A stretch of 64,000 nt of DNA from Roseibium sp. TrichSKD4 (GTDB lineage Bacteria > Pseudomonadota > Alphaproteobacteria > Rhizobiales > Stappiaceae), in NCBI RefSeq assembly GCF_000148725.1, contig NZ_GL476320.1:592400-656399 (forward strand), read 5' to 3'. The notes under the pieces were generated by a model. The model had not been told where the DNA came from. It made no database searches and saw only the letters and a program-made list of their open reading frames with translations. Of the stretch, positions 1-64,000 are shown piece after piece. A program made the position numbers and the translations under genes. The stretch's first letter is position 1. Each line of letters begins with the position of its first letter.

Positions 1-470
1 AAGACGCATTTGCCAAGGCACAGCCCTATCTGGACATCATGGGCAAGAATATTGTGCATGCAGGTGGCGCCGGAAACGGGCAGGCAGCGAAGATATGTAA
101 CAACATGATCCTCGGCATTTCCATGATTGGCGTGTCGGAAGCATTCGTTCTGGCCGAGCGTTTGGGACTCGATGCGCAAAACCTTTTTGACATCGCCTCA
201 ACCGCCTCTGGTCAATGTTGGTCACTAACTTCTTACTGTCCTGTCCCAGGTCCGGTGCCAGCTTCCCCTGCCAATAATGACTACAAGCCGGGGTTCGCGG
301 CTGAAATGATGTTAAAGGACCTTAAGCTTGCTCAGGAGGCCGCTGGAAGCGCCGGAGCCGCGACGCCGCTTGGTGCCGAAGCGTCAGTTTTGTACGACCT
401 TTTCTGCAAAAGCGGCGGCCAAGGATCTGATTTCTCTGCGATCGTGAACTTCTTGAGGGGATCAAGGTAA
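1..470 (+). CDS. mmsB: 3-hydroxyisobutyrate dehydrogenase, C-terminal part (partial)
   Basis: The reading frame is open from base 3 and already inside the gene at the window edge, so the N-terminal NAD-binding domain lies outside. What remains is the all-helical C-terminal domain of the beta-hydroxyacid dehydrogenase family. The stretch GGAGNGQAAKICNNM contains the conserved G-x-G-x-x-x-K-x-x-N-N signature with the catalytic lysine. The later SGQCWSLTSYCPVPGP and KDLKLAQEAA segments are typical of valine-catabolic 3-hydroxyisobutyrate dehydrogenase. The enzyme oxidises 3-hydroxyisobutyrate to methylmalonate semialdehyde in valine degradation. The family assignment is firm; the exact substrate is inferred from these signatures. 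Confidence 0.88.
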   Translation, partial: DAFAKAQPYLDIMGKNIVHAGGAGNGQAAKICNNMILGISMIGVSEAFVLAERLGLDAQNLFDIASTASGQCWSLTSYCPVPGPVPASPANNDYKPGFAAEMMLKDLKLAQEAAGSAGAATPLGAEASVLYDLFCKSGGQGSDFSAIVNFLRGSR

Positions 471-626
471 ACAAGTCTTTGATGACAGGTGGTCAAAGTA
501 GATTGAAATTTTAACCGATGATTTATCTTGTCTCTTAAGCGGATATTAGAAGCGAGTCTGTAATCTTCAGTCATGGTGGAAAGAAAAAAACAACCACTAA
601 TGACAGGATAAAAAGAGGCGCAAAAC

Positions 627-1139
627 ATGATCACCGCGAATAGGGCAGTCGATGCTGTGATACAGAACGAAGAGGAAGCGGAAATCAAACCGCTCTACCT
701 CGAAGCTCTGACGCTCGTTGAGCGTTTGCACAGACGACTACTTGATGTCATCAAAGATGAATTTGACCGGATGGGCCGCTCTGACGTGAACAGCGTACAG
801 GCGCTCCTTCTGTTCAATATTGGCGATGCTGAGCTAACAGCGGGTGAACTGCGGACGCGCGGTTACTATCTGGGCTCAAACGTCTCCTACAATCTGAAGA
901 AGCTGGTGGAAACTGGCTATATTCACCACCAGCGCTCCCGCATGGACCGTCGGTCCGTTCGTGTCAGCCTGACTGACAAAGGCCAGGAGGTTGCCCGGAT
1001 CGTGAACGATCTTTACGAGCGTCACATGCTGTCTGTTGAGCAAGTTGGTGAAATCAACCGCGAAGATTTCGCGAACCTGAACAAGTCTTTGAAGCGCCTT
1101 GAGCGGTTCTGGACCGATCAGATCCTGTATCGCCTCTAA
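627..1139 (+). CDS. ldtR: MarR-family transcriptional regulator LdtR
   Basis: This 170-residue protein has a MarR-type winged helix in the middle: DNA recognition around YLGSNVSYNLKKLVETGYI, and the wing with RSRMDRRSVRVSLT. The long helices at both ends would form the dimer interface. It matches the alphaproteobacterial regulator described as LdtR, known for controlling an adjacent L,D-transpeptidase gene and stress tolerance. The partner gene follows here at 1481. A strong hairpin terminator lies directly behind the gene, so the two genes are separate transcription units. The name is recognised from sequence style and context. Confidence 0.85.
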   Translation: MITANRAVDAVIQNEEEAEIKPLYLEALTLVERLHRRLLDVIKDEFDRMGRSDVNSVQALLLFNIGDAELTAGELRTRGYYLGSNVSYNLKKLVETGYIHHQRSRMDRRSVRVSLTDKGQEVARIVNDLYERHMLSVEQVGEINREDFANLNKSLKRLERFWTDQILYRL

Positions 1140-1162
1140 GCGATCACGGTTTCTTTATTACC

Positions 1163-1200
1163 AAAACGCCGCTGCGGGGCCCGCAGCGGCGTTTTTCGTT
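1163..1200 (+). terminator. Rho-independent terminator after ldtR
   Basis: A perfect 15-bp stem runs from AAAACGCCGCTGCGG (1163-1177) to its complement (1181-1195) around a GGC loop, followed by a T-rich tail. It starts 24 bases after the ldtR stop codon. Confidence 0.92.
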
Positions 1201-1480
1201 TTTGACTGAGGTGTTTGCGCTGTCTGCGGCTGGCGCCGCCAAGGTTTCTGCCGAATTCCCGACATGATGTGAACACATTGCAGTGTCTTATGGGACACAT
1301 ATATTCCTGACAGGACGCGCGAGAAACGGACGCCAGTCGGTCAATTCAGCACCTTGTTGCCGATTTGCATCCACAGGTTGCCGGAAATTTGTTAAACGTC
1401 AGCGGATATAGTCGCCGTCGAAGACCAAACATGGCGGGTTTTGGTCAGCCGATACACAGAATTTAAGTGGGAGAGAACAC
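1196..1480 (+). promoter_or_regulatory. Upstream region of ldtP
   Basis: The ldtR-ldtP gap holds no gene. After the terminator there is a small inverted repeat, GTGTC (1283-1287) and GACAC (1294-1298), separated by six bases, which could be a regulator site. LdtR is the obvious candidate from gene order, but I cannot match this to a known LdtR operator. The ribosome binding site GGGAGAG sits just before the ATG at 1481. Confidence 0.35.
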
Positions 1481-2794
1481 ATGCTCGTGTTCCCGAACAA
1501 AATGAAGTCTTCGATCCAGGCTCTGCCCGCAAAAAGCGCGTTCTGCCTTGCTGCCGGACTTGCTGCATTTGGCGGTGGCCTGTCGTCAGCATCCGCCGAA
1601 TCTCCCTTGCAGGCCCTTCAACAATATAATCAACGCGTTGAGTGGCAGGACGATTTCCAGAGCACGGTACAAAGCCTGAAGGCCCTGGAATCGTCAGCGC
1701 CTACATTGTCGCCTGAGACGGCAGACTACATGGGTGTGGCCATCGACCGGTATTCCCGCATCGTGCAACTGGGTGGCTGGGGCGGTGTCACGTCTGGTGG
1801 CCGTGCGCTTCGGATTGGGTCCAAAGACAACAGGGTTGTCGAACTTCGCCAGCGTTTGATGGCGTCCGGTGACCTGCAGCAAAACGCGGGCATGTCGAGT
1901 GTATTCGATTCGTATGTCGACGCAGCCGTTCGCCGGTTCCAGTTGCGCCACGGCCTTCTGCCAGATGGTGTTGTCGGGGAATCCACAATCGTGGCGCTCA
2001 ATGTTCCGGCCAATGTGCGTTTGCGCCAGTTGGAAACAAACCTCGTGCGCCTTCGGTCCATGTCCGGCTTTTTGGGTGATCGCTACGTGATGGTGAACAT
2101 TCCAGCTGCCGAAATCGAGGCTGTTGAATATGGCCGGGTGCGGTCTCGCCACACAGCTGTTGTTGGCAAGATTGATCGCCAGACACCCATTTTGAACAGC
2201 AAGATTTATGAGCTGAACTTTAACCCGTACTGGACGGTTCCTGTTTCGATCATCCGCAAGGATTTGATTCCGAAAATGAAGCAGGATCCGCAGTATCTCG
2301 CCAAAAACCGGATCCGGATCTTTGATTGGAAGGGCAACGAACTTGCCTGGCAGCAGATCGACTGGAATACGGACGAGGCAACTAAGTACCAGTTCCGTCA
2401 GGAGCCGGGTGAAATCAACTCCTTGGGCAGTGTGCGGATCAACTTCCACAACAAGCACCAAGTTTATCTTCACGATACGCCGTCCAAAACGCTGTTCGGC
2501 TCCGACTATCGGTTCCACTCCTCAGGCTGTGTTCGGGTCCAAAACGTTCGCGAAATGGTGACGTGGCTCCTGCAGTCAACTACGCCGGATTGGGACCGTG
2601 CGCGCGTTGATCAGGTCATCCGCACAGGTGCGCGTGAAGACGTTCGTCTGAAATCCAGCATCCCGCTTTATCTGACTTACATAACGGCCTGGGCTAATGC
2701 GGACGGTGTGATTCATTTCCGCGATGATGTTTACAATCGCGATGGTCTTTACAACGGTGGCAATGTTGATGGCTTCACGGTCAGCCTGCAGTAA
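1481..2794 (+). CDS. ldtP: Periplasmic L,D-transpeptidase with peptidoglycan-binding domain
   Basis: The protein cross-links or remodels peptidoglycan stem peptides in the periplasm. Its 437 residues start with a signal peptide whose likely cleavage follows ASA at residue 39. A peptidoglycan-binding domain follows at about 110-175 (LRIGSKDNRVVELRQRL and FQLRHGLLPDGVVG). The YkuD catalytic domain comes next, with the active-site motif HSSGCVRV and Cys350 as nucleophile. A C-terminal extension of about 80 residues follows. The start is supported by GGGAGAG upstream of the ATG. The neighbouring LdtR regulator makes this the LdtP orthologue. Confidence 0.9.
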   Translation: MLVFPNKMKSSIQALPAKSAFCLAAGLAAFGGGLSSASAESPLQALQQYNQRVEWQDDFQSTVQSLKALESSAPTLSPETADYMGVAIDRYSRIVQLGGWGGVTSGGRALRIGSKDNRVVELRQRLMASGDLQQNAGMSSVFDSYVDAAVRRFQLRHGLLPDGVVGESTIVALNVPANVRLRQLETNLVRLRSMSGFLGDRYVMVNIPAAEIEAVEYGRVRSRHTAVVGKIDRQTPILNSKIYELNFNPYWTVPVSIIRKDLIPKMKQDPQYLAKNRIRIFDWKGNELAWQQIDWNTDEATKYQFRQEPGEINSLGSVRINFHNKHQVYLHDTPSKTLFGSDYRFHSSGCVRVQNVREMVTWLLQSTTPDWDRARVDQVIRTGAREDVRLKSSIPLYLTYITAWANADGVIHFRDDVYNRDGLYNGGNVDGFTVSLQ

Positions 2795-3041
2795 TCTCAG
2801 TTATATAACCCTCTAAAACCCGCACTCACCGTCATCACGAAACACAATTAAACTCAACGACAAACGGTGCAGCAAAGTCGCAAATGTAAACCTCATGACA
2901 GAAAAGGCTCTACACTCAAGCGCCCAACTTCAATAAATGATACTCGATAAAATTGCGTATTATATTTGGTGAAAACACAGATTGCACCCTAACTGGGCTT
3001 AATCTAAGTTCTCTGAATTATTTTTGGAGCAAGGACCTAAA

Positions 3042-3344
3042 ATGACCACCAGACGTGATTTTATGAAGGCAGTTCCAACTGTTGGCGCTGCATTTGTCGT
3101 AGCTGGTAAAATAGCTCTTGATGAAACGCCTGCTCGGGCCCAATCAGCATCGCCGCTTGAAGGTCACTTTCACCCAAAGGGCAAAGCGCCTTCAGAAAAT
3201 ACATTAAAACGGCAAAAACCAACCGACGAATTCTCCCAATGGCTGGAGGAGAGTTGGGTCTCAGGTCACCCCCTGCACCCCAACGATCTGAGCCTCTGCC
3301 AGAGCGACGCGCGGGCTTATGAACACCTCTCCATCACCGCTTAG
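3042..3344 (+). CDS. Small Tat-signal protein with an alkylsulfatase-like N-terminal motif
   Basis: The ATG at 3042 is preceded by AAGGA. The 100-residue product begins TTRRDFMK, a twin-arginine export signal, followed by a hydrophobic stretch and an ARAQ cleavage-type site. The next residues, LEGHFHPKGKAPSENTLK, resemble the segment at the beginning of mature SdsA-type alkylsulfatases. The protein then diverges and stops instead of continuing into a metallo-beta-lactamase domain. It may be a decayed remnant or a small exported protein in its own right. I do not recognise a function for the remaining part. Confidence 0.5.
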   Translation: MTTRRDFMKAVPTVGAAFVVAGKIALDETPARAQSASPLEGHFHPKGKAPSENTLKRQKPTDEFSQWLEESWVSGHPLHPNDLSLCQSDARAYEHLSITA

Positions 3345-3459
3345 AATTTTAAACCCGGATAAGCCCGAAGGCTCGTTTGTCAATTTCGTAAAAAAATATG
3401 CGGCGCGCAACGGCTCTCAACATGCCAGATTGTTGTAATGTCATCATGATGACATGTCA

Positions 3460-3702
3460 TCATGTTGTGTATTTATCAAAGAGCATTTGAAAAGATTCTT
3501 CAATCATATCATTGACCGAGCGGCCTTGTTCAATCGCCAGCATTTTAAGCTTACGGCGGGTTTCATCCGAAACAAACGCCCCAACCTGTACCTTGTTGGC
3601 ACGGCTTGGCGGTTTTCCTTCGGCCTTGGCTTCAAGTTTGCGTATAGGTGTAACGGTCTGTCCTGCTGCGGATTCCAGTGCTGCAATATATAATCGGATA
3701 TT
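3460..3702 (-). pseudogene. Ribbon-helix-helix protein, N-terminus cut by IS1380 element
   Basis: The frame on the minus strand encodes VQVGAFVSDETRRKLKML then AIEQGRSVNDMIEESFQ, a ribbon-helix-helix DNA-binding fold of the kind found in plasmid partition accessory proteins and antitoxins. No ATG opens the frame. Upstream it runs into the terminal repeat of the IS1380 element at about 3700-3711, where a TTG at 3756 inside the IS could serve as a start. The simplest reading is a gene that lost its 5' end to the insertion. No ParA or toxin partner is visible next to it. Confidence 0.6.
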
Positions 3703-5345
3703 TCCCAAGTAACTGTGTGTTGCGACGAGGTTGACCGTTTTCACGGACGTTTGCAACTCTGACGGCAGCGTTGTCGGGGCGATTATCGATTTTGACGGTT
3801 ACGTAAGCGCGGTTTTTGAGCTTTTCGTGGACTTTATCCCGTTTGGGCTGCGACAAGACACAGCTGTGGAGCCGCATTTGTGTTGGTTTCGTTGTTTGGA
3901 GCGTCATGCAGGCCTCGGCGGGGGCTTGAGGGCGCGGATTGCGGCGAGGATTCGTCCGAAGACGTAGCCTGATACAGCCACCTCTGCCAGTTGGAACGTG
4001 ATTTTGCGCGCATGGCGTACGACCTTTGCCCCGATTTTGATGAGGCGGCTCTGGATACTTGTCAGCGACCAGTCGGCGACCTCTTCCGGGAGGTCTAGCC
4101 CTTGCAGGAAGACACCAAGGTTATACGCCAATGCGTGAAGCTGAAGCCGGACCTCATTGTCACAGAACCGCTTGCAGGACAGGCGGGTCCAAGTGATGGC
4201 GTTCTTGCCTTCTTTGATGTGCTGTTCGGCTGTGCCGCGCTGATTGTAGAAGCGGATGATCCATTCCGGCTCCATCGGCAAGTTGGTGACGACAAAACCC
4301 ACGCGAGGGAATAGATCACCGGGATACCATTCGATCTTGGCAACCACCTGACGGGGCTTGCTCCATGAAGCAGCCTGATACTCAAAAACCTCATAGAAGC
4401 GCTTGATCTTTGTCTTTGAGGGACGTCCCACGGGGCGGGTCAGCTGATGGCTGATCTTCTCTTCCAGCACAGCGTTCTTTTTGAGGCGGATGGCGTAGCG
4501 GTACCCTTCAGCCTCTAAAGTCTCGTAAAGTTCCGGAATGGCAAAGGCGGCATCAGCGCGAAAGAAGCGCATGATGTCGCGCTCTGCATAGCGCGCAATG
4601 ACGGGTATCAGAAGAGCCTTCCAGTCATCCGCGCTGTGGACGCTGCCATTGCGCAGGGCACAGCGTTCCAAGTGGCCAAACTGATTGAAGATGAACAATG
4701 GGTGATAGCAGTTGCAGCCGAAATGCCCGTTCCATGCGGTTCCCTCCTGAGCGCCATGGGTGGGGCTGACAGAGCTATCCATGTCCAAGGTGATGTAGTT
4801 CAGTCCTTGGCGACCATGCACCGCATCAATCCATTGACCGGGCATATCGGCCAAGGCTTCCCTGTTGGCGGCAGTCGCGAGCACCTCAGTCTCAAAGCGG
4901 CCCATCTGGGAGGAGGATGCCGCCTGAGTGTCAACGGCACGGCCCCCGATAATCTGGCGCATTACCGGGTCACGCGACAGACGCACGGCATCATTCACAT
5001 CTTCATAGCCCGCAAGGCGACCAAATATCGATTGGCGCAGCAGGCCCATCAAGGTGTGAACGCCATTCTTACCTTTGCGGGTATCCCGAAGGAACCGAAC
5101 CGCTTTGCCGAAAAGGCCAAGGGCGTCATCAAGCTCCCGGTAAAGCAGAAGACCGCCATCAGAACTGATCTTTGAACCGTGGAATTCCAACCGCACCCGA
5201 GGGTCAAAATCCAGCCGAAAATCGCTCTCAGAACCCGCACCCGTTGGGTGTGCCATTTTTCAGCCCTCCGTCATCAAGTAACACGCTGTAATATAAAGAG
5301 AAAAATAGGATAGAAGAAGCTAAATCAGCTGACTACTTGGGAAAT
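3700..5345. mobile_element. IS1380-family insertion sequence
   Basis: The element of about 1.65 kb is bounded by a 12-bp inverted repeat: ATTTCCCAAGTA at 3700-3711 and its complement at 5334-5345. It encloses one transposase gene on the minus strand. The size fits the IS1380 family. The bases just outside the two ends differ (CGGAT on the left, CCGGG on the right), so no direct target duplication is visible. The flanking gene fragments belong to unrelated genes, which points to deletion or recombination after insertion. Exact ends could shift by a few bases. Confidence 0.8.
3904..5256 (-). CDS. IS1380-family transposase
   Basis: The 450-residue protein is a full-length DDE transposase of the IS1380 family. 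Recognisable stretches are FHGSKISSDGGLLLYRELD near the N-terminus, TLDMDSSVSPTHGAQEG with catalytic aspartates, FRADAAFAIPELYE, and YNQRGTAEQHIKEGKNA towards the C-terminus. It catalyses movement of the element. The frame is uninterrupted, so the copy could be active. Confidence 0.93.
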   Translation of the reverse strand: MAHPTGAGSESDFRLDFDPRVRLEFHGSKISSDGGLLLYRELDDALGLFGKAVRFLRDTRKGKNGVHTLMGLLRQSIFGRLAGYEDVNDAVRLSRDPVMRQIIGGRAVDTQAASSSQMGRFETEVLATAANREALADMPGQWIDAVHGRQGLNYITLDMDSSVSPTHGAQEGTAWNGHFGCNCYHPLFIFNQFGHLERCALRNGSVHSADDWKALLIPVIARYAERDIMRFFRADAAFAIPELYETLEAEGYRYAIRLKKNAVLEEKISHQLTRPVGRPSKTKIKRFYEVFEYQAASWSKPRQVVAKIEWYPGDLFPRVGFVVTNLPMEPEWIIRFYNQRGTAEQHIKEGKNAITWTRLSCKRFCDNEVRLQLHALAYNLGVFLQGLDLPEEVADWSLTSIQSRLIKIGAKVVRHARKITFQLAEVAVSGYVFGRILAAIRALKPPPRPA

Positions 5346-5589
5346 CCGGGCTCAGACCATTGTGGATCTTGCCCGTGCGTTTGATTTGAAGGTGGTTGCC
5401 GAAGGCATCGAGAATGAAGAGCAGCACCTGCTGCTGCGCGAGCTGGGCTGTGATCTCGGGCAGGGTTATCACTACGGAAAACCGATGGATCTTGAGACAT
5501 TCTGCAAGACTTATGGCCTTGAAGCAGAAGCTGCTCCTGTGATCACACAAGAGCAGCCTCTCAAGCTTGATGTCGGGGCTCAGAGCTGA
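5346..5589 (+). pseudogene. EAL-domain (c-di-GMP phosphodiesterase) C-terminal remnant
   Basis: Directly beyond the IS1380 end the plus strand reads RAQTIVDLARAFDLKVVAEG and then IENEEQHLLLRELGCDLGQG, followed by YHYGKPM. This is the end of an EAL domain, including the VVAEGIEN motif and the terminal GYHYGKP segment. The N-terminal part of the gene, with the EAL signature, is not found on the other side of the IS or anywhere else in the window. The fragment is therefore a truncated gene, presumably without phosphodiesterase activity. Confidence 0.85.
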
Positions 5590-5601
5590 GGCAGCTCTGG
5601 T

Positions 5602-7059
5602 TTAAAGTCCCAAACCTCCAATGCAGCTGTATTTGATGTTGAGATAGTCATCGAGGCCATATTTTGAGCCTTCGTTGCCGATCCCGCTGTCCTTGACGCC
5701 ACCAAATGGGGCCACTTCGGTGGTAATGACGCCTTCGTTGACGCCCACCAGCCCGTATTCCAGCTGTTCCATCATCCGGAAGCTGCGGCCAAGATCGCTG
5801 GTGTAAAAATAGCAGGCCAAACCGTATTCGGTGTTGTTGGCCAGAGCTACAATTTCGTCCTCGGTTTCAAACTTGAACAGTGCTGCCAGTGGACCAAAGG
5901 TTTCCTCTTGGGCAACGCGCATGTCTGGTGTCGCGTTGGCGATCAAGGTGGGGGCAAAGAACGTGCCCGCGCTGCCAACCCTTGATCCGCCTGCTTTCAA
6001 AGAACCGCCTTTTTCCAGCGCGTCTTTTACATGAGAATCGACTTTTTCCAACGCTGCTTCGTTGATCAGCGGTCCTTGAGTGATGCCCGTTTCAAGGCCG
6101 TTGCCAGGGATCAAGTCCGCGTCCATCGCCGCTTTCAGTTTTTCCGCAAACGCCTCGTAAACACCGGCTTGAACGTAGATCCGGTTTGCGCAAACGCAGG
6201 TTTGGCCGCTGTTTCTGAACTTTGATGCGATTGCACCCGCGACAGCTTTATCGAGGTCCGCGTCGTCGAACACGATGAAGGGCGCGTTGCCGCCAAGCTC
6301 CATGGAGATCTTCTTCATATGCTGACCGGCTTGTGCGGCCAGCAGTTTGCCAACGCGGGTGGAGCCGGTGAAGGTGATCTTGCGCAGATCGGGGTTTTCG
6401 CACATCTCCGCGCCTATCTCAGCGGCATTGCCGGTCAGGATGTTGATGACACCGCCAGGCAGGCCAGCTTTTTCTGCCATGACCCCAAAGGCCAGAGCGG
6501 AATAGGGGGTAAATTCGGAAGGCTTGATGACAATTGTACACCCGGCGGCCAGCGCGGCCCCTAGTTTGCGGGCAATCATCGAGTTTGGAAAATTCCAAGG
6601 CGTAATTGCCCCGGCAACGCCGACCGGTTCCTTGGTCACGAGGATGCGCCTGTCGGCCCAAGGAGACGGGATCGTATCGCCGTAAACGCGTTTTCCTTCT
6701 TCGGCATAAAACCGGATGTATTTCACACCAAGTGCGATTTCCCCTTTCGCCTCGGCAAGTGGTTTGCCCATTTCTGTGGTCAGGAGCGCAGCGAGGTCAG
6801 CAATTTGCTCCATAATCGCATCGCAAAGCTTATGCATATGCTCGGAGCGGGCTTCAGCTGTCAGTTTTTTCCACGGCTTCAGCGCTTTGTGGGCTGCGGA
6901 AATGGCTTTTTTGGTTTCATCACGGCCACAATTGGGAACCTCACCGATTGGCTCCCAGGTCGCTGGATTGGTCACGCCCAGCGTTTCCCCACTGTTGGCT
7001 GAAATCCATGTCCCGTCGATGAAATTCGCATTTTTGATAAGCGCTGGATCAAACGACAT
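5602..7059 (-). CDS. gabD: NAD(P)-dependent succinate-semialdehyde dehydrogenase
   Basis: This 485-residue aldehyde dehydrogenase has all family landmarks: the cofactor-binding segment [28 protein letters not shown], the general base Glu254 in MELGGNAPF, and the catalytic Cys288 in NSGQTC, with a second cysteine two residues later as in GabD enzymes. The overall pattern is that of succinate-semialdehyde dehydrogenase, which oxidises the GABA-derived semialdehyde to succinate. It stands alone, between the EAL remnant and an XRE regulator. A related short-chain semialdehyde substrate cannot be excluded. Confidence 0.85.
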
Positions 7060-7199
7060 TTATCACTCCCATGAAGGCTTGTGTCACAGCTTAGGCGTTG
7101 TGATCACATTTCTTTATAGGAGTGATAAGTGGCCTCAGACTGAGCTTCAAGGCCGAATAATGGAAGGATGGTTCGATTGATTGGTTGACGGTGTGTGGA

Positions 7200-7592
7200 T
7201 CAGCTCAATTCATCAATTCGCAGTTTCAAACGTTCGATTTCTTCGGTCAAAGCCAGCGCATGCTTATGGACCTTGTCGAGTGACAGACGAACGTTTTCGA
7301 TATCCGTCAGCACAACATCTTCTTCCATCGGAGAAGAGCCGCGCCCCACGAGCAGCCATGTCGGGCTGACGTTCAGTACACCGGCCAGCAGCACCAACTT
7401 GTTGGAACGGGGTTCTGAGCGATCACTTTCCCAACCTTGCAGGGTTGAGGATTTGACACCAAGGCGACGAGCCAGCTGAGCTGTTGACAAGCCAGCTGCA
7501 TCCCGCGCGCGGCAGATACGTTCTCCGAGTGTGTAGTCGGTTGTCTCTGGCATGGTGGTATCGGAAACGTCCCTCAAATAGCTGGCAGTCAT
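7200..7592 (-). CDS. XRE-family helix-turn-helix regulator
   Basis: The 130-residue protein carries a Cro/CI-type helix-turn-helix (ERICRARDAAGLSTAQLARR followed by LGVKSSTLQGWESDRSEP and the YRIA-like NVSPTWLLVG). It ends in a C-terminal coiled segment (LTEEIERLKLRIDEL) that probably mediates dimerisation. The ATG at 7592 is preceded by GGAGA; an upstream TTG and a later ATG at 7553 are alternatives. The target is not evident. It lies next to gabD in the same orientation, but a 140-base gap separates them. Confidence 0.75.
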   Translation of the reverse strand: MTASYLRDVSDTTMPETTDYTLGERICRARDAAGLSTAQLARRLGVKSSTLQGWESDRSEPRSNKLVLLAGVLNVSPTWLLVGRGSSPMEEDVVLTDIENVRLSLDKVHKHALALTEEIERLKLRIDELS

Positions 7593-7838
7593 CGTCAGTC
7601 TCCACAAATCGCCTCAAGTTTCAAGGTTTCGGGCCGTTATTGGCATCCTTGCACGCGGAAAGTGCAGGCTGCAACCGGGGTGTCGGACACAGGCCATAGC
7701 ATGACGGGTAATAGCAACGATATGAGCAAAAATCGCAGGTTTTGCGCGGTTTTTGTAAAAATCGGAACTAAAGTTGGTACTGAAATGATGCCAAATTTTC
7801 CCTGAGCACAGGCCTAGCCCACCCAAGTCATGCAGCTA

Positions 7839-10800
7839 TCAATATTCGCGCTCAAAGAAAATTCCCGCCTTGGATGAGCCGTCTGCACCAACTTCGCCGC
7901 GAAGTTTCAATCCCCGGTCCAGATCGATGTCAACTTGAACGCGGCTGGAATCTGAACCGGTTCCCTGTTCGACACCCAGATAAATGTTGTCATTGATGTA
8001 CTTTCCGACAGAGACCGATGTTTCACCTTCGCTGTCAGTGTTGATGTCAATGGCATCCAAACCCAACGATTTTCGAATTTGAGCCAATGGACCATTGTCG
8101 CTTCCGCCTGTCAGGGTCTGAATTGCGGCTGCCAATTGGGCAATTTGGGCTGGGGAAAGATTGCCAACGCTTTTTCCAAAAAGCAACAAGGCCAACACTT
8201 CATCTTGAGGCCGTTCTGGAGAAGACGTGAATGAAATTTCAGGGTCGTCAGCTTCTCCGGCAACACGAACCGTGATTTGCGTGTCTGAGACAGTTGTTGT
8301 TGCGGCAAAGTCGATGATCGGCGTGAAAGAGCCGTCAAAGGTGGCACTTCCCGTCGAAAAGACCATGCGGCGGGTCAAAATATCCAACTGCCCGCGTTTC
8401 ATGGTGAAGGCACCTACGGCCTGTGGGTCATCTGTTGTTCCGGCAATTTTCAGGCTACCCTGCAATTCTGCATCCAGACCTCGACCTCTGATGAATATCC
8501 GCCCCGGCGCGGAAACCGTAACGTCAAGTCGCGGTGGGGCGTTACCCGTCCCTGACTTCTTTTCCGGTGTCTTGTCTGCGCCCATGGCTTTCATTTGTTG
8601 CTCAACTGCCTTTGGCGCATTGACGTGCTGAACGGCAATAGGGGACACAGTTCCTGACAGGTTTTCCGGAATTGAAATGTCGGCCCGCTTGATGACCACA
8701 TTTCCCGCAACAAGGGCTGATTGTGAAGGACTGGCCATAGGCCTCTTGACTGCGATGTTTGCGCCCACAGTTGCGGCAAGCAGTCCGGGCTGGATGATAC
8801 GACCTTCGTCAACGCTGGCCCTGATATCTGCCGGCATTCCGTCAGCCAGACCGACTGACCCTGAGACCGAGAGCGTTCCGCCCGTTGAAATATCTCCGCG
8901 CAGGGTGTTGATCTGAACCCCGTCAGGCGTCGCACTGATGTTTCCGGTCACGTTTTGCAGTTTCATGCCTGTGTTGAGGCTGGTGGCTGTCAGGCCATTG
9001 GGCTGGACGGTGACGTTGTAATTCGGGGCATTGATGCTGCCATTTATAGTTCCCGAAATTGCGAGTGCTCCTGCGGCTGATATGCCTGCTTCCGTCAGCG
9101 GACGCCGTAGGACACTCATTGGAACAGAGCCGGAAAGGGAGATGGCCAAAGGTTGATTGCCGGAAAGCGTGACTGATCCATCCGCACTGAGCGATAGGCC
9201 AGATGGATTGGTAACTTTGGTCTGCTGTTTCACTGTCTGCTTCTGAAAGCTTCCGTTAGAGGTCAGACCAAGGGCTTGAAGACCGTTTTGGCGCAAGGGT
9301 GTCACCGTCAAACCGGTCCCCTGCAGCGACCAGGTGGCTTTTGGATCTGCTGGTGACCCTGTGGCTTTGACAGTTCCGCTCACGGTTCCAGCAAGGCCAA
9401 GGTCCGGGACAAAGCCGTTGGCAAGTGAAACCGGAATGGCCTTCAACGATGCATTTATGTCGAGGTCGGCGCCAGCCGTTCCAGAAACGGACAAGGTGCC
9501 ATTTCCCAGCGCTAAATCCAGTGGCGACAGGTGTGTGGTGCCGTTTTCCGTTGTGATCGTTGCCGGGCTGCGAAGTGACGTTTCCAGCCCCTCAAAACGT
9601 CCTTTGAAGCTGTTGAGGGCAAGTTCCAGTCCAGCAGGTAAAGACTTGAGGGTCGCGTTTGCATCAAGTCCGTCTTGAGAGCCTCCCTCAAAGAGGCGGA
9701 CCCTTGCTGCCAAGGCCGTTGCACCGGGGGCAGGGGTTGCTGTCAGCTTGACGGAGTGAATTGCCTGACTGCCGGTAAAAATGTCCTCGCCATCCAATTG
9801 GGCGGTCAGCGCCGACGGATCGATTGGAGTTGGTAAGGAAAAGGCAAGTGTGAGTTTGGTGATGCTGCTGCCTGCGGCTTCAAGTTTGTCCGCATTGAGT
9901 GTTGCGCGCAGTTGGTGCCGCCCGTTGGCGTCGTCTGCAACCAATTTGCCCGCCAATTGGCCAGACAATTCTGTGAGCGCAAGCGGTGAGAGCTCTGAAA
10001 GTTTTGGAGCGTCAAGCGTCAGCTCACCCTTGAGTGTTTCGAGCGGTTTGGCGGGGTTGCTGATTGTGAATGCGCCAGTTGCCTCGTTGGACCCAAGCCG
10101 CGCAACAAGTGGACTGACATTGAGCGCAGTTCCGTCCTGATTGGCTTCCATATCCACTTTCAGAGGAAGCTCACCGAGTTTGCCGTTGATGACAACAGAC
10201 CCACTTGGCGCAGATGGAGAGAGCGTCGCGTCGACATCAACGGCCAGGGCAGTGAGCGGTGTCTCTGCCAAAAACAGCTCGTCTGACTGGCTGGAGAGTT
10301 TGATGTGCGGGGCAGAAAGTGGGCCGTTGATGTCTGCGTTCAGCGCCAGTTGTCCATTGATTTGTGCGTCGAGTTTGGAGAGGTCCGGCAAGCTGGTGGT
10401 CACATTTGCAGTGACTGTGTCCCCATCCAATTCACCTGTGGCGTTTGCCTCCACATAATCGCCCTTCAAGGAGACTGACTTAAGGTGGATGGTATCTAAA
10501 GCTTCGACTTCCACATTGGTGGTCAGATAGGTGCGCGCGCCAAGCAGATTGTCGGCTTGGGAGATGCCGGTTGTCAGGCCATGCCCTGTGAGTGAAAGAG
10601 TAAGCGCAGCCTTTTTGTCTTGCGGGACGCTGCTCACTTCGAAGTTTCCGCCAACGGACCCGGAAAGAGGACGCGCTGCAAGCGTTGAAAATGCCGCAAG
10701 TTTTGGAAGCTTTAATTGTCCTTCAAGCACTGCATCAGATGGCGAGTACTTGACCTTGGTCAAATCGATCCGAGCCAAGTTTGTCGTCAGAACCCCTTGA

Positions 10801-12218
10801 GACAAACTATAGGATGCTTCTGCCGTGTCGAGGTCTCCGGCGAGCGACAAGCGAACCTCGCCGTCAAACTGCTCCAGTTCAACATCGGGCAAATTGATAC
10901 CAGTCACGCTGGCATCGACGGCAACATCTGTTTTCAAGGTGTCGTTTTCAATCAGTCCGTTTTGACCGGAAATACTGAAGTTAGCCTTTTGATAGCTGGC
11001 TGCTGGCAGGCGAAGGTTGGTCGAGGACACATTGGCGTGCCAATCAAACACGCTCAGCGTTCCAGAAGTTGCGGCGTCCAGATGCAGCGGGCCAAAGGTG
11101 ATGGTCTGATCGGCTAATTCCAGGGCAATGACCGCACCGTCTCCGGCGGAAACATCCAGATTGGCTTTTCCGTTTAATGCTGCCGATTGGCGATCAAAAG
11201 AGGCTTCTGCATCAAGTGCAACGGTGTTTGTTTTCAGCCCCAGTTTACCGCTTTTCGGCATGAAGTCCGTATCCAGCGCCATAGAGCCCGATGCTCGGGT
11301 GGTGCCTTGCACAAAGGCTCCGACCGCTGGAGGGGCGAGCTGTTCCAAGTCGCCGTTTAGGGCAAATTCCAGGACATACCCTGCTCCCGTCTCGGTAATG
11401 CGAGCCGTGCCTGCAGCGGTTTTTTGATCATCAAGTGCCACATAAAGTGCAGCGGCCCAATCGTCCAATGGACCATCGCCAGACAAATTGATGTCCAGTG
11501 CAGGCAACCCTTCGATCTTGCCAAGGGAGGCGACCAGACCGCCGCGTGGTTCATCGACTTCAAGAGCAAACGTCAAAATCCGTTCGTTCGGGATAAAGGT
11601 TGCCTGCGCTGTGATCAGCCCCTCAATTCCGTCGACCCTGGTGAGGCTTACGCCACCGGAGACAGCGAGAGGTTTTGGGTCTGCTGCGGCATTTGCTTCC
11701 ACTGAATAAGAGATTGGTTGGCCAACCAAACCTGAGCCAATATCAAGCGTGTTGATCGCCAGTTGATCCAGCTTGAGTGTCAGGCCGAGGGGAATGCCGC
11801 TGGAGTTTGACGGTTCTTCCAGATCCGGGGCTGGCGCCTCTTTGTGCGGCGTTTGAGGTGCGCGCAAGACTGAGAGTTTGCTCAAGGAAATGGAAGTAAC
11901 TTCGATCTGCTTGCCAAAGAGCTTCAGGGGTGCCCAGCGAATTTGAAGGTCTTCCGCGCTCAGCCATTCTCCTTGTTTGTCGGCAAGGGAAAGGCTTGTG
12001 AGAGCAATTACTGACAGTCCGGGGCTGATGGAAAGCTGTTCAAGCTTGACCACTTGATCTGGAGTTGAGGCCAGCGAACTGATCAGATCAGCAACGGATT
12101 TCTGGCCGAAAGGGAACTGGAGAAACGCAATAAAACCAACAAACACTGCCATCAAGATGGCCGTGAGCCACGCGACAGTTTTCACGATCAGTTTTCCGAA
12201 GCGGAACAAAAATTTCAT
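7839..12218 (-). CDS. tamB: Translocation and assembly module inner-membrane protein TamB
   Basis: The 1459-residue protein has one N-terminal membrane helix (about residues 10-35) and a very long periplasmic part of repeating beta segments. It ends in the DUF490/TamB C-terminal domain (RLDVTVSAPGRIFIRGRGLD, DILTRRMVFSTGSATFDG, and a final FFEREY with a terminal aromatic residue). TamB bridges the periplasm and works with the outer-membrane partner TamA in lipid transfer or insertion of certain outer-membrane proteins. The tamA gene is directly upstream with a gap of about 29 bases, so the two form an operon. I chose the ATG at 12218 over a TTG two codons earlier. Confidence 0.92.
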   Translation of the reverse strand: MKFLFRFGKLIVKTVAWLTAILMAVFVGFIAFLQFPFGQKSVADLISSLASTPDQVVKLEQLSISPGLSVIALTSLSLADKQGEWLSAEDLQIRWAPLKLFGKQIEVTSISLSKLSVLRAPQTPHKEAPAPDLEEPSNSSGIPLGLTLKLDQLAINTLDIGSGLVGQPISYSVEANAAADPKPLAVSGGVSLTRVDGIEGLITAQATFIPNERILTFALEVDEPRGGLVASLGKIEGLPALDINLSGDGPLDDWAAALYVALDDQKTAAGTARITETGAGYVLEFALNGDLEQLAPPAVGAFVQGTTRASGSMALDTDFMPKSGKLGLKTNTVALDAEASFDRQSAALNGKANLDVSAGDGAVIALELADQTITFGPLHLDAATSGTLSVFDWHANVSSTNLRLPAASYQKANFSISGQNGLIENDTLKTDVAVDASVTGINLPDVELEQFDGEVRLSLAGDLDTAEASYSLSQGVLTTNLARIDLTKVKYSPSDAVLEGQLKLPKLAAFSTLAARPLSGSVGGNFEVSSVPQDKKAALTLSLTGHGLTTGISQADNLLGARTYLTTNVEVEALDTIHLKSVSLKGDYVEANATGELDGDTVTANVTTSLPDLSKLDAQINGQLALNADINGPLSAPHIKLSSQSDELFLAETPLTALAVDVDATLSPSAPSGSVVINGKLGELPLKVDMEANQDGTALNVSPLVARLGSNEATGAFTISNPAKPLETLKGELTLDAPKLSELSPLALTELSGQLAGKLVADDANGRHQLRATLNADKLEAAGSSITKLTLAFSLPTPIDPSALTAQLDGEDIFTGSQAIHSVKLTATPAPGATALAARVRLFEGGSQDGLDANATLKSLPAGLELALNSFKGRFEGLETSLRSPATITTENGTTHLSPLDLALGNGTLSVSGTAGADLDINASLKAIPVSLANGFVPDLGLAGTVSGTVKATGSPADPKATWSLQGTGLTVTPLRQNGLQALGLTSNGSFQKQTVKQQTKVTNPSGLSLSADGSVTLSGNQPLAISLSGSVPMSVLRRPLTEAGISAAGALAISGTINGSINAPNYNVTVQPNGLTATSLNTGMKLQNVTGNISATPDGVQINTLRGDISTGGTLSVSGSVGLADGMPADIRASVDEGRIIQPGLLAATVGANIAVKRPMASPSQSALVAGNVVIKRADISIPENLSGTVSPIAVQHVNAPKAVEQQMKAMGADKTPEKKSGTGNAPPRLDVTVSAPGRIFIRGRGLDAELQGSLKIAGTTDDPQAVGAFTMKRGQLDILTRRMVFSTGSATFDGSFTPIIDFAATTTVSDTQITVRVAGEADDPEISFTSSPERPQDEVLALLLFGKSVGNLSPAQIAQLAAAIQTLTGGSDNGPLAQIRKSLGLDAIDINTDSEGETSVSVGKYINDNIYLGVEQGTGSDSSRVQVDIDLDRGLKLRGEVGADGSSKAGIFFEREY

Positions 12219-12247
12219 GTGCAATCAACGGCCTAAGCCAAGGGATG

Positions 12248-14140
12248 TCAGAACGCCTGACTTAATCCGACATATAGGGCGAAATCAGGGTCATCCTTTT
12301 CCGGGTCAAGAGGAATGGCGGCATCAACCCGCAGCGGGCCAATCGGGGTGAAATATCGAATGCCCGCGCCAACCCCGATCTTGAAGGGTTCTGAAAAGTC
12401 GGGAATTTCGTCCTCATAGGCATTGCCTGCATCTACGAAGCCGACAACACCAATTTTATCGGTTACCTTCACGCGCACTTCACCAGAAAACTCAAGAAGC
12501 GAACGACCGCCAACAACCTCACCGTTTACCCGTGGCCCGACGTTTCGGTAAGCGTACCCACGAATGGAACCACCGCCGCCTGCAATCAAACGGCGATTGG
12601 CAGGTATATCCTGAATTTCTGGACCCAAGATGGTGCCCGCAGACACTTTGCCTGCCAAAATGAAGCGTTTGGCATCGTCCAATGCAACATAGGTCGACGC
12701 GGTGCCTCGGATGAACAGCATTTGATTGTTCTGCAACGTGTCATAGGCGGGTTCAACGGCCAGAACGCTGAAAACGCCCTTGGATGGGTTCAGCTTGTCG
12801 TCTCGCGTGTCCCAAGTCAGATCGGTTGGAATGCTGAAAAGCAGGTAATCTGAATTTCCAAACACATCCTCTTCGTTGGCGTAGGTAACTGCCGCACCGA
12901 TCCGGCCATTCAATTGGTCGGAGAATTTACGTTGGTAGTAGGCGTCAAAAGTTACCCAACGGCTAGTATAGGCATCCGGGTTCTCCTGCTTGGCAGTCAG
13001 GCTGGAGGTGAACTTGGTCAGTGGACCGAAGGCTCCCGGCTTTTCAAAGACAATGCGGGCGGAATATTCCATGTCGCCGACATCCTTGTTGCCGATCCGG
13101 CCGACAGAGCCTTCAACGGAAAGCAGTTCGCCGCGCCCAAACAGATTTCGGCGTCGCCAATAAGCCTCGAGCCCAATGCCTTCGGTGCTGGACCAAGAAG
13201 CGCCTGCGCCTATGACATGACGTTTGCGTTCGGTGACCTCAATGGTGATCGGCATGGTGCCATCCGGCCCGGCAATATCACCTTCAACAAAGCGGATGGA
13301 ACCGAATATGCCTAGTTCATTGAGTCGCTTGCGTGCGTCTTTTAATTCTTCAGGTGAATAGGTTTTGCCTTCCGGGATCATGGTCTGACGAGCTACAAAC
13401 TGAGGATCAGTGACCTCGGTACCCGCGACAGATACCGGCCCAAACCGGGCCCTGTTCCCAGAAGAGACGGTAAGGGTAACATCCAGCGTCTTGTTGGAGT
13501 GATCGGCGACGATGACGCGTTCGGCGATCTTGGCTTTCGGATACCCCTGATCTTGCAGGTTTTTGGTTAGGCGCGCTTCTGCTGTGCGCACTTCACCGGA
13601 CTTTGCGACCGCACCCGGACGAAGGCCCCAGTCTGCTGCATCTGCGGGAAGGTCTGGTTCAGACCCAGGTGTATCTACAAACTGAATTTTGACTTCGCCA
13701 AAGAGAAATTCCGGACCAGGGTCGATTGAAATGGCCACGCTAGCTGGCGGTGAACCCGGAAGGGTGCCGTTTTCCAGTGCCTGTTCCAGCGAAACTCCAT
13801 CAAGGGATATATCAACTGTTCCGCCATAATAGCCAGCTGCATAAAGCTGGCCAATCAGGGCTTCCTGATCTGAAAGGGCGCGCGATATCAATCCGGTGAC
13901 GCCAGAAGGCAGCGTTTCCTGTTTGGAAAGCAGGATCGATCGAGCTCTAAGCGTCTTTTTCAGGTAAGAATCGGTTGGCTGGGTAAATGTCAGCTCTGAG
14001 GTGTAGGCGTACGGGTCTTCGACAGCTGGTGTTTCAGCCTCTTCACTTTCGAAAAATTTGAATCCGAATAGATCGAGCGCATTTGCATCTTCAATCGGCG
14101 CCAGACTGATCAAAAGCGCAGTGAAGAAGGTTAAAAGCAT
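12248..14140 (-). CDS. tamA: Outer-membrane assembly protein TamA (BamA/Omp85 superfamily)
   Basis: This Omp85-family protein has a signal peptide (MLLTFFTALLISLAP up to DANA), periplasmic POTRA repeats over roughly the first third, and a C-terminal beta-barrel. The barrel includes the family signature GGGGSIRGYAYRNVGPR and a terminal phenylalanine (VGLSQAF). It forms the outer-membrane half of the TamAB complex with the tamB product downstream. The frame stays open up to 14260, but the extra 40 residues do not look like a signal peptide, so the internal ATG is preferred. No clear ribosome binding site helps the choice. Confidence 0.9.
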   Translation of the reverse strand: MLLTFFTALLISLAPIEDANALDLFGFKFFESEEAETPAVEDPYAYTSELTFTQPTDSYLKKTLRARSILLSKQETLPSGVTGLISRALSDQEALIGQLYAAGYYGGTVDISLDGVSLEQALENGTLPGSPPASVAISIDPGPEFLFGEVKIQFVDTPGSEPDLPADAADWGLRPGAVAKSGEVRTAEARLTKNLQDQGYPKAKIAERVIVADHSNKTLDVTLTVSSGNRARFGPVSVAGTEVTDPQFVARQTMIPEGKTYSPEELKDARKRLNELGIFGSIRFVEGDIAGPDGTMPITIEVTERKRHVIGAGASWSSTEGIGLEAYWRRRNLFGRGELLSVEGSVGRIGNKDVGDMEYSARIVFEKPGAFGPLTKFTSSLTAKQENPDAYTSRWVTFDAYYQRKFSDQLNGRIGAAVTYANEEDVFGNSDYLLFSIPTDLTWDTRDDKLNPSKGVFSVLAVEPAYDTLQNNQMLFIRGTASTYVALDDAKRFILAGKVSAGTILGPEIQDIPANRRLIAGGGGSIRGYAYRNVGPRVNGEVVGGRSLLEFSGEVRVKVTDKIGVVGFVDAGNAYEDEIPDFSEPFKIGVGAGIRYFTPIGPLRVDAAIPLDPEKDDPDFALYVGLSQAF

Positions 14141-14436
14141 TGATTTTAAAGGGGAATATACGTTCGGTGAAGCTCGCTCATCAGAACAAATATATCCTTT
14201 CCGTTGTGCAACTCTTGCGCAGCAGTTCAGACTTATCATGTTCGACGGTCGACGCGTCACTCACCCCCCGCCTTTGCAAAAACGCTTTCCCGGATCATCT
14301 TATGACGACCGAATATGTCTGTTTAAAGAGCAATTTCCGGTGAAACCCAAGTCCCAAAATACACTTTTTGCGTTAAAAATGTTTCAGCCCTCGCTGTGTT
14401 ATCGGGTGACGGGAATAAAGGTGGCAGTGGTCTGAA
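14141..14436. promoter_or_regulatory. Intergenic region upstream of tamA
   Basis: About 300 bases between tamA and the folD terminator carry no convincing gene on either strand. The region must hold the tamA promoter, reading leftward. I see no clear operator or structured leader. Confidence 0.3.
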
Positions 14437-14477
14437 GAAAAACGGCCCGCACGGATTATGCCGTGTAGGCCGTTTTC
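14437..14477 (-). terminator. Terminator behind folD
   Basis: AAAACGGCC and its complement flank an inner CACGG/CCGTG stem. Read on the minus strand the hairpin is followed by TTTTTCTTC. It lies about 25 bases after the folD stop codon. Confidence 0.85.
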
Positions 14478-14502
14478 GTCAAAGAATACAGTGATTTCGG
14501 AT

Positions 14503-15414
14503 TTAGAAGACTGGGTCGGCTTCTGGAAGGCCAAGTTGGCGGCGGGCTGCTGTGACCGTGTTGGCCATCAACATGGCAATGGTCATCGGACCAACGCCGC
14601 CGGGAACAGGCGTGATGGCGCCTGCGTGTTCGGCTGCCTCTTCATATGCAACATCGCCGACGAGCCGCGTTTTGCCTTCGCCTTTTTCAGGCGCTGGAAC
14701 ACGGTTGATTCCAACGTCAATGACAGTCGCTCCTGGTTTGATCCAATCGCCTTTGACCATTTCTGGGCGGCCAACCGCAGCAACCACAATATCGGCTGCA
14801 CGAACCACTTCGGACAAATCCTTGGTGCGGCTATGGGCGATTGTGATCGTGCAGCTTTCCTGCAGAAGCAAGCTGGCCATAGGCTTGCCGACAATGTTGG
14901 ACCGGCCAACGATGACGGCTGTTTTTCCAGATAGGTTTTTGCCGAGCGCGCGCTTGATCAGAACAAGGCTTCCGGCTGGCGTGCACGGCACAAGAGCAGA
15001 TGATTGCTCTCCAGCGGTCAGCAGGCCGACATTGATCGGATGAAAGCCGTCGACGTCCTTCTCCGGTTTGATGAGGTTCAGAACCTTGCTCTCATCAATA
15101 TGGCCGGGCAGGGGAAGCTGCACGAGAATGCCGTGGATTGCTGCATCGTCATTCAGCTTTTGCACCATCGCCAGAAGATCGTCCTCGGATGTGTCTTCCG
15201 GCATGTCGTGTTTGACGGAATGAAAGCCGCAGGCTTCAGCGGTTTTCTGCTTGTTGCGGACATACACCTGGCTGGCCGGGTCATGGCCGACGATGACAAC
15301 TGCAAGTCCCGGACGGGTCCCGTGATTTTCCAGAAGGTCCTGTGATCGACGGGTAATTTCTTCGCGAACGGATTCTGCGACTGCTTTTCCGTCAATGACT
15401 TGTGCTGCTGCCAT
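14503..15414 (-). CDS. folD: Bifunctional methylene-THF dehydrogenase / methenyl-THF cyclohydrolase
   Basis: FolD interconverts methylene-, methenyl- and 10-formyl-tetrahydrofolate. The 303-residue protein has the catalytic YVRNKQK motif (Tyr and Lys), the folate-site segment [13 protein letters not shown], the Rossmann motif [14 protein letters not shown], and the C-terminal signature [15 protein letters not shown]. The ATG at 15414 is preceded by AGGGA; the frame extends 37 codons further upstream without family similarity. In this window FolD supplies the step between the methylene-THF made by the corrinoid cluster and Fhs at 31294-32964. Confidence 0.95.
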
Positions 15415-15546
15415 GATCCCTGCCTGCTTTCGGGTTTGGGTGGAGGAGGTGGTGCCGCTGTCTATAGAACTGCGTGCGAGGCAGGGAAAGACTGTAAGCG
15501 TCTTTTCCTTGCCCGGTTTCGTCATCTGCTTGTTTTTGACACGATT

Positions 15547-16722
15547 TCAGAGCGTGTCCGCATAGTCTTTCAACTGACTGATCGCGCAGACGATATGATA
15601 AAAGGAGCTGGCGGGGGCCGGTTCATCCTTGAACGTTCCGTCTTCTTCAATCTTGTCGCGCCAAAGACCTGCAGGCACGTCAGCATAGTATTCTTCCAAG
15701 GCATCGCAGGCAGATATTATGTCTTCCTGATAGCCGGTCTGTTCCACGCCAAAGGAGAGGCAGGCGAGAACACAGGCGGCCTTGATCCATTCGGTTTGCC
15801 CCCAAAGACGCGCCATCGGATCATGAACGCTGAAGTCGTCATGGAGCGACATGATGGCGACTTGCCGCTCGCGGTCGATGCCATGGGTGCGGCCGATTTG
15901 GTAAACACGGCGGGCAGCGTGCAGGGCAATTGGTTCCTTGCGGGACGTCCCCCACAAGGTGAGCAACCAAGCCCATTCAAACTGATGGCCGGGTTCCATG
16001 ATCCGACCCTGATCGCCCGGCATCGGCGACCAGTCGTGATCGAAAAACTCCCGCAAGCCGCCGCTGACGGGATCAATGAAGCGGGTCAGGGCGAGTTCAG
16101 CAATCATGTCGGCGAGGTCTGTCCAACGCGCGTCGGGTTCCACGTTTTCCAGCGCCAACATGGCTTCAAACAAGTGCATTTGCGGATTGGAGCGCAACGG
16201 CAGCCGGTCCGGATTGTCCTCGCGAAACCCGATTTCTGAATGAGCCAGTGTCTCTTGCAGATGGTCCATCAGGGAATGTGCGCGGGCCAGAGCGTCGTCC
16301 TTCAGGTCGTCCAAAGTTTTTGCAATATGGGCAAAAGCAAACAGCGCGAAGGCTTGATTGTAGAGGTCAAAACCCTCGTCCGCAGAAGCTCCCGCCTGCG
16401 TTGCAGCTGAGATCACTGTGCCATCTGGCTTGAAGTAGGTCTTCAGATACCATTCGTAGCCTGCGCGACTGATCGTTTGCCAATCGCCAGACCAACCGAG
16501 TTTGCCACCCTCCAGAAACGAATAAATCTGACGGGGCTGAACCCGCGCCCGGCAATCCGCGTTCGTTGCTTTCTGGGTGTCCAGCGCAATCGCCTCAGCA
16601 AAGCCCCCCGTTTGTTCAAAACGCCCCACACTTGCCCAAATCGGCAGGGCCTTTTCGGTCAGCCAATTCAAATGTTGGGCTGATTTTTCCTGAATTTGGA
16701 CATTCAATTCGGTGGCGGGCAT
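15547..16722 (-). CDS. AGE-family epimerase/isomerase (N-acylglucosamine 2-epimerase fold)
   Basis: The 391-residue protein belongs to the AGE/mannose isomerase superfamily with an alpha6/alpha6 barrel. Typical stretches are CRARVQPRQIYSFLEGGK, YNQAFALFAFAH, RSNPQMHLFEAMLAL, and IMEPGHQFEWAWLL with the catalytic histidine region, then QTEWIKA. Members interconvert N-acetylglucosamine/N-acetylmannosamine or mannose/fructose (6-phosphate). The exact substrate cannot be read from sequence. The nonulosonate-like cluster about 27 kb away could use ManNAc, but distance makes that link weak. Confidence 0.8.
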   Translation of the reverse strand: MPATELNVQIQEKSAQHLNWLTEKALPIWASVGRFEQTGGFAEAIALDTQKATNADCRARVQPRQIYSFLEGGKLGWSGDWQTISRAGYEWYLKTYFKPDGTVISAATQAGASADEGFDLYNQAFALFAFAHIAKTLDDLKDDALARAHSLMDHLQETLAHSEIGFREDNPDRLPLRSNPQMHLFEAMLALENVEPDARWTDLADMIAELALTRFIDPVSGGLREFFDHDWSPMPGDQGRIMEPGHQFEWAWLLTLWGTSRKEPIALHAARRVYQIGRTHGIDRERQVAIMSLHDDFSVHDPMARLWGQTEWIKAACVLACLSFGVEQTGYQEDIISACDALEEYYADVPAGLWRDKIEEDGTFKDEPAPASSFYHIVCAISQLKDYADTL

Positions 16723-16887
16723 GAGTGAACCTTCAAAACACGGGAATTTCAGGATCGGTCATAGAAGGTTTTGACAGACTGGTCGAGAGTGTGGAGGAAA
16801 AGGAATAAGGCCTTGCCCAAATGTGACCAATTGATTGGGTAAGGCGAATAGTTCCTGAAACTGGTGGCGTTTTCCCGACGATACCAA

Positions 16888-17115
16888 CTACTCGACTTGG
16901 ATTACTGTGATACCTGGATTGTAATCACTGTAGTCTTGGAAACATGAAACGCTAAAACCATTCATATGGATTTCGCCTCTTTCTCTCGAGGCGCATTGTA
17001 TAGCTCCCACACCCTGAAGGATTGCATATCCAATGACTGGCAATAGCAGAAAAGCAAAAAGAATAATTTTGTTGCCGAGTATACTATTTTTTTCTTTTGT
17101 CTCTGTTTTTGGCAA
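16888..17115 (-). CDS. Small single-pass membrane protein of unknown function
   Basis: The start is a TTG at 17115 with an excellent ribosome binding site (GGAGGG five bases upstream), which is the main reason to accept this 75-residue gene. After a charged N-terminus (MPKTETKEKNS) there is one membrane helix (IILFAFLLLPVIGYAILQGV), then a short tail with two cysteines that may be periplasmic. I do not recognise the family. It lies just downstream of the secreted protein ending at 17153, in the same direction, and may be cotranscribed with it. Confidence 0.5.
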   Translation of the reverse strand: MPKTETKEKNSILGNKIILFAFLLLPVIGYAILQGVGAIQCASRERGEIHMNGFSVSCFQDYSDYNPGITVIQVE

Positions 17116-17152
17116 GGTATCCCTCCATTTATATGTATTTGGAATTTTGGTG

Positions 17153-17749
17153 TTATTTATATTTCGGGCAAGTTCTGTGCAGGAGTTTGTTGATTTCGCG
17201 GGTCAGGCTTTCTTGTAGGAGTCCGGTCTTGTCATTGAGGCCTGCAACGGTCCACAAAAGGCCGCTGATGGCATAGGAGCCGTCGATGTCTGACACATTG
17301 AACAGGGCTTCGGTGGCCTTGCCGTTCTCGAATGTTACCGTTGGCGCTAGCGAGAGAGTTGCCAGATGGTTTTTGGGGGCCGTATCGCCGATGCATTTCA
17401 ATTCGTGCGGATTGAAATGCAAGGTTCCGTTCTTCGCTTTGAGGGCTTCGGTGAGGTCTTTGCGCGGCAGCAGCAGGCGAACGGAGCATGTCGCGCCGCC
17501 ATAGGTCCAGCTGACGCCAATCTTCTCCGCTTCGCTGGCAAGTTCCTCAGCTTTCCAGGTCTTGCGAATGGGGCAGGAAAGAGTTCCAGTTTTCAACGAG
17601 TTGTTCACGGATCGGCAGATTTGTTTCTCGCAGCGCAGAAGGTCCCTGCGCTCGCTGTCTGCGTTCGCTGTGATGGAAATTCCGATGAGAATGCTCGTTA
17701 CGAGTGTTGGAACAACTCGGCGAAGTGCCGGGGAAAGGGAAATGATCAT
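17153..17749 (-). CDS. Secreted protein of unknown function
   Basis: The 198-residue product starts with a signal peptide (SPALRRVVPTLVTSILIGIS, cleavage after TANA). The mature part has six cysteines (for example LRCEKQIC, LSCP, GATC, LKC and the terminal TCPK), suggesting disulfide bonds in the periplasm. The frame remains open much further upstream, but that extension runs antisense to the methyltransferase gene at 17931-19472 and is not real. I do not recognise the family. Confidence 0.6.
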   Translation of the reverse strand: MIISLSPALRRVVPTLVTSILIGISITANADSERRDLLRCEKQICRSVNNSLKTGTLSCPIRKTWKAEELASEAEKIGVSWTYGGATCSVRLLLPRKDLTEALKAKNGTLHFNPHELKCIGDTAPKNHLATLSLAPTVTFENGKATEALFNVSDIDGSYAISGLLWTVAGLNDKTGLLQESLTREINKLLHRTCPKYK

Positions 17750-17889
17750 CAAAAATCCGAGTCTGCAAAAAATTACCCTACGTAATTTATGCCGGATTCG
17801 TAAATGAGGTGTGTATCGTAGTCGGTCTTGAAAGACCTTTTTTTGGCTGGCTGTCGCGCTGGGGTGCGCATTGATTAGCTGCCAAAAGA

Positions 17890-17918
17890 GAAACCCCCAG
17901 CTTGTGGCCGGGGGTACA
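17890..17918 (-). terminator. Possible terminator of the MttB-family gene
   Basis: ACCCCC (17893-17898) pairs with GGGGGT (17910-17915). On the minus strand this is followed by TTTCTCTTTT, 13 bases after the stop codon at 17931. The stem is short, so confidence is moderate. Confidence 0.55.
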
Positions 17919-17930
17919 ATTTGGGGAGGA

Positions 17931-19472
17931 TCAAACGTTGCTGTCTGGGAAGGAGGCTTTGCGTTCTTCCATGAAGGCAACAAGTGCCTCATCAATGCCG
18001 GGGTCGAGTTCAGGGCCGGTATAGGCGGCCAGTTGCTCTTTCCAGATCTTGTTGGCCCGTTTGGCGGCGTCCAGCTCGCCATCAGCCAGCCATTGCTCAT
18101 AGGAGTTGTTGTCAGCCACAGTTGAGCGGTAGAAGGCGCTTTCAAAGTTGCGCTGGGTGTGGGCTGCGCCGAGGAAGTGACCGCCCGGTCCGACTTCTTC
18201 CAATGCATCCATGGCTATGGCTTCGTCTGAAAGGTCGATGCCCTTTGCCAGAACATGCATCATGCCTAGTTGATCGGCGTCCATGACGAATTTTTCGTAG
18301 GACGAGCAAAGGCCGCCTTCCAGCCATCCGGCCGCATGCAGACAGAAATTGACGCCGCCTTGAACCGTTGCCGTAATGGTTTGCGCTGATTCCTGCGCAG
18401 ACTGCGCGTCCGGCAATTTGGATGCCGTGAAAGAGCCGCCAGAGCGGAAGGGCAGGCCGAGGCGACGGGCGAGTTTTGCTGCGCCGTTCAAAAGCAGAGA
18501 GCCTTCCGGGCTGCCGAAGGTCGGCGCGCCAGATTGCATGGAAATGGAGCTCACGAATGCCCCAAAGACAACCGGTGCGCCCGGACGGATCAGCTGGGTG
18601 AGGGCGCAGCCTGCCATGGCCTCTGCGAGCACCTGTGCCAGCGTGCCGGCGACCGTGACCGGGCTCATGGCACCTGCCAGAATGAAAGGCGAGACAATAC
18701 AAGCCTGATTGTTTTTGGCATAAACCTGCAGCGCGCCGAGCATGGTTGCATCAAACACCAGCGGTGAGTTGGCGTTGATAAGCTGGATCATCACGCAGTT
18801 CTGGTCGACAAATTCCTCGCCAAAGACAATCTGCGCCATTTTGACGGAATCTTCCGCCCGTTCCGGCGCGGTGACAGATCCCATGAAGGGTTTGTCGGAA
18901 TATTTGATATGGGAATAGACCATATCAAAGTGGCGCTTGTTGACCGGCAGATCCACCGGCTCACAAACCGTGCCGCCAGAGTGGTGCAGCCACGGAGACA
19001 TGTAGGCCAGCTTCACGAAATTGCGGAAATCATCAATCGTGCCATAGCGACGACCGTTGTCGAGATCGGTCACAAAGGGAGGGCCATAAACCGGGGCGAG
19101 CACAAGGTTTTTGCCGCCGATTTCGACGTTCCTAGCCGGATTGCGCGCATGCTGAGTAAATTGGGCAGGGGCTGTTTTCAGGATTTCCCGCAGCATGCCT
19201 TTTGGAAAGCGAACCCGCTCGCCATCAACTTCTGCGCCAGCTTGTTTCCAGATTTCCAGAACTTCTGGCGCTTCACGGAATTCCAGACCGATTTCTGCCA
19301 GAATGCGGTCGGCATAGGCTTCGATCTTTTCCGCACCTTCATCGCTGAGCACTTCAAAATTCGGAATGTTCCGATTGATGTAAGGCGCGCCGACAACGCC
19401 GCCTCCCGTCTTGCGACGTTCCCGGCGAGCAGATCGTCCGCGGCGGCCCGCAGAAACAGCAGCGTCAGTCAT
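17931..19472 (-). CDS. MttB-family corrinoid methyltransferase without pyrrolysine (glycine betaine type likely)
   Basis: The 513-residue protein belongs to the trimethylamine methyltransferase (MttB) superfamily. Conserved stretches include LVLAPVYGPPFVTDLDNG, LHHSGGTVCEPVDLP, QLINANSPLVFDATMLGAL and GAPTFGSPEGSLL. The frame has no internal amber codon, so it is a non-pyrrolysine member. Characterised members of that branch move a methyl group from quaternary amines such as glycine betaine to a corrinoid protein. The neighbours (corrinoid protein, activase, methyl-THF transferase, DMGDH-like enzyme) fit glycine betaine best, but the substrate is inferred. Residues 9-25 form an arginine-rich N-terminal tail (GRRGRSARRERRKTGGG). 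The gene is transcribed divergently from the DMGDH-like gene. Confidence 0.88.
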   Translation of the reverse strand: MTDAAVSAGRRGRSARRERRKTGGGVVGAPYINRNIPNFEVLSDEGAEKIEAYADRILAEIGLEFREAPEVLEIWKQAGAEVDGERVRFPKGMLREILKTAPAQFTQHARNPARNVEIGGKNLVLAPVYGPPFVTDLDNGRRYGTIDDFRNFVKLAYMSPWLHHSGGTVCEPVDLPVNKRHFDMVYSHIKYSDKPFMGSVTAPERAEDSVKMAQIVFGEEFVDQNCVMIQLINANSPLVFDATMLGALQVYAKNNQACIVSPFILAGAMSPVTVAGTLAQVLAEAMAGCALTQLIRPGAPVVFGAFVSSISMQSGAPTFGSPEGSLLLNGAAKLARRLGLPFRSGGSFTASKLPDAQSAQESAQTITATVQGGVNFCLHAAGWLEGGLCSSYEKFVMDADQLGMMHVLAKGIDLSDEAIAMDALEEVGPGGHFLGAAHTQRNFESAFYRSTVADNNSYEQWLADGELDAAKRANKIWKEQLAAYTGPELDPGIDEALVAFMEERKASFPDSNV

Positions 19473-19889
19473 GGGGGACCCCTAATTTAGAGAATTGCCA
19501 GTGTTGCATGAAGTCTTAGGCAAGTTTGGATTTTGCCTCTGCCCAGATCCGTCTCAACTTGCTCTAATTACGGCATGATAGCGTTTCGGTGCGAAAGAAA
19601 TGCCGCCGTAATTTCCTTGCGCATATGCTTTTCTTTTTTCGGGTGAACAGGTCCGATTTATGGCTGTTCAGCTTGTGAATTCGCTTGCCCGTGTCGTGGC
19701 GCTTATGCTGCCGTGACGCAATTAGGCTATCTGGCTTGCTTGAGCGCCGCGATACTGCCGTTTGAAAGATCAAATCCGTAAGACACTCCTCACCAGTCGG
19801 GCGAGGAGATGCACGCTTTGATATGCGGATGACAAAGGCAATTGGACCCTGAGAGAAAATCGGGGCGGTCGGTTGAAGAGGAAGAAAAG
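19473..19889. promoter_or_regulatory. Divergent promoter region between MttB-family and DMGDH-like genes
   Basis: This 417-base gap serves both divergent genes of the methyl-transfer cluster and carries no convincing gene. It contains an inverted repeat, TGAACAG (19644-19650) and CTGTTCA (19664-19670), with a 13-base spacer. The centre-to-centre distance is 20 bases, about two helical turns, which suits a dimeric regulator. The region ends in GAGGAAG, the ribosome binding site of the gene at 19890. Confidence 0.45.
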
Positions 19890-22451
19890 ATGTCAGCGTT
19901 TCCTGACAAGGCACAGGTTGTCATCGTCGGTCTGGGAGGCATCGTGGGGGCATCTATTGCCCATCACCTGATCGAACGCGGATGGACTGATATTGTCGGC
20001 ATCGACAAATCCGGCATACCGACCGATATCGGCTCGACGGCCCATGCGTCCGACTTCTGCTACACCACCAGTCATGATTACCTATCGACATGGACGTCGC
20101 TCTATTCTGTCGAATTCTTTGACAAGATGGGCAATTACGAGCGTGTGGGCGGGTTTGAAGTTGCGCGCACTGGCGATGATAACTGGATGGAAGAAATCAA
20201 GCGCAAGGTTACTTCCGGCAAAGCTTTTGGCACCAATGTGCGTCTCGTGACACCTGCCGAAATCAAGGAACAATTTCCCTTGATCGAAGAGGACCAGGTG
20301 CAAGGCGGGATGTTTGATCCCGATGCCGGTCTGGTTGTTCCGCGTTCGCAGACGGTTGCTGGAAAGCTGGTGGAAGAGGGCGAAAAGACCGGCAAGCTGA
20401 AATCCTTCGCCAACACGCCGGCCCAGTCCCTGATCGTTGAAAATGGCCGTATCACCGGTGTCAAAACGCATCGCGGCACCATCATGGCAGATCATGTGGT
20501 GGTGTGTGCGGGTCTGTGGGGGCGTCTGATCGCCAATATGGTGGGCGAAGATCTGCCAGTGATGCCAGTTGACCACCCGCTGACTTTCTTCGGCCCTTAC
20601 ACCGAGTTTGAAGGCACCGGAAAGGACATTGGTTATCCCTTAATGCGCGATCAGGGCAACTCGGCCTATATGCGTGATACGGGCGACCCCAAAACAGCAG
20701 AAGGCGGCCAGATCGAGTGGGGGTATTACGAGACGGACAACCCGCGCATGTGCCACCCGCGCGACCTGCAGGAAAAGGAAGAGGCGCGACTTTCACCCTC
20801 CCAGCGCGACCTGGAAATGGAACAGGTAATCGAGCCGCTGGAGCGGGCCATGGAGCTGACGCCGATCCTCGGCGAGATCGGCTACAACGAGCACTGGTCT
20901 TTCAATGGTCTTCTGCAGGTGTCTGCTGCTGGCGGTCCATCCTGTGGTGAAAGTCAGAAAGTGCGCGGTCTTTGGTACTGCGTTGCGATCTGGGTGAAGG
21001 ACGCGCCGGGTTATGGCAAGCTGATCGCCGACTGGATGACGGATGGGCGGACAGAAATCGACCACGCACCGATTGATTATTCTCGCTTTTATCCGCACCA
21101 GCTGACGGAGGAGTATATCGAAGGGCGCTGCTACGAAGCGGCCCAGAAAATCTACTTCCCGGCGATCCACCCGCGTGAGCCTTATGCCAATGCACGAAAT
21201 GTGAAGCGCTCCCCGTTCTATGAGCGTGAAGTTGAACTTGGCGGCTATTTCATGGAGCTTGGCGGCTGGGAGCGGGCGCATGGCTATGCGGCCAACGAAC
21301 ACCTTCTGGAAAAATACGGCGACCAGGTGCCGGTTCGCGAGAATGAGTGGGACAATCGCCACTTCTGGCGCGTCTCCAATGCCGAACAACTGGCGCTCAG
21401 TGAAGACTGCGGCATCATCAACCTGTCCCACTTCTACATGTTCGATGTGGAAGGCCCGGATCATGTTGCCCTGATGGAATGGCTCTGCGCAGCCAAGATC
21501 GGCGGCGACAACAACATCGGCAAAGGCATCTACACCCACTTCCTGGATGATGAAGGCAATGTACGGGCAGACCTGACCGTCTTCCGCATGGAAGACCGCT
21601 GCCGCATTGTTGACGGAGCGGATGCCGGCCCGCGTGATTATCACTACGTCAAACGCGTGGCAGAGGACAAAGGCTTTGACGTCACCGTGACTGACGTCAA
21701 CGAGCAGTACACCACCATTGGCATCTGGGGCCCGAACGCCCGCGAGAACCTGAAAAAGGTGGTGAGCGAGCTGTCAGACCTTGATCTGGAAAACTTCCGG
21801 TTTGCAGGTCTTCGCCAGATTGAGATTGCGGGCAAGCCTGTTTCCGCCCTGCGCCTTTCCTATGTCGGGGAGCAAGGCTGGGAACTGCACATGAAGTATG
21901 AGGACGGTCTGGCTGTCTGGGACGCCTTGCGCGATCTCGGCATCATGGCCGTTGGCGTTGAAACCTACGCAAACTCCCGCCGATTGGAAAAGTCCCTGCG
22001 TTTGCAGAACGCGGACCTTCTGACCCAGTACAATCTTTATGAGGCTGATCTTGCCCGTCCAAAGGTCAAGGAAGCGGATTTCCGAGGCAAAGCCAAGCAT
22101 CTGGAATACCGCGCACGCGACAAGCAACCGGCAATGCTCTGCACGCTGGTGATGACCGAGCACACAGATTCAAAGGGTGTGAAGCGATACCCGGTTGGTA
22201 CCATGCCGGTTCAAGACCCGGACACAGGCAAGACGCTTGTCGATGAGCTGGGCCGGATTTCCTACACGACCTCAGTTGCCTACGGCCCGACGATTGGCAA
22301 GAACATCGTCCTTGCCTATCTGCCGCAGGAGTACGCGCAGGTCGGCCGCAAGCTGCAGGTGGAGTATTTCTCCGAGAGCTATCCGGTTGAAGTGGCTGGT
22401 GTCGGCTACGCCCCGCTCTACGACCCGGAAAACCTCAAGCCACGGAGTTAG
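19890..22451 (+). CDS. DMGDH/sarcosine-dehydrogenase-like FAD oxidoreductase with GcvT domain
   Basis: The 853-residue protein joins an N-terminal FAD-dependent amine oxidase domain (VVIVGLGGIVGASIAHHL nucleotide-binding motif, GSTAHASDF with the histidine where such enzymes often attach FAD) to a C-terminal aminomethyltransferase (GcvT) domain that binds tetrahydrofolate (from about residue 430; LRLSYVGEQGWELHM, VGVETYANSRRLEKS). Such enzymes demethylate dimethylglycine or sarcosine and hand the carbon to THF as methylene-THF. Next to the MttB-type gene it could act on the dimethylglycine left after betaine demethylation. The ATG at 19890 has GAGGAAG in front. The exact amine is not proven. 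Confidence 0.85.
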   Translation: MSAFPDKAQVVIVGLGGIVGASIAHHLIERGWTDIVGIDKSGIPTDIGSTAHASDFCYTTSHDYLSTWTSLYSVEFFDKMGNYERVGGFEVARTGDDNWMEEIKRKVTSGKAFGTNVRLVTPAEIKEQFPLIEEDQVQGGMFDPDAGLVVPRSQTVAGKLVEEGEKTGKLKSFANTPAQSLIVENGRITGVKTHRGTIMADHVVVCAGLWGRLIANMVGEDLPVMPVDHPLTFFGPYTEFEGTGKDIGYPLMRDQGNSAYMRDTGDPKTAEGGQIEWGYYETDNPRMCHPRDLQEKEEARLSPSQRDLEMEQVIEPLERAMELTPILGEIGYNEHWSFNGLLQVSAAGGPSCGESQKVRGLWYCVAIWVKDAPGYGKLIADWMTDGRTEIDHAPIDYSRFYPHQLTEEYIEGRCYEAAQKIYFPAIHPREPYANARNVKRSPFYEREVELGGYFMELGGWERAHGYAANEHLLEKYGDQVPVRENEWDNRHFWRVSNAEQLALSEDCGIINLSHFYMFDVEGPDHVALMEWLCAAKIGGDNNIGKGIYTHFLDDEGNVRADLTVFRMEDRCRIVDGADAGPRDYHYVKRVAEDKGFDVTVTDVNEQYTTIGIWGPNARENLKKVVSELSDLDLENFRFAGLRQIEIAGKPVSALRLSYVGEQGWELHMKYEDGLAVWDALRDLGIMAVGVETYANSRRLEKSLRLQNADLLTQYNLYEADLARPKVKEADFRGKAKHLEYRARDKQPAMLCTLVMTEHTDSKGVKRYPVGTMPVQDPDTGKTLVDELGRISYTTSVAYGPTIGKNIVLAYLPQEYAQVGRKLQVEYFSESYPVEVAGVGYAPLYDPENLKPRS

Positions 22452-22468
22452 GCAAGGGATCGAATGGC

Positions 22469-22529
22469 GCCCCGGACACCGATCCGGGGCCTTTGAGACC
22501 GTGAGATGGCCCCGGTTCAAGACCGGGGC
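22469..22529. repeat. Tandem GC-rich palindromes
   Basis: Two palindromes share the same arms: GCCCCGG...CCGGGGC at 22469-22490 and again at 22509-22529. They lie directly behind the DMGDH-like gene. This is the look of a REP/BIME-type intergenic repeat and may also slow or end transcription. Confidence 0.7.
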
Positions 22530-22548
22530 GGCGACTACAATATACCAA

Positions 22549-22574
22549 AACCCGCGTAGACATCTGCGCGGGTT
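22549..22574 (+). terminator. Hairpin between DMGDH-like and homocysteine-methyltransferase-like genes
   Basis: AACCCGCG (22549-22556) pairs with CGCGGGTT (22567-22574). The tail behind it is only weakly T-rich, so it could be a leaky terminator or an mRNA-stabilising stem inside the operon. Confidence 0.45.
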
Positions 22575-22634
22575 CTGCTATTTCGCATATACAAAGTTAT
22601 CGCAGCGAAAGCTGCTTTGGTGGGCAAGAAAATC

Positions 22635-23660
22635 ATGTCGAAATTTGAAGATCTTCTGGCGAATAAAGGTGCGCTATTGGCAGACGGGGCCACGGGCACG
22701 ACCCTGTTTGATATGGGGCTCACTTCGGGTGATGCGCCAGAGCTTTGGAACGTGGATGAGCCTGAGAAAATCAAGGAACTGCACCGCGGCTTTGCCGAGG
22801 CTGGTTCGGATATCATTCTCACAAACACGTTCGGGGCCAATCGGCACCGGTTGAAGCTTCACAATGCAGAAGGACGCGTGAAAGAGCTGAATGCAGCTGG
22901 TGTTCGTCTGGCCCGGGAAGTTGGTGAAGCGTTAGGCCGCGATGTACTGGTGGCCGGATCGATCGGTCCAACAGGAGAGCTGTTCCAACCTCTCGGCGCA
23001 CTGAGCTTTGAAGAGGCAGTTGAGGCATTTGTAGAGCAAATCGACGGGTTGATTGAAGGCGGCACTGATATTCTTTGGGTTGAGACCATGTCTGCCCCTG
23101 AAGAAATGAAGGCTGCAGCAGAAGCGGCCAAGGGCAAGGGCGTGCCGCTGGTGATCACGGCCAGTTTCGACACCGCTGGCAAGACCATGATGGGCCTGTC
23201 TCCAAAAGGTATGGCGCAGCTCAAGTCAGAGTTTTCCTGCGAGCCGGTGGCGATTGGGTCAAACTGCGGTGTTGGCGCGTCCGATCTTCTTGCTGCCATT
23301 TCCGAGATCACGGAAGCAGACCCTTCCGCCATCGTCGTTGCCAAGGCAAACTGCGGCATTCCGGAAGTTCGCGGCGACGAAGTCGTTTACACCGGCACGC
23401 CGGAGCTGATGGGCAAATACACCCATATGGCGCTCGACGCGGGGGCACGGATTATCGGCGGGTGCTGCGGCACGTCGGCAGGTCATCTCGCCGCTATGCG
23501 TTCAGCGATGGACACACACACCAAAGGCGAGCGCCCCACACTGGAGGCAATCCTTTCGGAAATCGGTCCGCTCGTCTCACCTCCCAATCTGGAAGCCGAT
23601 GCAGCCCGGGAAAGCGATGGCGGCGGGTCTGGACGCAGGCGAGGACGACGGCGCGGGTAG
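22635..23660 (+). CDS. Homocysteine S-methyltransferase-family protein (BHMT / MetH-N-like)
   Basis: The 341-residue protein has the zinc-thiol methyltransferase barrel. It opens with LLADGATGTTLFDMGL, and the zinc ligands are Cys211 (GSNCGVG) and Cys277-Cys278 (GGCCGTS). Members methylate homocysteine using betaine, S-methylmethionine or methyl-THF/cobalamin. In this cluster it may take the methyl group from betaine or methyl-corrinoid, giving methionine, but that is inferred. After the domain the chain ends with SGRRRGRRRG, an arginine-rich tail not needed for the fold. The start is the ATG at 22635; an in-frame TTG six codons earlier is less likely. Confidence 0.8.
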   Translation: MSKFEDLLANKGALLADGATGTTLFDMGLTSGDAPELWNVDEPEKIKELHRGFAEAGSDIILTNTFGANRHRLKLHNAEGRVKELNAAGVRLAREVGEALGRDVLVAGSIGPTGELFQPLGALSFEEAVEAFVEQIDGLIEGGTDILWVETMSAPEEMKAAAEAAKGKGVPLVITASFDTAGKTMMGLSPKGMAQLKSEFSCEPVAIGSNCGVGASDLLAAISEITEADPSAIVVAKANCGIPEVRGDEVVYTGTPELMGKYTHMALDAGARIIGGCCGTSAGHLAAMRSAMDTHTKGERPTLEAILSEIGPLVSPPNLEADAARESDGGGSGRRRGRRRG

Positions 23661-23685
23661 TTTCCAAATATGCATATTGGACGCT

Positions 23686-23845
23686 GTCATTCCAGACAAG
23701 CTGAACCAGAGTGAAGCGCAGATCTGGAATCCAGACATAAGTCAGGCTTCGCGTGGCTTGAGCGTTTTTGGAATTCGCTTAGGCTCATGCTGCAACGCTG
23801 GATTCCGGATCATCGTGCAGCTTTGCTGCACTCGTTCGGAATGAC
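23686..23845. repeat. Intergenic 160-bp repeat-like element with inverted ends
   Basis: The stretch is bounded by GTCATTCC (23686-23693) and GGAATGAC (23838-23845). It contains further mirrored pieces (ATCTGGAATCCAG and CTGGATTCCGGAT). It fills the gap between two convergent genes. The form is that of an interspersed palindromic repeat of the kind scattered through alphaproteobacterial genomes. Copy number cannot be judged from this window. Confidence 0.6.
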
Positions 23846-23885
23846 TGAAGTAGATGCGCCAACAAGTTGAACACGATAGCGGTGG

Positions 23886-25919
23886 CTACCCCCGCCGACG
23901 CCTTCTGCGTCTACCGCCGTCATCGCTGCCGGCCGTTTCAAGTTCCTTACGCGCTGGCAGCTCGACGGCTGCGCGGAGCTTCGGGAAGGGGTCCACCTTG
24001 TTGGGCAGGGCCATGGCATTGACGAAGTGATTCTGGAACTTGGGTTCCAGCGCGGTTTCGATTTTCTCAATGTCTCGAACGGTTTGCTCGATCTCGCGGC
24101 GATATCCCATGTTGAGAAGGGCCATGCGCGCGCCTGTGCCAGCTGCGTTGCCAACTCCTGACACATGATCCACCGAGCAATCCGGGATAAGCCCCAAAAC
24201 CATGGCATAGGTCGGATCAATGTAGCTGCCAAAGGCACCAGCGAGTTTGATGCGGTCAATCTTGTCTGTGCCGAGCTTGTCCTGCAGCAGTTTCACACCG
24301 GCATAAAGGGCTCCCTTGGCCAGCTGAATGGCACGGATATCCGTCTGCAGGATTTTGATTTCAACGTCCCGGTCGGCGATCTTGTACGAAAAGGTGCGGC
24401 CTGAGGCCTCAACGCGGTCTGTCCGCTCGGCCATGGAACCATCGATGATGCCATCTTCGGTGATGAGGCCTGAAAGATACATTTCAGCGACGGCTTCAAT
24501 AATGCCGGAGCCGCAGATGCCGGTGACGCCGACCTGATCGATCTTTTCCTCAAAACCGTCTTCATCTGACCATTCATCAACGCCGATGACCTTGTAGCGC
24601 GGCTCCAGCGTGTTGCGATCTATGCGCAGGCGCTCAATGGCTCCGGGAGCGGCGCGTTGGCCGGAGGAGATTTCAGCCCCCTCAAAGGCTGGTCCGGTTG
24701 GAGAACTGGCCGCCAGAAGGCGGGCCTTGCCGCCCAGAACGATCTCGGCATTGGTGCCAACGTCGACCAAAAGCGTAATTTCTTCAGACGAATAGGGGCT
24801 TTCCGCCAGTGTAGCTGCTGCTGCGTCCGCCCCCACATGACCAGCAATGCACGGCAGCATGTAGACATGCGCACCAGGGTTCAGCTCCAGATCAAGATCA
24901 CGGGCTTTCAGCTGCAAGGCATCAGAAACAGCAAGCGCAAACGGCGCACCGCCCAACTCTACCGGGTCAATGCCAAGGAAGAGGTGGTGCATCACCGGGT
25001 TGCCGACAAAGACGGCATCCAGAACATCGGATCGCTCTGCGCCAACATCTGCCACCAGCTTGCCGATCAGCGCGTTGATGGCATCGCGCACAGCCTTGGT
25101 GAGATCCGGCAGCTTGGCGGGGTTCATCTGCACATAAGACACCCGCGACATGAGGTCTTCGCCAAAACGGATTTGCGGGTTGGACGTGCCCTGCGAGGTC
25201 ACTGTGCGGCCATTTTGCAGGTTGCAAAGGTGGGCTGCGATCGTTGTTGAGCCAATGTCGACGGCAAGGCCATAAACGCCGCGTTTTTCGCCCGGCCAGA
25301 GAGCCGAAATCGAAGCAGCGTGATCGCCATCTTCATGAAGCGCTGCGGTGACTGTCCATTTGCCTTGACGCAGGATGGTCTGGATACGCGGCAAAAGGGC
25401 CGGATCAATTGTCAAGTTGGCCACACCGCAAGCCGTGGCGACAGCTTCGCGCAGGCGGTCAGCATCCCCGCGCGGTGTTTCCATGTCCGGTTCTTCCAAA
25501 GTGACTGTGACCAGCCGGATCGGCGAATCTGCCTTTATGGCCTTGGCTTCGGCGCGCTTGCGCACAACTTGCCGGTTGGTCTGGGCATCGGTTGGAACAT
25601 CAACAACCAGGTCGCCCAGAATTTTTGCCTGACAGGAAAGGCGACGGTCAGCGGGTAGGCTGCGCTTTTCCGCGTAGCGGTTTTCTGCGTCGGTTGCTGG
25701 CGCAAGGTGGCTTGCGTCACTGACGACATTTTCCTTGGCAAAGGAACCTTCGGAAACGGAAATCTGGCAGCGGCCGCAAATACCGCGACCACCACAAACA
25801 GATTCAACATAAACACCGAGAGAGCGTGCAGCATCCAAAAGAGGTGTGCCAACGGGGAAGGTACCCCGTCTTCCACTTGGCTGGAAAACGACCTTTGCCA
25901 GTTCCTTGCCGTTGCTCAT
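23886..25919 (-). CDS. Corrinoid-activating ferredoxin-ASKHA protein (RamA/DUF4445 type)
   Basis: This 677-residue protein reactivates the corrinoid after accidental oxidation to Co(II), using ATP and low-potential electrons. The N-terminus is a plant-type [2Fe-2S] ferredoxin domain with Cys42, Cys48, Cys51 and Cys96 (VCGGRGICGRC, LSCQ). The remainder is the DUF4445/ASKHA ATPase module, with VYGLAVDIGSTTIAAHLC as phosphate-binding loop and LLVDVGTNAEIVL and KLAGAFGSYIDP as further signatures. It is the last gene of the minus-strand operon that begins with the corrinoid protein. The C-terminus ends in GGRRRRRRRG. The start has GGGAG in front. Confidence 0.9.
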   Translation of the reverse strand: MSNGKELAKVVFQPSGRRGTFPVGTPLLDAARSLGVYVESVCGGRGICGRCQISVSEGSFAKENVVSDASHLAPATDAENRYAEKRSLPADRRLSCQAKILGDLVVDVPTDAQTNRQVVRKRAEAKAIKADSPIRLVTVTLEEPDMETPRGDADRLREAVATACGVANLTIDPALLPRIQTILRQGKWTVTAALHEDGDHAASISALWPGEKRGVYGLAVDIGSTTIAAHLCNLQNGRTVTSQGTSNPQIRFGEDLMSRVSYVQMNPAKLPDLTKAVRDAINALIGKLVADVGAERSDVLDAVFVGNPVMHHLFLGIDPVELGGAPFALAVSDALQLKARDLDLELNPGAHVYMLPCIAGHVGADAAAATLAESPYSSEEITLLVDVGTNAEIVLGGKARLLAASSPTGPAFEGAEISSGQRAAPGAIERLRIDRNTLEPRYKVIGVDEWSDEDGFEEKIDQVGVTGICGSGIIEAVAEMYLSGLITEDGIIDGSMAERTDRVEASGRTFSYKIADRDVEIKILQTDIRAIQLAKGALYAGVKLLQDKLGTDKIDRIKLAGAFGSYIDPTYAMVLGLIPDCSVDHVSGVGNAAGTGARMALLNMGYRREIEQTVRDIEKIETALEPKFQNHFVNAMALPNKVDPFPKLRAAVELPARKELETAGSDDGGRRRRRRRG

Positions 25920-25942
25920 TGCCGCTCCCGGTATTGTTTTTA

Positions 25943-26893
25943 TCAGGCCGTCCGACGTGCCGCGCGCCCGCCGCGGCGGCGACCGCCCGCGCTTGGCGCT
26001 TCAGTTGGAGCAGCTGATGCCCCGGCTGCTGCCGGTTGGTGATCACGATAGGTCATGATCCATTCCTGACAGTTCGGGTCAGTGCCATTGAGCACGTTCG
26101 CTGCACGAACAGCTTCCATTTCCTGCGGACGGCACGGGTTCATGATGGCGGAGGTCATGCCTGTGGCAATAACCATCGGAATGAATGCCCCGTTGATGCC
26201 GTGACGATGCGGCAGGCCGAAGGAGATGTTGGACAGGCCACAGGTGGTGTTGACTTTCAATTCGTCGCGGAGGCGGCGAAGCAGTTGGAACACCTGCTGA
26301 CCAGAAGTGCCAACAGCGCCAATGGGCATGACCAGCGGGTCTACCACAATGTCGTGTGCCGGGATGCCGTAGTCGGCAGCGCGTTCGACGATTTTCTTGG
26401 CAACGGCAAAGCGAACGTCCGGATCTTCGGAAATGCCGCTTTCATCGTTGGAAATCGCAACAACCGGCACATCATATTTTTTCACCAGCGGGAGAATCGC
26501 TTCCAGCTTTTCTTCTTCACCGGTGACAGAGTTGACCAGGGGGCGGCCCTTAGCGACCCGGAGCCCTGCCTCGATTGCGGCGGTAACTGAGGAATCGATG
26601 GAGAGCGGAACGTCGACAAGTTCCTGAACGATCTCAAGCGTCTTGACCATGAGTGGCGGCTCGGTCTCGTTCGGGTTGACCGCCGTCACACCAGCATTGA
26701 CGTCCAAAACTGTTGCGCCTGCTGCGACCTGTGCCAGAGCGTCGGCTTTTACGGTTTCGAAGTTGCCTTCGTTCATTTCCGCTGCAAGCTTTTTGCGGCC
26801 GGTCGGATTGATGCGCTCGCCGATAACGCAGAACGGCTGATCAAAGCCGATGATGACTTCCCTGGTCGCCGAAGCCACAATTGTGCGTGTCAT
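25943..26893 (-). CDS. Corrinoid protein:tetrahydrofolate methyltransferase
   Basis: The 316-residue protein has the pterin-binding TIM barrel of methyl-THF methyltransferases (MtgA/MtvA/AcsE-like): VIGERINPTGRKKLAAEM, ATVLDVNAGV, VPLSIDSSV, VNSVTGEEEK, DIVVDPLVMPIG and GLSNISFGLPHR. It would carry the methyl group from methyl-corrinoid to THF, giving methyl-THF. It is 24 bases upstream of the activase gene and 13 bases behind the MetF-like gene. After the barrel comes a low-complexity Ala/Pro linker and the basic tail GGRRRGGRAARRTA, matching tails on three other proteins of the cluster. Confidence 0.9.
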   Translation of the reverse strand: MTRTIVASATREVIIGFDQPFCVIGERINPTGRKKLAAEMNEGNFETVKADALAQVAAGATVLDVNAGVTAVNPNETEPPLMVKTLEIVQELVDVPLSIDSSVTAAIEAGLRVAKGRPLVNSVTGEEEKLEAILPLVKKYDVPVVAISNDESGISEDPDVRFAVAKKIVERAADYGIPAHDIVVDPLVMPIGAVGTSGQQVFQLLRRLRDELKVNTTCGLSNISFGLPHRHGINGAFIPMVIATGMTSAIMNPCRPQEMEAVRAANVLNGTDPNCQEWIMTYRDHQPAAAGASAAPTEAPSAGGRRRGGRAARRTA

Positions 26894-26906
26894 TTTCGTA
26901 TTTCCC

Positions 26907-27791
26907 TCAAGCTCTCAGGGATGATGTGTCAGTGCTGCGAAAGGACCAACTCCGACGGTTGGCGAGCCATTCGCCGGTTTTTTGGATGCCGCCAAACGGA
27001 TAAACATGCAGCTGCTGCAACTGAGTATCTGGGCGGGCTTCAACGCGGGTCTCTAATGGGCCGACCATGGTTTCCGGGTCGTATCCGGCTAGCATGGACA
27101 CCACGGATCCGCCGCGTTTCTTCAAGAAGTTCAAAGAATTCTCAACACCGGCAAAGGCGGCGTATTTAATCAAGGTGGTCATTTTCGCCGGACCGGCAAT
27201 GCCGATATGGACGGGGAACTGGTTGCCCCAGCCAGCGATCTCGTCCAGCCACTGGCTGACTTTGTGCGGGTCAAAGCCGAATTGCGTTGCCAGAATGAAC
27301 TGTGCATCGCTCTCAGCGGCCAGTTCATGTTTGCGCATCAAGAAGGACTTGATGACATCGGGCTTGATTTCGGGCGCACCTTCCGGGTGACCGGCAACCG
27401 CAATCGTTTTGATGCCCAGTTTGTCGAAGAGACCGGTTTCCAAAAGAGCGACAGATGAGGTGAGTGGGCCGGCCTTGTCGGCTTCACCAGCAATTGCCAG
27501 CACGTCAGTTACGCCGGCTTCCTGGGTCAGGCGCGTGATCCGTGTTTCAAAAGCATCTACGCTCTGATACCGGCGTGCGGCCATATGCGGGACTGGCGTG
27601 TAGCCACGGTCGCTCAGAGTTTTTGCGGCAGAGACGATCATGTCTTCTGAGGCATTGCCCAAGTCTGTGACATAGACCCGTGTGCCTTTTGGAATGAACT
27701 CCAGCAATTCAGATTTTTCAACCACTTGCTTGGGCGACATTTCTGTCGAAGCGGCAAGGCGGCCTTCCGGCGTCAGGCGGTGATCAGACAT
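26907..27791 (-). CDS. Methylenetetrahydrofolate reductase-like protein
   Basis: The 294-residue protein has the MetF-type barrel (IPKGTRVYVTDLGNASEDM, YTPVPHMAARR, VLAIAGEADKAGP, ATQFGFDPHKVSQWL, VHIGIAGPAKM). It is divergent from housekeeping MetF. In this operon it would run in the oxidative direction, converting methyl-THF to methylene-THF so that the carbon can be oxidised further by FolD and Fhs. It starts eight bases inside the end of the upstream 'virulence factor' gene, with AAGGAG in front of the ATG, so translation is probably coupled. Confidence 0.82.
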   Translation of the reverse strand: MSDHRLTPEGRLAASTEMSPKQVVEKSELLEFIPKGTRVYVTDLGNASEDMIVSAAKTLSDRGYTPVPHMAARRYQSVDAFETRITRLTQEAGVTDVLAIAGEADKAGPLTSSVALLETGLFDKLGIKTIAVAGHPEGAPEIKPDVIKSFLMRKHELAAESDAQFILATQFGFDPHKVSQWLDEIAGWGNQFPVHIGIAGPAKMTTLIKYAAFAGVENSLNFLKKRGGSVVSMLAGYDPETMVGPLETRVEARPDTQLQQLHVYPFGGIQKTGEWLANRRSWSFRSTDTSSLRA

Positions 27792-28086
27792 GCTCCTTGC
27801 CTCCCTGGTCGAGCAATAATTTCAGGCGGTTTTTTGGGTAGGCCGCAATCAGGTCCTGGAGGGCTGTATCAGCCTCTTGCTCCAGTTCGTCTGAGACATC
27901 AACAGGATCAGCGCGGCGCCATTCAGCCATATAGGCCTCGCTGTCCTTGGCTCCTACGCGCATGGCGCAGGCATCAATTGCTTCCATGAAAACGGGCGGC
28001 ATTTCACGGCGCGCACTTTTACGACCCTTTTTGACAAGGATCTGTGCCGGGATATCCCTCCAGAAAACAATGATTTTTTGAGCCAT
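27784..28086 (-). CDS. 'Virulence factor' family small protein of the methylamine-type cluster
   Basis: This 100-residue protein (IIVFWRDIPAQILVKKGRKS, later DELEQEADTALQDLI) matches a small conserved family annotated only as virulence factor and often found with MttB-type genes. The name says nothing about its role. A basic patch (KKGRKSARR) is followed by an acidic second half. It overlaps the MetF-like gene by eight bases and is preceded by GAGGAAGGGA. From the company it keeps I infer an accessory role in one-carbon or corrinoid chemistry. Confidence 0.75.
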   Translation of the reverse strand: MAQKIIVFWRDIPAQILVKKGRKSARREMPPVFMEAIDACAMRVGAKDSEAYMAEWRRADPVDVSDELEQEADTALQDLIAAYPKNRLKLLLDQGGKEHV

Positions 28087-28194
28087 AACAATGTCCCTTC
28101 CTCAGCCAGATCATTGCCGGAACGCCCCAACGTCAGGCGGTTTGAATGCGGCACGCGCAAATTCAAAAACGACCTGTCCCCAATCGCCTTGATT

Positions 28195-28863
28195 TCACGG
28201 CAATTCTTCCCCGTGTCGAGGGTCGGTTTCCCGCAGAAAGTCGCCAAGCATTCCGTATCCGGTCACGTGCATTTGAAAGGGGAGTTCAAGGCGCTCTGCA
28301 GCAGCTCTTGCGGCGTTTTCCAGCTTGGGGTCGTTCGTCTGCGCGAGGTAAAGAATCCGGGTGTAATGCGCGAAGTAGAGATCTTTGAGTTCCGGTTTCC
28401 AATCCAGTCCCAGTGGATCAACAACCATTGTCTGGAAATGACGGGCCAGAAAATCTGTGAGGTAAAAGGTGCCAAGCTGGTCGTCTTCCAGCTGATCAAA
28501 CGCCTCCAGCCCACTAAAGAAGGCGTAGCAATGGGCGCCTTCAATGCGCCGCGCGCCTGTTTCTTCCAGAACCTTGTCGAGAAGGCCGCCAGTGCCGCAA
28601 TCGCCGTAACCAATCAGGATATCGTCATAGACGGCCCTGTTTGCCAGGATCGCGCGGTGAACTTCGCCCGGGATTTTGTCTGGGGTGTTGTGCAGCTGCG
28701 CAGGCAGGCAGGTGAGATCAATGTGATTGAGCCGGTTGATTTCCTTGATAGCGAGGATTTCCCGGGCCAACGCACCGCAGGCAATAACAAGAACCCGGCC
28801 AATTTTCTTGGCCGGGCCTAATTCTTCTTCAGGAAGCGGGAAGAGGGGAATATCCTCTGCCAT
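28195..28863 (-). CDS. DUF1638 protein
   Basis: The 222-residue protein has the DUF1638 hallmarks: VLVIACGALAREILAIKE at the start, CLPAQLHNTPDKIP, ILIGYGDCGTGG with a conserved cysteine, and HCYAFFSGLEAF. The family is uncharacterised. It occurs next to corrinoid methyltransferase genes, and the conserved Cys/His residues make metal or corrinoid handling plausible, but that is inference. The gene follows the corrinoid protein gene by 16 bases, so the two are clearly in one operon. Confidence 0.8.
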   Translation of the reverse strand: MAEDIPLFPLPEEELGPAKKIGRVLVIACGALAREILAIKEINRLNHIDLTCLPAQLHNTPDKIPGEVHRAILANRAVYDDILIGYGDCGTGGLLDKVLEETGARRIEGAHCYAFFSGLEAFDQLEDDQLGTFYLTDFLARHFQTMVVDPLGLDWKPELKDLYFAHYTRILYLAQTNDPKLENAARAAAERLELPFQMHVTGYGMLGDFLRETDPRHGEELP

Positions 28864-28879
28864 ACCGCTTCACGTCTGA

Positions 28880-29584
28880 TCAGGCCTTGCCGGCCAGTTG
28901 GTTGTGACGACGCGCGATGAGGTCTTTTGCCATTTCAACAGCAACTGCTGCATCGCGGCAATAACCGTCAGCTCCAACAGCTTCCCCAAATTCTTCGTTG
29001 AGCGGAGCGCCGCCAACCAGAACGATGTAGTTGTCGCGAATGCCTTTTTCTTCCATCGCGTCGATGACAACCTTCATATAGGGCATGGTGGTTGTCAGCA
29101 GAGCAGACATGCCAAGGATGTCAGGCTGGTGCTCTTCAAGCGCTTCCAGATAGTTCTCGACCGGGTTGTTAATGCCAATGTCGATCACTTCGAACCCGGC
29201 ACCTTCCATCATCATGGACACAAGGTTCTTGCCGATGTCGTGAATGTCGCCCTTAACCGTGCCGATGACCATCTTGCCGACTTTGGGTGCGCCGGTTTCC
29301 GCCAGAAGCGGGCGCAGAATGGTCATTCCGGCCTTCATGGCGTTGGCAGACAGGAGCACTTCCGGCACGAAGAGGATACCATCGCGGAAGTCGACGCCAA
29401 CGATCCGCATGCCTTCAACAAGTGCCTTGGTCAGAATGTCGTAAGGAGCCCAGCCGCGCTCAAGCAGAATGTTGACTGCTTCGGTGATTTCTTCCTGAAG
29501 CCCGTCATAAAGGTCATCATGCATCTGCTCGACAAGTTCATCGTCGGAGAGGGCGTTCAGGTCAATATCGTCTTCTTCTGACAT
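28880..29584 (-). CDS. Corrinoid (B12-binding) methyl-carrier protein, MtbC/MttC-like
   Basis: The 234-residue protein has a helical cap domain (about residues 30-95) and a B12-binding Rossmann domain with the base-off motif GDIHDIGKN, in which His115 is the lower cobalt ligand. SALLTTTMPYM and VLVGGAPLN complete the family pattern. It shuttles the methyl group from the MttB-type enzyme to THF. The first 32 residues hold 14 Asp/Glu and no Lys or Arg (MSEEDDIDLNALSDDELVEQ and onwards), which is unusual for the family. GGAG precedes the ATG at 29584. It is the first gene of the six-gene minus-strand operon. Confidence 0.92.
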   Translation of the reverse strand: MSEEDDIDLNALSDDELVEQMHDDLYDGLQEEITEAVNILLERGWAPYDILTKALVEGMRIVGVDFRDGILFVPEVLLSANAMKAGMTILRPLLAETGAPKVGKMVIGTVKGDIHDIGKNLVSMMMEGAGFEVIDIGINNPVENYLEALEEHQPDILGMSALLTTTMPYMKVVIDAMEEKGIRDNYIVLVGGAPLNEEFGEAVGADGYCRDAAVAVEMAKDLIARRHNQLAGKA

Positions 29585-29885
29585 ATGTCGCTCCAAGTGC
29601 ACCAAGTCGTGCAAACCAGAAATCCAAGTAAAACCTTATGTCTGAGAAGAGTTTGTCGGATATCTTCATTCCGACATGTCTAGTCGTTTTCACGACCCTG
29701 ACGGAAAGGCGGGCTCGAAAAACAGTTTTTGGGTTTGCTTGCGTTGGGTCGTTTCAGCTGCATCTTGGGCGGAGACGAAAATGCTTCTTCCTAAGTTCTT
29801 AAATTGATTCAGGGACGTTTTGTAACTGATTGTAATCGCGTTTGATTACTCGATTGAGAGAAGATCGGCTGTGCTTGGTCTACTA
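29585..29885 (-). promoter_or_regulatory. Upstream region of the corrinoid operon
   Basis: About 300 bases between the corrinoid protein gene and the IS5-type element hold no gene. The operon promoter must lie here unless transcription enters from elsewhere. I see no convincing operator or riboswitch; in particular no cobalamin riboswitch box is recognisable. Confidence 0.3.
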
Positions 29886-30692
29886 GGGTTCAGACACATT
29901 CATTACCAGAATGCAACGAGTGTTGCGATGGCTACAGCGGACAGGAAGTTTCTGGCGAGTTTGTCGTAGCGGGTTGCGACCCGGCGGAAATCCTTCAGGC
30001 GGCAGAAGGCGTTTTCGATGAGATGGCGGTTCTTGTAGCGTTCGGTATCATAGCGGATGGCGCGTTTACGGTTTGAGCGGCCGGGAATGACCGGGACGAT
30101 TGCGCGCTGGCGCAGATGTCTGCGCAAGCTGTTGGCATCGTATCCCTTGTCAGCGAGCAGGTACCTTGCTCCCTTCAAGCCTGCCAGCAGATGAGGCGCA
30201 ACCGGAGTGTCTGCGGCATTGCCGCCAGTCAGCAGGAACGCAAAAGGACGGCCGATCACGTCGGTAAGAGCATGGATTTTTGTGGTTTGCCCACCCCGCG
30301 ACGGCCCGACCGCCTGATTTTTCGCCCCCCTTTACCGCCGTGGGCCGAGCGATGCGCCTTGACGTAGGTACTGTCGATGGAGGTGCTTTTGGTCACCGCG
30401 CCCGACGTTGCCAGCGTCTCGACCAGATCGGTCCAGAACCGTTTGCGAGACCAGCGGTTGAAGCGGTTGTAGATCGTCGTCGAAGGCCCATAGGCTGACG
30501 GGCAATCGCATCAGCGGCATCCCACTTTGAGAACATGGATGATGCCTGAAATCACCCTGCGGTCATCGACCCTGCGAGCGCCCCCTATGTTCCTCGGCAG
30601 AAGTGGCTCGATCGTTGCCCATTGCTCATCCGACAGCCAAAACAGATGTCCCATACAAGCCTCCAAATCACATATTTTGGAACCTTGAATCT
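29886..30692. mobile_element. Degenerate IS5-family (IS427-type) element
   Basis: The stretch encloses two out-of-frame halves of an IS5-family transposase on the minus strand. The ends are approximate: AGGGTTCA near 29885 and AGATTCA on the other strand near 30692 are the best candidate terminal repeats, sharing only a few bases. A length near 0.8 kb fits the group. The element separates the corrinoid operon from fhs. Confidence 0.65.
29903..30654 (-). pseudogene. IS5-family transposase, interrupted
   Basis: The first part (MGHLFWLSDEQWATIEPLLP) starts at 30654 and reaches a TGA at 30511-30513, inside the motif where tryptophan is expected (VGCR, stop, CDCPSAYGP). The same frame then continues through IDSTYVKAHRSAHGGKGG. 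The C-terminal half lies in another frame (QAVGPSRGGQTTKIHALTD, then HLIENAFCRLKDFRRVATRY). Members of this IS group normally use a programmed frameshift at about this point, so the shift itself is expected, but the opal codon is an extra defect. The copy is probably inactive. Confidence 0.8.
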
Positions 30693-30738
30693 GATTTGCT
30701 ACATCAAATCAATGATTTCAATGGGAATTGCCCCCAAG

Positions 30739-31029
30739 TCATTGTTTCGGAGGTATATTATCTACATATCGCTTATTGTTTTGAATATTTTGGACGCGCG
30801 CTTCCGAATTTGTCCGCTCTTTGTGATCAATCAAGTACATATTCTGCGCTTCTTTATTATCCACGATCTCTTTTACTTCCTGTTTAGATATGACTTCTGG
30901 GCGGCTTAACCCTAGTTCTCGAGTCAAATCTTGCAACAGATTTCCAAAAATCTCAGCTGTATTAGGCACACTTGATTTTTTGCGTTCGCTCTCGAAAACG
31001 TCGTGTGCACTATTGGGCCCAATAAGCAT
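30739..31029 (-). CDS. Small hypothetical protein in an AT-rich patch
   Basis: The ATG at 31029 is preceded by an excellent ribosome binding site (AGGAGGGG), which argues that this 96-residue frame is expressed. The product is charged and hydrophilic, with no signal peptide or membrane helix (for example IFGNLLQDLTRELGLSRPEV and SKQEVKEIVDNKEAQN). Base composition is clearly more AT-rich than the neighbours, and an IS copy is adjacent, so horizontal origin is likely. I do not recognise a family. Confidence 0.5.
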   Translation of the reverse strand: MLIGPNSAHDVFESERKKSSVPNTAEIFGNLLQDLTRELGLSRPEVISKQEVKEIVDNKEAQNMYLIDHKERTNSEARVQNIQNNKRYVDNIPPKQ

Positions 31030-31240
31030 ACTTCGCCCCTCCTACAAATCATTCCAACCAATCAAACGATTTGCCTTATATTTAACAGTATGTGAATCAG
31101 TGTTATCTACTTAGCAACTCTCAGTGCACTCGGCCCTTGGGAAACCCATTGCAGTTATTGGTTTGGCCCATTAAATAGAATTACTAACTGAAAACAACGA
31201 CTTCAATGGGTTTTGACCCTAGCGAACGTAGCAGAATAAA

Positions 31241-31266
31241 AAAGGCGGGCTCGATGGCCCGCCTTT
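31241..31266 (-). terminator. Terminator behind fhs
   Basis: AAAGGCGGGC (31241-31250) pairs perfectly with GCCCGCCTTT (31257-31266) around a six-base loop. On the minus strand it is followed by a T run. It lies 27 bases after the fhs stop codon. Confidence 0.9.
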
Positions 31267-31293
31267 GTCGTCAAGGTGATGTAATCCGCAGCC

Positions 31294-32964
31294 CTAGAAC
31301 AGACCTTCGATCTGACCATTGTCATCCAGCTTGATGTGGTTGGCGGATGGAACGCGTGGCAAGCCCGGCATGGTCATGATCTCACCACAAATCGCGACAA
31401 TGAAACCTGCGCCTGCGGACAGGCGGACTTCACGAACGGGGACGCCATGGCCAGTTGGTGCTCCGCGCATGGCCGGGTCCGTTGTGAAGGAATACTGAGT
31501 TTTGGCCATGCAGACCGGCAGATTGCCGTAGCCATCGGCTTCCCAGCGCTTCAACTGATCGCGCACGCTCTTATCGGCAAGGACTTCGTCGGCCCGATAG
31601 ATGCGTTTGGCGATGGTTTCGATCTTCTCGAAGAGGGACAGGTTGTCGTCGTAAAGTGGTGCAAATTGTGCTGCGCTGCTTTCTGCAAGAGCAACGACCT
31701 TCTCAGCCAGTTCTGCCGTGCCTTCTGACCCTTTTGCCCAGTGTGAGGCGAGAACAGCTTCGACACCCAGTTCAGCGCAGTAGTCCTTAACCGCCTGTAC
31801 TTCTGCGTCGGTATCTGCTGTGAAGTGGTTGATGGCGACAACTGCAGGAACGCCGAATTGTTTTACGTTCTCGATATGGCGGCCAAGGTTGGCACAGCCC
31901 TGCTTGACGGCATCGACGTTTTCTTGACCGAGATCGTCTTTGGCAACACCGCCATTCATCTTCAGGGCGCGAACAGTTGCCACGATCACAACGGCATCCG
32001 GGGAGAGGCCGGCCTTGCGACACTTGATGTTGAAGAATTTCTCTGCGCCAAGGTCAGCGCCAAACCCTGCTTCTGTCACAACATAGTCAGCCAGTTTGAG
32101 AGCGGACTGCGTGGCCATGACGGAGTTACAGCCGTGGGCGATGTTTGCGAATGGTCCGCCGTGAATGAAGGCCGGGTTGTTTTCCAGCGTCTGAACCAGG
32201 TTCGGCTGGATTGCCTCTTTCAGGAGAACGGTCATGGCGCCATCGGCGTCAAGGTCGCGTGCATAAACCGGAGTGCGGTCACGGCGATAGGCGACGATGA
32301 TGTCGCCCAAGCGGCGCTGAAGGTCGTCCAGATCCGTTGCAAGGCAAAGGATGGCCATGATTTCAGAGGCAACGGTGATGTCGAAACCGCCTTCGCGCGG
32401 AAAGCCGTTGGCGACACCGCCAAGGGAACAAACGATTGACCGCAGCGCGCGGTCATTCATGTCGAGAACTCGGCGCCAAGCAACGCGGCGCTGGTCGATG
32501 CCCAGCTCGTTGCCCCAGTATATGTGGTTTTCGATCAGGGCGGATAGAAGGTTGTGCGCGGAGGTGATGGCGTGGAAGTCACCGGTAAAGTGCAGGTTGA
32601 TGTCTTCCATCGGCACGACTTGCGCTTTGCCGCCGCCGGCCGCGCCGCCCTTCATGCCGAAGCAGGGGCCAAGAGAAGGTTCGCGCAGGCAGATCATTGC
32701 GTTCTTGCCGATGCGGTTCAGGCCATCGCCCAGACCTACAGTTGTCGTGGTCTTGCCTTCACCGGCGGGTGTCGGGTTGATCGCCGTCACAAGGATCAGC
32801 TTGCCGTTTTCCTTTGAAGACAGGGACTTCAGGAAGTCGCCGGAAACCTTGGCCTTTGTCTTGCCGTAAGGGATCAGGGCGTCGTCCGGAATGCTCAGCT
32901 TTTCTGCAATCTCCTGGATTGGCTTCATGTTCGCTGCGCGGGCAATTTCGATATCACTCGCCAT
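31294..32964 (-). CDS. fhs: Formate-tetrahydrofolate ligase
   Basis: Fhs links formate, ATP and THF to 10-formyl-THF, or runs in reverse to release formate with ATP formation. The 556-residue protein has the P-loop-like segment [38 protein letters not shown], and the conserved [14 protein letters not shown] and [13 protein letters not shown]. The ATG at 32964 is preceded by GAGGAA; an upstream in-frame start would add 25 residues without family similarity. Close to the corrinoid cluster and folD, it provides the last step of methyl-group oxidation to formate. Confidence 0.96.
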
Positions 32965-33326
32965 GGGTCGTTCCTCGTTTGGTTTGGCCCTGATAGACCG
33001 AGAAAATTTCCTCGAAGCTAGGATTGAAGCTTGCGCCAAATCGTCTTGAAACCGACGCCCGCAGGGCGGGATGCGACGAGGTGTCTCGGAGGGGAAATTA
33101 GTTTGTGGTTTTTGAGCCGGGGCAGATCTGGATGGTGAAATTTATTATGAGCTTGGGAATCAGAGGAGTTCAACCGTTCTGTTGGAAATTTCTTAGCGGA
33201 TTGAGATGTTTATCCGCCTTATCACTGCAGCCTGGTCCAGAAACAATAATGGGCCACATGCGTCACATATGGCCCCTCTGATTGAACTGTATATTTGGTG
33301 CTGAGAACTTGGCGGAATAGCCCGTG
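32965..33326. promoter_or_regulatory. Upstream region of fhs
   Basis: About 360 bases without a gene lie before the DUF2892 remnant. A short hairpin CGCCC-GCA-GGGCG sits at 33056-33068. The fhs promoter must be here. No known riboswitch is recognisable. Confidence 0.3.
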
Positions 33327-33533
33327 TCATTCAGTGGCTTGGCTGCGTCCAATCAGTCCGATTTTGGATAGAATGAAAACTCCCGGACAGGTGCCGGTAA
33401 AGGCGGCCTGGATCAGGTTGAGACCCATTAGGCCCGTCAGCCAGAGGAAATTGATATTGACCAAGGCGGCCAGGGCAGCCGAGGCCAAAACAATGACACC
33501 GACAAGAAGCAAAACCAAACGCTAATTTGACAT
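33327..33533 (-). pseudogene. DUF2892 membrane protein with amber codon at position 4
   Basis: The product is a small two-helix membrane protein of the DUF2892 type (LVLLLVGVIVLASAALAALV, then LTGLMGLNLIQAAFTGTCPG, with the typical FTGxCP motif). The natural ATG at 33533 has AGGA in front, but codon 4 is TAG (33522-33524). Translation could only resume at the TTG at 33518, which lacks its own ribosome binding site. Either a point mutation has silenced the gene or the TTG is used at low level. Family identity is good; functional state is open. Confidence 0.65.
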
Positions 33534-33674
33534 GGAATGTGTCCTATTTAAATTATTTCGATAGTTTGAACATATTTGAGTTTTGTGCAATTTGGTAGGA
33601 AGACCCCTGCGTCACGGCGTCCCTCTCGCGCAGATGTGATGGAACTTTTCCTATTGGGAATTTTAGCACTTGAA

Positions 33675-33695
33675 TTATACTCATAATGAGAATAA
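33675..33695. promoter_or_regulatory. Palindromic operator upstream of the NAD-salvage genes
   Basis: A 21-base palindrome with half-sites TTATACTCAT and ATGAGAATAA around a central A matches its reverse complement except at two mirrored positions and the centre. It lies 50 bases before the nadM start. NAD-responsive repressors such as NrtR or NadQ bind palindromes in front of such genes, but I cannot assign the regulator. Confidence 0.6.
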
Positions 33696-33745
33696 GTAAG
33701 GGTTGCTGAGGAGTTTAGCGCTACATTCTTTCGAGGGAGTCTCGG

Positions 33746-34810
33746 ATGTCCAGTTTTGATTATGGCGTCTTCATTGGGCGCTTTCAGCCGCTGCACAGTG
33801 GCCATGAGGCCGTTATCCGGTCGGCTCTTGAGCAAGTTTCCACGCTTATCGTACTTATCGGATCAGCCCGCACCGCGCGCGATCCACGTAACCCGTTCAC
33901 TCATGCAGAGCGGGTGGAGATGATTGAGCATGTGTTCAAGCACGAGGTTGCGACCGGGCGGCTCGTACTTCGGCCTGTATCAGACCACCTTTATTCTGAC
34001 CCGGCCTGGTGCGCCCAAGTTCAGCGCTGCGTCGATGAGACGATTTTGGACCTGCAAAATGGCGGCGGGATCGGACTGCATGGCTTGCGCGATGTCAGCA
34101 TCGCCCTGACCGGATACGGCAAGGATCGGTCCAGTTATTACCTGAAGCTGTTTCCCGAGTGGGACAACATTCAGCTGGACAGCCAGTATGGCACGTTTTC
34201 ATCGACAGATATTCGCAGGCAGTTCTTTCAGCGTATTCCTGTCGTTCCAAATACTGTTGTGCCCGATGAAGTGGCAGTTTGGCTCGATCGCTTCAAAATG
34301 TCTGAGACATTCCGAGGGCTGTTGGAAGAGGCTGAATATCTGGAAGCCTATCCGACGGAATGGGGCCGCGGACCGTTCGTGACAGCCGATGCCGTGGTGA
34401 TCCAGTCTGGGCACATTCTTCTGGTGGAGCGGGGACGCTTGCCGGGGAAGGGCCTTCTGGCAATTCCCGGCGGCTTTCTGGATCCGAAGGAAACGGTGCG
34501 CAACGCTGCCGTTCGCGAGCTTCGTGAAGAAACCCGCATTCGCGATGAGAAAGGGGAGATCCCGCCGGCAATGCTGGCTTCATTCATTGATGATCGAAAG
34601 ACCCGTGTCTTCGACCATCCCGAGCGGTCTTTGCGGGCGCGGATCATCACTCACGCCCACCTGTTTCGTCTGCCGGATCGCCGTCAGCTGTTTGAGGTAA
34701 CTGGCAGCGATGATGCGCGAGCGGCCAACTGGTACAGGCTCGGCGATCTGAGACCTGAGCTGTTTTTCGAGGATCACTGGTCGATCATCAATCTCATGGT
34801 TGATCTTTGA
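33746..34810 (+). CDS. nadM: Bifunctional NMN adenylyltransferase / Nudix hydrolase
   Basis: The 354-residue fusion joins an N-terminal NadM-type nucleotidyltransferase (FIGRFQPLHSGHE with the HxGH motif at 17-20, and SSTDIRR as the second nucleotide motif) to a C-terminal Nudix domain with the box GGFLDPKETVRNAAVRELRE-ET at about 242-264. It makes NAD from NMN and ATP; the Nudix part probably cleaves ADP-ribose. The partner gene nadV follows 68 bases downstream, forming the nicotinamide to NMN to NAD salvage route. Confidence 0.92.
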   Translation: MSSFDYGVFIGRFQPLHSGHEAVIRSALEQVSTLIVLIGSARTARDPRNPFTHAERVEMIEHVFKHEVATGRLVLRPVSDHLYSDPAWCAQVQRCVDETILDLQNGGGIGLHGLRDVSIALTGYGKDRSSYYLKLFPEWDNIQLDSQYGTFSSTDIRRQFFQRIPVVPNTVVPDEVAVWLDRFKMSETFRGLLEEAEYLEAYPTEWGRGPFVTADAVVIQSGHILLVERGRLPGKGLLAIPGGFLDPKETVRNAAVRELREETRIRDEKGEIPPAMLASFIDDRKTRVFDHPERSLRARIITHAHLFRLPDRRQLFEVTGSDDARAANWYRLGDLRPELFFEDHWSIINLMVDL

Positions 34811-34878
34811 TCGGCTTTCCGTTTTCTGGCTGCGAGGGAGCCTTGCAGCATATTCCAACCGTCGTGTGAGGAGTTCAT

Positions 34879-36282
34879 ATGACCAATCCACTTTTGGCTG
34901 TCGACAGCTACAAGCAGTCCCACTTCCTGCAATACCCGCCTGAGGCGCGGCGGATTTCGGCCTATGTCGAGGCGCGTCCCAACGACTTCTCCAAGGAAGT
35001 GTTGTTCTTCGGTCTGCAGGCCTTTTTGAAAAACGTGCTCTCAAAGCCGTTCACTCAAGAGGATATAGATCAAGCAGAGGTGATCTGCCGGGCGCATGGC
35101 GAACCGTTCAACCGGGCTGGTTGGGAAGTCATTTTGAAAAAGCATGGCGGATTGTTTCCGCTTGAAATCTCCGCACTTGAAGAAGGGAATGTTGTTCCAA
35201 GCGGTGTTCCGCTCATTCAGTTACAGAACACCGATGACCGCTTTCCGTGGCTGACAACCTGGATCGAAACTGGGTTGTTGCGCGCGATATGGTACCCCTC
35301 GACTGTTGCGACATTGTCGTTCAAATGCAAGGAGATCATCTATGCTGGGCTTCTGAAGACCTCGGAAGCGCCAGATGCACAAGTTCCCTTCAAGCTGCAT
35401 GACTTTGGCGCGCGCGGTGTCTCGTCTGCCGAAAGTGCGGCGCTGGGTGGCATGGCACATCTGGTGAACTTCGCCGGAACGGACACAATGGAAGCGCTTG
35501 GTGCGGCCATGACCTACTATGGCGGTGATGTGCCGGGTTACTCCATTCCGGCAGCTGAGCACTCGACCATGACAAGCTGGGGCCCCAATCGTGAGCGGGA
35601 TGCCTTTGCCAACATGCTGGACCAGTTCGCGGGCGAAGGGAAACTGGTTGCCGTGGTCTCCGACAGCTACGACCTGTTCCACGCAGTCGATACTATCTGG
35701 GGACAGGAGCTGAAGGACAAGGTTCTGGCCAGTAAGGGTACGATCGTGGTGCGGCCAGACAGCGGCGATCCTGTTGAAACACCGTTGAAGGTTCTGGAAA
35801 GCCTTTGGAACAGCTTTGGCGGGCGTGAAAACGCCAAGGGTTTCCGCGTTCTGAATGACGCCGTTCGCGTCATTCAGGGGGATGGTATGACCCTGTCGAC
35901 CATCAAGCAGCTGGTGGACAAGATGATCGCGGGAGGCTGGTCGCTGGACAACATGGCCTTCGGCATGGGGGCAGGCCTTTTGCAGAAGGTTAACCGTGAC
36001 ACGCTTAGCTTTGCCATGAAGGCAAACGCCATGCAGACAGCAGATGGTGACTGGGTGGACGTCAACAAGGCTCCGAAAACCGATGCCCGCAAGGCTTCGA
36101 AAGCCGGTCGTCAGGTTGTGGTGCAAGAAGGTGGCCAGCTGGTCAGCAAGGCGCTGGATGCTTCTAACGAAGCAGCTTCGCTTTTGAAGCCTGTGTTCCG
36201 AAATGGCGAGCTGCTTGCTGAAACGACCTTTGCAGACGTGCGCGAGCGGGCACAAACTGCGCTGGTTGCTCGGGTGTCCTGA
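34879..36282 (+). CDS. nadV: Nicotinamide phosphoribosyltransferase
   Basis: The 467-residue protein is NadV/NAMPT-like: it begins NPLLAVDSYKQSHFLQYP, and FKLHDFGARGVSSAESAALG, SIPAAEHSTMTSWG, VVSDSYDLFHAV and IVVRPDSGDP are phosphoribosyltransferase signatures of this family. It converts nicotinamide and PRPP to NMN. GAGGAG sits in front of the ATG. Together with the upstream nadM it forms the two-step salvage pathway. Confidence 0.94.
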   Translation: MTNPLLAVDSYKQSHFLQYPPEARRISAYVEARPNDFSKEVLFFGLQAFLKNVLSKPFTQEDIDQAEVICRAHGEPFNRAGWEVILKKHGGLFPLEISALEEGNVVPSGVPLIQLQNTDDRFPWLTTWIETGLLRAIWYPSTVATLSFKCKEIIYAGLLKTSEAPDAQVPFKLHDFGARGVSSAESAALGGMAHLVNFAGTDTMEALGAAMTYYGGDVPGYSIPAAEHSTMTSWGPNRERDAFANMLDQFAGEGKLVAVVSDSYDLFHAVDTIWGQELKDKVLASKGTIVVRPDSGDPVETPLKVLESLWNSFGGRENAKGFRVLNDAVRVIQGDGMTLSTIKQLVDKMIAGGWSLDNMAFGMGAGLLQKVNRDTLSFAMKANAMQTADGDWVDVNKAPKTDARKASKAGRQVVVQEGGQLVSKALDASNEAASLLKPVFRNGELLAETTFADVRERAQTALVARVS

Positions 36283-36320
36283 GCAGCCTTCAACGGAAAT
36301 GGGTCCGTCTGGCCTTTCGG

Positions 36321-37553
36321 TCAGGCGGACCTTTGCCAATCAGGCTCGAACGTCGTGGTTGAGCAGCCTGCGAAACGCGCCATCCGGTCCAGCTCGGCTT
36401 CCAGTTTTTTCAATCGGGCTTTGGACGGGCGAACGCCCAGCTCTGGCCAGAAGGCGCGGACATGCAACCGGTCTTCAGCTCGAAGCGCCTTCATGTCGAT
36501 CCGTCCAATCAAGCGATCGCCTTCCAGGACCGGAAAGACGTAGTAGCCGTATTGCCGCTTGGGTTCAGGCACGAACACCTCGATGCGATAGTGAAATCCG
36601 AACAGTCGCTCGGCGCGCTTACGGTCTCTCAGCGCAGGATCAAAGGGGGACAGAATGCGGACGCGTGATGTGGGTTCCGGCAGGTCGGCCAATTGATCCA
36701 GTGTTTCGGGAAACAGGAAGCTTTGTCTGGGCTTGTGGCCTGGCACCATCTCGATGTCCGCTTCGATGATCCTGCCGTCGGCAAGAGCCTTCTGGCACCA
36801 GTCCTTTGCCTCCGCTGGTGTGATCAAATCCCAGAATGCAGCGATTTCACCGGATGTTGCAAAGCCAAGACGGGCGAGCGCGTTTGTGGCCGCCCATTCA
36901 ATCGTCTCCGCTTCGTGTGGCACGTTGGATCGAATGTCCTGTGGAATCACCCGCTCGGAAAGATCATAAGCCTTCTGGAAATTGGTGCGGTGGCAGACCG
37001 CCAGTTCACCCGTTCGCCAGAGATATTCCAATGCTGTCTTGGATGGATGCCAGTCCCACCAGCCGCCGCTCTTGCGCTGTTCATTCTCGCCAACATCGCC
37101 GGAGGTGCAGGTGCCTGTTTCGGTGATCTGCTGCAAGACACCATCGATCTTGTCGAGAAAACCTTCGCGGCGCCATTTCTGCCAGCGCTCCGACAGTTTT
37201 TCCCGATGGCGGCGGAAATGCAGATGCCAATGGGGATAGAACTCGGTCGGGATGATGGACGCATCATGGGTCCAGTGCTCGAACAGGGCGCGGTCTTTCT
37301 CAAGCAGCTTTTTGAGCGCAGTTTCCTTGTAGGCGGGACGACGGGCAAACAGGATCATGTGGTGGGCACGGGCGACCGTGTTGATGCTGTCCACTTGAAC
37401 GAACCCGATCTGCCGGATCACGTTCAATAGGTCTTCACCCTTGGCAGGTCCTTTCGGGGCTTCCGCGAGGCCGTGCTTGTCGAGAAACAGGTGGCGAGCT
37501 TGCCGATTGTCGAGCCGGGGAAGGATTATACGAGTCATAGCAACAGCTAACAT
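36321..37553 (-). CDS. Winged-helix DNA glycosylase, YcaQ/AlkZ family
   Basis: The 410-residue protein belongs to the HTH_42 family of DNA glycosylases that unhook interstrand crosslinks. The catalytic QxD motif is present in IGFVQVDSINTVARAHH. Further family marks are HWTHDASIIPTEFYPHW, PFDPALRDRKRAERLFGFHY and GRIDMKALR. The ATG at 37553 and one five codons later (37538, MTRIILPRLDNRQ) are both possible; neither has a strong ribosome binding site. It is convergent with nadV. Confidence 0.82.
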   Translation of the reverse strand: MLAVAMTRIILPRLDNRQARHLFLDKHGLAEAPKGPAKGEDLLNVIRQIGFVQVDSINTVARAHHMILFARRPAYKETALKKLLEKDRALFEHWTHDASIIPTEFYPHWHLHFRRHREKLSERWQKWRREGFLDKIDGVLQQITETGTCTSGDVGENEQRKSGGWWDWHPSKTALEYLWRTGELAVCHRTNFQKAYDLSERVIPQDIRSNVPHEAETIEWAATNALARLGFATSGEIAAFWDLITPAEAKDWCQKALADGRIIEADIEMVPGHKPRQSFLFPETLDQLADLPEPTSRVRILSPFDPALRDRKRAERLFGFHYRIEVFVPEPKRQYGYYVFPVLEGDRLIGRIDMKALRAEDRLHVRAFWPELGVRPSKARLKKLEAELDRMARFAGCSTTTFEPDWQRSA

Positions 37554-37620
37554 TGTTCTTATTTTGTTCGCAATCCGAAAACCGCTTTTCTTTGCGTCAA
37601 TTCGCTTCTAGCCTGCGGTC

Positions 37621-38376
37621 ATGGAATTTCCGGATGTCTTTCTCGTTGCAGGTTTGATCTTTGTTGTCGCTGGTTTGGTGAAAGGACTGGTCGGCTTTGG
37701 TCTTCCAGCGCTCAGTCTCGGCCTTCTCACCCTCATCATGGGGCATCAGACAGCCATCACTCTCATTCTGGTGCCATCGCTGGTCACCAATTTCTGGCAG
37801 GCCTTTTCGGGCGGTAATTTCTCGGTCCTCGTGAAGCGCTTGTGGCTGTTTCTGGTCTTTGCTGCCGTCACCGTCTGGGCGGGTGCGTTGGTTCTGACCC
37901 GCCTTCAGGACGGGTGGTCCGAAACCCTGCTTGGAAGCCTCTTCATTCTCTATGCATTGCCGGGGCTTGCGGGATTGCAGCCGCGACTGTCACCATCGGC
38001 GGAACGCTGGCTCGCAGTCCCGCTTGGCTTGCTGAACGGTCTCTTTACCGGTTTGACCGGAACTTTCAATTTTCCCGGCGTTATCTATTTCCAGTCGTTA
38101 GGTCTGACTCGCGATGAACTGGTGCAGGCGATGGGGCTTTTGTTCCTGATCTCCACCGTCGCTCTGTGGCTATCCCTTTCGCGCGTCGGCTATCTGGAGG
38201 CCGATCAGTTGGGGCCGTCAGTCGTCATGATGCTTCCGACCTTCATCGGGGTTTATGTTGGCCAGCGGTTTCGGAAGGGGTTGAGCGAGAAGGCATTCCG
38301 GCGTGTCGTGTTGGCGACCATTCTGGGTCTGGGGCTTTATCTGTTTGCAGTCGGTGTTTCGGCTCTGCTTGGCTAA
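37621..38376 (+). CDS. TauE/SafE-family sulfite exporter-like permease
   Basis: The 251-residue protein is very hydrophobic, with about eight membrane helices and the family motif GLVKGLVGFGLPALSLGLL near the N-terminus, repeated more weakly at GLFTGLTGTFNFPG. TauE/SafE proteins move small organic or sulfur anions across the inner membrane. The substrate is not visible from context: the neighbours are a DNA glycosylase gene on the other strand and a PepSY gene. Confidence 0.85.
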   Translation: MEFPDVFLVAGLIFVVAGLVKGLVGFGLPALSLGLLTLIMGHQTAITLILVPSLVTNFWQAFSGGNFSVLVKRLWLFLVFAAVTVWAGALVLTRLQDGWSETLLGSLFILYALPGLAGLQPRLSPSAERWLAVPLGLLNGLFTGLTGTFNFPGVIYFQSLGLTRDELVQAMGLLFLISTVALWLSLSRVGYLEADQLGPSVVMMLPTFIGVYVGQRFRKGLSEKAFRRVVLATILGLGLYLFAVGVSALLG

Positions 38377-38477
38377 CTTACAAAAATGTAAAACTCACGC
38401 CCGGCGCCTGTCAGGTGGGCGGAATATCTCTTTTGTCATCGGCGGACGAAAAGCCGGCAACCTAAGGAGATTGATTG

Positions 38478-38879
38478 ATGAAAACCCTTCGTACCTTGCT
38501 TATCGCTACTTCCCTGACAGCGGTTGGTGTTTCAGGTGTTGCACTTGCTCAAAGCTCAAATTCTCAACCTCTCGATGTTTCGCAGGCGAGCGTTTCCATG
38601 GAACAGGCGACCCAGATTGCACTTGCTGAAGTTGATGGCATCGTGAGCGAAATCGAGCTTGAATCCGAGCGTGGTGAGCTGGTCTATGAAATCGAAATTG
38701 AATCGGCAGACAGTGAAACAGAAGTCACGATTAACGCTAAAAGTGGCGAAATCGTTTCGGTCGAAAAGGATGATGACGGTTTTGGCTGGGGACGGGATGA
38801 TGATGACGACGACGATGATTATCGCCGCGGTGGAAAGGATCGGGATGACAAAAATGGTGCTGCCACCACTGTCCAGTAA
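38478..38879 (+). CDS. Secreted PepSY-domain protein with poly-aspartate tail
   Basis: The ATG at 38478 follows AAGGAG. The 133-residue product has a signal peptide (cleavage near GVALA-QSS), one PepSY domain (SMEQATQIALAEVDGIVSEI and onwards to INAKSGEIVSVEKDD), and a tail with eight aspartates in a row (GRDDDDDDDDYRRGG). It precedes a two-component system in the same direction. PepSY proteins next to sensor kinases are common and may bind the sensor or a cation, so a periplasmic co-sensor role is inferred. Confidence 0.85.
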   Translation: MKTLRTLLIATSLTAVGVSGVALAQSSNSQPLDVSQASVSMEQATQIALAEVDGIVSEIELESERGELVYEIEIESADSETEVTINAKSGEIVSVEKDDDGFGWGRDDDDDDDDYRRGGKDRDDKNGAATTVQ

Positions 38880-39039
38880 GGCGATGGACAATTGACCTTT
38901 TGCAGTCAATTCCCGCAGTTCGGATGACATGTCCGGGCTGCGGTCCCGTATTTGGAATTGACCCTTTCAGCAATGCTATGCATCAAACGGACAAAATGAC
39001 CGGACATTTATCCACTCGGCAGACGGAGCACGCGACACT

Positions 39040-39720
39040 ATGCGATTGATGGTTCTGGAAGATGATCCGGAAATTGGTCAGTGGGTCTATGATGGTTTGA
39101 CCCGCGAAGGCCATGTGGTCGACTGGCTCAAGGATGGCCGGGAAGCGCTCGCCGCTGGTTCCATCAACTCTTATGACGTTCTGATCCTGGATCGCATGAC
39201 GCCAGGTCTGGACGGTCTGTCCGTACTCAAGGCGCTTCGGGCTGCCAAGGTGGCGACGCCTGTGCTGTTTCTGACCGCGATGGGCGATGTAGACGATCGG
39301 GTCGAGGGATTGGAAGCGGGGGGAGATGACTATCTCGCCAAGCCATTTGCGTTTTCAGAACTCAAGGCCCGTGTGGGTGCGCTCGGGCGTCGGTCTTCGT
39401 TTGCCTCTGAGCAAACAGAAACCACCAAGTTGAACGTGAAAGACATTGAGCTCGATTTGTTACGGCGCAAGTGTACCCGGGCCGGTCAGGATGTTGATCT
39501 TAATGGCAAGGAGTTTGCCCTGCTCGAAGCCCTGATCCGATCCAACGGGCGAATCCAGACACGCAACATGCTGTTGGAAAAGGTCTGGAACATGAACTTT
39601 GATCCAACGACCAGCGTGGTGGAAACGCATATCAGTCGTCTTCGTGGCAAGATCGAGAAACCGTTTGGAGATACCGTGATACGAACGGTCCGAGGTGCTG
39701 GTTATGTCATTGAGGACTGA
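39040..39720 (+). CDS. OmpR-family response regulator
   Basis: The 226-residue protein has a receiver domain (acidic pocket around LEDDPEIG, phospho-acceptor Asp51 in LILDRMTPG, conserved Lys101 in LAKPFAF) and a C-terminal winged helix (LNGKEFALLEALIRSNGRIQ, VETHISRLRGKI). It pairs with the kinase gene, whose start overlaps its end by 17 bases. The targets are unknown; the PepSY gene just upstream is a natural candidate. Confidence 0.93.
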   Translation: MRLMVLEDDPEIGQWVYDGLTREGHVVDWLKDGREALAAGSINSYDVLILDRMTPGLDGLSVLKALRAAKVATPVLFLTAMGDVDDRVEGLEAGGDDYLAKPFAFSELKARVGALGRRSSFASEQTETTKLNVKDIELDLLRRKCTRAGQDVDLNGKEFALLEALIRSNGRIQTRNMLLEKVWNMNFDPTTSVVETHISRLRGKIEKPFGDTVIRTVRGAGYVIED

Positions 39721-41089
39721 GATCAAAGGGCTATTCAGATCAAGTGCGCTAAGGCTTTCCTTGGCGCTTTCTGTGCTTTTTGTTCTGATCCTTTTGGTTG
39801 CAGGTGGTGTTGCGCAGTATCTCTTGTCTGAGGCACTGGAAGATCAAATTGATGATGACCTGAAGGTTCGTTTTGAAGCGCTGGCCGTCCAAATCACCCA
39901 AAGCCTCGATGGCGAAGATGATGACGATGAGCCAGAGTTTGAGATTGATCTTTTTGGCGACCCACGTCGGTCCGATGATCTGATCTTTTTCGCCAGCTTT
40001 CAAACCCGGTCCGGCGCTACGCTGGGGTTTTCCCCTCGAAGACTGTTTTCAAAAAACGGTTACCGCACGATCCCCTTGAAGGTGGAAGCTAGCGAGGATG
40101 AAGTCAGCCTTTGGCGCATTTATACCGGGCCTGCGGCTGGTGGCCGACTCACTGTTGCGCAGCGCTGGGATACGGCAGAAGACTTGTTGGAGCTGCTGCC
40201 CGGTGCCTTCATTGCAGCTGGGGCAATTGCGACCGTGCTCACGATTAGCGCCGGAATTGGATTCGGGTATGTCGCCCAACGCCGTCTTGGAAAAATAACC
40301 CGCGTGCTTGATGAGATCGCTGAGGGCAATTTGAGCGCACGTGTTGGGGCACTCGGACGACGAGATGACCTTAGTGATCTGGCGTCCCACATCGATGCGA
40401 CGACGGATCGTTTGGAGGTGTTGTTGCGGCAAACTCGCGAGTTGTCCGTCAATATCGCACACGATTTAAAAACCCCATTGACCCGTCTTCGAGTTCGGCT
40501 CGAAGCGCTGGCGCTTGAAAATGAAGAAGGGCGGGCAGGTGAAACGGCTGAGCATGCCTTGGCCGAGCTTGACCGCATCCTGATCACCTTTGACGCTATT
40601 CTGCAGATTGCCTGCATGGATGCCGGAGCAAGCAAAAAGCGTTTTGAAGATGTCGACCTGGTCCAGCTGGCAAACGAGCTTTCGGACGCCTACAGCGCGG
40701 TTATTGAGGACAACGGCTTTCGTTTTGAGTTTGAAAGCACAGTTCCGGCCGCAACAGTGCGCGCCGACCCCGCACTTTTAAAGCAAGCCATTGCCAACCT
40801 TATCGAAAATGCACTGCGCTATAGTGTGCCCGGTGGGGCAATTCGGTTGATTGTGAACTCGAACAGCATTTCCGTTGCAGACGAGGGACCCGGAATTCCC
40901 GATGAACATAAGCTGAGGGTGTTGAAACCGTTCATACGTTTGGACGATGCCCGGTCAAATGGCGGATTCGGGCTGGGGCTTGCGCTCGTTCAATCTGTTG
41001 CCCAGCTTCATAAGGCCGATGTTGTCTTGGCGGATACAAAAAAGGTCGCGTCAGTTGGACTGACAACATCGCTCGTTTTCAAGGCGTGA
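39704..41089 (+). CDS. Sensor histidine kinase
   Basis: The 461-residue kinase starts inside the response-regulator gene, so translation is coupled. Membrane helices lie at about 18-40 and 166-190 and enclose a periplasmic loop with an acidic patch (GEDDDDEPEFEID). HAMP and HisKA follow, with the phospho-acceptor His253 in NIAHDLKTPLTRLR. The ATPase domain has LIENALRYS, VADEGPGIP and GGFGLGLALVQS. The acidic loop, together with the poly-Asp PepSY protein, suggests sensing of a cation or cationic compound, but this is inference. Confidence 0.92.
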   Translation: MSLRTEIKGLFRSSALRLSLALSVLFVLILLVAGGVAQYLLSEALEDQIDDDLKVRFEALAVQITQSLDGEDDDDEPEFEIDLFGDPRRSDDLIFFASFQTRSGATLGFSPRRLFSKNGYRTIPLKVEASEDEVSLWRIYTGPAAGGRLTVAQRWDTAEDLLELLPGAFIAAGAIATVLTISAGIGFGYVAQRRLGKITRVLDEIAEGNLSARVGALGRRDDLSDLASHIDATTDRLEVLLRQTRELSVNIAHDLKTPLTRLRVRLEALALENEEGRAGETAEHALAELDRILITFDAILQIACMDAGASKKRFEDVDLVQLANELSDAYSAVIEDNGFRFEFESTVPAATVRADPALLKQAIANLIENALRYSVPGGAIRLIVNSNSISVADEGPGIPDEHKLRVLKPFIRLDDARSNGGFGLGLALVQSVAQLHKADVVLADTKKVASVGLTTSLVFKA

Positions 41090-41209
41090 GCGCATTTTCC
41101 TTTCAGCAATTGCCTGTCTGACATTTTTGTAAGGTTGGAGACAGGCATCGGTCATCTCGGCTCTCCATATCAGGTGTATCGAAAGATCACGCAGAGGAGA
41201 TGAAAAGAG

Positions 41210-41428
41210 ATGATGAGCAAACGTGAACGCACCATATTCATGATCGCCGGTCTTGTTGTTGGCCTGATCATTATGCCGATTGCCTTCGCCTTCGGCATCG
41301 CGGTTATCGGTGTTGGGTTTTTGGCAGCTTGTGCGAATTCAATGATATCAATGGCCGAAAGCTGGTGGAACAAGGCGAAGCCAGAGCCAAAGACAGAGAT
41401 GCACCATACAGATGCACCAGCCGCTTGA
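41210..41428 (+). CDS. Small membrane protein of unknown function
   Basis: GAGGAGATG lies shortly upstream of the ATG. The 72-residue product has one long or two short membrane helices (IFMIAGLVVGLIIMPIAFAF and GIAVIGVGFLAACANS) and a hydrophilic C-terminal tail. It is encoded 120 bases after the kinase gene and followed by a clear terminator. I do not recognise the family. Confidence 0.65.
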   Translation: MMSKRERTIFMIAGLVVGLIIMPIAFAFGIAVIGVGFLAACANSMISMAESWWNKAKPEPKTEMHHTDAPAA

Positions 41429-41444
41429 TGGTGAGACAGAACGT

Positions 41445-41472
41445 AAAACGGGAGCCAGTTGGCTCCCGTTTT
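41445..41472. terminator. Terminator behind the small membrane protein gene
   Basis: AAAACGGGAGCC (41445-41456) pairs perfectly with GGCTCCCGTTTT (41461-41472) around AGTT. It lies between convergent genes and could serve both strands. Confidence 0.92.
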
Positions 41473-41494
41473 CGTTTGAAATGACGATTGTTTT

Positions 41495-42526
41495 TTACTT
41501 TGCAGTCATGCGGGATGAGCGACCTTGAGGCCCACTGGCCTGCGCCTTGTTGGCCCATTGATAGGACTGCCGTTCCTCAGTTGGCGTGCAGAGAAACCGC
41601 TCCCGGTAGCATTTGGTGAAGTGTGAGGTGGAGGCAAAACCACAGGCCAAAGCGACATCCAGCACAGGACGGCTGGTCCGGCGCAACAGGTCGCGCGCGG
41701 TTTCAAGCCGTAGACGCAGATAATACTGGCCCGGCGTGCAATTGAAGTGGCGGCGGAACAGGCGTTCCAACTGGCGTGGAGAGAGGCTCACCGTCATGGC
41801 TAGCTGCTGGCAGCTCAGCGGATCCTCAATGTGGAGGTCCATGATACGGATTGCATCAAGAATCTTGGCGTTGGAGATGCCGGTACGCGCTTCAATGTCA
41901 TGACGCTGGGCGGATTCGCCGGACCGCATGTTCTGATAAAGAGAGATTTCGGAAATCTCATGTGCGAGATACGCGCCATGCTGGATCGCAATCAGTCGCA
42001 GCATCATGTCGAGTGACGCCATTCCGCCCGCACAGGTGATGCAATTGCGATCAATCGCAAAAATGTCCGACGTCACTTCAACATCCGGGAACTCTTCGCG
42101 CAAGGACCGAAGGTTCTCCCAGTGAATTGTGCACCGCCGTCCATCAAGCAGGTTATAGCGAGCGAGGAGGTAGGCTCCGGTACAGACTGCCCCAAAGGTA
42201 CGACCCATGGCATTTAGCCGGCGAAGGCGTTTTCCCAGCTCTGGATCGAGGGGGAGGCGCTCAACATCCAGACCACTGCAGACCAGTGTTACATCCGCGT
42301 CATCAAGTTCTTTGATGGATTTATCGACGTTAATCTGGCAGCCATTGCTGGCTGTTACGGGATTTCCGTCCATTGAGTATGTTGTCCATTGGTAAAATGG
42401 ACGGCCCAATAGGCGGTTAGACAATCGTAGTGGTTCCACGACCGACGAAAATGCAATCATCGAAAATCGGTCAGTGACAACGAGTGCTATTGTTTGACCT
42501 GGTTCTTCTTTTTGGTTGTCTCGCAT
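41495..42526 (-). CDS. GlxA/GbdR-type AraC-family regulator with glutaminase-like sensor domain
   Basis: The 343-residue protein has an N-terminal DJ-1/PfpI-like (class I amidotransferase) domain (FSSVVEPLRLSNRL, GAVCTGAYLLARYNLLDGRR, IHWENL, FAIDRNCITCAGG) and a C-terminal AraC helix-turn-helix pair (MTVSLSPRQLERLFRRHF, VALACGFASTSHFTKCYRER). This architecture is shared with GbdR, the glycine betaine/dimethylglycine regulator, and other carnitine and choline regulators. It is a candidate controller of the methyl-transfer genes at 18-30 kb, but it is not adjacent to them and its ligand is unknown. Confidence 0.82.
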   Translation of the reverse strand: MRDNQKEEPGQTIALVVTDRFSMIAFSSVVEPLRLSNRLLGRPFYQWTTYSMDGNPVTASNGCQINVDKSIKELDDADVTLVCSGLDVERLPLDPELGKRLRRLNAMGRTFGAVCTGAYLLARYNLLDGRRCTIHWENLRSLREEFPDVEVTSDIFAIDRNCITCAGGMASLDMMLRLIAIQHGAYLAHEISEISLYQNMRSGESAQRHDIEARTGISNAKILDAIRIMDLHIEDPLSCQQLAMTVSLSPRQLERLFRRHFNCTPGQYYLRLRLETARDLLRRTSRPVLDVALACGFASTSHFTKCYRERFLCTPTEERQSYQWANKAQASGPQGRSSRMTAK

Positions 42527-42867
42527 TTACTTGCTTCCCGCGCCGAAGGTGCAGTAATATTTTTTTTTTCTTTAGCAACACTGATCTCTTTTTAAGAAGC
42601 TGTCAAACAAAAAACATGTGATCACATTGTATTCGATTGTGAGTGTGATTGTTGCGTTGCACCTAACTCTAGGGTTGAGTTAGCGTGTCTGGATTGGGAG
42701 CCGGCAGGTCTGATGAGTAGCTTGGGCAATTTGCTGGACGTGCGATATTGAGATCGTTATTCCTCATTGCGCGCTCGTTGGAGGTTGGTTTTGCTTCAAG
42801 TCAATGCTGACCGGGTGCTAAGTGGTAGGAAAACTATGCTCCTGCTTGTGAATAGAAAGCGAAACAT
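42527..42867. promoter_or_regulatory. Divergent gap between the GlxA-type regulator and the ferredoxin-NADP reductase
   Basis: These 341 bases hold no gene. The first part, next to the regulator, is AT-rich and contains an unbroken run of nine T, probably the regulator's promoter. I see no clear operator. Confidence 0.3.
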
Positions 42868-43680
42868 ATGAATGCCCTTGCCAAGCCTGCTGATTTGCAG
42901 GCCGTCGCCCCAGCCGGTGTGTTTGTTGAAGAGGTGAAATCCGTTCAGCATTATACGGATCGGCTTTTCAAATTCCGCATGACCCGACCATCGAGCTTCC
43001 GCTTCCGGTCCGGCGAGTTTGTCATGATTGGCTTGATGCTTGACGGCAAGCCGCTTTACCGCGCCTATTCCATTGCAAGCCCTGCCTGGGACGAGGAGCT
43101 GGAGTTCTTTTCCATCAAGGTTCCGGACGGACCTTTGACGTCGCATCTGCAAAAGATTCAGCCGGGCGACGCTGTGTTGATGAAAAAGAAGCCGACGGGA
43201 ACGCTGGTCAATGACGCACTGATCCCGGGCAAACGCGTTTACATGTTCTCAACCGGCACCGGCATTGCACCGTTTGCCAGCCTGATCCGGGATCCGGATA
43301 CGTACGAGAAGTTCGATCAGGTGATCTTGACCCATACTTGTCGGGAAGTGGCAGAACTGAAGTATGGCGAGCAATTGGTGGAAGAGACACTAAGTGACCC
43401 GTTGATCGGCGAATACGCGCAAGACAAACTGGTTCATTATACCTCCGTTACGCGCGAAGATTTTCCGCGCATTGGCCGCATCACTGACCTGATTGAAGGC
43501 GGCAAATTGTTTGAAGACCTCGGGGTGCCGCCGCTGGACCCTGCCATCGACCGTGGCATGATCTGTGGGTCAATGGATATGCTGCGTGATACCAAGGCGC
43601 TGCTTGAAAAAGCAGGTTTGAACGAAGGGGCAAACAACAAGCCTGCTGAGTTCGTGGTTGAGCGGGCGTTTGTTGGGTAA
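42868..43680 (+). CDS. fpr: Ferredoxin-NADP+ reductase
   Basis: The 270-residue flavoprotein has the FAD-binding motif YRAYSIASPAWDEELEFF, the NADP segment VYMFSTGTGIAPFASLIRDP and the nucleotide-binding GMICGSMDMLRDTKALL. It moves electrons between NADPH and ferredoxin or flavodoxin. It is a stand-alone gene. The corrinoid activase at 23886-25919 needs low-potential electrons, so this reductase could in principle feed it, but nothing in the sequence ties them together. Confidence 0.9.
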   Translation: MNALAKPADLQAVAPAGVFVEEVKSVQHYTDRLFKFRMTRPSSFRFRSGEFVMIGLMLDGKPLYRAYSIASPAWDEELEFFSIKVPDGPLTSHLQKIQPGDAVLMKKKPTGTLVNDALIPGKRVYMFSTGTGIAPFASLIRDPDTYEKFDQVILTHTCREVAELKYGEQLVEETLSDPLIGEYAQDKLVHYTSVTREDFPRIGRITDLIEGGKLFEDLGVPPLDPAIDRGMICGSMDMLRDTKALLEKAGLNEGANNKPAEFVVERAFVG

Positions 43681-43800
43681 ATAGGTTCGCTTCCCGCACC
43701 TGTTGTTTTGCCAAGTAGATTCGCAATGGCAGCAAAAACAGCGTTTGCAAGCAGGATATTGTCATAAAACGGGGGGGGTCAGGACCTTCCGTTGGATAAC

Positions 43801-43845
43801 GCTGAATGATGTGGCGAAAAACCACATAAATTGCAGCCATTCAGC
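43801..43845. promoter_or_regulatory. Nested hairpin in front of the sugar cluster
   Basis: GCTGAATG (43801-43808) pairs with CATTCAGC (43838-43845) and encloses a second stem ATGTGG/CCACAT (43809-43814, 43822-43827) with a ten-base bulge. It lies about 60 bases before the NeuB-like start. It could be an mRNA leader structure, an operator or a weak terminator for fpr. Confidence 0.5.
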
Positions 43846-43903
43846 ATGAGTCTCTGCTAACCTCATTGGAGTGTTGCTGTGTATTAAAGAGACTCGACCG
43901 TCC

Positions 43904-44854
43904 ATGACTTCATCCAGTGGAATTAACGTCATCGCGGAGATTGGCTGCAATCATAAAGGCAATATGGATATTGCCTGCGAGATGATCGAGATCGCCGCCC
44001 GAGACTGTAAAGTCGAGGCGGTAAAGTTTCAAAAACGCCATAACAGATCCCTTCTGCCAACCAGTGTTTACGATGCTCCACATCCGGTGCCTGCCAATTC
44101 TTATGGCCGGACTTACGGTGAGCATCGTGAATTTCTTGAGTTTACTCTGCCTCAGCACAAGGAACTGATAGAGGAGTGTCAACGGAAAGGGATTGTTTAC
44201 TCGACCTCCGTCTGGGATGTGATTTCTGCTGAGGAAATAACAAGCCTGCGGCCCGAGATGATCAAGGTGCCCTCGGCAACAAACCAGAATTTTGAGGTTC
44301 AGGAGTTTTTATGCCGCAACTTTGATGGCGAGATCCATGTCTCTATGGGCATGACCACGCGAGACGAGGTTGATACCTGCATTTCATTTTACGAAAAGAT
44401 GGGCCGCGCAAAAGATGTGGTGCTTTACGCCTGCACATCCGGTTATCCAGTTCCGCCAAGCGAAGTTTGTCTTCTTGAGATCAATGCCTTGCAGCAACGT
44501 TTCGGCGACAGAGTAAAAGCGTATGGTTTTTCCGGTCACCATGAGGGCGTTGCCATCGATATGGCGGCTGCGGCGATCGGGATTGCAGGCGTGAAAACGC
44601 ATGCGTCCAGCCCATTTGCATATATTGAGCGCCATTTTACGCTCGACCGGTCGTGGAAGGGGACGGATCATGCGGCAAGCCTTGAGCCGGATGATTTGGC
44701 AAAACTTCGCTCCAATCTTGATGATGTCTGTTCCGCAGTGTCTTACAAATACACCGATGTGCTTGATATCGAAGTTGAGCAACGGCGCAAGTTGAAGTGG
44801 GTGGATATGAGCGAGGCCTTACGCCGGAAAGCCTTGTTGAATAAGGTGTCCTGA
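43904..44854 (+). CDS. NeuB-like sialic-acid (nonulosonate) synthase, short form
   Basis: The 316-residue protein has the NeuB TIM barrel: NVIAEIGCNHKGNMDIACEM, VKFQKRHNRSLL, TSVWDVISAEE, IKVPSATNQNF, GYPVPPSEVCL, GFSGHHEGVAIDMAA, and YIERHFTLDRSWKGTDHAAS. The family condenses phosphoenolpyruvate with an N-acyl sugar to make sialic, pseudaminic or legionaminic acid. The C-terminal antifreeze-like (SAF) domain of typical NeuB is absent, so the barrel stands alone. The ATG at 43904 is preferred over an upstream CTG or GTG. A phosphatase-like gene abuts it directly, and a NeuA-like gene follows at 49379. Confidence 0.85.
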   Translation: MTSSSGINVIAEIGCNHKGNMDIACEMIEIAARDCKVEAVKFQKRHNRSLLPTSVYDAPHPVPANSYGRTYGEHREFLEFTLPQHKELIEECQRKGIVYSTSVWDVISAEEITSLRPEMIKVPSATNQNFEVQEFLCRNFDGEIHVSMGMTTRDEVDTCISFYEKMGRAKDVVLYACTSGYPVPPSEVCLLEINALQQRFGDRVKAYGFSGHHEGVAIDMAAAAIGIAGVKTHASSPFAYIERHFTLDRSWKGTDHAASLEPDDLAKLRSNLDDVCSAVSYKYTDVLDIEVEQRRKLKWVDMSEALRRKALLNKVS

Positions 44855-45364
44855 ATGGGTGACGCAACCGATGGGTCGGCGCTACATGGGACCGTCAAAT
44901 ATCGTGCACTGATCACAGATTTTGACGGGGTGCACACCGATAATTCGGTTTTCCTGGATCAGGATGGACGAGAGTTTGTTCGTTGCAGTCGCGCCGATGG
45001 GTTGGGTATTGAAATGCTGCGGGCAAGAGGACTTCGTCTGATGATCCTGTCACGCGAAGAAAACCCGGTCGTGGCCGCGAGAGCTCGAAAGCTCAAGATG
45101 GATGTCCTTCATAACATCAAGGAAAAGCTTCCTGTCTTGGACGAGTGGCGTTTGGGTGAAGGGCTGGAGTGGTCAGAAATCGTTTATATCGGTGATGATG
45201 TGAACGACCTGGAATGCATCAAAGCCTGCGGTCTTGGTGTCGCACCGAAAAATGGACATCCCGATGTCCTTAGCGCAGCGGACCTCTGCCTTGACAAAAA
45301 GGGTGGGGACGGGGCGCTGCGTGAGCTTTGCGATTATTTGATCAAGAATGATCTGAAAGCCTGA
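44855..45364 (+). CDS. KdsC-type HAD phosphatase
   Basis: The 169-residue protein has the KdsC/NeuA-C HAD fold: LITDFDGVHTDN with the catalytic aspartates 22 and 24, LMILSREENPVVAARARKLK, and IGDDVNDLECIKACGLGVAP. Such enzymes dephosphorylate 8- or 9-carbon sugar acids (KDO-8-P, sialic acid-9-P). Its ATG directly follows the stop codon of the NeuB-like gene, so the two are cotranscribed. A phosphorylated product of the synthase is therefore likely. Confidence 0.85.
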   Translation: MGDATDGSALHGTVKYRALITDFDGVHTDNSVFLDQDGREFVRCSRADGLGIEMLRARGLRLMILSREENPVVAARARKLKMDVLHNIKEKLPVLDEWRLGEGLEWSEIVYIGDDVNDLECIKACGLGVAPKNGHPDVLSAADLCLDKKGGDGALRELCDYLIKNDLKA

Positions 45365-45678
45365 TCGAGTTTCGTTGTGAACACACCCAGCCAAGTTTTG
45401 AGTAGTTTGATGGAGGGGATTGTTCTGGTGAACAAGGAGCAGGCCGCAGACTGAATACCCGAGCCTCATTCGAAGATTTCGAAGTAGATGGTCTGGAAAA
45501 TGCCCAAAAGTTGGGGGAACAAAACTTTTCCAGAGATAAAACCATTTGAGATTGGTATTGTAGGCTCTGGCAGTCTTGCTTGTGCCTTGGTGGTTGGATG
45601 CATCACGGAATCCATCGCGCCTAGTCAACCCGAAAAATCAGGACGAAATGCTTCTCTAATTCGTCCGCACAGCTTAGC
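45365..45678. other. Convergent intergenic region
   Basis: These 314 bases lie between the HAD gene and the minus-strand TylF-type gene. Short open frames are present but none has a ribosome binding site together with a believable product. I see no clear terminator. Confidence 0.3.
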
Positions 45679-46368
45679 TCATGGCTTCACGACGAAACTC
45701 GGAACGCTGTAGTATGGTAGTTTTTGCAGTCGAAGGCTCTTTTTTGTAATGAAGTTGTCGATGGCGAGCGTCGCACCTACCACGGCTTGATAGTCGTCAA
45801 AAACTAGGAGACCTCCGGGCACAACACGGTCGTAAAGCTGCTCAAGAGCAAAGGCTGTCGGTTCAAGAACATCCATGTCGAGATGCAAAATGGAAATTTT
45901 TATAGCTGGTTTTTGTGCAAGGAATTCCGGGATTGTTTTAAGAATGTTTCCGGCGATCAGCTCAATGTTCTGCAGGTTTTTGGATGCTAGTATTGTTTCT
46001 AAATCCTCAACCTTGAGCCCCGACCCCGCTGTAGCTACATAATTTTTAATGAAGGCCAAGTCACCAGGATGGCTGAGTTGGTCCGTCGGAAATTCCCCAA
46101 ATGTGTCAAAACCAAAGATTTTTCTTGACGATTGGTCTTCAAGACAATTTCTAAAGCTGGCGAAACGAAGTAATGATAGTCCTTTGAAGACGCCTAGTTC
46201 TAAGATATCTCCCGGCAAGTCGATTATCTTCTTGTAGAGTTCATATTGAGCAAGGACTTTGTTAATGCGGGTAGGATCAGAGAACCAATGGTATCCGTTC
46301 TCGTAGTCCCAGATGTCGGCCGGGTTTAGGCCCTGAATTGAACTGTAAGGGGGAGCTTTGATCTGCAA
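45679..46368 (-). CDS. TylF/MycF-type O-methyltransferase
   Basis: The 230-residue protein has the SAM site DILELGVFKGLSLLRFA, FGFDTFGEFP, and the metal/sugar site LHLDMDVLEPT plus GGLLVFDDYQ, all typical of TylF-family sugar O-methyltransferases. An in-frame stop lies just upstream, so the start must be the TTG at 46368, which has AGGGGA in front. In this neighbourhood a sugar of the nonulosonate cluster is the likely acceptor. Codon and base use are somewhat more AT-rich than in the flanking housekeeping genes. Confidence 0.75.
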   Translation of the reverse strand: MQIKAPPYSSIQGLNPADIWDYENGYHWFSDPTRINKVLAQYELYKKIIDLPGDILELGVFKGLSLLRFASFRNCLEDQSSRKIFGFDTFGEFPTDQLSHPGDLAFIKNYVATAGSGLKVEDLETILASKNLQNIELIAGNILKTIPEFLAQKPAIKISILHLDMDVLEPTAFALEQLYDRVVPGGLLVFDDYQAVVGATLAIDNFITKKSLRLQKLPYYSVPSFVVKP

Positions 46369-46520
46369 GTCAGTGTTTCCCCTAGGTTAGTGTGGCAAAA
46401 TTTAGACTTGCAATCATTGGTTGCATTGTCAATTCATATCTATGCTTTTGAAACTTTTTATGGGGAGTTCTTGGATTTCGTGAATTATTTGGTTGAGCGA
46501 GACTAGGAAGTTGTTCTGTA

Positions 46521-47267
46521 ATGAATCGTTCTGAAAATGGGCTGCGAATTATCTGCGATGGAGAAGAGCTTCTTGCCATGGACATCGATGTGATCAAGCG
46601 CGGCGGAGCAGATATAGAACGGCTCTTTCTCACAGACAAAACGTTTCAATTGCAATCCGGGCGGGCTGTCGAGGTAAGGGCGACTGACATTCCCGGTATC
46701 GACATGCAAGACACAATCGCCCGGCACAAAGCGCGCTACATGCAAGTTGGCCTCTTTTGCCGTCCGGGATTGAGTGTTTTGGACTTTCCCTGTGGCAGCG
46801 GCTATGGATCGGAGGTGCTCGGCGCGCTTGGTGTTCGCTATCAGGGACTGGATATTGACCCGATCTCGATCGAATATGCCGAAAAAGTCTATGGAGCACC
46901 CGATAAGAGTTTTAGGCGGGGGAACCTCAAGAAACCCGTTCTCCCGAATGAGGCGTTCGATATCATTGGGTGTATTGAAGGATTGGAGCATATTGAACTG
47001 GAGTTTCAGGACGTACTTGTAGGGTCCTTTCATAAAGCATTGAAATCCGGAGGGGTTTTGGTTGTTAGTAGTCCGGTGGCGCTGTCCGGTGTTTCGGGAC
47101 CTAATCCGAAAAATCCTCATCATCTCGGGGAGTTGACCAAACCTGACTTTGTTGCCCTTCTGCAACGATATTTCGCACCAACTGCTGTTGAGATCGTCAC
47201 ACATAGGGCACGATTGACTACGGGCATTGATACCGAGTGCCTTTATGGGATTTGCCACAAACGGTGA
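46521..47267 (+). CDS. SAM-dependent class I methyltransferase
   Basis: The 248-residue protein has a UbiG-like Rossmann core: VLDFPCGSGYGSEVLGALG as SAM motif I, GLDIDPISIEYAEKVYG, and EAFDIIGCIEGLEHIE. The first 65 residues are not part of the core and may recognise the acceptor. It starts from an ATG with AGGAAG upstream and is divergent from the TylF-type gene. The substrate is unknown; a cell-surface sugar is the likely choice from context. Confidence 0.75.
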   Translation: MNRSENGLRIICDGEELLAMDIDVIKRGGADIERLFLTDKTFQLQSGRAVEVRATDIPGIDMQDTIARHKARYMQVGLFCRPGLSVLDFPCGSGYGSEVLGALGVRYQGLDIDPISIEYAEKVYGAPDKSFRRGNLKKPVLPNEAFDIIGCIEGLEHIELEFQDVLVGSFHKALKSGGVLVVSSPVALSGVSGPNPKNPHHLGELTKPDFVALLQRYFAPTAVEIVTHRARLTTGIDTECLYGICHKR

Positions 47268-47602
47268 CAGGTTTTTGAATCCTACCTATCAAGTCCTACG
47301 GAACTACATTGAGTTGCAGTCTCTATTGGTATGTTTTCCAGTATAGATAATTGGTTTTTATAGGGTTCTTCGTACATAAACCTTTGGATATGCCGAGAAT
47401 TAGCGCTTGTGACCTTAGGGTGGTCGTGACACGCTATTCCTGCTGTGGTGGCAGAATCGGTATGATCGCAGAACCGAAAGCTTATTGTGTGTTGTCTGCG
47501 ATCAGCATCTTCTTGAAATGCGAGTTCCGATAACCTCCAGACAGATCATTTTTCTGCTTGTCGGTGGACAGGAGACGCAATTGGAAGAGGTAAGCTGAAG
47601 GC
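47268..47602. other. Intergenic region before the radical SAM gene
   Basis: These 335 bases carry no supported gene. The composition is AT-rich. The stretch ends in GAAGG in front of the radical SAM start. No hairpin terminator stands out. Confidence 0.3.
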
Positions 47603-49339
47603 ATGAACCTGGTTCTACCAAATCGCTTTCTTGACAGTTTGAGTCCGACTGCGCTGAGCGGTGTGAAGGTGACCTTCATCAATATGCCGATCAGGGAGCA
47701 AGCCAAGCCGAACAATCCGCCCCTTGGACCGGCATTGCTGGCTGCGCGTTTGCGTGAATATGGGGCCCAACCGACGATCATCGATCTCAATATCTACAGG
47801 ATCAAGGATCAGGTTGCAGCAGAGCGGGGTCTGACTTCCGGTCGCTGTCTGTCATACCAGGAGGCTCGGGGGCTGATTGAACGAACGCTTGCTAAAGCCG
47901 GTGAGCAACATTTGATTGGTTTGTCGGGTCTGATCACGACACTGTCTTGGCAAACCAAAGTTGCTCAGATGGTGAGGGAGCTTGATCCAGATGCAATCCT
48001 TGTCAGCGGCGGTGGTCTTGCCACACAATTTCGCACTGGGCTGTTCGATTGGATCCCCGAACTGGATGCTGTTTCTCACAGCGAAGGCGATGATATTATC
48101 CTTAAAATCGCATTGGATGCGAAAGCTATTCGAGACAGGGGACTGGAGAGTGCCAGACTGAGCGGGCAGCTGTCGCCGTTTCTTCAGGAAGTTCAAAATG
48201 GACGGCCCAGATTCTACTATCACGGTGGGCGCACGCCAGATCTCGATGCGTTGCCGCATCCTGCCTATGACCTTCTAGATAGTGATGTTGATGGTTTCAA
48301 GGTTCTGGAGGAATACCTTTCGGTGCCTGTTTGGGGGGGGCAAGCCAAAAATAGCTCGGCAACCAGTTTTGAAATGTCTCGCAGCATTTCGACGGTCTCC
48401 AGCCGGGGATGCCCGTTTGCCTGCAAGTTTTGTTTCCGTGGTGCTCAGGGTGAGCGCAATTATGGTGTACGAAGTGCCGAAAACCTTGCTGCGGAATTCA
48501 TGGACTATAAGGCGCGATATGGCGTCGATTTTGTTGGGCTGCTGGATGATAATTTTATGGTCAGTCCGAAACGGATCTCGGAGCTGGCGGATATTCTTGA
48601 GCCTTATGCGGCGGCTGGCCAGTTGAGGTGGGGCGCGCATGGGCGGTTGGATGAGGCTGCAGACCTGCGTCCGACGCGTGACGGGGGGTATAAGTCGGCC
48701 GAGGTGTTGAGAGTTCGCGAAATGCGACGGGCTGGATGCATGTATATCGGTTTTGGAGCGGAATCTGCGTCACCCATGACACTGGAGGAAATGGGCAAGG
48801 GCGGATTTATGCTCACTGTTGGCCTTGAGCGGATCGGCGGCTTCGAATTCCCCAGGGCTATGACACAGGGTATACGCAACACTTTGGAAGCGGGGATCCA
48901 AGCCAATTGTACCTGGATTATGGGTTATCCGGGGGAGCGGCTGGAGGACCTTCAAACCAGTCTTGGATTTATCAAATGGCAGCAGGAGTTTGTGACCGAA
49001 GGTCATGCGCCCGGAACGGATGCGTATGAGACCGCGTTGCAATCGATAAACACTTCGGTGTTCACCGCGACAGCTTATCCGGGAACGGAAATGTTCCGAC
49101 ACGAAAAAGTCCGGGAGGTTTTGTCGGATGTCTTCAGTTTGCGTTTTGATCCAAATACCAAACAGCCTGTGATGGACGAAAACTTCAAGACCTATGTTCT
49201 GGAATTGAACGACGCGACGAAAATGATCACCAATCAATCCGGTCGTCCGTTGAATTTCAGCAATATTCCAGACGATCAGTTTGTCGAAATTCGAAATAAA
49301 CTGGATTCTGGAGATCTGGACGCTGTATTGGGATTTTAG
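47603..49339 (+). CDS. B12-binding radical SAM protein
   Basis: The 578-residue protein has an N-terminal cobalamin-binding fold (VKVTFINMPIREQAKPNNPP, LGPALLAARLREYG, ILVSGGGLATQF) followed by a radical SAM domain with Cys270, Cys274 and Cys277 in RGCPFACKFC. A long C-terminal part follows (WIMGYPGERLEDLQTSLGF, TAYPGTEMF). B12-binding radical SAM enzymes typically methylate unactivated carbon or phosphorus, or rearrange rings. Placed between a sugar synthase and a NeuA-like CMP transferase it could C-methylate or otherwise modify the sugar acid. The substrate is unknown. Confidence 0.85.
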   Translation: MNLVLPNRFLDSLSPTALSGVKVTFINMPIREQAKPNNPPLGPALLAARLREYGAQPTIIDLNIYRIKDQVAAERGLTSGRCLSYQEARGLIERTLAKAGEQHLIGLSGLITTLSWQTKVAQMVRELDPDAILVSGGGLATQFRTGLFDWIPELDAVSHSEGDDIILKIALDAKAIRDRGLESARLSGQLSPFLQEVQNGRPRFYYHGGRTPDLDALPHPAYDLLDSDVDGFKVLEEYLSVPVWGGQAKNSSATSFEMSRSISTVSSRGCPFACKFCFRGAQGERNYGVRSAENLAAEFMDYKARYGVDFVGLLDDNFMVSPKRISELADILEPYAAAGQLRWGAHGRLDEAADLRPTRDGGYKSAEVLRVREMRRAGCMYIGFGAESASPMTLEEMGKGGFMLTVGLERIGGFEFPRAMTQGIRNTLEAGIQANCTWIMGYPGERLEDLQTSLGFIKWQQEFVTEGHAPGTDAYETALQSINTSVFTATAYPGTEMFRHEKVREVLSDVFSLRFDPNTKQPVMDENFKTYVLELNDATKMITNQSGRPLNFSNIPDDQFVEIRNKLDSGDLDAVLGF

Positions 49340-49378
49340 GGCTTTGGCCCGTAGTAGCTGGTTCGTGCTGGAGTTCAG

Positions 49379-50083
49379 ATGAAGAATATTGTCGCAATGA
49401 TCCCGGCCCGTGCGGGCAGTGAGGGGCTGCGAAACAAGAACATTAAGCCTTTGAACGGATTGCCACTTCTCGCACATAGCGTGAAACCTGCCTTGTCCTG
49501 CGATGCCATCTGCGATGTGTATCTGAACAGCGACAGTGATGAATACCTTGAGATTGGCAAGCAACACGGTGCAATTCCCTATAAACGCCCCGAGAGCCTT
49601 GGCTTATTTGACACCACTATGCAGGCTGTTGTCTCAGAATTTGTACGCACGTTGCGCGAAAACGGTAAACCCATTGACGCTGTTATGGTGCTGTATCCAA
49701 CCTATCCATTCCGCACACCCGATATGTTGACTGATGTGATCCGCTTTTTCTGTGAAAGCGAAGATTGCCACAGCCTGATTGGTCTGAAGCAACCGGATAC
49801 CCACCCTTTTTTGTGTGTTGAAAAGACAGCTGGTGGCCATCTGAAGTCGGTCATCGATTATGATCCCGACATTTACTATCGACGTCAGGATTATCCTGAG
49901 CATTATCAAATGACGGCATGGGCGATGGTCATCGGCGCAGACCACGTGGATGATCTGAGCGCGATGATGATATGTGACAAGACAGTCGGGTATGTCTTGC
50001 CGCACTCAGTTCGCACTGTCGACATAGATACGATTGCAGAATTCCATTATGCGGAATTCCTGATCGAAAAAGGTTATGTATAA
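49379..50083 (+). CDS. NeuA-like acylneuraminate cytidylyltransferase
   Basis: The 234-residue protein opens with the CMP-sugar synthetase signature MIPARAGSEGLRNKNIKPL, followed by LPLLAHSVKPAL, VYLNSDSDEYLEIG and VLYPTYPFRTPDM. It activates a 9-carbon sugar acid as its CMP derivative for transfer. GGAG precedes the ATG. With the NeuB-like synthase and KdsC-like phosphatase it completes the core of a nonulosonate pathway, interrupted by methyltransferase and radical SAM genes. Confidence 0.82.
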   Translation: MKNIVAMIPARAGSEGLRNKNIKPLNGLPLLAHSVKPALSCDAICDVYLNSDSDEYLEIGKQHGAIPYKRPESLGLFDTTMQAVVSEFVRTLRENGKPIDAVMVLYPTYPFRTPDMLTDVIRFFCESEDCHSLIGLKQPDTHPFLCVEKTAGGHLKSVIDYDPDIYYRRQDYPEHYQMTAWAMVIGADHVDDLSAMMICDKTVGYVLPHSVRTVDIDTIAEFHYAEFLIEKGYV

Positions 50084-50140
50084 AGGCTGAGTTCTCGCGA
50101 CCAATTTGGCGGACTTTAAATGACAGCGCCTCTTCTTCAA

Positions 50141-52024
50141 TCAGGATTTCAGGCCGATCCTTCTAAGTCTATCGTCAATACTCACGTCCGCTAGTTTTTC
50201 TAGAAGAGCGTTTTTGATGGTGGGCACAAATTCGGCTGTGGTTTTTTCTTCATCAATGACGAAATACTTGGTGGATGGAAACCAAGGTAAGTAATCTTCG
50301 CCAAGCTGGCCTACACTGTCATAGTCGCCAAAACGGATAACCGGCATGTCGAGTAACCCAGGAAGCACTGCAACTGTAGTGCTTGGGGAAACTACAATGT
50401 CGCAAATGGACGTCAAGGCCATGGCATCGTCCAGATCGTCGAACAGATCAACGTCAGGAAAGTCCACGACATTTCCATTTGTGCGTTCGATCAGATACTT
50501 CACCTCCCGATCAATGCTCTTGTACTGGAGGTTTACGAAGGTAACGCCATCTATCTGGACAATGGGCAGGTAGTCGATGACAGAGAGATAGTACCGCGCT
50601 CTAGCTGTATCGAGATTTTTGGATCTCCAGCCAATCCCGACAATTGGGCCATTGGCTCGATCGCCCAACCGAGCATGCAATTCCTGGGCTCGGTTTTGGT
50701 CGAAAGTGAACGCTGGAGTTTGGGCCTTTTGAAAGGCCGCGATACTGCCCCGAAAATATCGCGCCAGATCGGAAATGCAGATTTGGCAGTCAAAATCGTC
50801 AGCAGTTGCAATGTAGTCCGGAGCTTCTCCAACACTTGGCACACGGACTTCAACTTCGGGAAAGGCGCGGCGGAACATCTCATGCGTTTTGCGGGGGCCC
50901 TCGTAGATCACTTTTCCTGCCGCCTTAATCAGGTCCGGAAAGATGGTTCCGCTTCTGATTGTGTCGCCAACACCCTGATCCGTCCATACAAGGATTGTCT
51001 TGTCGGAGATATCCTCGCCAAGCCAAACACGATGCTCTGGGAATGTGCGCTTGATTACCCCTGGAACACCGGATCCTATAAACCGGTTTGGGTGAAGGGC
51101 CCAGCCTTTTTCAAGATCGCCCAGTGCCAGGAAGGTGAGGGAAATGTTCCAGTCAATGTTGGTGGTTATACCCTGTGTAAGCCGCTTAGCCTCCGTGAGG
51201 TGTTTCAGTGCTTTATGAGGGTTTCCGCTTTTCAGATAATGAACTGCAAGCGTGACCTGACGCTGGTGGTCATTGGGGTTGTCCCGAACTGCGTCTAGGG
51301 CATAAGGGAGCCCTTCGGCGACACGGCTGACAGAAAACATAAGTCGGGCGATCTCGTGTTTCAGCTTCCCGTTATTTGGGTTTCTTTTCAGCGCAATGAA
51401 TAGTTCTTTCTCTGCAACATCGTGCTGTTTGAGTTCCGTTCGGCACCGCGAAATTTCAACGATTGTTTCGACTTCGTTCGGCTGGAACCTCATTGCGGTG
51501 ATGAAAAAATCTAATGCCTCTTCAAAGCGTTTTTGTTCGCGAAGCAAAACACCATAGTTTCTGTTGATTTCCGGGTTGTGCGGATAAAGCTCAACGAGCT
51601 TCTTCAAAAGCTCTTCGGCTTCCTCATTCCGATCCAGCTTCTTAAGAGCCAAGGCCCTGAGATTGTGTGCCTCGGGCAGCGAGCTGTCGAGCGTTATCGC
51701 TTTTTCTGATAGCTCAAGAATTTCATCAGCCGGGATATTCGGTAGGTCGGATTTTGCCCGTGCCAAATTTGCATAAAAGGAGCCCTGATTGGGATCCAGT
51801 TTGATCGCCTTGGTGATGAATTCGATTGCTCGTTTCGGAAACCCAAGTTGTCGGTAAGAAACACCCAATAGGTGCAGGGCGTCCTTGTTGTTCGGTTGTT
51901 TTTTCAGGATTTGCTTGTAGATGCGCTGCGCTTTTTCGTACTCACCCGCTCCCTGAAGAGTGAGCCCCTCGCGGAGCTTGTCCAGTGTGGTCGCCGGTTT
52001 GGCTTTTTGAGCAGCAGAGCGCAT
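50141..52024 (-). CDS. Tetratricopeptide-repeat protein with glycosyltransferase-like C-terminal domain
   Basis: The 627-residue protein has about seven TPR units in its first half (for example GEYEKAQRIYKQILKKQPNN, then DALHLLGVSYRQLGFPKRAI). The second half resembles the C-terminal domain of TPR proteins linked to surface glycosylation (ILVWTDQGVGDTIRSGTIFP, VGIGWRSKN, ICDIVVSPSTTVAVLPGLL). No signal peptide or membrane helix is visible, so it is probably cytoplasmic. Being convergent with the NeuA-like gene it may transfer the activated sugar, for example to flagellin or another protein, but that is inference. Confidence 0.72.
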   Translation of the reverse strand: MRSAAQKAKPATTLDKLREGLTLQGAGEYEKAQRIYKQILKKQPNNKDALHLLGVSYRQLGFPKRAIEFITKAIKLDPNQGSFYANLARAKSDLPNIPADEILELSEKAITLDSSLPEAHNLRALALKKLDRNEEAEELLKKLVELYPHNPEINRNYGVLLREQKRFEEALDFFITAMRFQPNEVETIVEISRCRTELKQHDVAEKELFIALKRNPNNGKLKHEIARLMFSVSRVAEGLPYALDAVRDNPNDHQRQVTLAVHYLKSGNPHKALKHLTEAKRLTQGITTNIDWNISLTFLALGDLEKGWALHPNRFIGSGVPGVIKRTFPEHRVWLGEDISDKTILVWTDQGVGDTIRSGTIFPDLIKAAGKVIYEGPRKTHEMFRRAFPEVEVRVPSVGEAPDYIATADDFDCQICISDLARYFRGSIAAFQKAQTPAFTFDQNRAQELHARLGDRANGPIVGIGWRSKNLDTARARYYLSVIDYLPIVQIDGVTFVNLQYKSIDREVKYLIERTNGNVVDFPDVDLFDDLDDAMALTSICDIVVSPSTTVAVLPGLLDMPVIRFGDYDSVGQLGEDYLPWFPSTKYFVIDEEKTTAEFVPTIKNALLEKLADVSIDDRLRRIGLKS

Positions 52025-52204
52025 GGAACACCGATCATTGAGAAGGAGACAAGGATTCGGCTTTCATGGTAGCAAGGATTGTGAGTGACATCAGAAGAAC
52101 CATGGGCTTTCTGGCCGAAATATTGGGGATTTCCCTGTTGTTTTGGTATTCAGCGGACGCATTGGCAAAACCGCAATCAGCTCTGGGTTCTATGGCTGCG
52201 GGAT

Positions 52205-52873
52205 CTACTGCTCTGGAAGTAGTGTTTTGATGGCACCAAAAAGCTCGTCAAAATGCGAGATGATGTGATCAGGTTTCAGGTCTTGAATGGGAACCGGTGA
52301 ATACCCGAAGTCCACCGCAATCACGGGTACATCGGCCGCGCGGGCCGCATTGATGTCGGTGGAGGTGTCCCCAACCATGACGCTTGTCTCAATCGTCCCA
52401 CCAGCGGTTTGGATAGCTCCCAGAAGCGGCTCCGCGTGGGGTTTGGCATTCGCATAGGTGTCGCCGGCGACAACGGCTGCAAAGAGGTGTTCGATCTCCA
52501 GCTTTTCCAGAAGCGGACCTGTCAGGCGGGTGGATTTGTTGGTGCAGACAGCGAGCGTCCAGTCGTGCGCGATCAGATCGTCGAGGGCTGGTCTGGCCCC
52601 GTCAAACAATCGGGTTTTGACGGCCATATGCTGTTCGTAATGGTCGAGGAATTTTGGCAACAGCGCGTCCAACTTTTCTGCGGTGGTCTCCAGTCCATTG
52701 GCCGCAAATCCTTTTTCCATCAGTTTTTTGGCACCGAACCCGACCCATGGACGAAAGGGGGCGACTTCAACTTCTTCAAGTCCTTCCGTTTTCAGAACGT
52801 AGTTAAGCGTACTGATCAGATCTTCAGCTGATGAAACAAGCGTCCCATCAAGGTCAAAAACGGCTAGGGGCAT
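52205..52873 (-). CDS. gph: Phosphoglycolate phosphatase
   Basis: The 222-residue HAD hydrolase has the nucleophile motif AVFDLDGTLVSS, the cap domain, TNKSTRLTGPLL, AKPHAEPLLGAI, and MVGDTSTDINAARAADVPVI. This set fits Gph, which removes phosphate from 2-phosphoglycolate formed during DNA repair or oxygenation reactions. It is divergent from rpiA. Other small phosphosugars are possible substrates. Confidence 0.85.
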   Translation of the reverse strand: MPLAVFDLDGTLVSSAEDLISTLNYVLKTEGLEEVEVAPFRPWVGFGAKKLMEKGFAANGLETTAEKLDALLPKFLDHYEQHMAVKTRLFDGARPALDDLIAHDWTLAVCTNKSTRLTGPLLEKLEIEHLFAAVVAGDTYANAKPHAEPLLGAIQTAGGTIETSVMVGDTSTDINAARAADVPVIAVDFGYSPVPIQDLKPDHIISHFDELFGAIKTLLPEQ

Positions 52874-53061
52874 TCGCTGGTCCAGTATTGGTTGAATAAA
52901 CTGCGAGTTGCCCGTGGTTTAGCTCTTTTTCCAAAAAGCGCCAAGCGGCTCAAGAGTGCCTTTTTCAGCGCTTCTTTTGCTGGACCATGACTTGCAGAGC
53001 ATGTTAAGCAGCCTGCAAAATTGACAGCCTAACGGCAAAGCTGTCCTTGAATGGGGGGTGC

Positions 53062-53751
53062 ATGAGCGCCACACAAAAACAAAAGGCTGCAGAGCGGGCA
53101 GCTGATGACGTGTCGTCCGGCATGAAACTTGGTATCGGAACCGGATCAACGGCTGAATTCTTCGTCAAGGCTCTTGGGCAGAAAGTACGTGATGGGCTGG
53201 ATGTTGTTGGTGTTCCGACATCCGAGCGCACACGTGAACTCGCTGAACAAGAGGGCATTCGTCTTTCAACTTTGGATGCGCTTGGAACCCTTGATTTGAC
53301 TGTCGACGGCGCTGATGAAATCGGTCCTGAACTTGCCCTGATAAAGGGCGGCGGCGGCGCTTTGTTGCGCGAAAAGATTGTTGCCGCTGCCTCAGATCGG
53401 ATGATCGTCATTGCCGATGAAAGCAAGACCGTTGATGTCCTTGGACAATTCCCGTTGCCGATTGAAGTCAATCCGTTTGGATTGGGTGCCACTCGCGTTG
53501 CGATTGAGGCGGTTCTGAAAGGGATGGTGCTGCCTGCGCAGTTGGAATTACGGGGTGGTGATGACCATCCTTTCGTCACAGATGGCGGTCATTACATCCT
53601 CGATGCCCACCTTCAAGCGATTCCGGATCCTTCCGGCCTGGCGGAAAAGCTGGTTGCGATCCCCGGTGTTGTGGAACACGGTCTTTTCATCAGTCTTGCA
53701 AGCAAGGCTTATGTTGCGACGGCAGATAGTGTAATTACACTCGAAAAATAA
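53062..53751 (+). CDS. rpiA: Ribose-5-phosphate isomerase A
   Basis: The 229-residue protein has the RpiA signatures [36 protein letters not shown] with the catalytic aspartates, and [13 protein letters not shown]. It interconverts ribose-5-phosphate and ribulose-5-phosphate in the pentose phosphate pathway. The ATG at 53062 is preceded by a run of six G; an in-frame TTG five codons upstream is less likely. The DUF2059 gene follows in the same direction. Confidence 0.95.
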
Positions 53752-53806
53752 AAGCGTATTTGGTTAGGGTTTTGGGCCGATCCCAAAGCCGGAATGGAGT
53801 TTGGAA

Positions 53807-54325
53807 ATGAACCTCAAGTCACTCATCCCGCTCGGGTCTGCTTTCGCGGCGGTCATGATGGTTGCAAGTTATACTCCAGCTGCTGCGGAAGACGAGTTTA
53901 CCGAAAGCCATCTGAACGCAGCGCGTGAAGTGGTTGCGGTCACCGATTCCTTGAGCACGTTTGATGATATTCTTCCGCTTCTGGCAGAACAGACCCGGAC
54001 GCTGTTCATCCAGTCTGACCCGTCCCGTACGCAGGAAGTCATTGACGTTACCAACGAAGTAGCTCTGCAATTGGCCGCAAAGCGCGGTGATCTCAACGGC
54101 ATCATCTATGAAGTCTGGGCGCGTCGCTTCACCGAGGAAGAACTGCGTGAGTTGGCAGTCTTCTATCAAAGCCCGCTGGGGGCGAAACTAACAAAAAATG
54201 GCCCGACTATCACAGCTCTTTCGATTGGGGCTGCTCGCCAATGGCAGGATGCCATTTCTACCGAAATGGTTTCGCTGGTTCGTGAAGAACTGGATAAGCG
54301 CGCTGCAGCACCTGCTGCGGAATAA
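53807..54325 (+). CDS. DUF2059 secreted protein
   Basis: The 172-residue protein has a signal peptide (SLIPLGSAFAAVMMVASYTP, then AAAED) and a single DUF2059 domain (TEEELRELAVFYQSPLGAKL). The family is found in the periplasm of many proteobacteria and has no agreed function. The start is the ATG at 53807, with GGAG upstream. It lies 55 bases behind rpiA and before gor, and is followed by its own terminator. Confidence 0.85.
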   Translation: MNLKSLIPLGSAFAAVMMVASYTPAAAEDEFTESHLNAAREVVAVTDSLSTFDDILPLLAEQTRTLFIQSDPSRTQEVIDVTNEVALQLAAKRGDLNGIIYEVWARRFTEEELRELAVFYQSPLGAKLTKNGPTITALSIGAARQWQDAISTEMVSLVREELDKRAAAPAAE

Positions 54326-54370
54326 ACGTGCAATATCCGTTCGGTTCTCACAAGCCGTTCAAACATTTGA

Positions 54371-54398
54371 CAGGGCCGCTTCTGCGGCCTTGTTTTTT
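54371..54398 (+). terminator. Terminator behind the DUF2059 gene
   Basis: CAGGGCCGC (54371-54379) pairs with GCGGCCTTG (54384-54392), with one G-T pair, around a TTCT loop. Six T follow at once. Confidence 0.9.
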
Positions 54399-54486
54399 GA
54401 GGCTGATCTACAATATGGCATCAAGCGACCACATGCTCTAAACGTGGTGTTCCAGCCAAAATGACCAACGCTACAGGTGAGGTTTC

Positions 54487-55863
54487 ATGAGCCAGTACGA
54501 CTATGATCTTTTTGTAATTGGTGGCGGTTCGGGCGGTGTTCGCGCTGCGCGTATTGCTGCAACACATGGGGCCAAAGTCGGTTTGGCAGAGGAATATCGC
54601 TATGGCGGCACCTGTGTTATCCGAGGCTGTGTTCCCAAGAAGCTCTTTGTGTACGCTTCCAAGTTCTCAGAGGAATTTGAAGATGCAGAAGGGTTCGGTT
54701 GGAGTGTAGGGGAGCGCTCGTTTTCCTGGGACAAGTTGATCGATGAGAAGGATCAGGAAATCACGCGCCTTGAGGGCATTTATCGTCGTAACCTCGATCG
54801 AACCGGCGTTGAAATGCATGACAGCCGGGCCATTATTGAAGGCCCGCACGAGGTGCGCCTTTTGTCGACCGGGCAGACGATTACAGCGAAATACATTCTT
54901 GTGGCTGTTGGTGCGACGCCGAATGTCGATCTTTCCTTGCCAGGCGGCGAGCATGTCATAACCTCCAATGAGGCCTTTCATCTGAGCGAGCTGCCAAACA
55001 GCATTGTTGTTGCAGGTGGTGGTTACATTGCCGTGGAATTTGCCGGGATTTTCAACGGACTTGGTGTTGAGACCACTTTGATTTACCGCGGCGAGGAAAT
55101 CCTTCGCGGCTTCGACATGGACTTCCGGCAGGCTGTTCATGAAGAGATGGAGAAGAAGGGCATTCGTGTCATTTGCGAAGACACGTTCACCTCCATTGAA
55201 AAGCAGGACAACGGAACGCTGATTGGAGGCACCAAACAAGGCAAGCGTCTTGAGGTGGATCAGATCATGTTTGCCATTGGCCGCAAACCGCACTCGCGGG
55301 ATTTGGGTCTTGAGGCTGCAGGTGTCGAAATGGAGAAAGACGGCTCCATCAAAGTTGATGAAACATCCCAGTCCTCTGTCCCGTCGATCTACGCTGTTGG
55401 GGATGTGACCAATCGGGCAAACCTGACGCCGGTTGCCATTCGCGAAGGACATGCCTTTGCTGACACAATCTTTGGCAACAAGCCGTGGGTCGTTGATCAC
55501 AGTCTTATTCCAACGGCGGTTTTCTCGCAGCCGGAGCTAGGGACTGTTGGTCTGTCGCAGGAAGATGCGCTGAAGAAGACGCCGAATATCGACATCTACA
55601 AATCCTCATTCCGGCCGATGAAGCACACCTTGTCCGGCCGCGACGAGAAGATGCTGATGAAGCTGATTGTCGATGCGGATACCGACAAGGTTCTAGGCGT
55701 GCATGTGCTCGGTCCGGATGCAGGTGAATTGGCTCAGGTTTTGGGAATTACGGTTCAGATGGGGGCAACCAAGGCGGATTTTGATCGCACTGTCGCAGTC
55801 CACCCGACAGCAGCCGAGGAGCTTGTGACCATGCGGGAACCAACCGAAAAGATCCGAGGTTAA
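54487..55863 (+). CDS. gor: Glutathione-disulfide reductase
   Basis: The 458-residue flavoprotein has the FAD motif LFVIGGGSGGVRAARIAA, the redox-active disulfide Cys43/Cys48 in GGTCVIRGCVPKK, the NADPH motif IVVAGGGYIAVEFAGIFNGL, and the C-terminal AVHPTAAEEL with the catalytic His-Glu pair. It reduces oxidised glutathione with NADPH. The CVIRGC form of the disulfide motif is typical of alphaproteobacterial and cyanobacterial enzymes. GAGG lies upstream of the ATG. Confidence 0.93.
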   Translation: MSQYDYDLFVIGGGSGGVRAARIAATHGAKVGLAEEYRYGGTCVIRGCVPKKLFVYASKFSEEFEDAEGFGWSVGERSFSWDKLIDEKDQEITRLEGIYRRNLDRTGVEMHDSRAIIEGPHEVRLLSTGQTITAKYILVAVGATPNVDLSLPGGEHVITSNEAFHLSELPNSIVVAGGGYIAVEFAGIFNGLGVETTLIYRGEEILRGFDMDFRQAVHEEMEKKGIRVICEDTFTSIEKQDNGTLIGGTKQGKRLEVDQIMFAIGRKPHSRDLGLEAAGVEMEKDGSIKVDETSQSSVPSIYAVGDVTNRANLTPVAIREGHAFADTIFGNKPWVVDHSLIPTAVFSQPELGTVGLSQEDALKKTPNIDIYKSSFRPMKHTLSGRDEKMLMKLIVDADTDKVLGVHVLGPDAGELAQVLGITVQMGATKADFDRTVAVHPTAAEELVTMREPTEKIRG

Positions 55864-55919
55864 GGAAAGTTGCGCAATAAAGTCGCTTGCGATTGAATTT
55901 CGCGCGCCTTTATTCAAGG

Positions 55920-55960
55920 AAAGGCTGCAGCGCTATCCCGTATTCGCTGCAGCCTTTTTT
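55920..55960 (+). terminator. Terminator behind gor, overlapping the end of the GGDEF gene
   Basis: AAAGGCTGCAGCG (55920-55932) pairs perfectly with its complement (55945-55957) around a 12-base loop, followed by further T. The stop codon of the convergent GGDEF gene (55933-55935) sits in the loop, so the right arm is coding for that gene. Confidence 0.88.
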
Positions 55961-57498
55961 GTGTCCTCGGTTGGGCTGTGAACTGTCTTCTCACCAAAGA
56001 AGGCGACGCATCCACGGCCCTCATCCTTGGAGTGATAGAGGGCATAGTCGGACGCACCAACCAGAGTTTCTTCGTCCTGTCCGTCCTTAGGGGCGATGGA
56101 GATGCCGACGCTCAAGCCAACGCTCACATGAACGCCATTGTCCAGTGTAATAGGGGTGCTGATCGACTTGATCATTTCGAGACCAAGTTTGCTCAGAACC
56201 GGTTTGCTGATCGTCCGGTGATACAGGATCACGAACTCATCACCGCCAGTCCGGCTGACGAGGCCATCCTTGCCAATTGCGTCTCTCAGGCGCTCAGCAA
56301 CCGTTTTGATCACGATATCTCCAGCTGCGTGGCCATAGGTGTCATTGACGCTTTTGAAGCGATCAAGGTCACAATGCATAAGGGCAAACGCATTGGCAGG
56401 CAGATGTCCAACGGCGCGCTCCAACTCCTGATTGAACATCAAACGGTTGGCAAGGCCTGACAAGGTGTCGTGATGCGCCAGAAACCGGTTCTTGCTCTCG
56501 CTGTCCTGCAAGGAGTTTGTCAGGTGTCCAATACGCCACGCAATTCCGAACGCAAGGACCGACAGGGCAAGGCTTAGCAGCAGGACGACAGGGATTACTG
56601 TTGGCCAGATCGACGCCCCTTGCGATTTGCTGGTCCACTCGAAAATGCCCAGGTTATCGCCGTTGAGGGTCTGGATTGACCAGTTCGGCATGTCGTCCGC
56701 AGCTTCCAGACCTGCTCTGAACGTCAATCCATCCAGTGCAAGAGAGCCACCCAGCTCTGTAAAGACAGTTGTGCCCAGTCCGGAAAGGTCACCCGTCAGA
56801 TCTTTCAGCAGCCCTCCGTCGACGAAAATGGCCGAGATCAAAATGGTTGCGCGTTTATCAGGCAGCGAAACCGTGTGATCTCCGGGCATCAAGGGAACGG
56901 CGCTGATCATGGCGACACGGTCGTCAATGACTGCAAAACCGGCTGTCGCGTAGTCTTCGGTTTGCAGCCCGAGAAGAGACTGATGGCCATAGCCACCTGG
57001 CACCCGTACCCGGTTGGTTTCAAACAGTGTTCGCGTGCGTGACACAATCGGGACGAGGGCAGGGGTTTCTGCCAACGCCGAGTTGGTGATGTGGGTGTAG
57101 TCGGCAAATCCTTCTACGCGGATGCGGTCATCGCCGGTCACAATAAAGGTGCGATTGTGCCGATAGTCCTTCCACAGGCGCTCGACCTTCTCCAGAACAA
57201 ACTGGACATTCTGTTTGCGGACCAGCTCTTTTACAGTCTCGTCTGACCGGGCAAACGTCAGCTGCTCCTGAACAAACATGTTCAAGCGGTTGGTGATCGC
57301 GCTTTGAAGGCGAGCCTTTTCGTTCTGGATCGTCTGGTAACTTGAAGCAGTTGAGGCAACATGCCCTACAAACAAGAGGCTGCTGGCAGTGACGGCAATC
57401 AGAAGGCCCGCCAACAGAAACGCAAGGCTTGAAATGGATAGCTTCCGCTTCTTCTGCCCTGAAGGTGTAGGAGTGCTCGTGCTTTCGGTCACGTTCAT
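55933..57498 (-). CDS. Membrane-bound diguanylate cyclase (periplasmic sensor plus GGDEF)
   Basis: The 521-residue protein has a membrane helix near residues 23-48, a periplasmic CHASE4-like sensor domain of about 230 residues, a second membrane helix (SIWPTVIPVVLLLSLALSVL), and a C-terminal GGDEF domain with the intact active-site loop RTGGDEFV and substrate-binding CDLDRFKSVNDTYGH. It is expected to make cyclic di-GMP. No EAL domain is attached. It is convergent with gor. Confidence 0.9.
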   Translation of the reverse strand: MNVTESTSTPTPSGQKKRKLSISSLAFLLAGLLIAVTASSLLFVGHVASTASSYQTIQNEKARLQSAITNRLNMFVQEQLTFARSDETVKELVRKQNVQFVLEKVERLWKDYRHNRTFIVTGDDRIRVEGFADYTHITNSALAETPALVPIVSRTRTLFETNRVRVPGGYGHQSLLGLQTEDYATAGFAVIDDRVAMISAVPLMPGDHTVSLPDKRATILISAIFVDGGLLKDLTGDLSGLGTTVFTELGGSLALDGLTFRAGLEAADDMPNWSIQTLNGDNLGIFEWTSKSQGASIWPTVIPVVLLLSLALSVLAFGIAWRIGHLTNSLQDSESKNRFLAHHDTLSGLANRLMFNQELERAVGHLPANAFALMHCDLDRFKSVNDTYGHAAGDIVIKTVAERLRDAIGKDGLVSRTGGDEFVILYHRTISKPVLSKLGLEMIKSISTPITLDNGVHVSVGLSVGISIAPKDGQDEETLVGASDYALYHSKDEGRGCVAFFGEKTVHSPTEDTKKAAANTG

Positions 57499-57612
57499 TG
57501 CTCGCCAGTCGTTTTTGCCAACCTAAACCAGAAGGCTAAACGTTTCCCTACGCCTGCCAGACTGGGCCTGCCGAGCTAATCTGTTCTTTTCCCCAAAGGG
57601 TGTTTGAACGCT

Positions 57613-58806
57613 TCACGATTTGCGAACGCACTCAACAAAGGTGGTGATTTCGTCCTCGGTATTGAATGCATGAACGGAGGCGCGCACGAGGGCTTCCAGT
57701 CCTCGGGCAGGCAGGTCAATTTGGCAGGAGCTTGCTCGGGAAAACGAGACATTTATGTTCTCTTTTGCAAGACGGGCCTGTGTTTGCTGCGGTGTCTCGC
57801 CGTCCTTCATGAACGTGACAATGCCGCCCTTTTTCAGTCCCTTGTCATGCAACGAGATGCCCGGAATGTTTGAGAGTTCTAACCTTAAGGTCTCTGCAAG
57901 TGAACAAATGCGTGCAGATAGGCGATCGATCCCAAAATCGAGGGCATAGCGCACTGCGACTCCTAGGCTAATTTGCCCCGCCACATAGCGTTCCCAGTTT
58001 TCAAACCGGGTTGCATCCGGCTTGAGCTCATAAGTATTCGCATCCAGCCAGTTTGTTGCCTTCAGGTCGATGAACGCTGGATTAAGCCGGTCCAGAATTT
58101 TGCTGCTGACATAAAGGAACCCTGTGCCTCTCGGGCCACGCAGATATTTTCGCCCTGTCCCGGAGAGCATGTCACATCCGAGTGTTTCAACATCCAGTGG
58201 GACCTGCCCAACCGATTGGCAAGCGTCCAGCAGATAGAGAATTCCGTGTTTGCGGGCGATGACACCAACAGCTTCGGCCGGATTGATCAGGCCGCCAAAG
58301 GTGGAAATGTGGGTGAGGGCGATCAGGCGGGTTTTCTGAGTGATAGCTGCTTCCAACGCAACAAGATCAATCTGCCCGTGTTCGTCATCCTCGATTAAGT
58401 CAATTTCTATGCCCTTTCGCTCCTTCATTTGAAGAAGCGCCACATAGTTGGATACATACTCGGCGCGCCCGGTAATCACCCGGTCTCCGGGCCTGAAATC
58501 GATAGAGTAGAAGGCCATATCCCACGCCCGGGTCGCATTTTCGATATAGGCGATCTCGGTGGGCTTTGCGTTGATCATCTCTGCGATGTTTGCGTAAAAG
58601 GCATCAGCTGCCTCGGCGGCGGCCTCATGAGCTTCATACCCGCCAATCTCTGCCTCAAGATCAAGATGAGCCTTCACAGCGTCCAGCACCGGATTCGGAG
58701 CCAGACCTGTTCCGGCGTTGTTGAAATGAATGCGGGATTTGGTGCCGGGCGTTTCTGTGCGAAGCCGGGCAACCTCGTCAGGTGTGAGGGGGGAGGCGTG
58801 TTTCAT
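57613..58806 (-). CDS. Class V aminotransferase (cysteine desulfurase / isopenicillin-N-epimerase-like)
   Basis: The 397-residue PLP enzyme has [15 protein letters not shown] at the start, [29 protein letters not shown] with the PLP-binding Asp and Gln, and [19 protein letters not shown] with the Schiff-base lysine. It belongs to the group often annotated as selenocysteine lyase or isopenicillin N epimerase-like. The reaction is not certain. The ATG at 58806 opens the family-like part; 52 further upstream codons have no similarity. Confidence 0.82.
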
Positions 58807-58881
58807 TGCGCTGATCCGAAAAACAAGAAGGGCGAGTCGGTCAGACTTTACGCCATTCTTTTGCGCAGGTAGAACCCCGCC

Positions 58882-59472
58882 ATGACAATTTCCTATTTTG
58901 GCTACGGCTCCCTTGTAAACACACAAACCCTGCCGGAAGGGGCGCAGGTCGTTCCCGGCCAACTGGAGGGATGGGTGCGCGAGTGGCGCATCTGGGGAAC
59001 CACTGAATTCAGTCGTGGGATTTGCGCGCTTTCAGTAGCTCCAAAGCCGGGGGTGACAATTCGCGGGGTGCTCGCACGCGAACCCAAAGAACGTCTGGCA
59101 GAGCTGGATGCGCGGGAGGCGAAGTATCACCGTGTTGCTGGGATCGGACCGGCGTTTCTTTGTGACGCCAAGAAAGAAGCTGGCCCACAAGACATGTTTC
59201 TCTATCGATCACGCCCTGAGCATTATGGATGGGGAAGTGACGCGTATCCAATCCTTCAAAGCTATGTCGACTGCGTTTTGCAAGGCTTTCATGCCTTTTG
59301 GGGACTTGAGGGCGTCGATCATTTTCTAAAAACAACAGATGGATGGCATGTTCCAATCTTGAAAGATCGCCAAGCGCCAATTTATCCACGTGCCCAGGTT
59401 ATCGGGGATGATCTTCTGGCTGAATTTGATCAACGGCTGAACGACTTGAGCGTTCGTTACCTGAAATTATGA
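58882..59472 (+). CDS. Gamma-glutamylcyclotransferase-like protein
   Basis: The 196-residue protein starts with the substrate-loop signature [19 protein letters not shown] of the gamma-glutamylcyclotransferase (GGCT/AIG2-like) fold. A glutamate at the usual catalytic position is plausible in [14 protein letters not shown]. Such enzymes release 5-oxoproline from gamma-glutamyl dipeptides or glutathione. The substrate is not determined. It is divergent from the aminotransferase gene. Confidence 0.78.
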
Positions 59473-59592
59473 ATAGGTGCTTCAAGAAATGGTGCGCACT
59501 ATCATGGTCGCAAATGTCATAGGCGTTATTATGCAGGTGAGTTCGATTCCTGTTACAACAGCTGTCGGATGTATTAGAGAAAATCTGGGAGA

Positions 59593-59625
59593 TATAGTGT
59601 GATGAGTAGTGCTCATTACACTATA
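59593..59625. promoter_or_regulatory. Palindromic operator at the AlbA-domain gene
   Basis: TATAGTGTGATGAG (59594-59606 region) mirrors CTCATTACACTATA (59612-59625) with one mismatch and a five-base spacer. It ends eight bases before the ATG at 59634, so it covers the promoter or the leader. A repressor site, possibly autoregulatory, is the natural reading. Confidence 0.6.
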
Positions 59626-59633
59626 TATTGATA

Positions 59634-59924
59634 ATGACCGAAGAGCAGCTTTCATTGTGGGACTATGATTCTGAGGCGGCTATTGATGCGCTTTGGGAGC
59701 CGCGGGATATTTGGTTGAACTTGTCCGAAGAGCGAGTACCTCGTTTTTCAGAAGACGGACGTGTTGAGTACAAAAGCGTCAGACGTGTTAATCGTTCGGG
59801 ATTGAGTGAATATTACTCTATGTTTTCCAACACCAGTTCGGGCGGCGTGTTGGTATATGGAGTTGCTGACAATGGGCTAATTGAAGGTGTCCTCCGTCAG
59901 CGCTTAATGGACAAATTGGTTTGA
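59634..59924 (+). pseudogene. AlbA_2 (Schlafen-type) DNA-binding domain protein, truncated by IS3 element
   Basis: The frame encodes an N-terminal AlbA_2 domain (RVEYKSVRRVNRSGLSEYYS, MFSNTSSGGVLVYGVADNG) and runs into the IS3 end at 59888. The last 12 residues (VLRQRLMDKLV) are encoded by the element. Full-length relatives continue for several hundred residues and act as regulators or defence-related proteins. I find no continuation on the right side of the IS. The domain call is good; the remaining activity is doubtful. Confidence 0.7.
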
Positions 59925-59971
59925 TTTCGTAAGGGGGTGATTTTGGCTCATCATTGCTAACTCAGGAGCAA

Positions 59972-60349
59972 ATGATGAGACGAAAGAAGGACCGAGTGAC
60001 CGACGATGCGGATCGGATCGTAAAAGACATCAAACGCCAGACCCGCCGTCGGTTTTCCGCTGAAGAGAAGATCCGCATAGTGGTTTCTGGTCTTCGAGGC
60101 GAAGACAGCATTGCAGAACTTTGCCGCCAGGAAGGTATCGCCCAGAGCCAGTATTATTCCTGGTCCAAGGACTTCATGGAAGCGGGCAAGAAACGGCTTG
60201 CTGGGGACGCAGCTCGTGAAGCCAGTTCTGATGAAGTAAAGTCTCTTCGCAAAGAGACGAGGGACTTGAAGGAAGTGGTTGCAGAACAGGCTCTGGAACT
60301 TCGCCTTCTCAAAAAAAGCATGATCGGGGATGGGGTCGACGACGAATGA
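59972..60349 (+). CDS. IS3-family transposase OrfA
   Basis: The 125-residue protein has the helix-turn-helix of IS3 OrfA (RRRFSAEEKIRIVVSGLRGE, SIAELCRQEGIAQSQYYSWS) and a C-terminal leucine-zipper-like coiled coil (ETRDLKEVVAEQALELRLLK). The ATG at 59972 follows AGGAG. It overlaps OrfB by four bases (ATGA), so OrfB is translated by coupling rather than by the usual frameshift fusion. Confidence 0.9.
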   Translation: MMRRKKDRVTDDADRIVKDIKRQTRRRFSAEEKIRIVVSGLRGEDSIAELCRQEGIAQSQYYSWSKDFMEAGKKRLAGDAAREASSDEVKSLRKETRDLKEVVAEQALELRLLKKSMIGDGVDDE

Positions 60350-61326
60350 GATATCCCGCCTCCGAGAAACTTGAAATCATTCGACTGGTGGAGCAGTCCC
60401 ATCTTCCAGTCAGACAGACGCTGGATCGGCTGGGTATTCCAAGGTCAACCTTCTACGTCTGGTATGACAAATATCAAACCGGTGGCATAGATGCCTTGCA
60501 GGACACGGCCCCCATGCCTGCACGGGTCTGGAACCGGAACCCCGATGATATCCGCCAACAGGTCATTGATCTGGCCCTGGAAGAACCGGAACTCTCACCT
60601 CGGGAGCTGGCTGTCCAGTTTACGGACACAAAGCAGTACTTCGTGTCTGAGGCCAGTGTTTACCGGTTGCTGAAAGCCCATGACCTCATCACCAATCCGG
60701 CCTTTATCGTGGTCAAGGCAGCTGACGAGTTCAAGAACAAGACCACAGCGCCCAATGAGCTGTGGCAGACAGACTTCACCTATCTGAAGGTTATTGGCTG
60801 GGGTTGGTTTTACCTGTCAACAATCCTTGATGATTACAGCCGCTATGTCATCGCGTGGAAGCTGTGTACGACGATGTTGGCCAGTGATGTCACGGATACG
60901 TTGGAACTGGCCTTACAGGCTTCAGGCTGTAATCAGGCCAGTGTCCGCCACCGGCCAAGACTGTTGTCGGACAATGGGTCAAGTTACTTCGCCGGTGAGC
61001 TGGCCGACTGGCTCGACGACAAAGGCATGGACCATGTGCGTGGAGCCCCATACCACCCCCAAACGCAGGGCAAGATCGAAAGATGGCATCAGACCTTGAA
61101 AAACCGGATCCTTCTGGAGAACTACTTCCTGCCCGGTGACCTCAAAGCCCAAATAAGCAAGTTCATCAGCCACTACAATCATCACCGATATCACGAGAGC
61201 TTGAAGAACCTCACACCCGCTGACGTCTACTTCGGGCGCGGCGAACAAATCCTGCGCAAACGAGAAAGGATCAAACAAAGCACCATCGAACAACGCCGCT
61301 TGCAACACCGCAAACAGGCCGCCTAA
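60346..61326 (+). CDS. IS3-family transposase OrfB (DDE integrase core)
   Basis: The 326-residue protein starts with its own helix-turn-helix (YPASEKLEIIRLVEQSHLP, RLGIPRSTFYVWYDKYQTGG) and continues into the rve integrase core: LWQTDFTYLKVIGWGW (first Asp), LLSDNGSSYFAGEL (second Asp) and GKIERWHQTLKNR (Glu). All three catalytic acids are present and the frame is intact, so the element may be mobile. Confidence 0.93.
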   Translation: MRYPASEKLEIIRLVEQSHLPVRQTLDRLGIPRSTFYVWYDKYQTGGIDALQDTAPMPARVWNRNPDDIRQQVIDLALEEPELSPRELAVQFTDTKQYFVSEASVYRLLKAHDLITNPAFIVVKAADEFKNKTTAPNELWQTDFTYLKVIGWGWFYLSTILDDYSRYVIAWKLCTTMLASDVTDTLELALQASGCNQASVRHRPRLLSDNGSSYFAGELADWLDDKGMDHVRGAPYHPQTQGKIERWHQTLKNRILLENYFLPGDLKAQISKFISHYNHHRYHESLKNLTPADVYFGRGEQILRKRERIKQSTIEQRRLQHRKQAA

Positions 61327-61553
61327 TATCGACAAACAGATGAGCCAGATACTCCCTTAAACAAAACTCATATCTGTCCAAAAATCCCTGACGATGGACA
61401 ATAGTGGGCCTCGATAAGAATTATTCTAGGTCAGAGATTTAATTGAAACTCGCCTAAGTGCTAGGCATAAGATCGTAGATGAAGTCAATATTTATTACTG
61501 CGCTCTCTCCATTTTCTCGAGCATAACTCACTTGGTCCGTGTGCCAATATTTT

Positions 61554-62288
61554 CTAGCCCGTCAGCCCACGCAACAGGTAGCCGACCAGATAGGCAATCC
61601 CTGCTGCGGACAGCCCAATCACAGTCGTTTCCATGCCGGACCAGAACCAGTGCTGTGTGGACCATTTCGCCTTTGTGGAGCCGATCAGGAAGAAGGCGAG
61701 GGCAGTCAGGATGATGGTTGCCTGAGTGGACGCCGTCATGCCAATCACAAAAGGTAGAAGCGGCAGGCTGCCACAGACCACAAACGCGACAAATGTTGAG
61801 CCTGCTGCTTTTAAAGGTGAGCGCGTTGCACTGGAGAGCCCATATTCTTCCTGCATCATGGTTTCGATCCAGGCCGCCTTTCGAGAGGTCAGAATGGAAA
61901 CAAGCGTTTCCAGTTCTTCGCCGTCATATCCCTTGTTGCGATAGATTTGACGCACCTCTTCACGTTCGCCTTCCGGGTCATGGCGAATGTGCTTATCTTC
62001 GATCTCTTGTAGCCGGTCGAAATCGTCGTTTTCGGACTTGGTGCCGGAATAGTTGGCAGCGGCCATGGAAAAACCATCCGCCAGAAGGTTGGCAACACCC
62101 AGAACGAGGACAATCGTGGCAGAAAGATTGGCGCCGACGGCACCTGCCACAATTGCAAATGTGGTGACCGCGCCATCGATCCCGCCATAAACCCAATCCC
62201 TGAGATAGCTGATCTTTGGCCCTGCGCTTAGTCTTTGTTCAATGGCGGCGGGATCGTGGCTGTGCTCAAGAGATGGCTGTGTGCTCAT
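61554..62288 (-). CDS. VIT1/CCC1-family transporter
   Basis: The 244-residue protein has the VIT1/CCC1 pattern. The first membrane helices include YGGIDGAVTTFAIVAGAVGA and LLADGFSMAAANYSGTKSE. A cytoplasmic segment follows, rich in Glu (EREEVRQIYRNKGYDGEELE) and fit to bind metal, and then three further helices. Relatives move iron or manganese. GAGGG precedes the ATG at 62288; an upstream ATG would add 12 residues. Confidence 0.87.
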   Translation of the reverse strand: MSTQPSLEHSHDPAAIEQRLSAGPKISYLRDWVYGGIDGAVTTFAIVAGAVGANLSATIVLVLGVANLLADGFSMAAANYSGTKSENDDFDRLQEIEDKHIRHDPEGEREEVRQIYRNKGYDGEELETLVSILTSRKAAWIETMMQEEYGLSSATRSPLKAAGSTFVAFVVCGSLPLLPFVIGMTASTQATIILTALAFFLIGSTKAKWSTQHWFWSGMETTVIGLSAAGIAYLVGYLLRGLTG

Positions 62289-62609
62289 GGTCGCCCTCGC
62301 TGAATTTGTGTCAGATTCGAGCAATTTAGAGGTGTTCTAATTTAGGGCATTGATATTCAGCAAAACCGTACCGACCTTTGTGCTCTGAGTGCTTGTCTCA
62401 CCGGGAATGTGCCGTTGCGTTTGTGCCACGGTTGAGAGAAACAGGATTGTCGGCTTAACCAAGCTGTTTCTGCTGTGGTTTTCCGATCCTTGAACGTGTA
62501 TAAGGCCGCACGTTTCCTTCGTCCGGACGAGGGGTTGCGCAAGATTTGTATCGCGGGCTTAAAAACATACAATGTGGGACTGCCCGATCCCAGGCTAGGA
62601 GTTGGTAAA
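62289..62609 (+). promoter_or_regulatory. Upstream region of the DAHP synthase gene
   Basis: These 321 bases between divergent genes hold no supported gene. The frame of the downstream gene is open for 45 codons upstream of its ATG, but that part has no family similarity. AGGAG at 62596-62600 sets the start at 62610. I see no obvious attenuator. Confidence 0.4.
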
Positions 62610-63992
62610 ATGGCGGAGAAGTGGACACCGGACAGCTGGAGATCGAAACCGATCTTGCAGGTGCCGGAATATCCCGACCAAGAGGCCCTTTCAGACGTTG
62701 AGCAGCGTTTGTCGACCTATCCGCCGCTGGTGTTTGCCGGCGAGGCGCGTGATCTGAAAAAACAGCTTGCCGATGTCGCAGTTGGCAAGGGGTTTTTGTT
62801 GCAAGGTGGCGACTGCGCCGAGAGCTTTGCTGAACACCATCCGGACCATATCCGTGACTTCTTCCGCGTGTTCCTGCAGATGTCTGTTGTCCTGACTTAT
62901 GCTGCCAGCCAGCCAGTGGTGAAGGTCGGTCGGATTGCAGGTCAGTTTGCCAAGCCGCGCTCGTCCAATACCGAGACAAAAGATGGTTTGGAGTTGCCGA
63001 GCTACCGTGGTGACATCATCAATGATATCGCGTTCACGGAAAAGGGACGGGTTCCGGATCCATCGCGCATGGCGATGGCGTATCGGCAGTCTGCTGCCTC
63101 GTTGAACCTTCTGCGTGCATTCGCGCAAGGTGGTTTTGCCAATCTTGATCAGGTGCATCAGTGGATGCTCGGTTTTATTTCCGACAGCCCGCAAGGCCAT
63201 CGGTACAAGGAATTGGCGGACCGGATTACCGAGTCACTCGATTTCATGCGTGCATGTGGTATCGACAGCTCGTCTGTTCCGCAGTTCCGGTCGACTGATT
63301 TCTTCACCAGCCATGAGGCTCTGCTACTTGGCTATGAGGAAGCATTGACCCGCGTCGATTCAACCTCTGGCGACTGGTATGCGACTTCTGGACACATGAT
63401 CTGGATTGGTGACCGGACACGCCAGCCGGATCATGCTCATGTTGAATTCTTCCGCGGTATCAAAAACCCAATTGGTCTGAAGTGTGGCCCGTCCATGACC
63501 CCGGATGGTCTTCTTGAACTGATTGATGTTCTCAATCCGGACAACGAAGCTGGCCGTTTGACCCTGATCGCGCGTTTTGGGGCAGACAAGGTCTTTGACC
63601 ATTTGCCGCAACTGGTTCGTGCTGTTGAGCGTGAAGGCAAGACTGTTGTCTGGTCCTGTGACCCGATGCATGGCAACACTGTCACGGCGAATGGCTACAA
63701 GACCCGTCCGTTCGAGCGGATCTTGAAGGAAGTGGAAGCTTTCTTTGCAGTCCACCGTGCAGAAGGCACTCACGCTGGTGGTGTTCATGTTGAGATGACC
63801 GGGCGGGATGTGACCGAGTGTACTGGTGGTGCGCATGCGTTGACCGCTGAGCAACTCGGTGACCGGTATCACACTCACTGCGATCCGCGTCTAAACGCAA
63901 ATCAGGCTCTGGAATTGGCTTTCCTTATCGCGGAAAACCTGAAGAAAGAGCGTGATGGTCGTCGTGACGACAGGGTTGCTGTGAACGGTTGA
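62610..63992 (+). CDS. aroG: Class II 3-deoxy-7-phosphoheptulonate (DAHP) synthase
   Basis: The 460-residue enzyme catalyses the first step of the shikimate pathway, joining phosphoenolpyruvate and erythrose-4-phosphate. It is of the plant/type II class: [80 protein letters not shown], and [12 protein letters not shown]. The metal-binding Cys of GGDCAE and the His and Glu further on are intact. It ends eight bases before the window edge. Confidence 0.95.
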
Positions 63993-64000
63993 TTGCCTGA

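Follow-up and report, generated by a model that had tools for sequence, protein, structure and literature searches.

Four unrelated proteins of one corrinoid methyltransferase locus carry arginine-rich terminal tails, and we suggest, with a probability only slightly better than even (about 0.52), that these tails were acquired convergently and serve as a common tag that recruits the vitamin-B12-carrying corrinoid protein MtgC. The tails are conserved and specific for arginine, they co-occur with an acidic N-terminal segment of MtgC, and within the loci studied they are almost confined to partners of MtgC. According to this proposal, one small carrier would be visited in turn by the separate proteins that make up the methionine synthase and by several demethylases of the betaine type, each of these partners having an Arg-rich cluster on an extension at one terminus. 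We infer a weak and rapid contact between this cluster and the acidic segment and cap-helix face of MtgC. The carrier would thereby be concentrated locally around each active site, and the contact would substitute for the covalent linkers of MetH. The tails would presumably be disordered, with a putative effect on methyl transfer.

By sequence, the genes in the 64-kb stretch of DNA analysed here (the window) are those of a known split methionine synthase and glycine-betaine demethylase, comprising MtgB, MtgC, MtgD, MtgE and a RamA/RACo-like activase (Table 1). Separate methyl-THF:corrinoid and homocysteine methyltransferases are present, both above the cut-offs of their models (NF005719 and NF005718), together with a RamA-like activase (PF14574 and others) and a DUF1638 protein (PF07796). 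By similarity, the window MtgC belongs to the MtgC clade: it has 51 matches of at least 70% identity in 49 of 241 genomes of the class, the next best match being 51% identical, and it matches the NCBIfam MtgC models below cut-off only (209.6 of 370 bits). The MttB-type protein falls short of the model for the pyrrolysine trimethylamine methyltransferase, TIGR02369 (267.3 bits against a cut-off of 525), and the activase, while a sequence relative of RACo (3zyy), fails the AcsV/RACo Wood-Ljungdahl model NF040756 (391.9 bits, cut-off 800). Genetics in Ruegeria pomeroyi demonstrated that methionine synthesis and betaine demethylation both require MtgC, and the pathway genes are reported to be expressed throughout the global ocean (PMC12478193). 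The initial annotation had singled out the four Arg tails and the acidic N-terminus of the corrinoid protein, and indeed all five features are present in the sequence, with Pfam in agreement on the families.

Table 1 Genes and terminal features of the MtgC locus in the window
Feature	Position	Strand	Basis or remark
MtgB-like methyltransferase, MttB family PF06253	17931..19472	-	Pfam MTTB 793.9 bits
N-terminal Arg tail of MtgB, residues 9-21, GRRGRSARRERRK	19410..19448	-	sequence
MtgE, homocysteine S-methyltransferase part of split methionine synthase	22635..23660	+	PF02574; NF005718 485 bits, cut-off 338
C-terminal Arg tail of MtgE, SGRRRGRRRG	23628..23657	+	sequence
RamA/RACo-like corrinoid activase (2Fe-2S + ASKHA)	23886..25919	-	PF14574, PF17651, PF17650, PF00111; resembles RACo 3zyy
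C-terminal Arg tail of activase, GGRRRRRRRG	23889..23918	-	sequence; codons AGA CGC AGA AGG CGT CGG CGG
MtgD, methyl-THF:corrinoid methyltransferase	25943..26893	-	PF00809; NF005719 405 bits, cut-off 259
C-terminal Arg/Gly tail of MtgD, ending GGRRRGGRAARRTA	25946..25987	-	sequence and homologues
MetF2-like protein, untailed neighbour (internal control)	26907..27791	-	PF02219 25.2 bits, cut-off 24
DUF1638 protein, untailed neighbour (internal control)	28195..28863	-	PF07796
MtgC, stand-alone corrinoid carrier	28880..29584	-	PF02607 + PF02310; best-scoring solved relative 1y80
Acidic, Leu-patterned N-terminal segment of MtgC up to DLYDG	29501..29584	-	kept in 138/138 with intact N-terminus

We scored a C-terminal tail as present where at least four Arg fell within 8 residues inside the last 25, with a net charge of at least +2. 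In the window, which has 46 called genes, this rule picks out three, exactly MtgE, the activase and MtgD. When 400 kb were sampled from each of three relatives, 21 of 843 called genes passed (4/237, 15/335 and 2/271). In its strict form, applied to the surroundings of these loci in 80 genomes, the rule is passed by 6 of 966 other genes; tails are thus not equally present on unrelated proteins, which the annotation had named as a finding that would speak against it, and the same counts rule out a chance origin. Among the operon neighbours, no homologue passes for MetF2 (0/24), the FAD/GcvT protein (0/26), the PF13769 protein (0/78) or formate-THF ligase (0/10). The window MetF2-like copy has a net charge of +3 in its last 20 residues and still fails. 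DUF1638 homologues pass in 3 of 73 cases, and the window copy fails. DUF1638 has been implicated in B12 reactivation, yet 70 of the 73 are untailed. Where the gene next door encodes a different corrinoid protein, neither activases nor pterin methyltransferases are tailed (0/7 each), and the few outgroups tested, one haloarchaeal and one clostridial cluster, are untailed too. The annotation's point that the tailed proteins are those that must or could touch the corrinoid carrier is supported: tails are found on enzymes that have to exchange methyl groups or electrons with it, and most operon neighbours lack them. MttBs encoded beside their own non-MtgC corrinoid protein were dropped as a tail-less contrast; of three such proteins only L273 is untailed, and L268 and L272 have Arg-rich N-termini if an upstream start in the same frame is used.

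Across genomes, and across many alphaproteobacteria, the trait is broader and stronger at the sequence level than in the one window. The C-tail rule is passed by 119 of 121 MtgD homologues, 112 of 114 activases and 62 of 63 MtgE homologues at 45% identity or more, and 152 of 158 MttB sequences, including 13 below 35% identity, have at least four Arg within a 14-residue stretch preceding the core; these counts, like those for the MtgC segment, come from related sequences and are not independent events. Homologues below 45% (MtgE), 50% (activase), 55% (MtgD) or 60% (MtgC) identity were left out, among them the MtgE homologues L197 (untailed) and L198 (weakly tailed), and the C-tail counts also leave out C-termini cut by the end of a locus and identical sequences. 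The MttB count omits matches starting past query residue 60, the three MttBs L268, L272 and L273, and one of 159 rows. One genome (G084) has lost the activase and MtgE tails and retains MtgC.

The tails are less conserved than the cores they extend (41-47% against 55-72% identity), yet their number of Arg is maintained, and in the MtgD alignment RRGGR and one further R column are invariant in 22 of 22 sequences. Tailed sequences have about 6 Arg per 20 residues across a locus GC content of 0.32-0.73, with low Lys throughout, although only 6, 10 and 12 sequences lie below a GC content of 0.52. Each tail uses about three distinct Arg codons. Because tail arginine shows no clear trend with local GC, is not exchanged for Lys and is encoded by mixed codons, selection on it at the protein level is likely. 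A neutral origin, with the tails arising as a by-product of repeat expansion at gene ends or of coding in GC-rich DNA, is very improbable: in all four tails CGC is the most frequent Arg codon, as would suit such an origin, but the lack of a clear GC trend and the mixed codons already contradict it, low-GC sequences show no replacement by Lys, and the same trait appears on four unrelated folds and is rare elsewhere.

On the carrier side, the first 32 residues of the window MtgC, read from the ATG at 29584, include 14 D/E but not a single K/R, and the net charge of the segment lies between -6 and -14 in all 138 sequences with an intact N-terminus, five partial or mis-started rows (L371, L144, L215, L143 and L146) being excluded. 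With its invariant Leu and Gln in addition to many D/E, this N-terminus is, from its sequence, better called a conserved motif. The AlphaFold model of MtgC (pLDDT 71.6) places a helix at residues 14-27, with residues 1-4 below a pLDDT of 50, whereas the model of MtgD is poor throughout (mean pLDDT 54.9) and hence uninformative on tail disorder. The acidity itself overlaps with that of 13 other corrinoid proteins, whose N-termini have net charges of -1 to -10, some of their starts being uncertain. The annotation had proposed to test whether basic tails and acidic N-terminus occur and are lost together. They do co-occur; however, their charges hardly covary (n = 68; Spearman -0.25, p 0.04, with MtgD and 0.03 with the activase), and two tails were lost in G084 while MtgC was kept. 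In Paracoccus methylovorus the MtgC segment is at net -6 and the tails are retained. Against strict charge matching we counted the weak covariation, the moderately acidic N-termini of other corrinoid proteins, the genome G162 described below and the possibly tailed MttBs L268 and L272.

Genomes that lack one of the partners bear on what the tails bind. MttB is found in 53 of the 241 class genomes, and all 49 MtgC genomes are among them. The MtgD tail persists in six genomes without a full MtgE match and in one (G343) without an MttB match; thus the common counterpart of the tails would most simply be MtgC. Four MttB genomes gave no MtgC match by either protein or profile search. Two of these (G021 and G224) contain MttB fragments without the N-terminus and a third (G077) has a broken MttB and pieces of MtgD, and the fourth (G162) encodes intact, tailed MttB and MtgD. 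We think that the G162 and G077 assemblies are incomplete; G162 may be an assembly gap or a true counter-example to the pairing with MtgC.

The same genomes are pertinent to the idea that the tails drive multivalent co-assembly of the whole pathway into a cluster or condensate, with MtgC as an acidic scaffold, as opposed to one-to-one docking. Such assembly could draw on the composition of the C-tails, which are rich in Arg, Gly and Ala and almost free of hydrophobic and aromatic residues, and on the one acidic partner common to several tailed enzymes, but the clusters are short and, with about 6-8 Arg in a tail, low in valence, each MtgC chain has a single acidic N-terminal segment and the MtgD tail is kept where MtgE or MttB is unmatched, and we consider co-assembly unlikely. 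Binding of the tails to another polyanion, such as RNA, membrane lipid, polyphosphate or folate polyglutamate, would co-localise the pathway without any contact to MtgC. Lys/Arg-rich low-complexity regions of bacterial proteins are described as often tied to DNA or RNA binding (PMC6821194), the case for MtgC comes from co-occurrence, and G162 has tailed proteins with no MtgC match. A polyanion would, in contrast, not readily account for tails that mark MtgC partners and spare the MetF2, formate-THF ligase and FAD/GcvT proteins of the same loci, nor for untailed relatives of the activase and pterin enzymes beside other corrinoid proteins, and we regard it as unlikely. The MtgE of P. inhibens, Bmt, is reported to transfer methyl groups from betaine or DMSP to homocysteine alone in vitro (PMC12366255), and MtgE may thus not always depend on MtgC. 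Because of G162 and this activity of Bmt, we give less weight to docking on MtgC and to the address code discussed below, and more to the polyanion. In weighing docking, we also counted against it the tail losses in G084, the untailed DUF1638 proteins and the report on Bmt.

Corrinoid methyltransferases raise the question of how one small carrier finds several enzymes and an activase while avoiding rival carriers. The same type of tail on four unrelated folds, kept over large sequence distance, would be a simple and directly testable answer, and the sequences suggest a mechanism, so far undescribed, by which a single carrier is directed to its many partners. If the recruitment reading is true, nature would offer in these tails a portable tag for tethering, and they would point to the partners of many uncharacterised MttB paralogues. 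A tentative extension, to which we give somewhat less than even odds, is a pathway-specific address code by which any Arg-tailed enzyme in these bacteria would join the MtgC circuit. Such a code would account for the sharing of one carrier between a split methionine synthase and many MttB paralogues, of which G203 and G233 have 11 matches each, and new MtgC clients would be predictable from sequence alone.

The protein set, including DUF1638 and MetF2, is the same as that of the split methionine synthase/MtgBCDE system of Phaeobacter inhibens and Ruegeria pomeroyi (PMC5764234, PMC12478193), whose description does not include the tails. The words arginine, tail, terminus, acidic and electrostatic are all absent from the main text of PMC12478193, its Results and Discussion being likewise silent, and our literature searches yielded no description of the tails, in line with the annotation's statement that it knew of no such description. 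The tail composition resembles the RG-rich regions of RGG/RG RNA-binding proteins, whereas the Pfam hits include no RNA-binding domain. As in the methanogen MtaB-MtaC and MttB-MttC complexes (2i2x, 7xcn; PMC9842639), a TIM-barrel methyltransferase here passes methyl groups to a small corrinoid protein. The extra N-terminal domain of MtaC appears, in the account given there, to stabilise docking, and it fits a folded groove between the subunits of one partner (PMC9842639), whereas MtgC has a short acidic segment that would pair with the Arg tails of proteins belonging to four different folds. Canonical MetH carries out the same methionine-synthesis chemistry with homologous homocysteine, pterin and corrinoid domains; its modules are covalently linked, whereas those of MtgBCDE are separate and, we propose, tethered by tails. 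In acyl carrier protein systems and polyketide synthase docking domains, an acidic carrier visits several enzymes via basic surfaces or terminal docking elements. The carrier and partner families are different ones, and in the MtgC system the basic element is a terminal Arg/Gly/Ala tail.

The operon encodes a split methionine synthase/glycine-betaine demethylase, in which the corrinoid carrier MtgC is served by an MttB-family enzyme, the methyl-THF:corrinoid methyltransferase MtgD, the homocysteine methyltransferase MtgE and a RACo/RamA-like activase. The arginine-rich tails on these four enzymes and the acidic N-terminus of MtgC claimed in the initial annotation are sequence features as described. 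We scored a C-terminal tail as at least four Arg in eight residues within the last 25, together with a net charge of at least +2. In the window, 3/46 called genes satisfied this rule, exactly MtgD, MtgE and the activase; the end of the neighbouring MetF2 has a net charge of +3 yet failed it. Among the loci found, the window lies nearest Roseibium, its MtgD being 92% identical to that of R. sediminis and 94% to that of R. hamelinense.

Features of the locus
Feature	Position	Remark
MttB-family enzyme	within 17931-29584	
FAD/GcvT oxidoreductase	within 17931-29584	
Homocysteine methyltransferase	within 17931-29584	
RACo/RamA-like activase	within 17931-29584	
Methyl-THF:corrinoid methyltransferase	within 17931-29584	
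MetF-like protein	within 17931-29584	
DUF1638 protein	within 17931-29584	
Small PF13769 protein	27784-28086 (within 17931-29584)	named 'virulence factor'; inside operon
Stand-alone corrinoid protein	within 17931-29584	
Transposase-like ORF	29903-30259	between mtgC and formate-THF ligase gene; identified by eye

Distinct homologues were collected from 80 loci with titles and many further genomes (L- and G-numbers below), and above identity limits of 55% for MtgD, 50% for the activase and 45% for MtgE, the rule was satisfied in 119/121, 112/114 and 62/63 sequences, respectively. One failing activase (L007) has seven consecutive Arg but an acidic linker, one MtgD ends in GRGGTGRRKRG (L375), another is broken (L380), and the activase and MtgE of a single genome, G084 (L229 and L195), are genuinely without tails. 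A similar repeat-like sequence lies close after both G084 genes, as if a repeat had removed the tails. The tail is absent from an MtgE-like protein below the identity limit (L197). For MttB, at least four Arg in a 14-residue stretch ahead of the core, with starts as called, were present in 152/158 sequences, a set that takes in 13 of less than 35% identity; four of the six misses are truncated at a locus edge, one is tailed if an upstream start is used and one is undecided. Outside this count, the R. pomeroyi megaplasmid MttB begins with MTKTNRRRGRKDR.

The initial annotation had held that tails equally present on unrelated proteins would speak against its reading, and this is not what we find. 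Among 1121 genes called near the loci of 80 genomes, 160 satisfied a strict C-tail rule, and 154 of these were activases (72/73), MtgD (64/64) and MtgE (17/17 plus one fragment), compared with 6/966 other genes, the next family being a 693-residue protein (3/17). At the N-terminus, MttB stood out under a strict rule (40/52), followed by a cluster resembling an antisense frame (7/39). The looser C-terminal rule defined above was satisfied by 21/843 genes in genome samples from three relatives, mostly without RG-type composition; one, labelled by eye, is a ribosomal-protein-like sequence. Within the same loci, this looser rule was satisfied by 0/24 MetF2, 0/26 FAD enzymes, 0/78 PF13769 proteins, 0/10 formate-THF ligases and 3/73 DUF1638 proteins.

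Local GC content of the homologue DNA ranges from 0.32 to 0.73, and the tailed sequences at GC below 0.52 (6 MtgE, 10 activases and 12 MtgD) have 6.0-6.5 Arg and 0.2-1.5 Lys in their last 20 residues. Arg content showed a weak trend with GC in MtgE only (p 0.06), and about three different Arg codons are used per tail. In the broad sets, pairwise identity is 41-47% in the tails versus 55-72% in the cores, with a mean of 6.3-6.6 Arg per 20 residues in the diverged tails; hydrophobic and aromatic residues are nearly absent from the C-tails. On sequence grounds, we regard the tails as probably selected and not as drift.

Solved relatives agree with the tail-less contrasts described below. Matches to the MttB-family structures 2qne and 9yce start at query residues 32 and 36 (the 16 residues of 2qne ahead of its match fall outside this comparison), the RACo chain 3zyy ends nine residues past the match end at query 641, and MeTr chains end at about query 282-284. 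The MtgC relative 1y80 starts at about profile position 20, whereas for MttC and MtaC the match begins at positions 13 and 12. The PDB enzyme 4yyc, which we take to be from Sinorhizobium, includes an RGAAARRASR stretch.

For MtgC, ATG 29584 is the best choice of start, giving 14 D/E and no K/R within the first 32 residues. All 138 MtgC sequences with an intact N-terminus have such a segment, 26-37 residues long up to DLYDG or DLYEG, and none of the 138 was found without it, the DLY letters being the anchor of the search. The segment contains 7-14 acidic residues (net charge -6 to -14), with no basic residue in 124 sequences, one in 13 and two in one. With positions numbered backwards from this end, three residues never vary (Leu at -20, Leu at -12 and Gln at -9), and the segment is thus a defined motif, more than a charge patch.

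MtgD keeps its tail even where other partners are missing: six genomes have no full match to MtgE (G177, G048, G251, G143, G243 and G179) and one has none to MttB (G343). Thus the counterpart common to all tails would most simply be MtgC. We hypothesize that the flexible Arg tails recruit MtgC electrostatically, in weak and fast contacts that might substitute for MetH's linkers. Two Roseibium genomes (G001, G002) retain, alongside the split system, an open frame that resembles MetH over its full length.

The rival explanations are co-assembly through the tails and tail binding to another polyanion such as RNA. Several results count against electrostatic docking. A net negative N-terminus is shared by 13 other corrinoid proteins, with charges of -1 to -10, although the start is uncertain for some of them. 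Across 68 paired loci, MtgC charge correlated weakly with MtgD tail charge and not with activase tail charge, and Paracoccus methylovorus retains its tails with an MtgC segment of net -6. G162 (L326, L374) has tailed MttB paralogues, a tailed MtgD and a MetH-like frame, and neither protein nor profile searches detected an MtgC; this absence is likely an assembly gap, the genome being either an incomplete assembly or a real counter-example. Of three MttBs adjoining a different corrinoid protein, two may have an N-terminus rich in Arg, and P. inhibens Bmt, the MtgE homologue, is described as acting on betaine or DMSP in vitro by itself (PMC12366255). In G084, where two tails are lost, the MtgC segment is among the least acidic (-8), a single case in which the gene ends abut repeat-like sequence.

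The PF13769 protein belongs to the operon, and a 760-residue Terrarubrum flagellatum protein (L448, 11756-14038) joins a PF13769-like beginning to an activase-like end (RTRRRRAQ); the PF13769 protein probably has a role in corrinoid activation and not in virulence.

The system itself is already known, and the tail and segment feature appears undescribed: among the top 7 to 20 papers of each literature search, no title or abstract opening gave an account of such tails (supplements and subscription papers lay outside this scope), and the words arginine, tail, terminus, acidic and electrostatic are all absent from the main text of PMC12478193. Further alphaproteobacterial operons pair a different corrinoid protein with its own activase and pterin methyltransferase, and there the C-tail rule was satisfied by 0/7 activases and 0/7 pterin enzymes, one of the latter (L263) having net +6 in its terminal 25 residues. 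Three of these operons (L261, L263, L265) encode a small protein of 111-133 residues with a K/R-rich C-terminus, which is apparently fused to the activase in two others (L267, L270). Tails are absent from a clostridial cluster and from a related-looking set on a plasmid of the haloarchaeon Halomicrococcus gelatinilyticus (L446, 8941-13647), where corrinoid, ASKHA activase, DUF1638 and MtrH-like genes adjoin FAD oxidoreductases. We rate the tails and segment as a candidate form of electrostatic carrier docking, a kind of mechanism that is already known. For an N-terminal addition with a docking role on a corrinoid protein, the MtaC-MtaB pair offers a precedent (PMC9842639).
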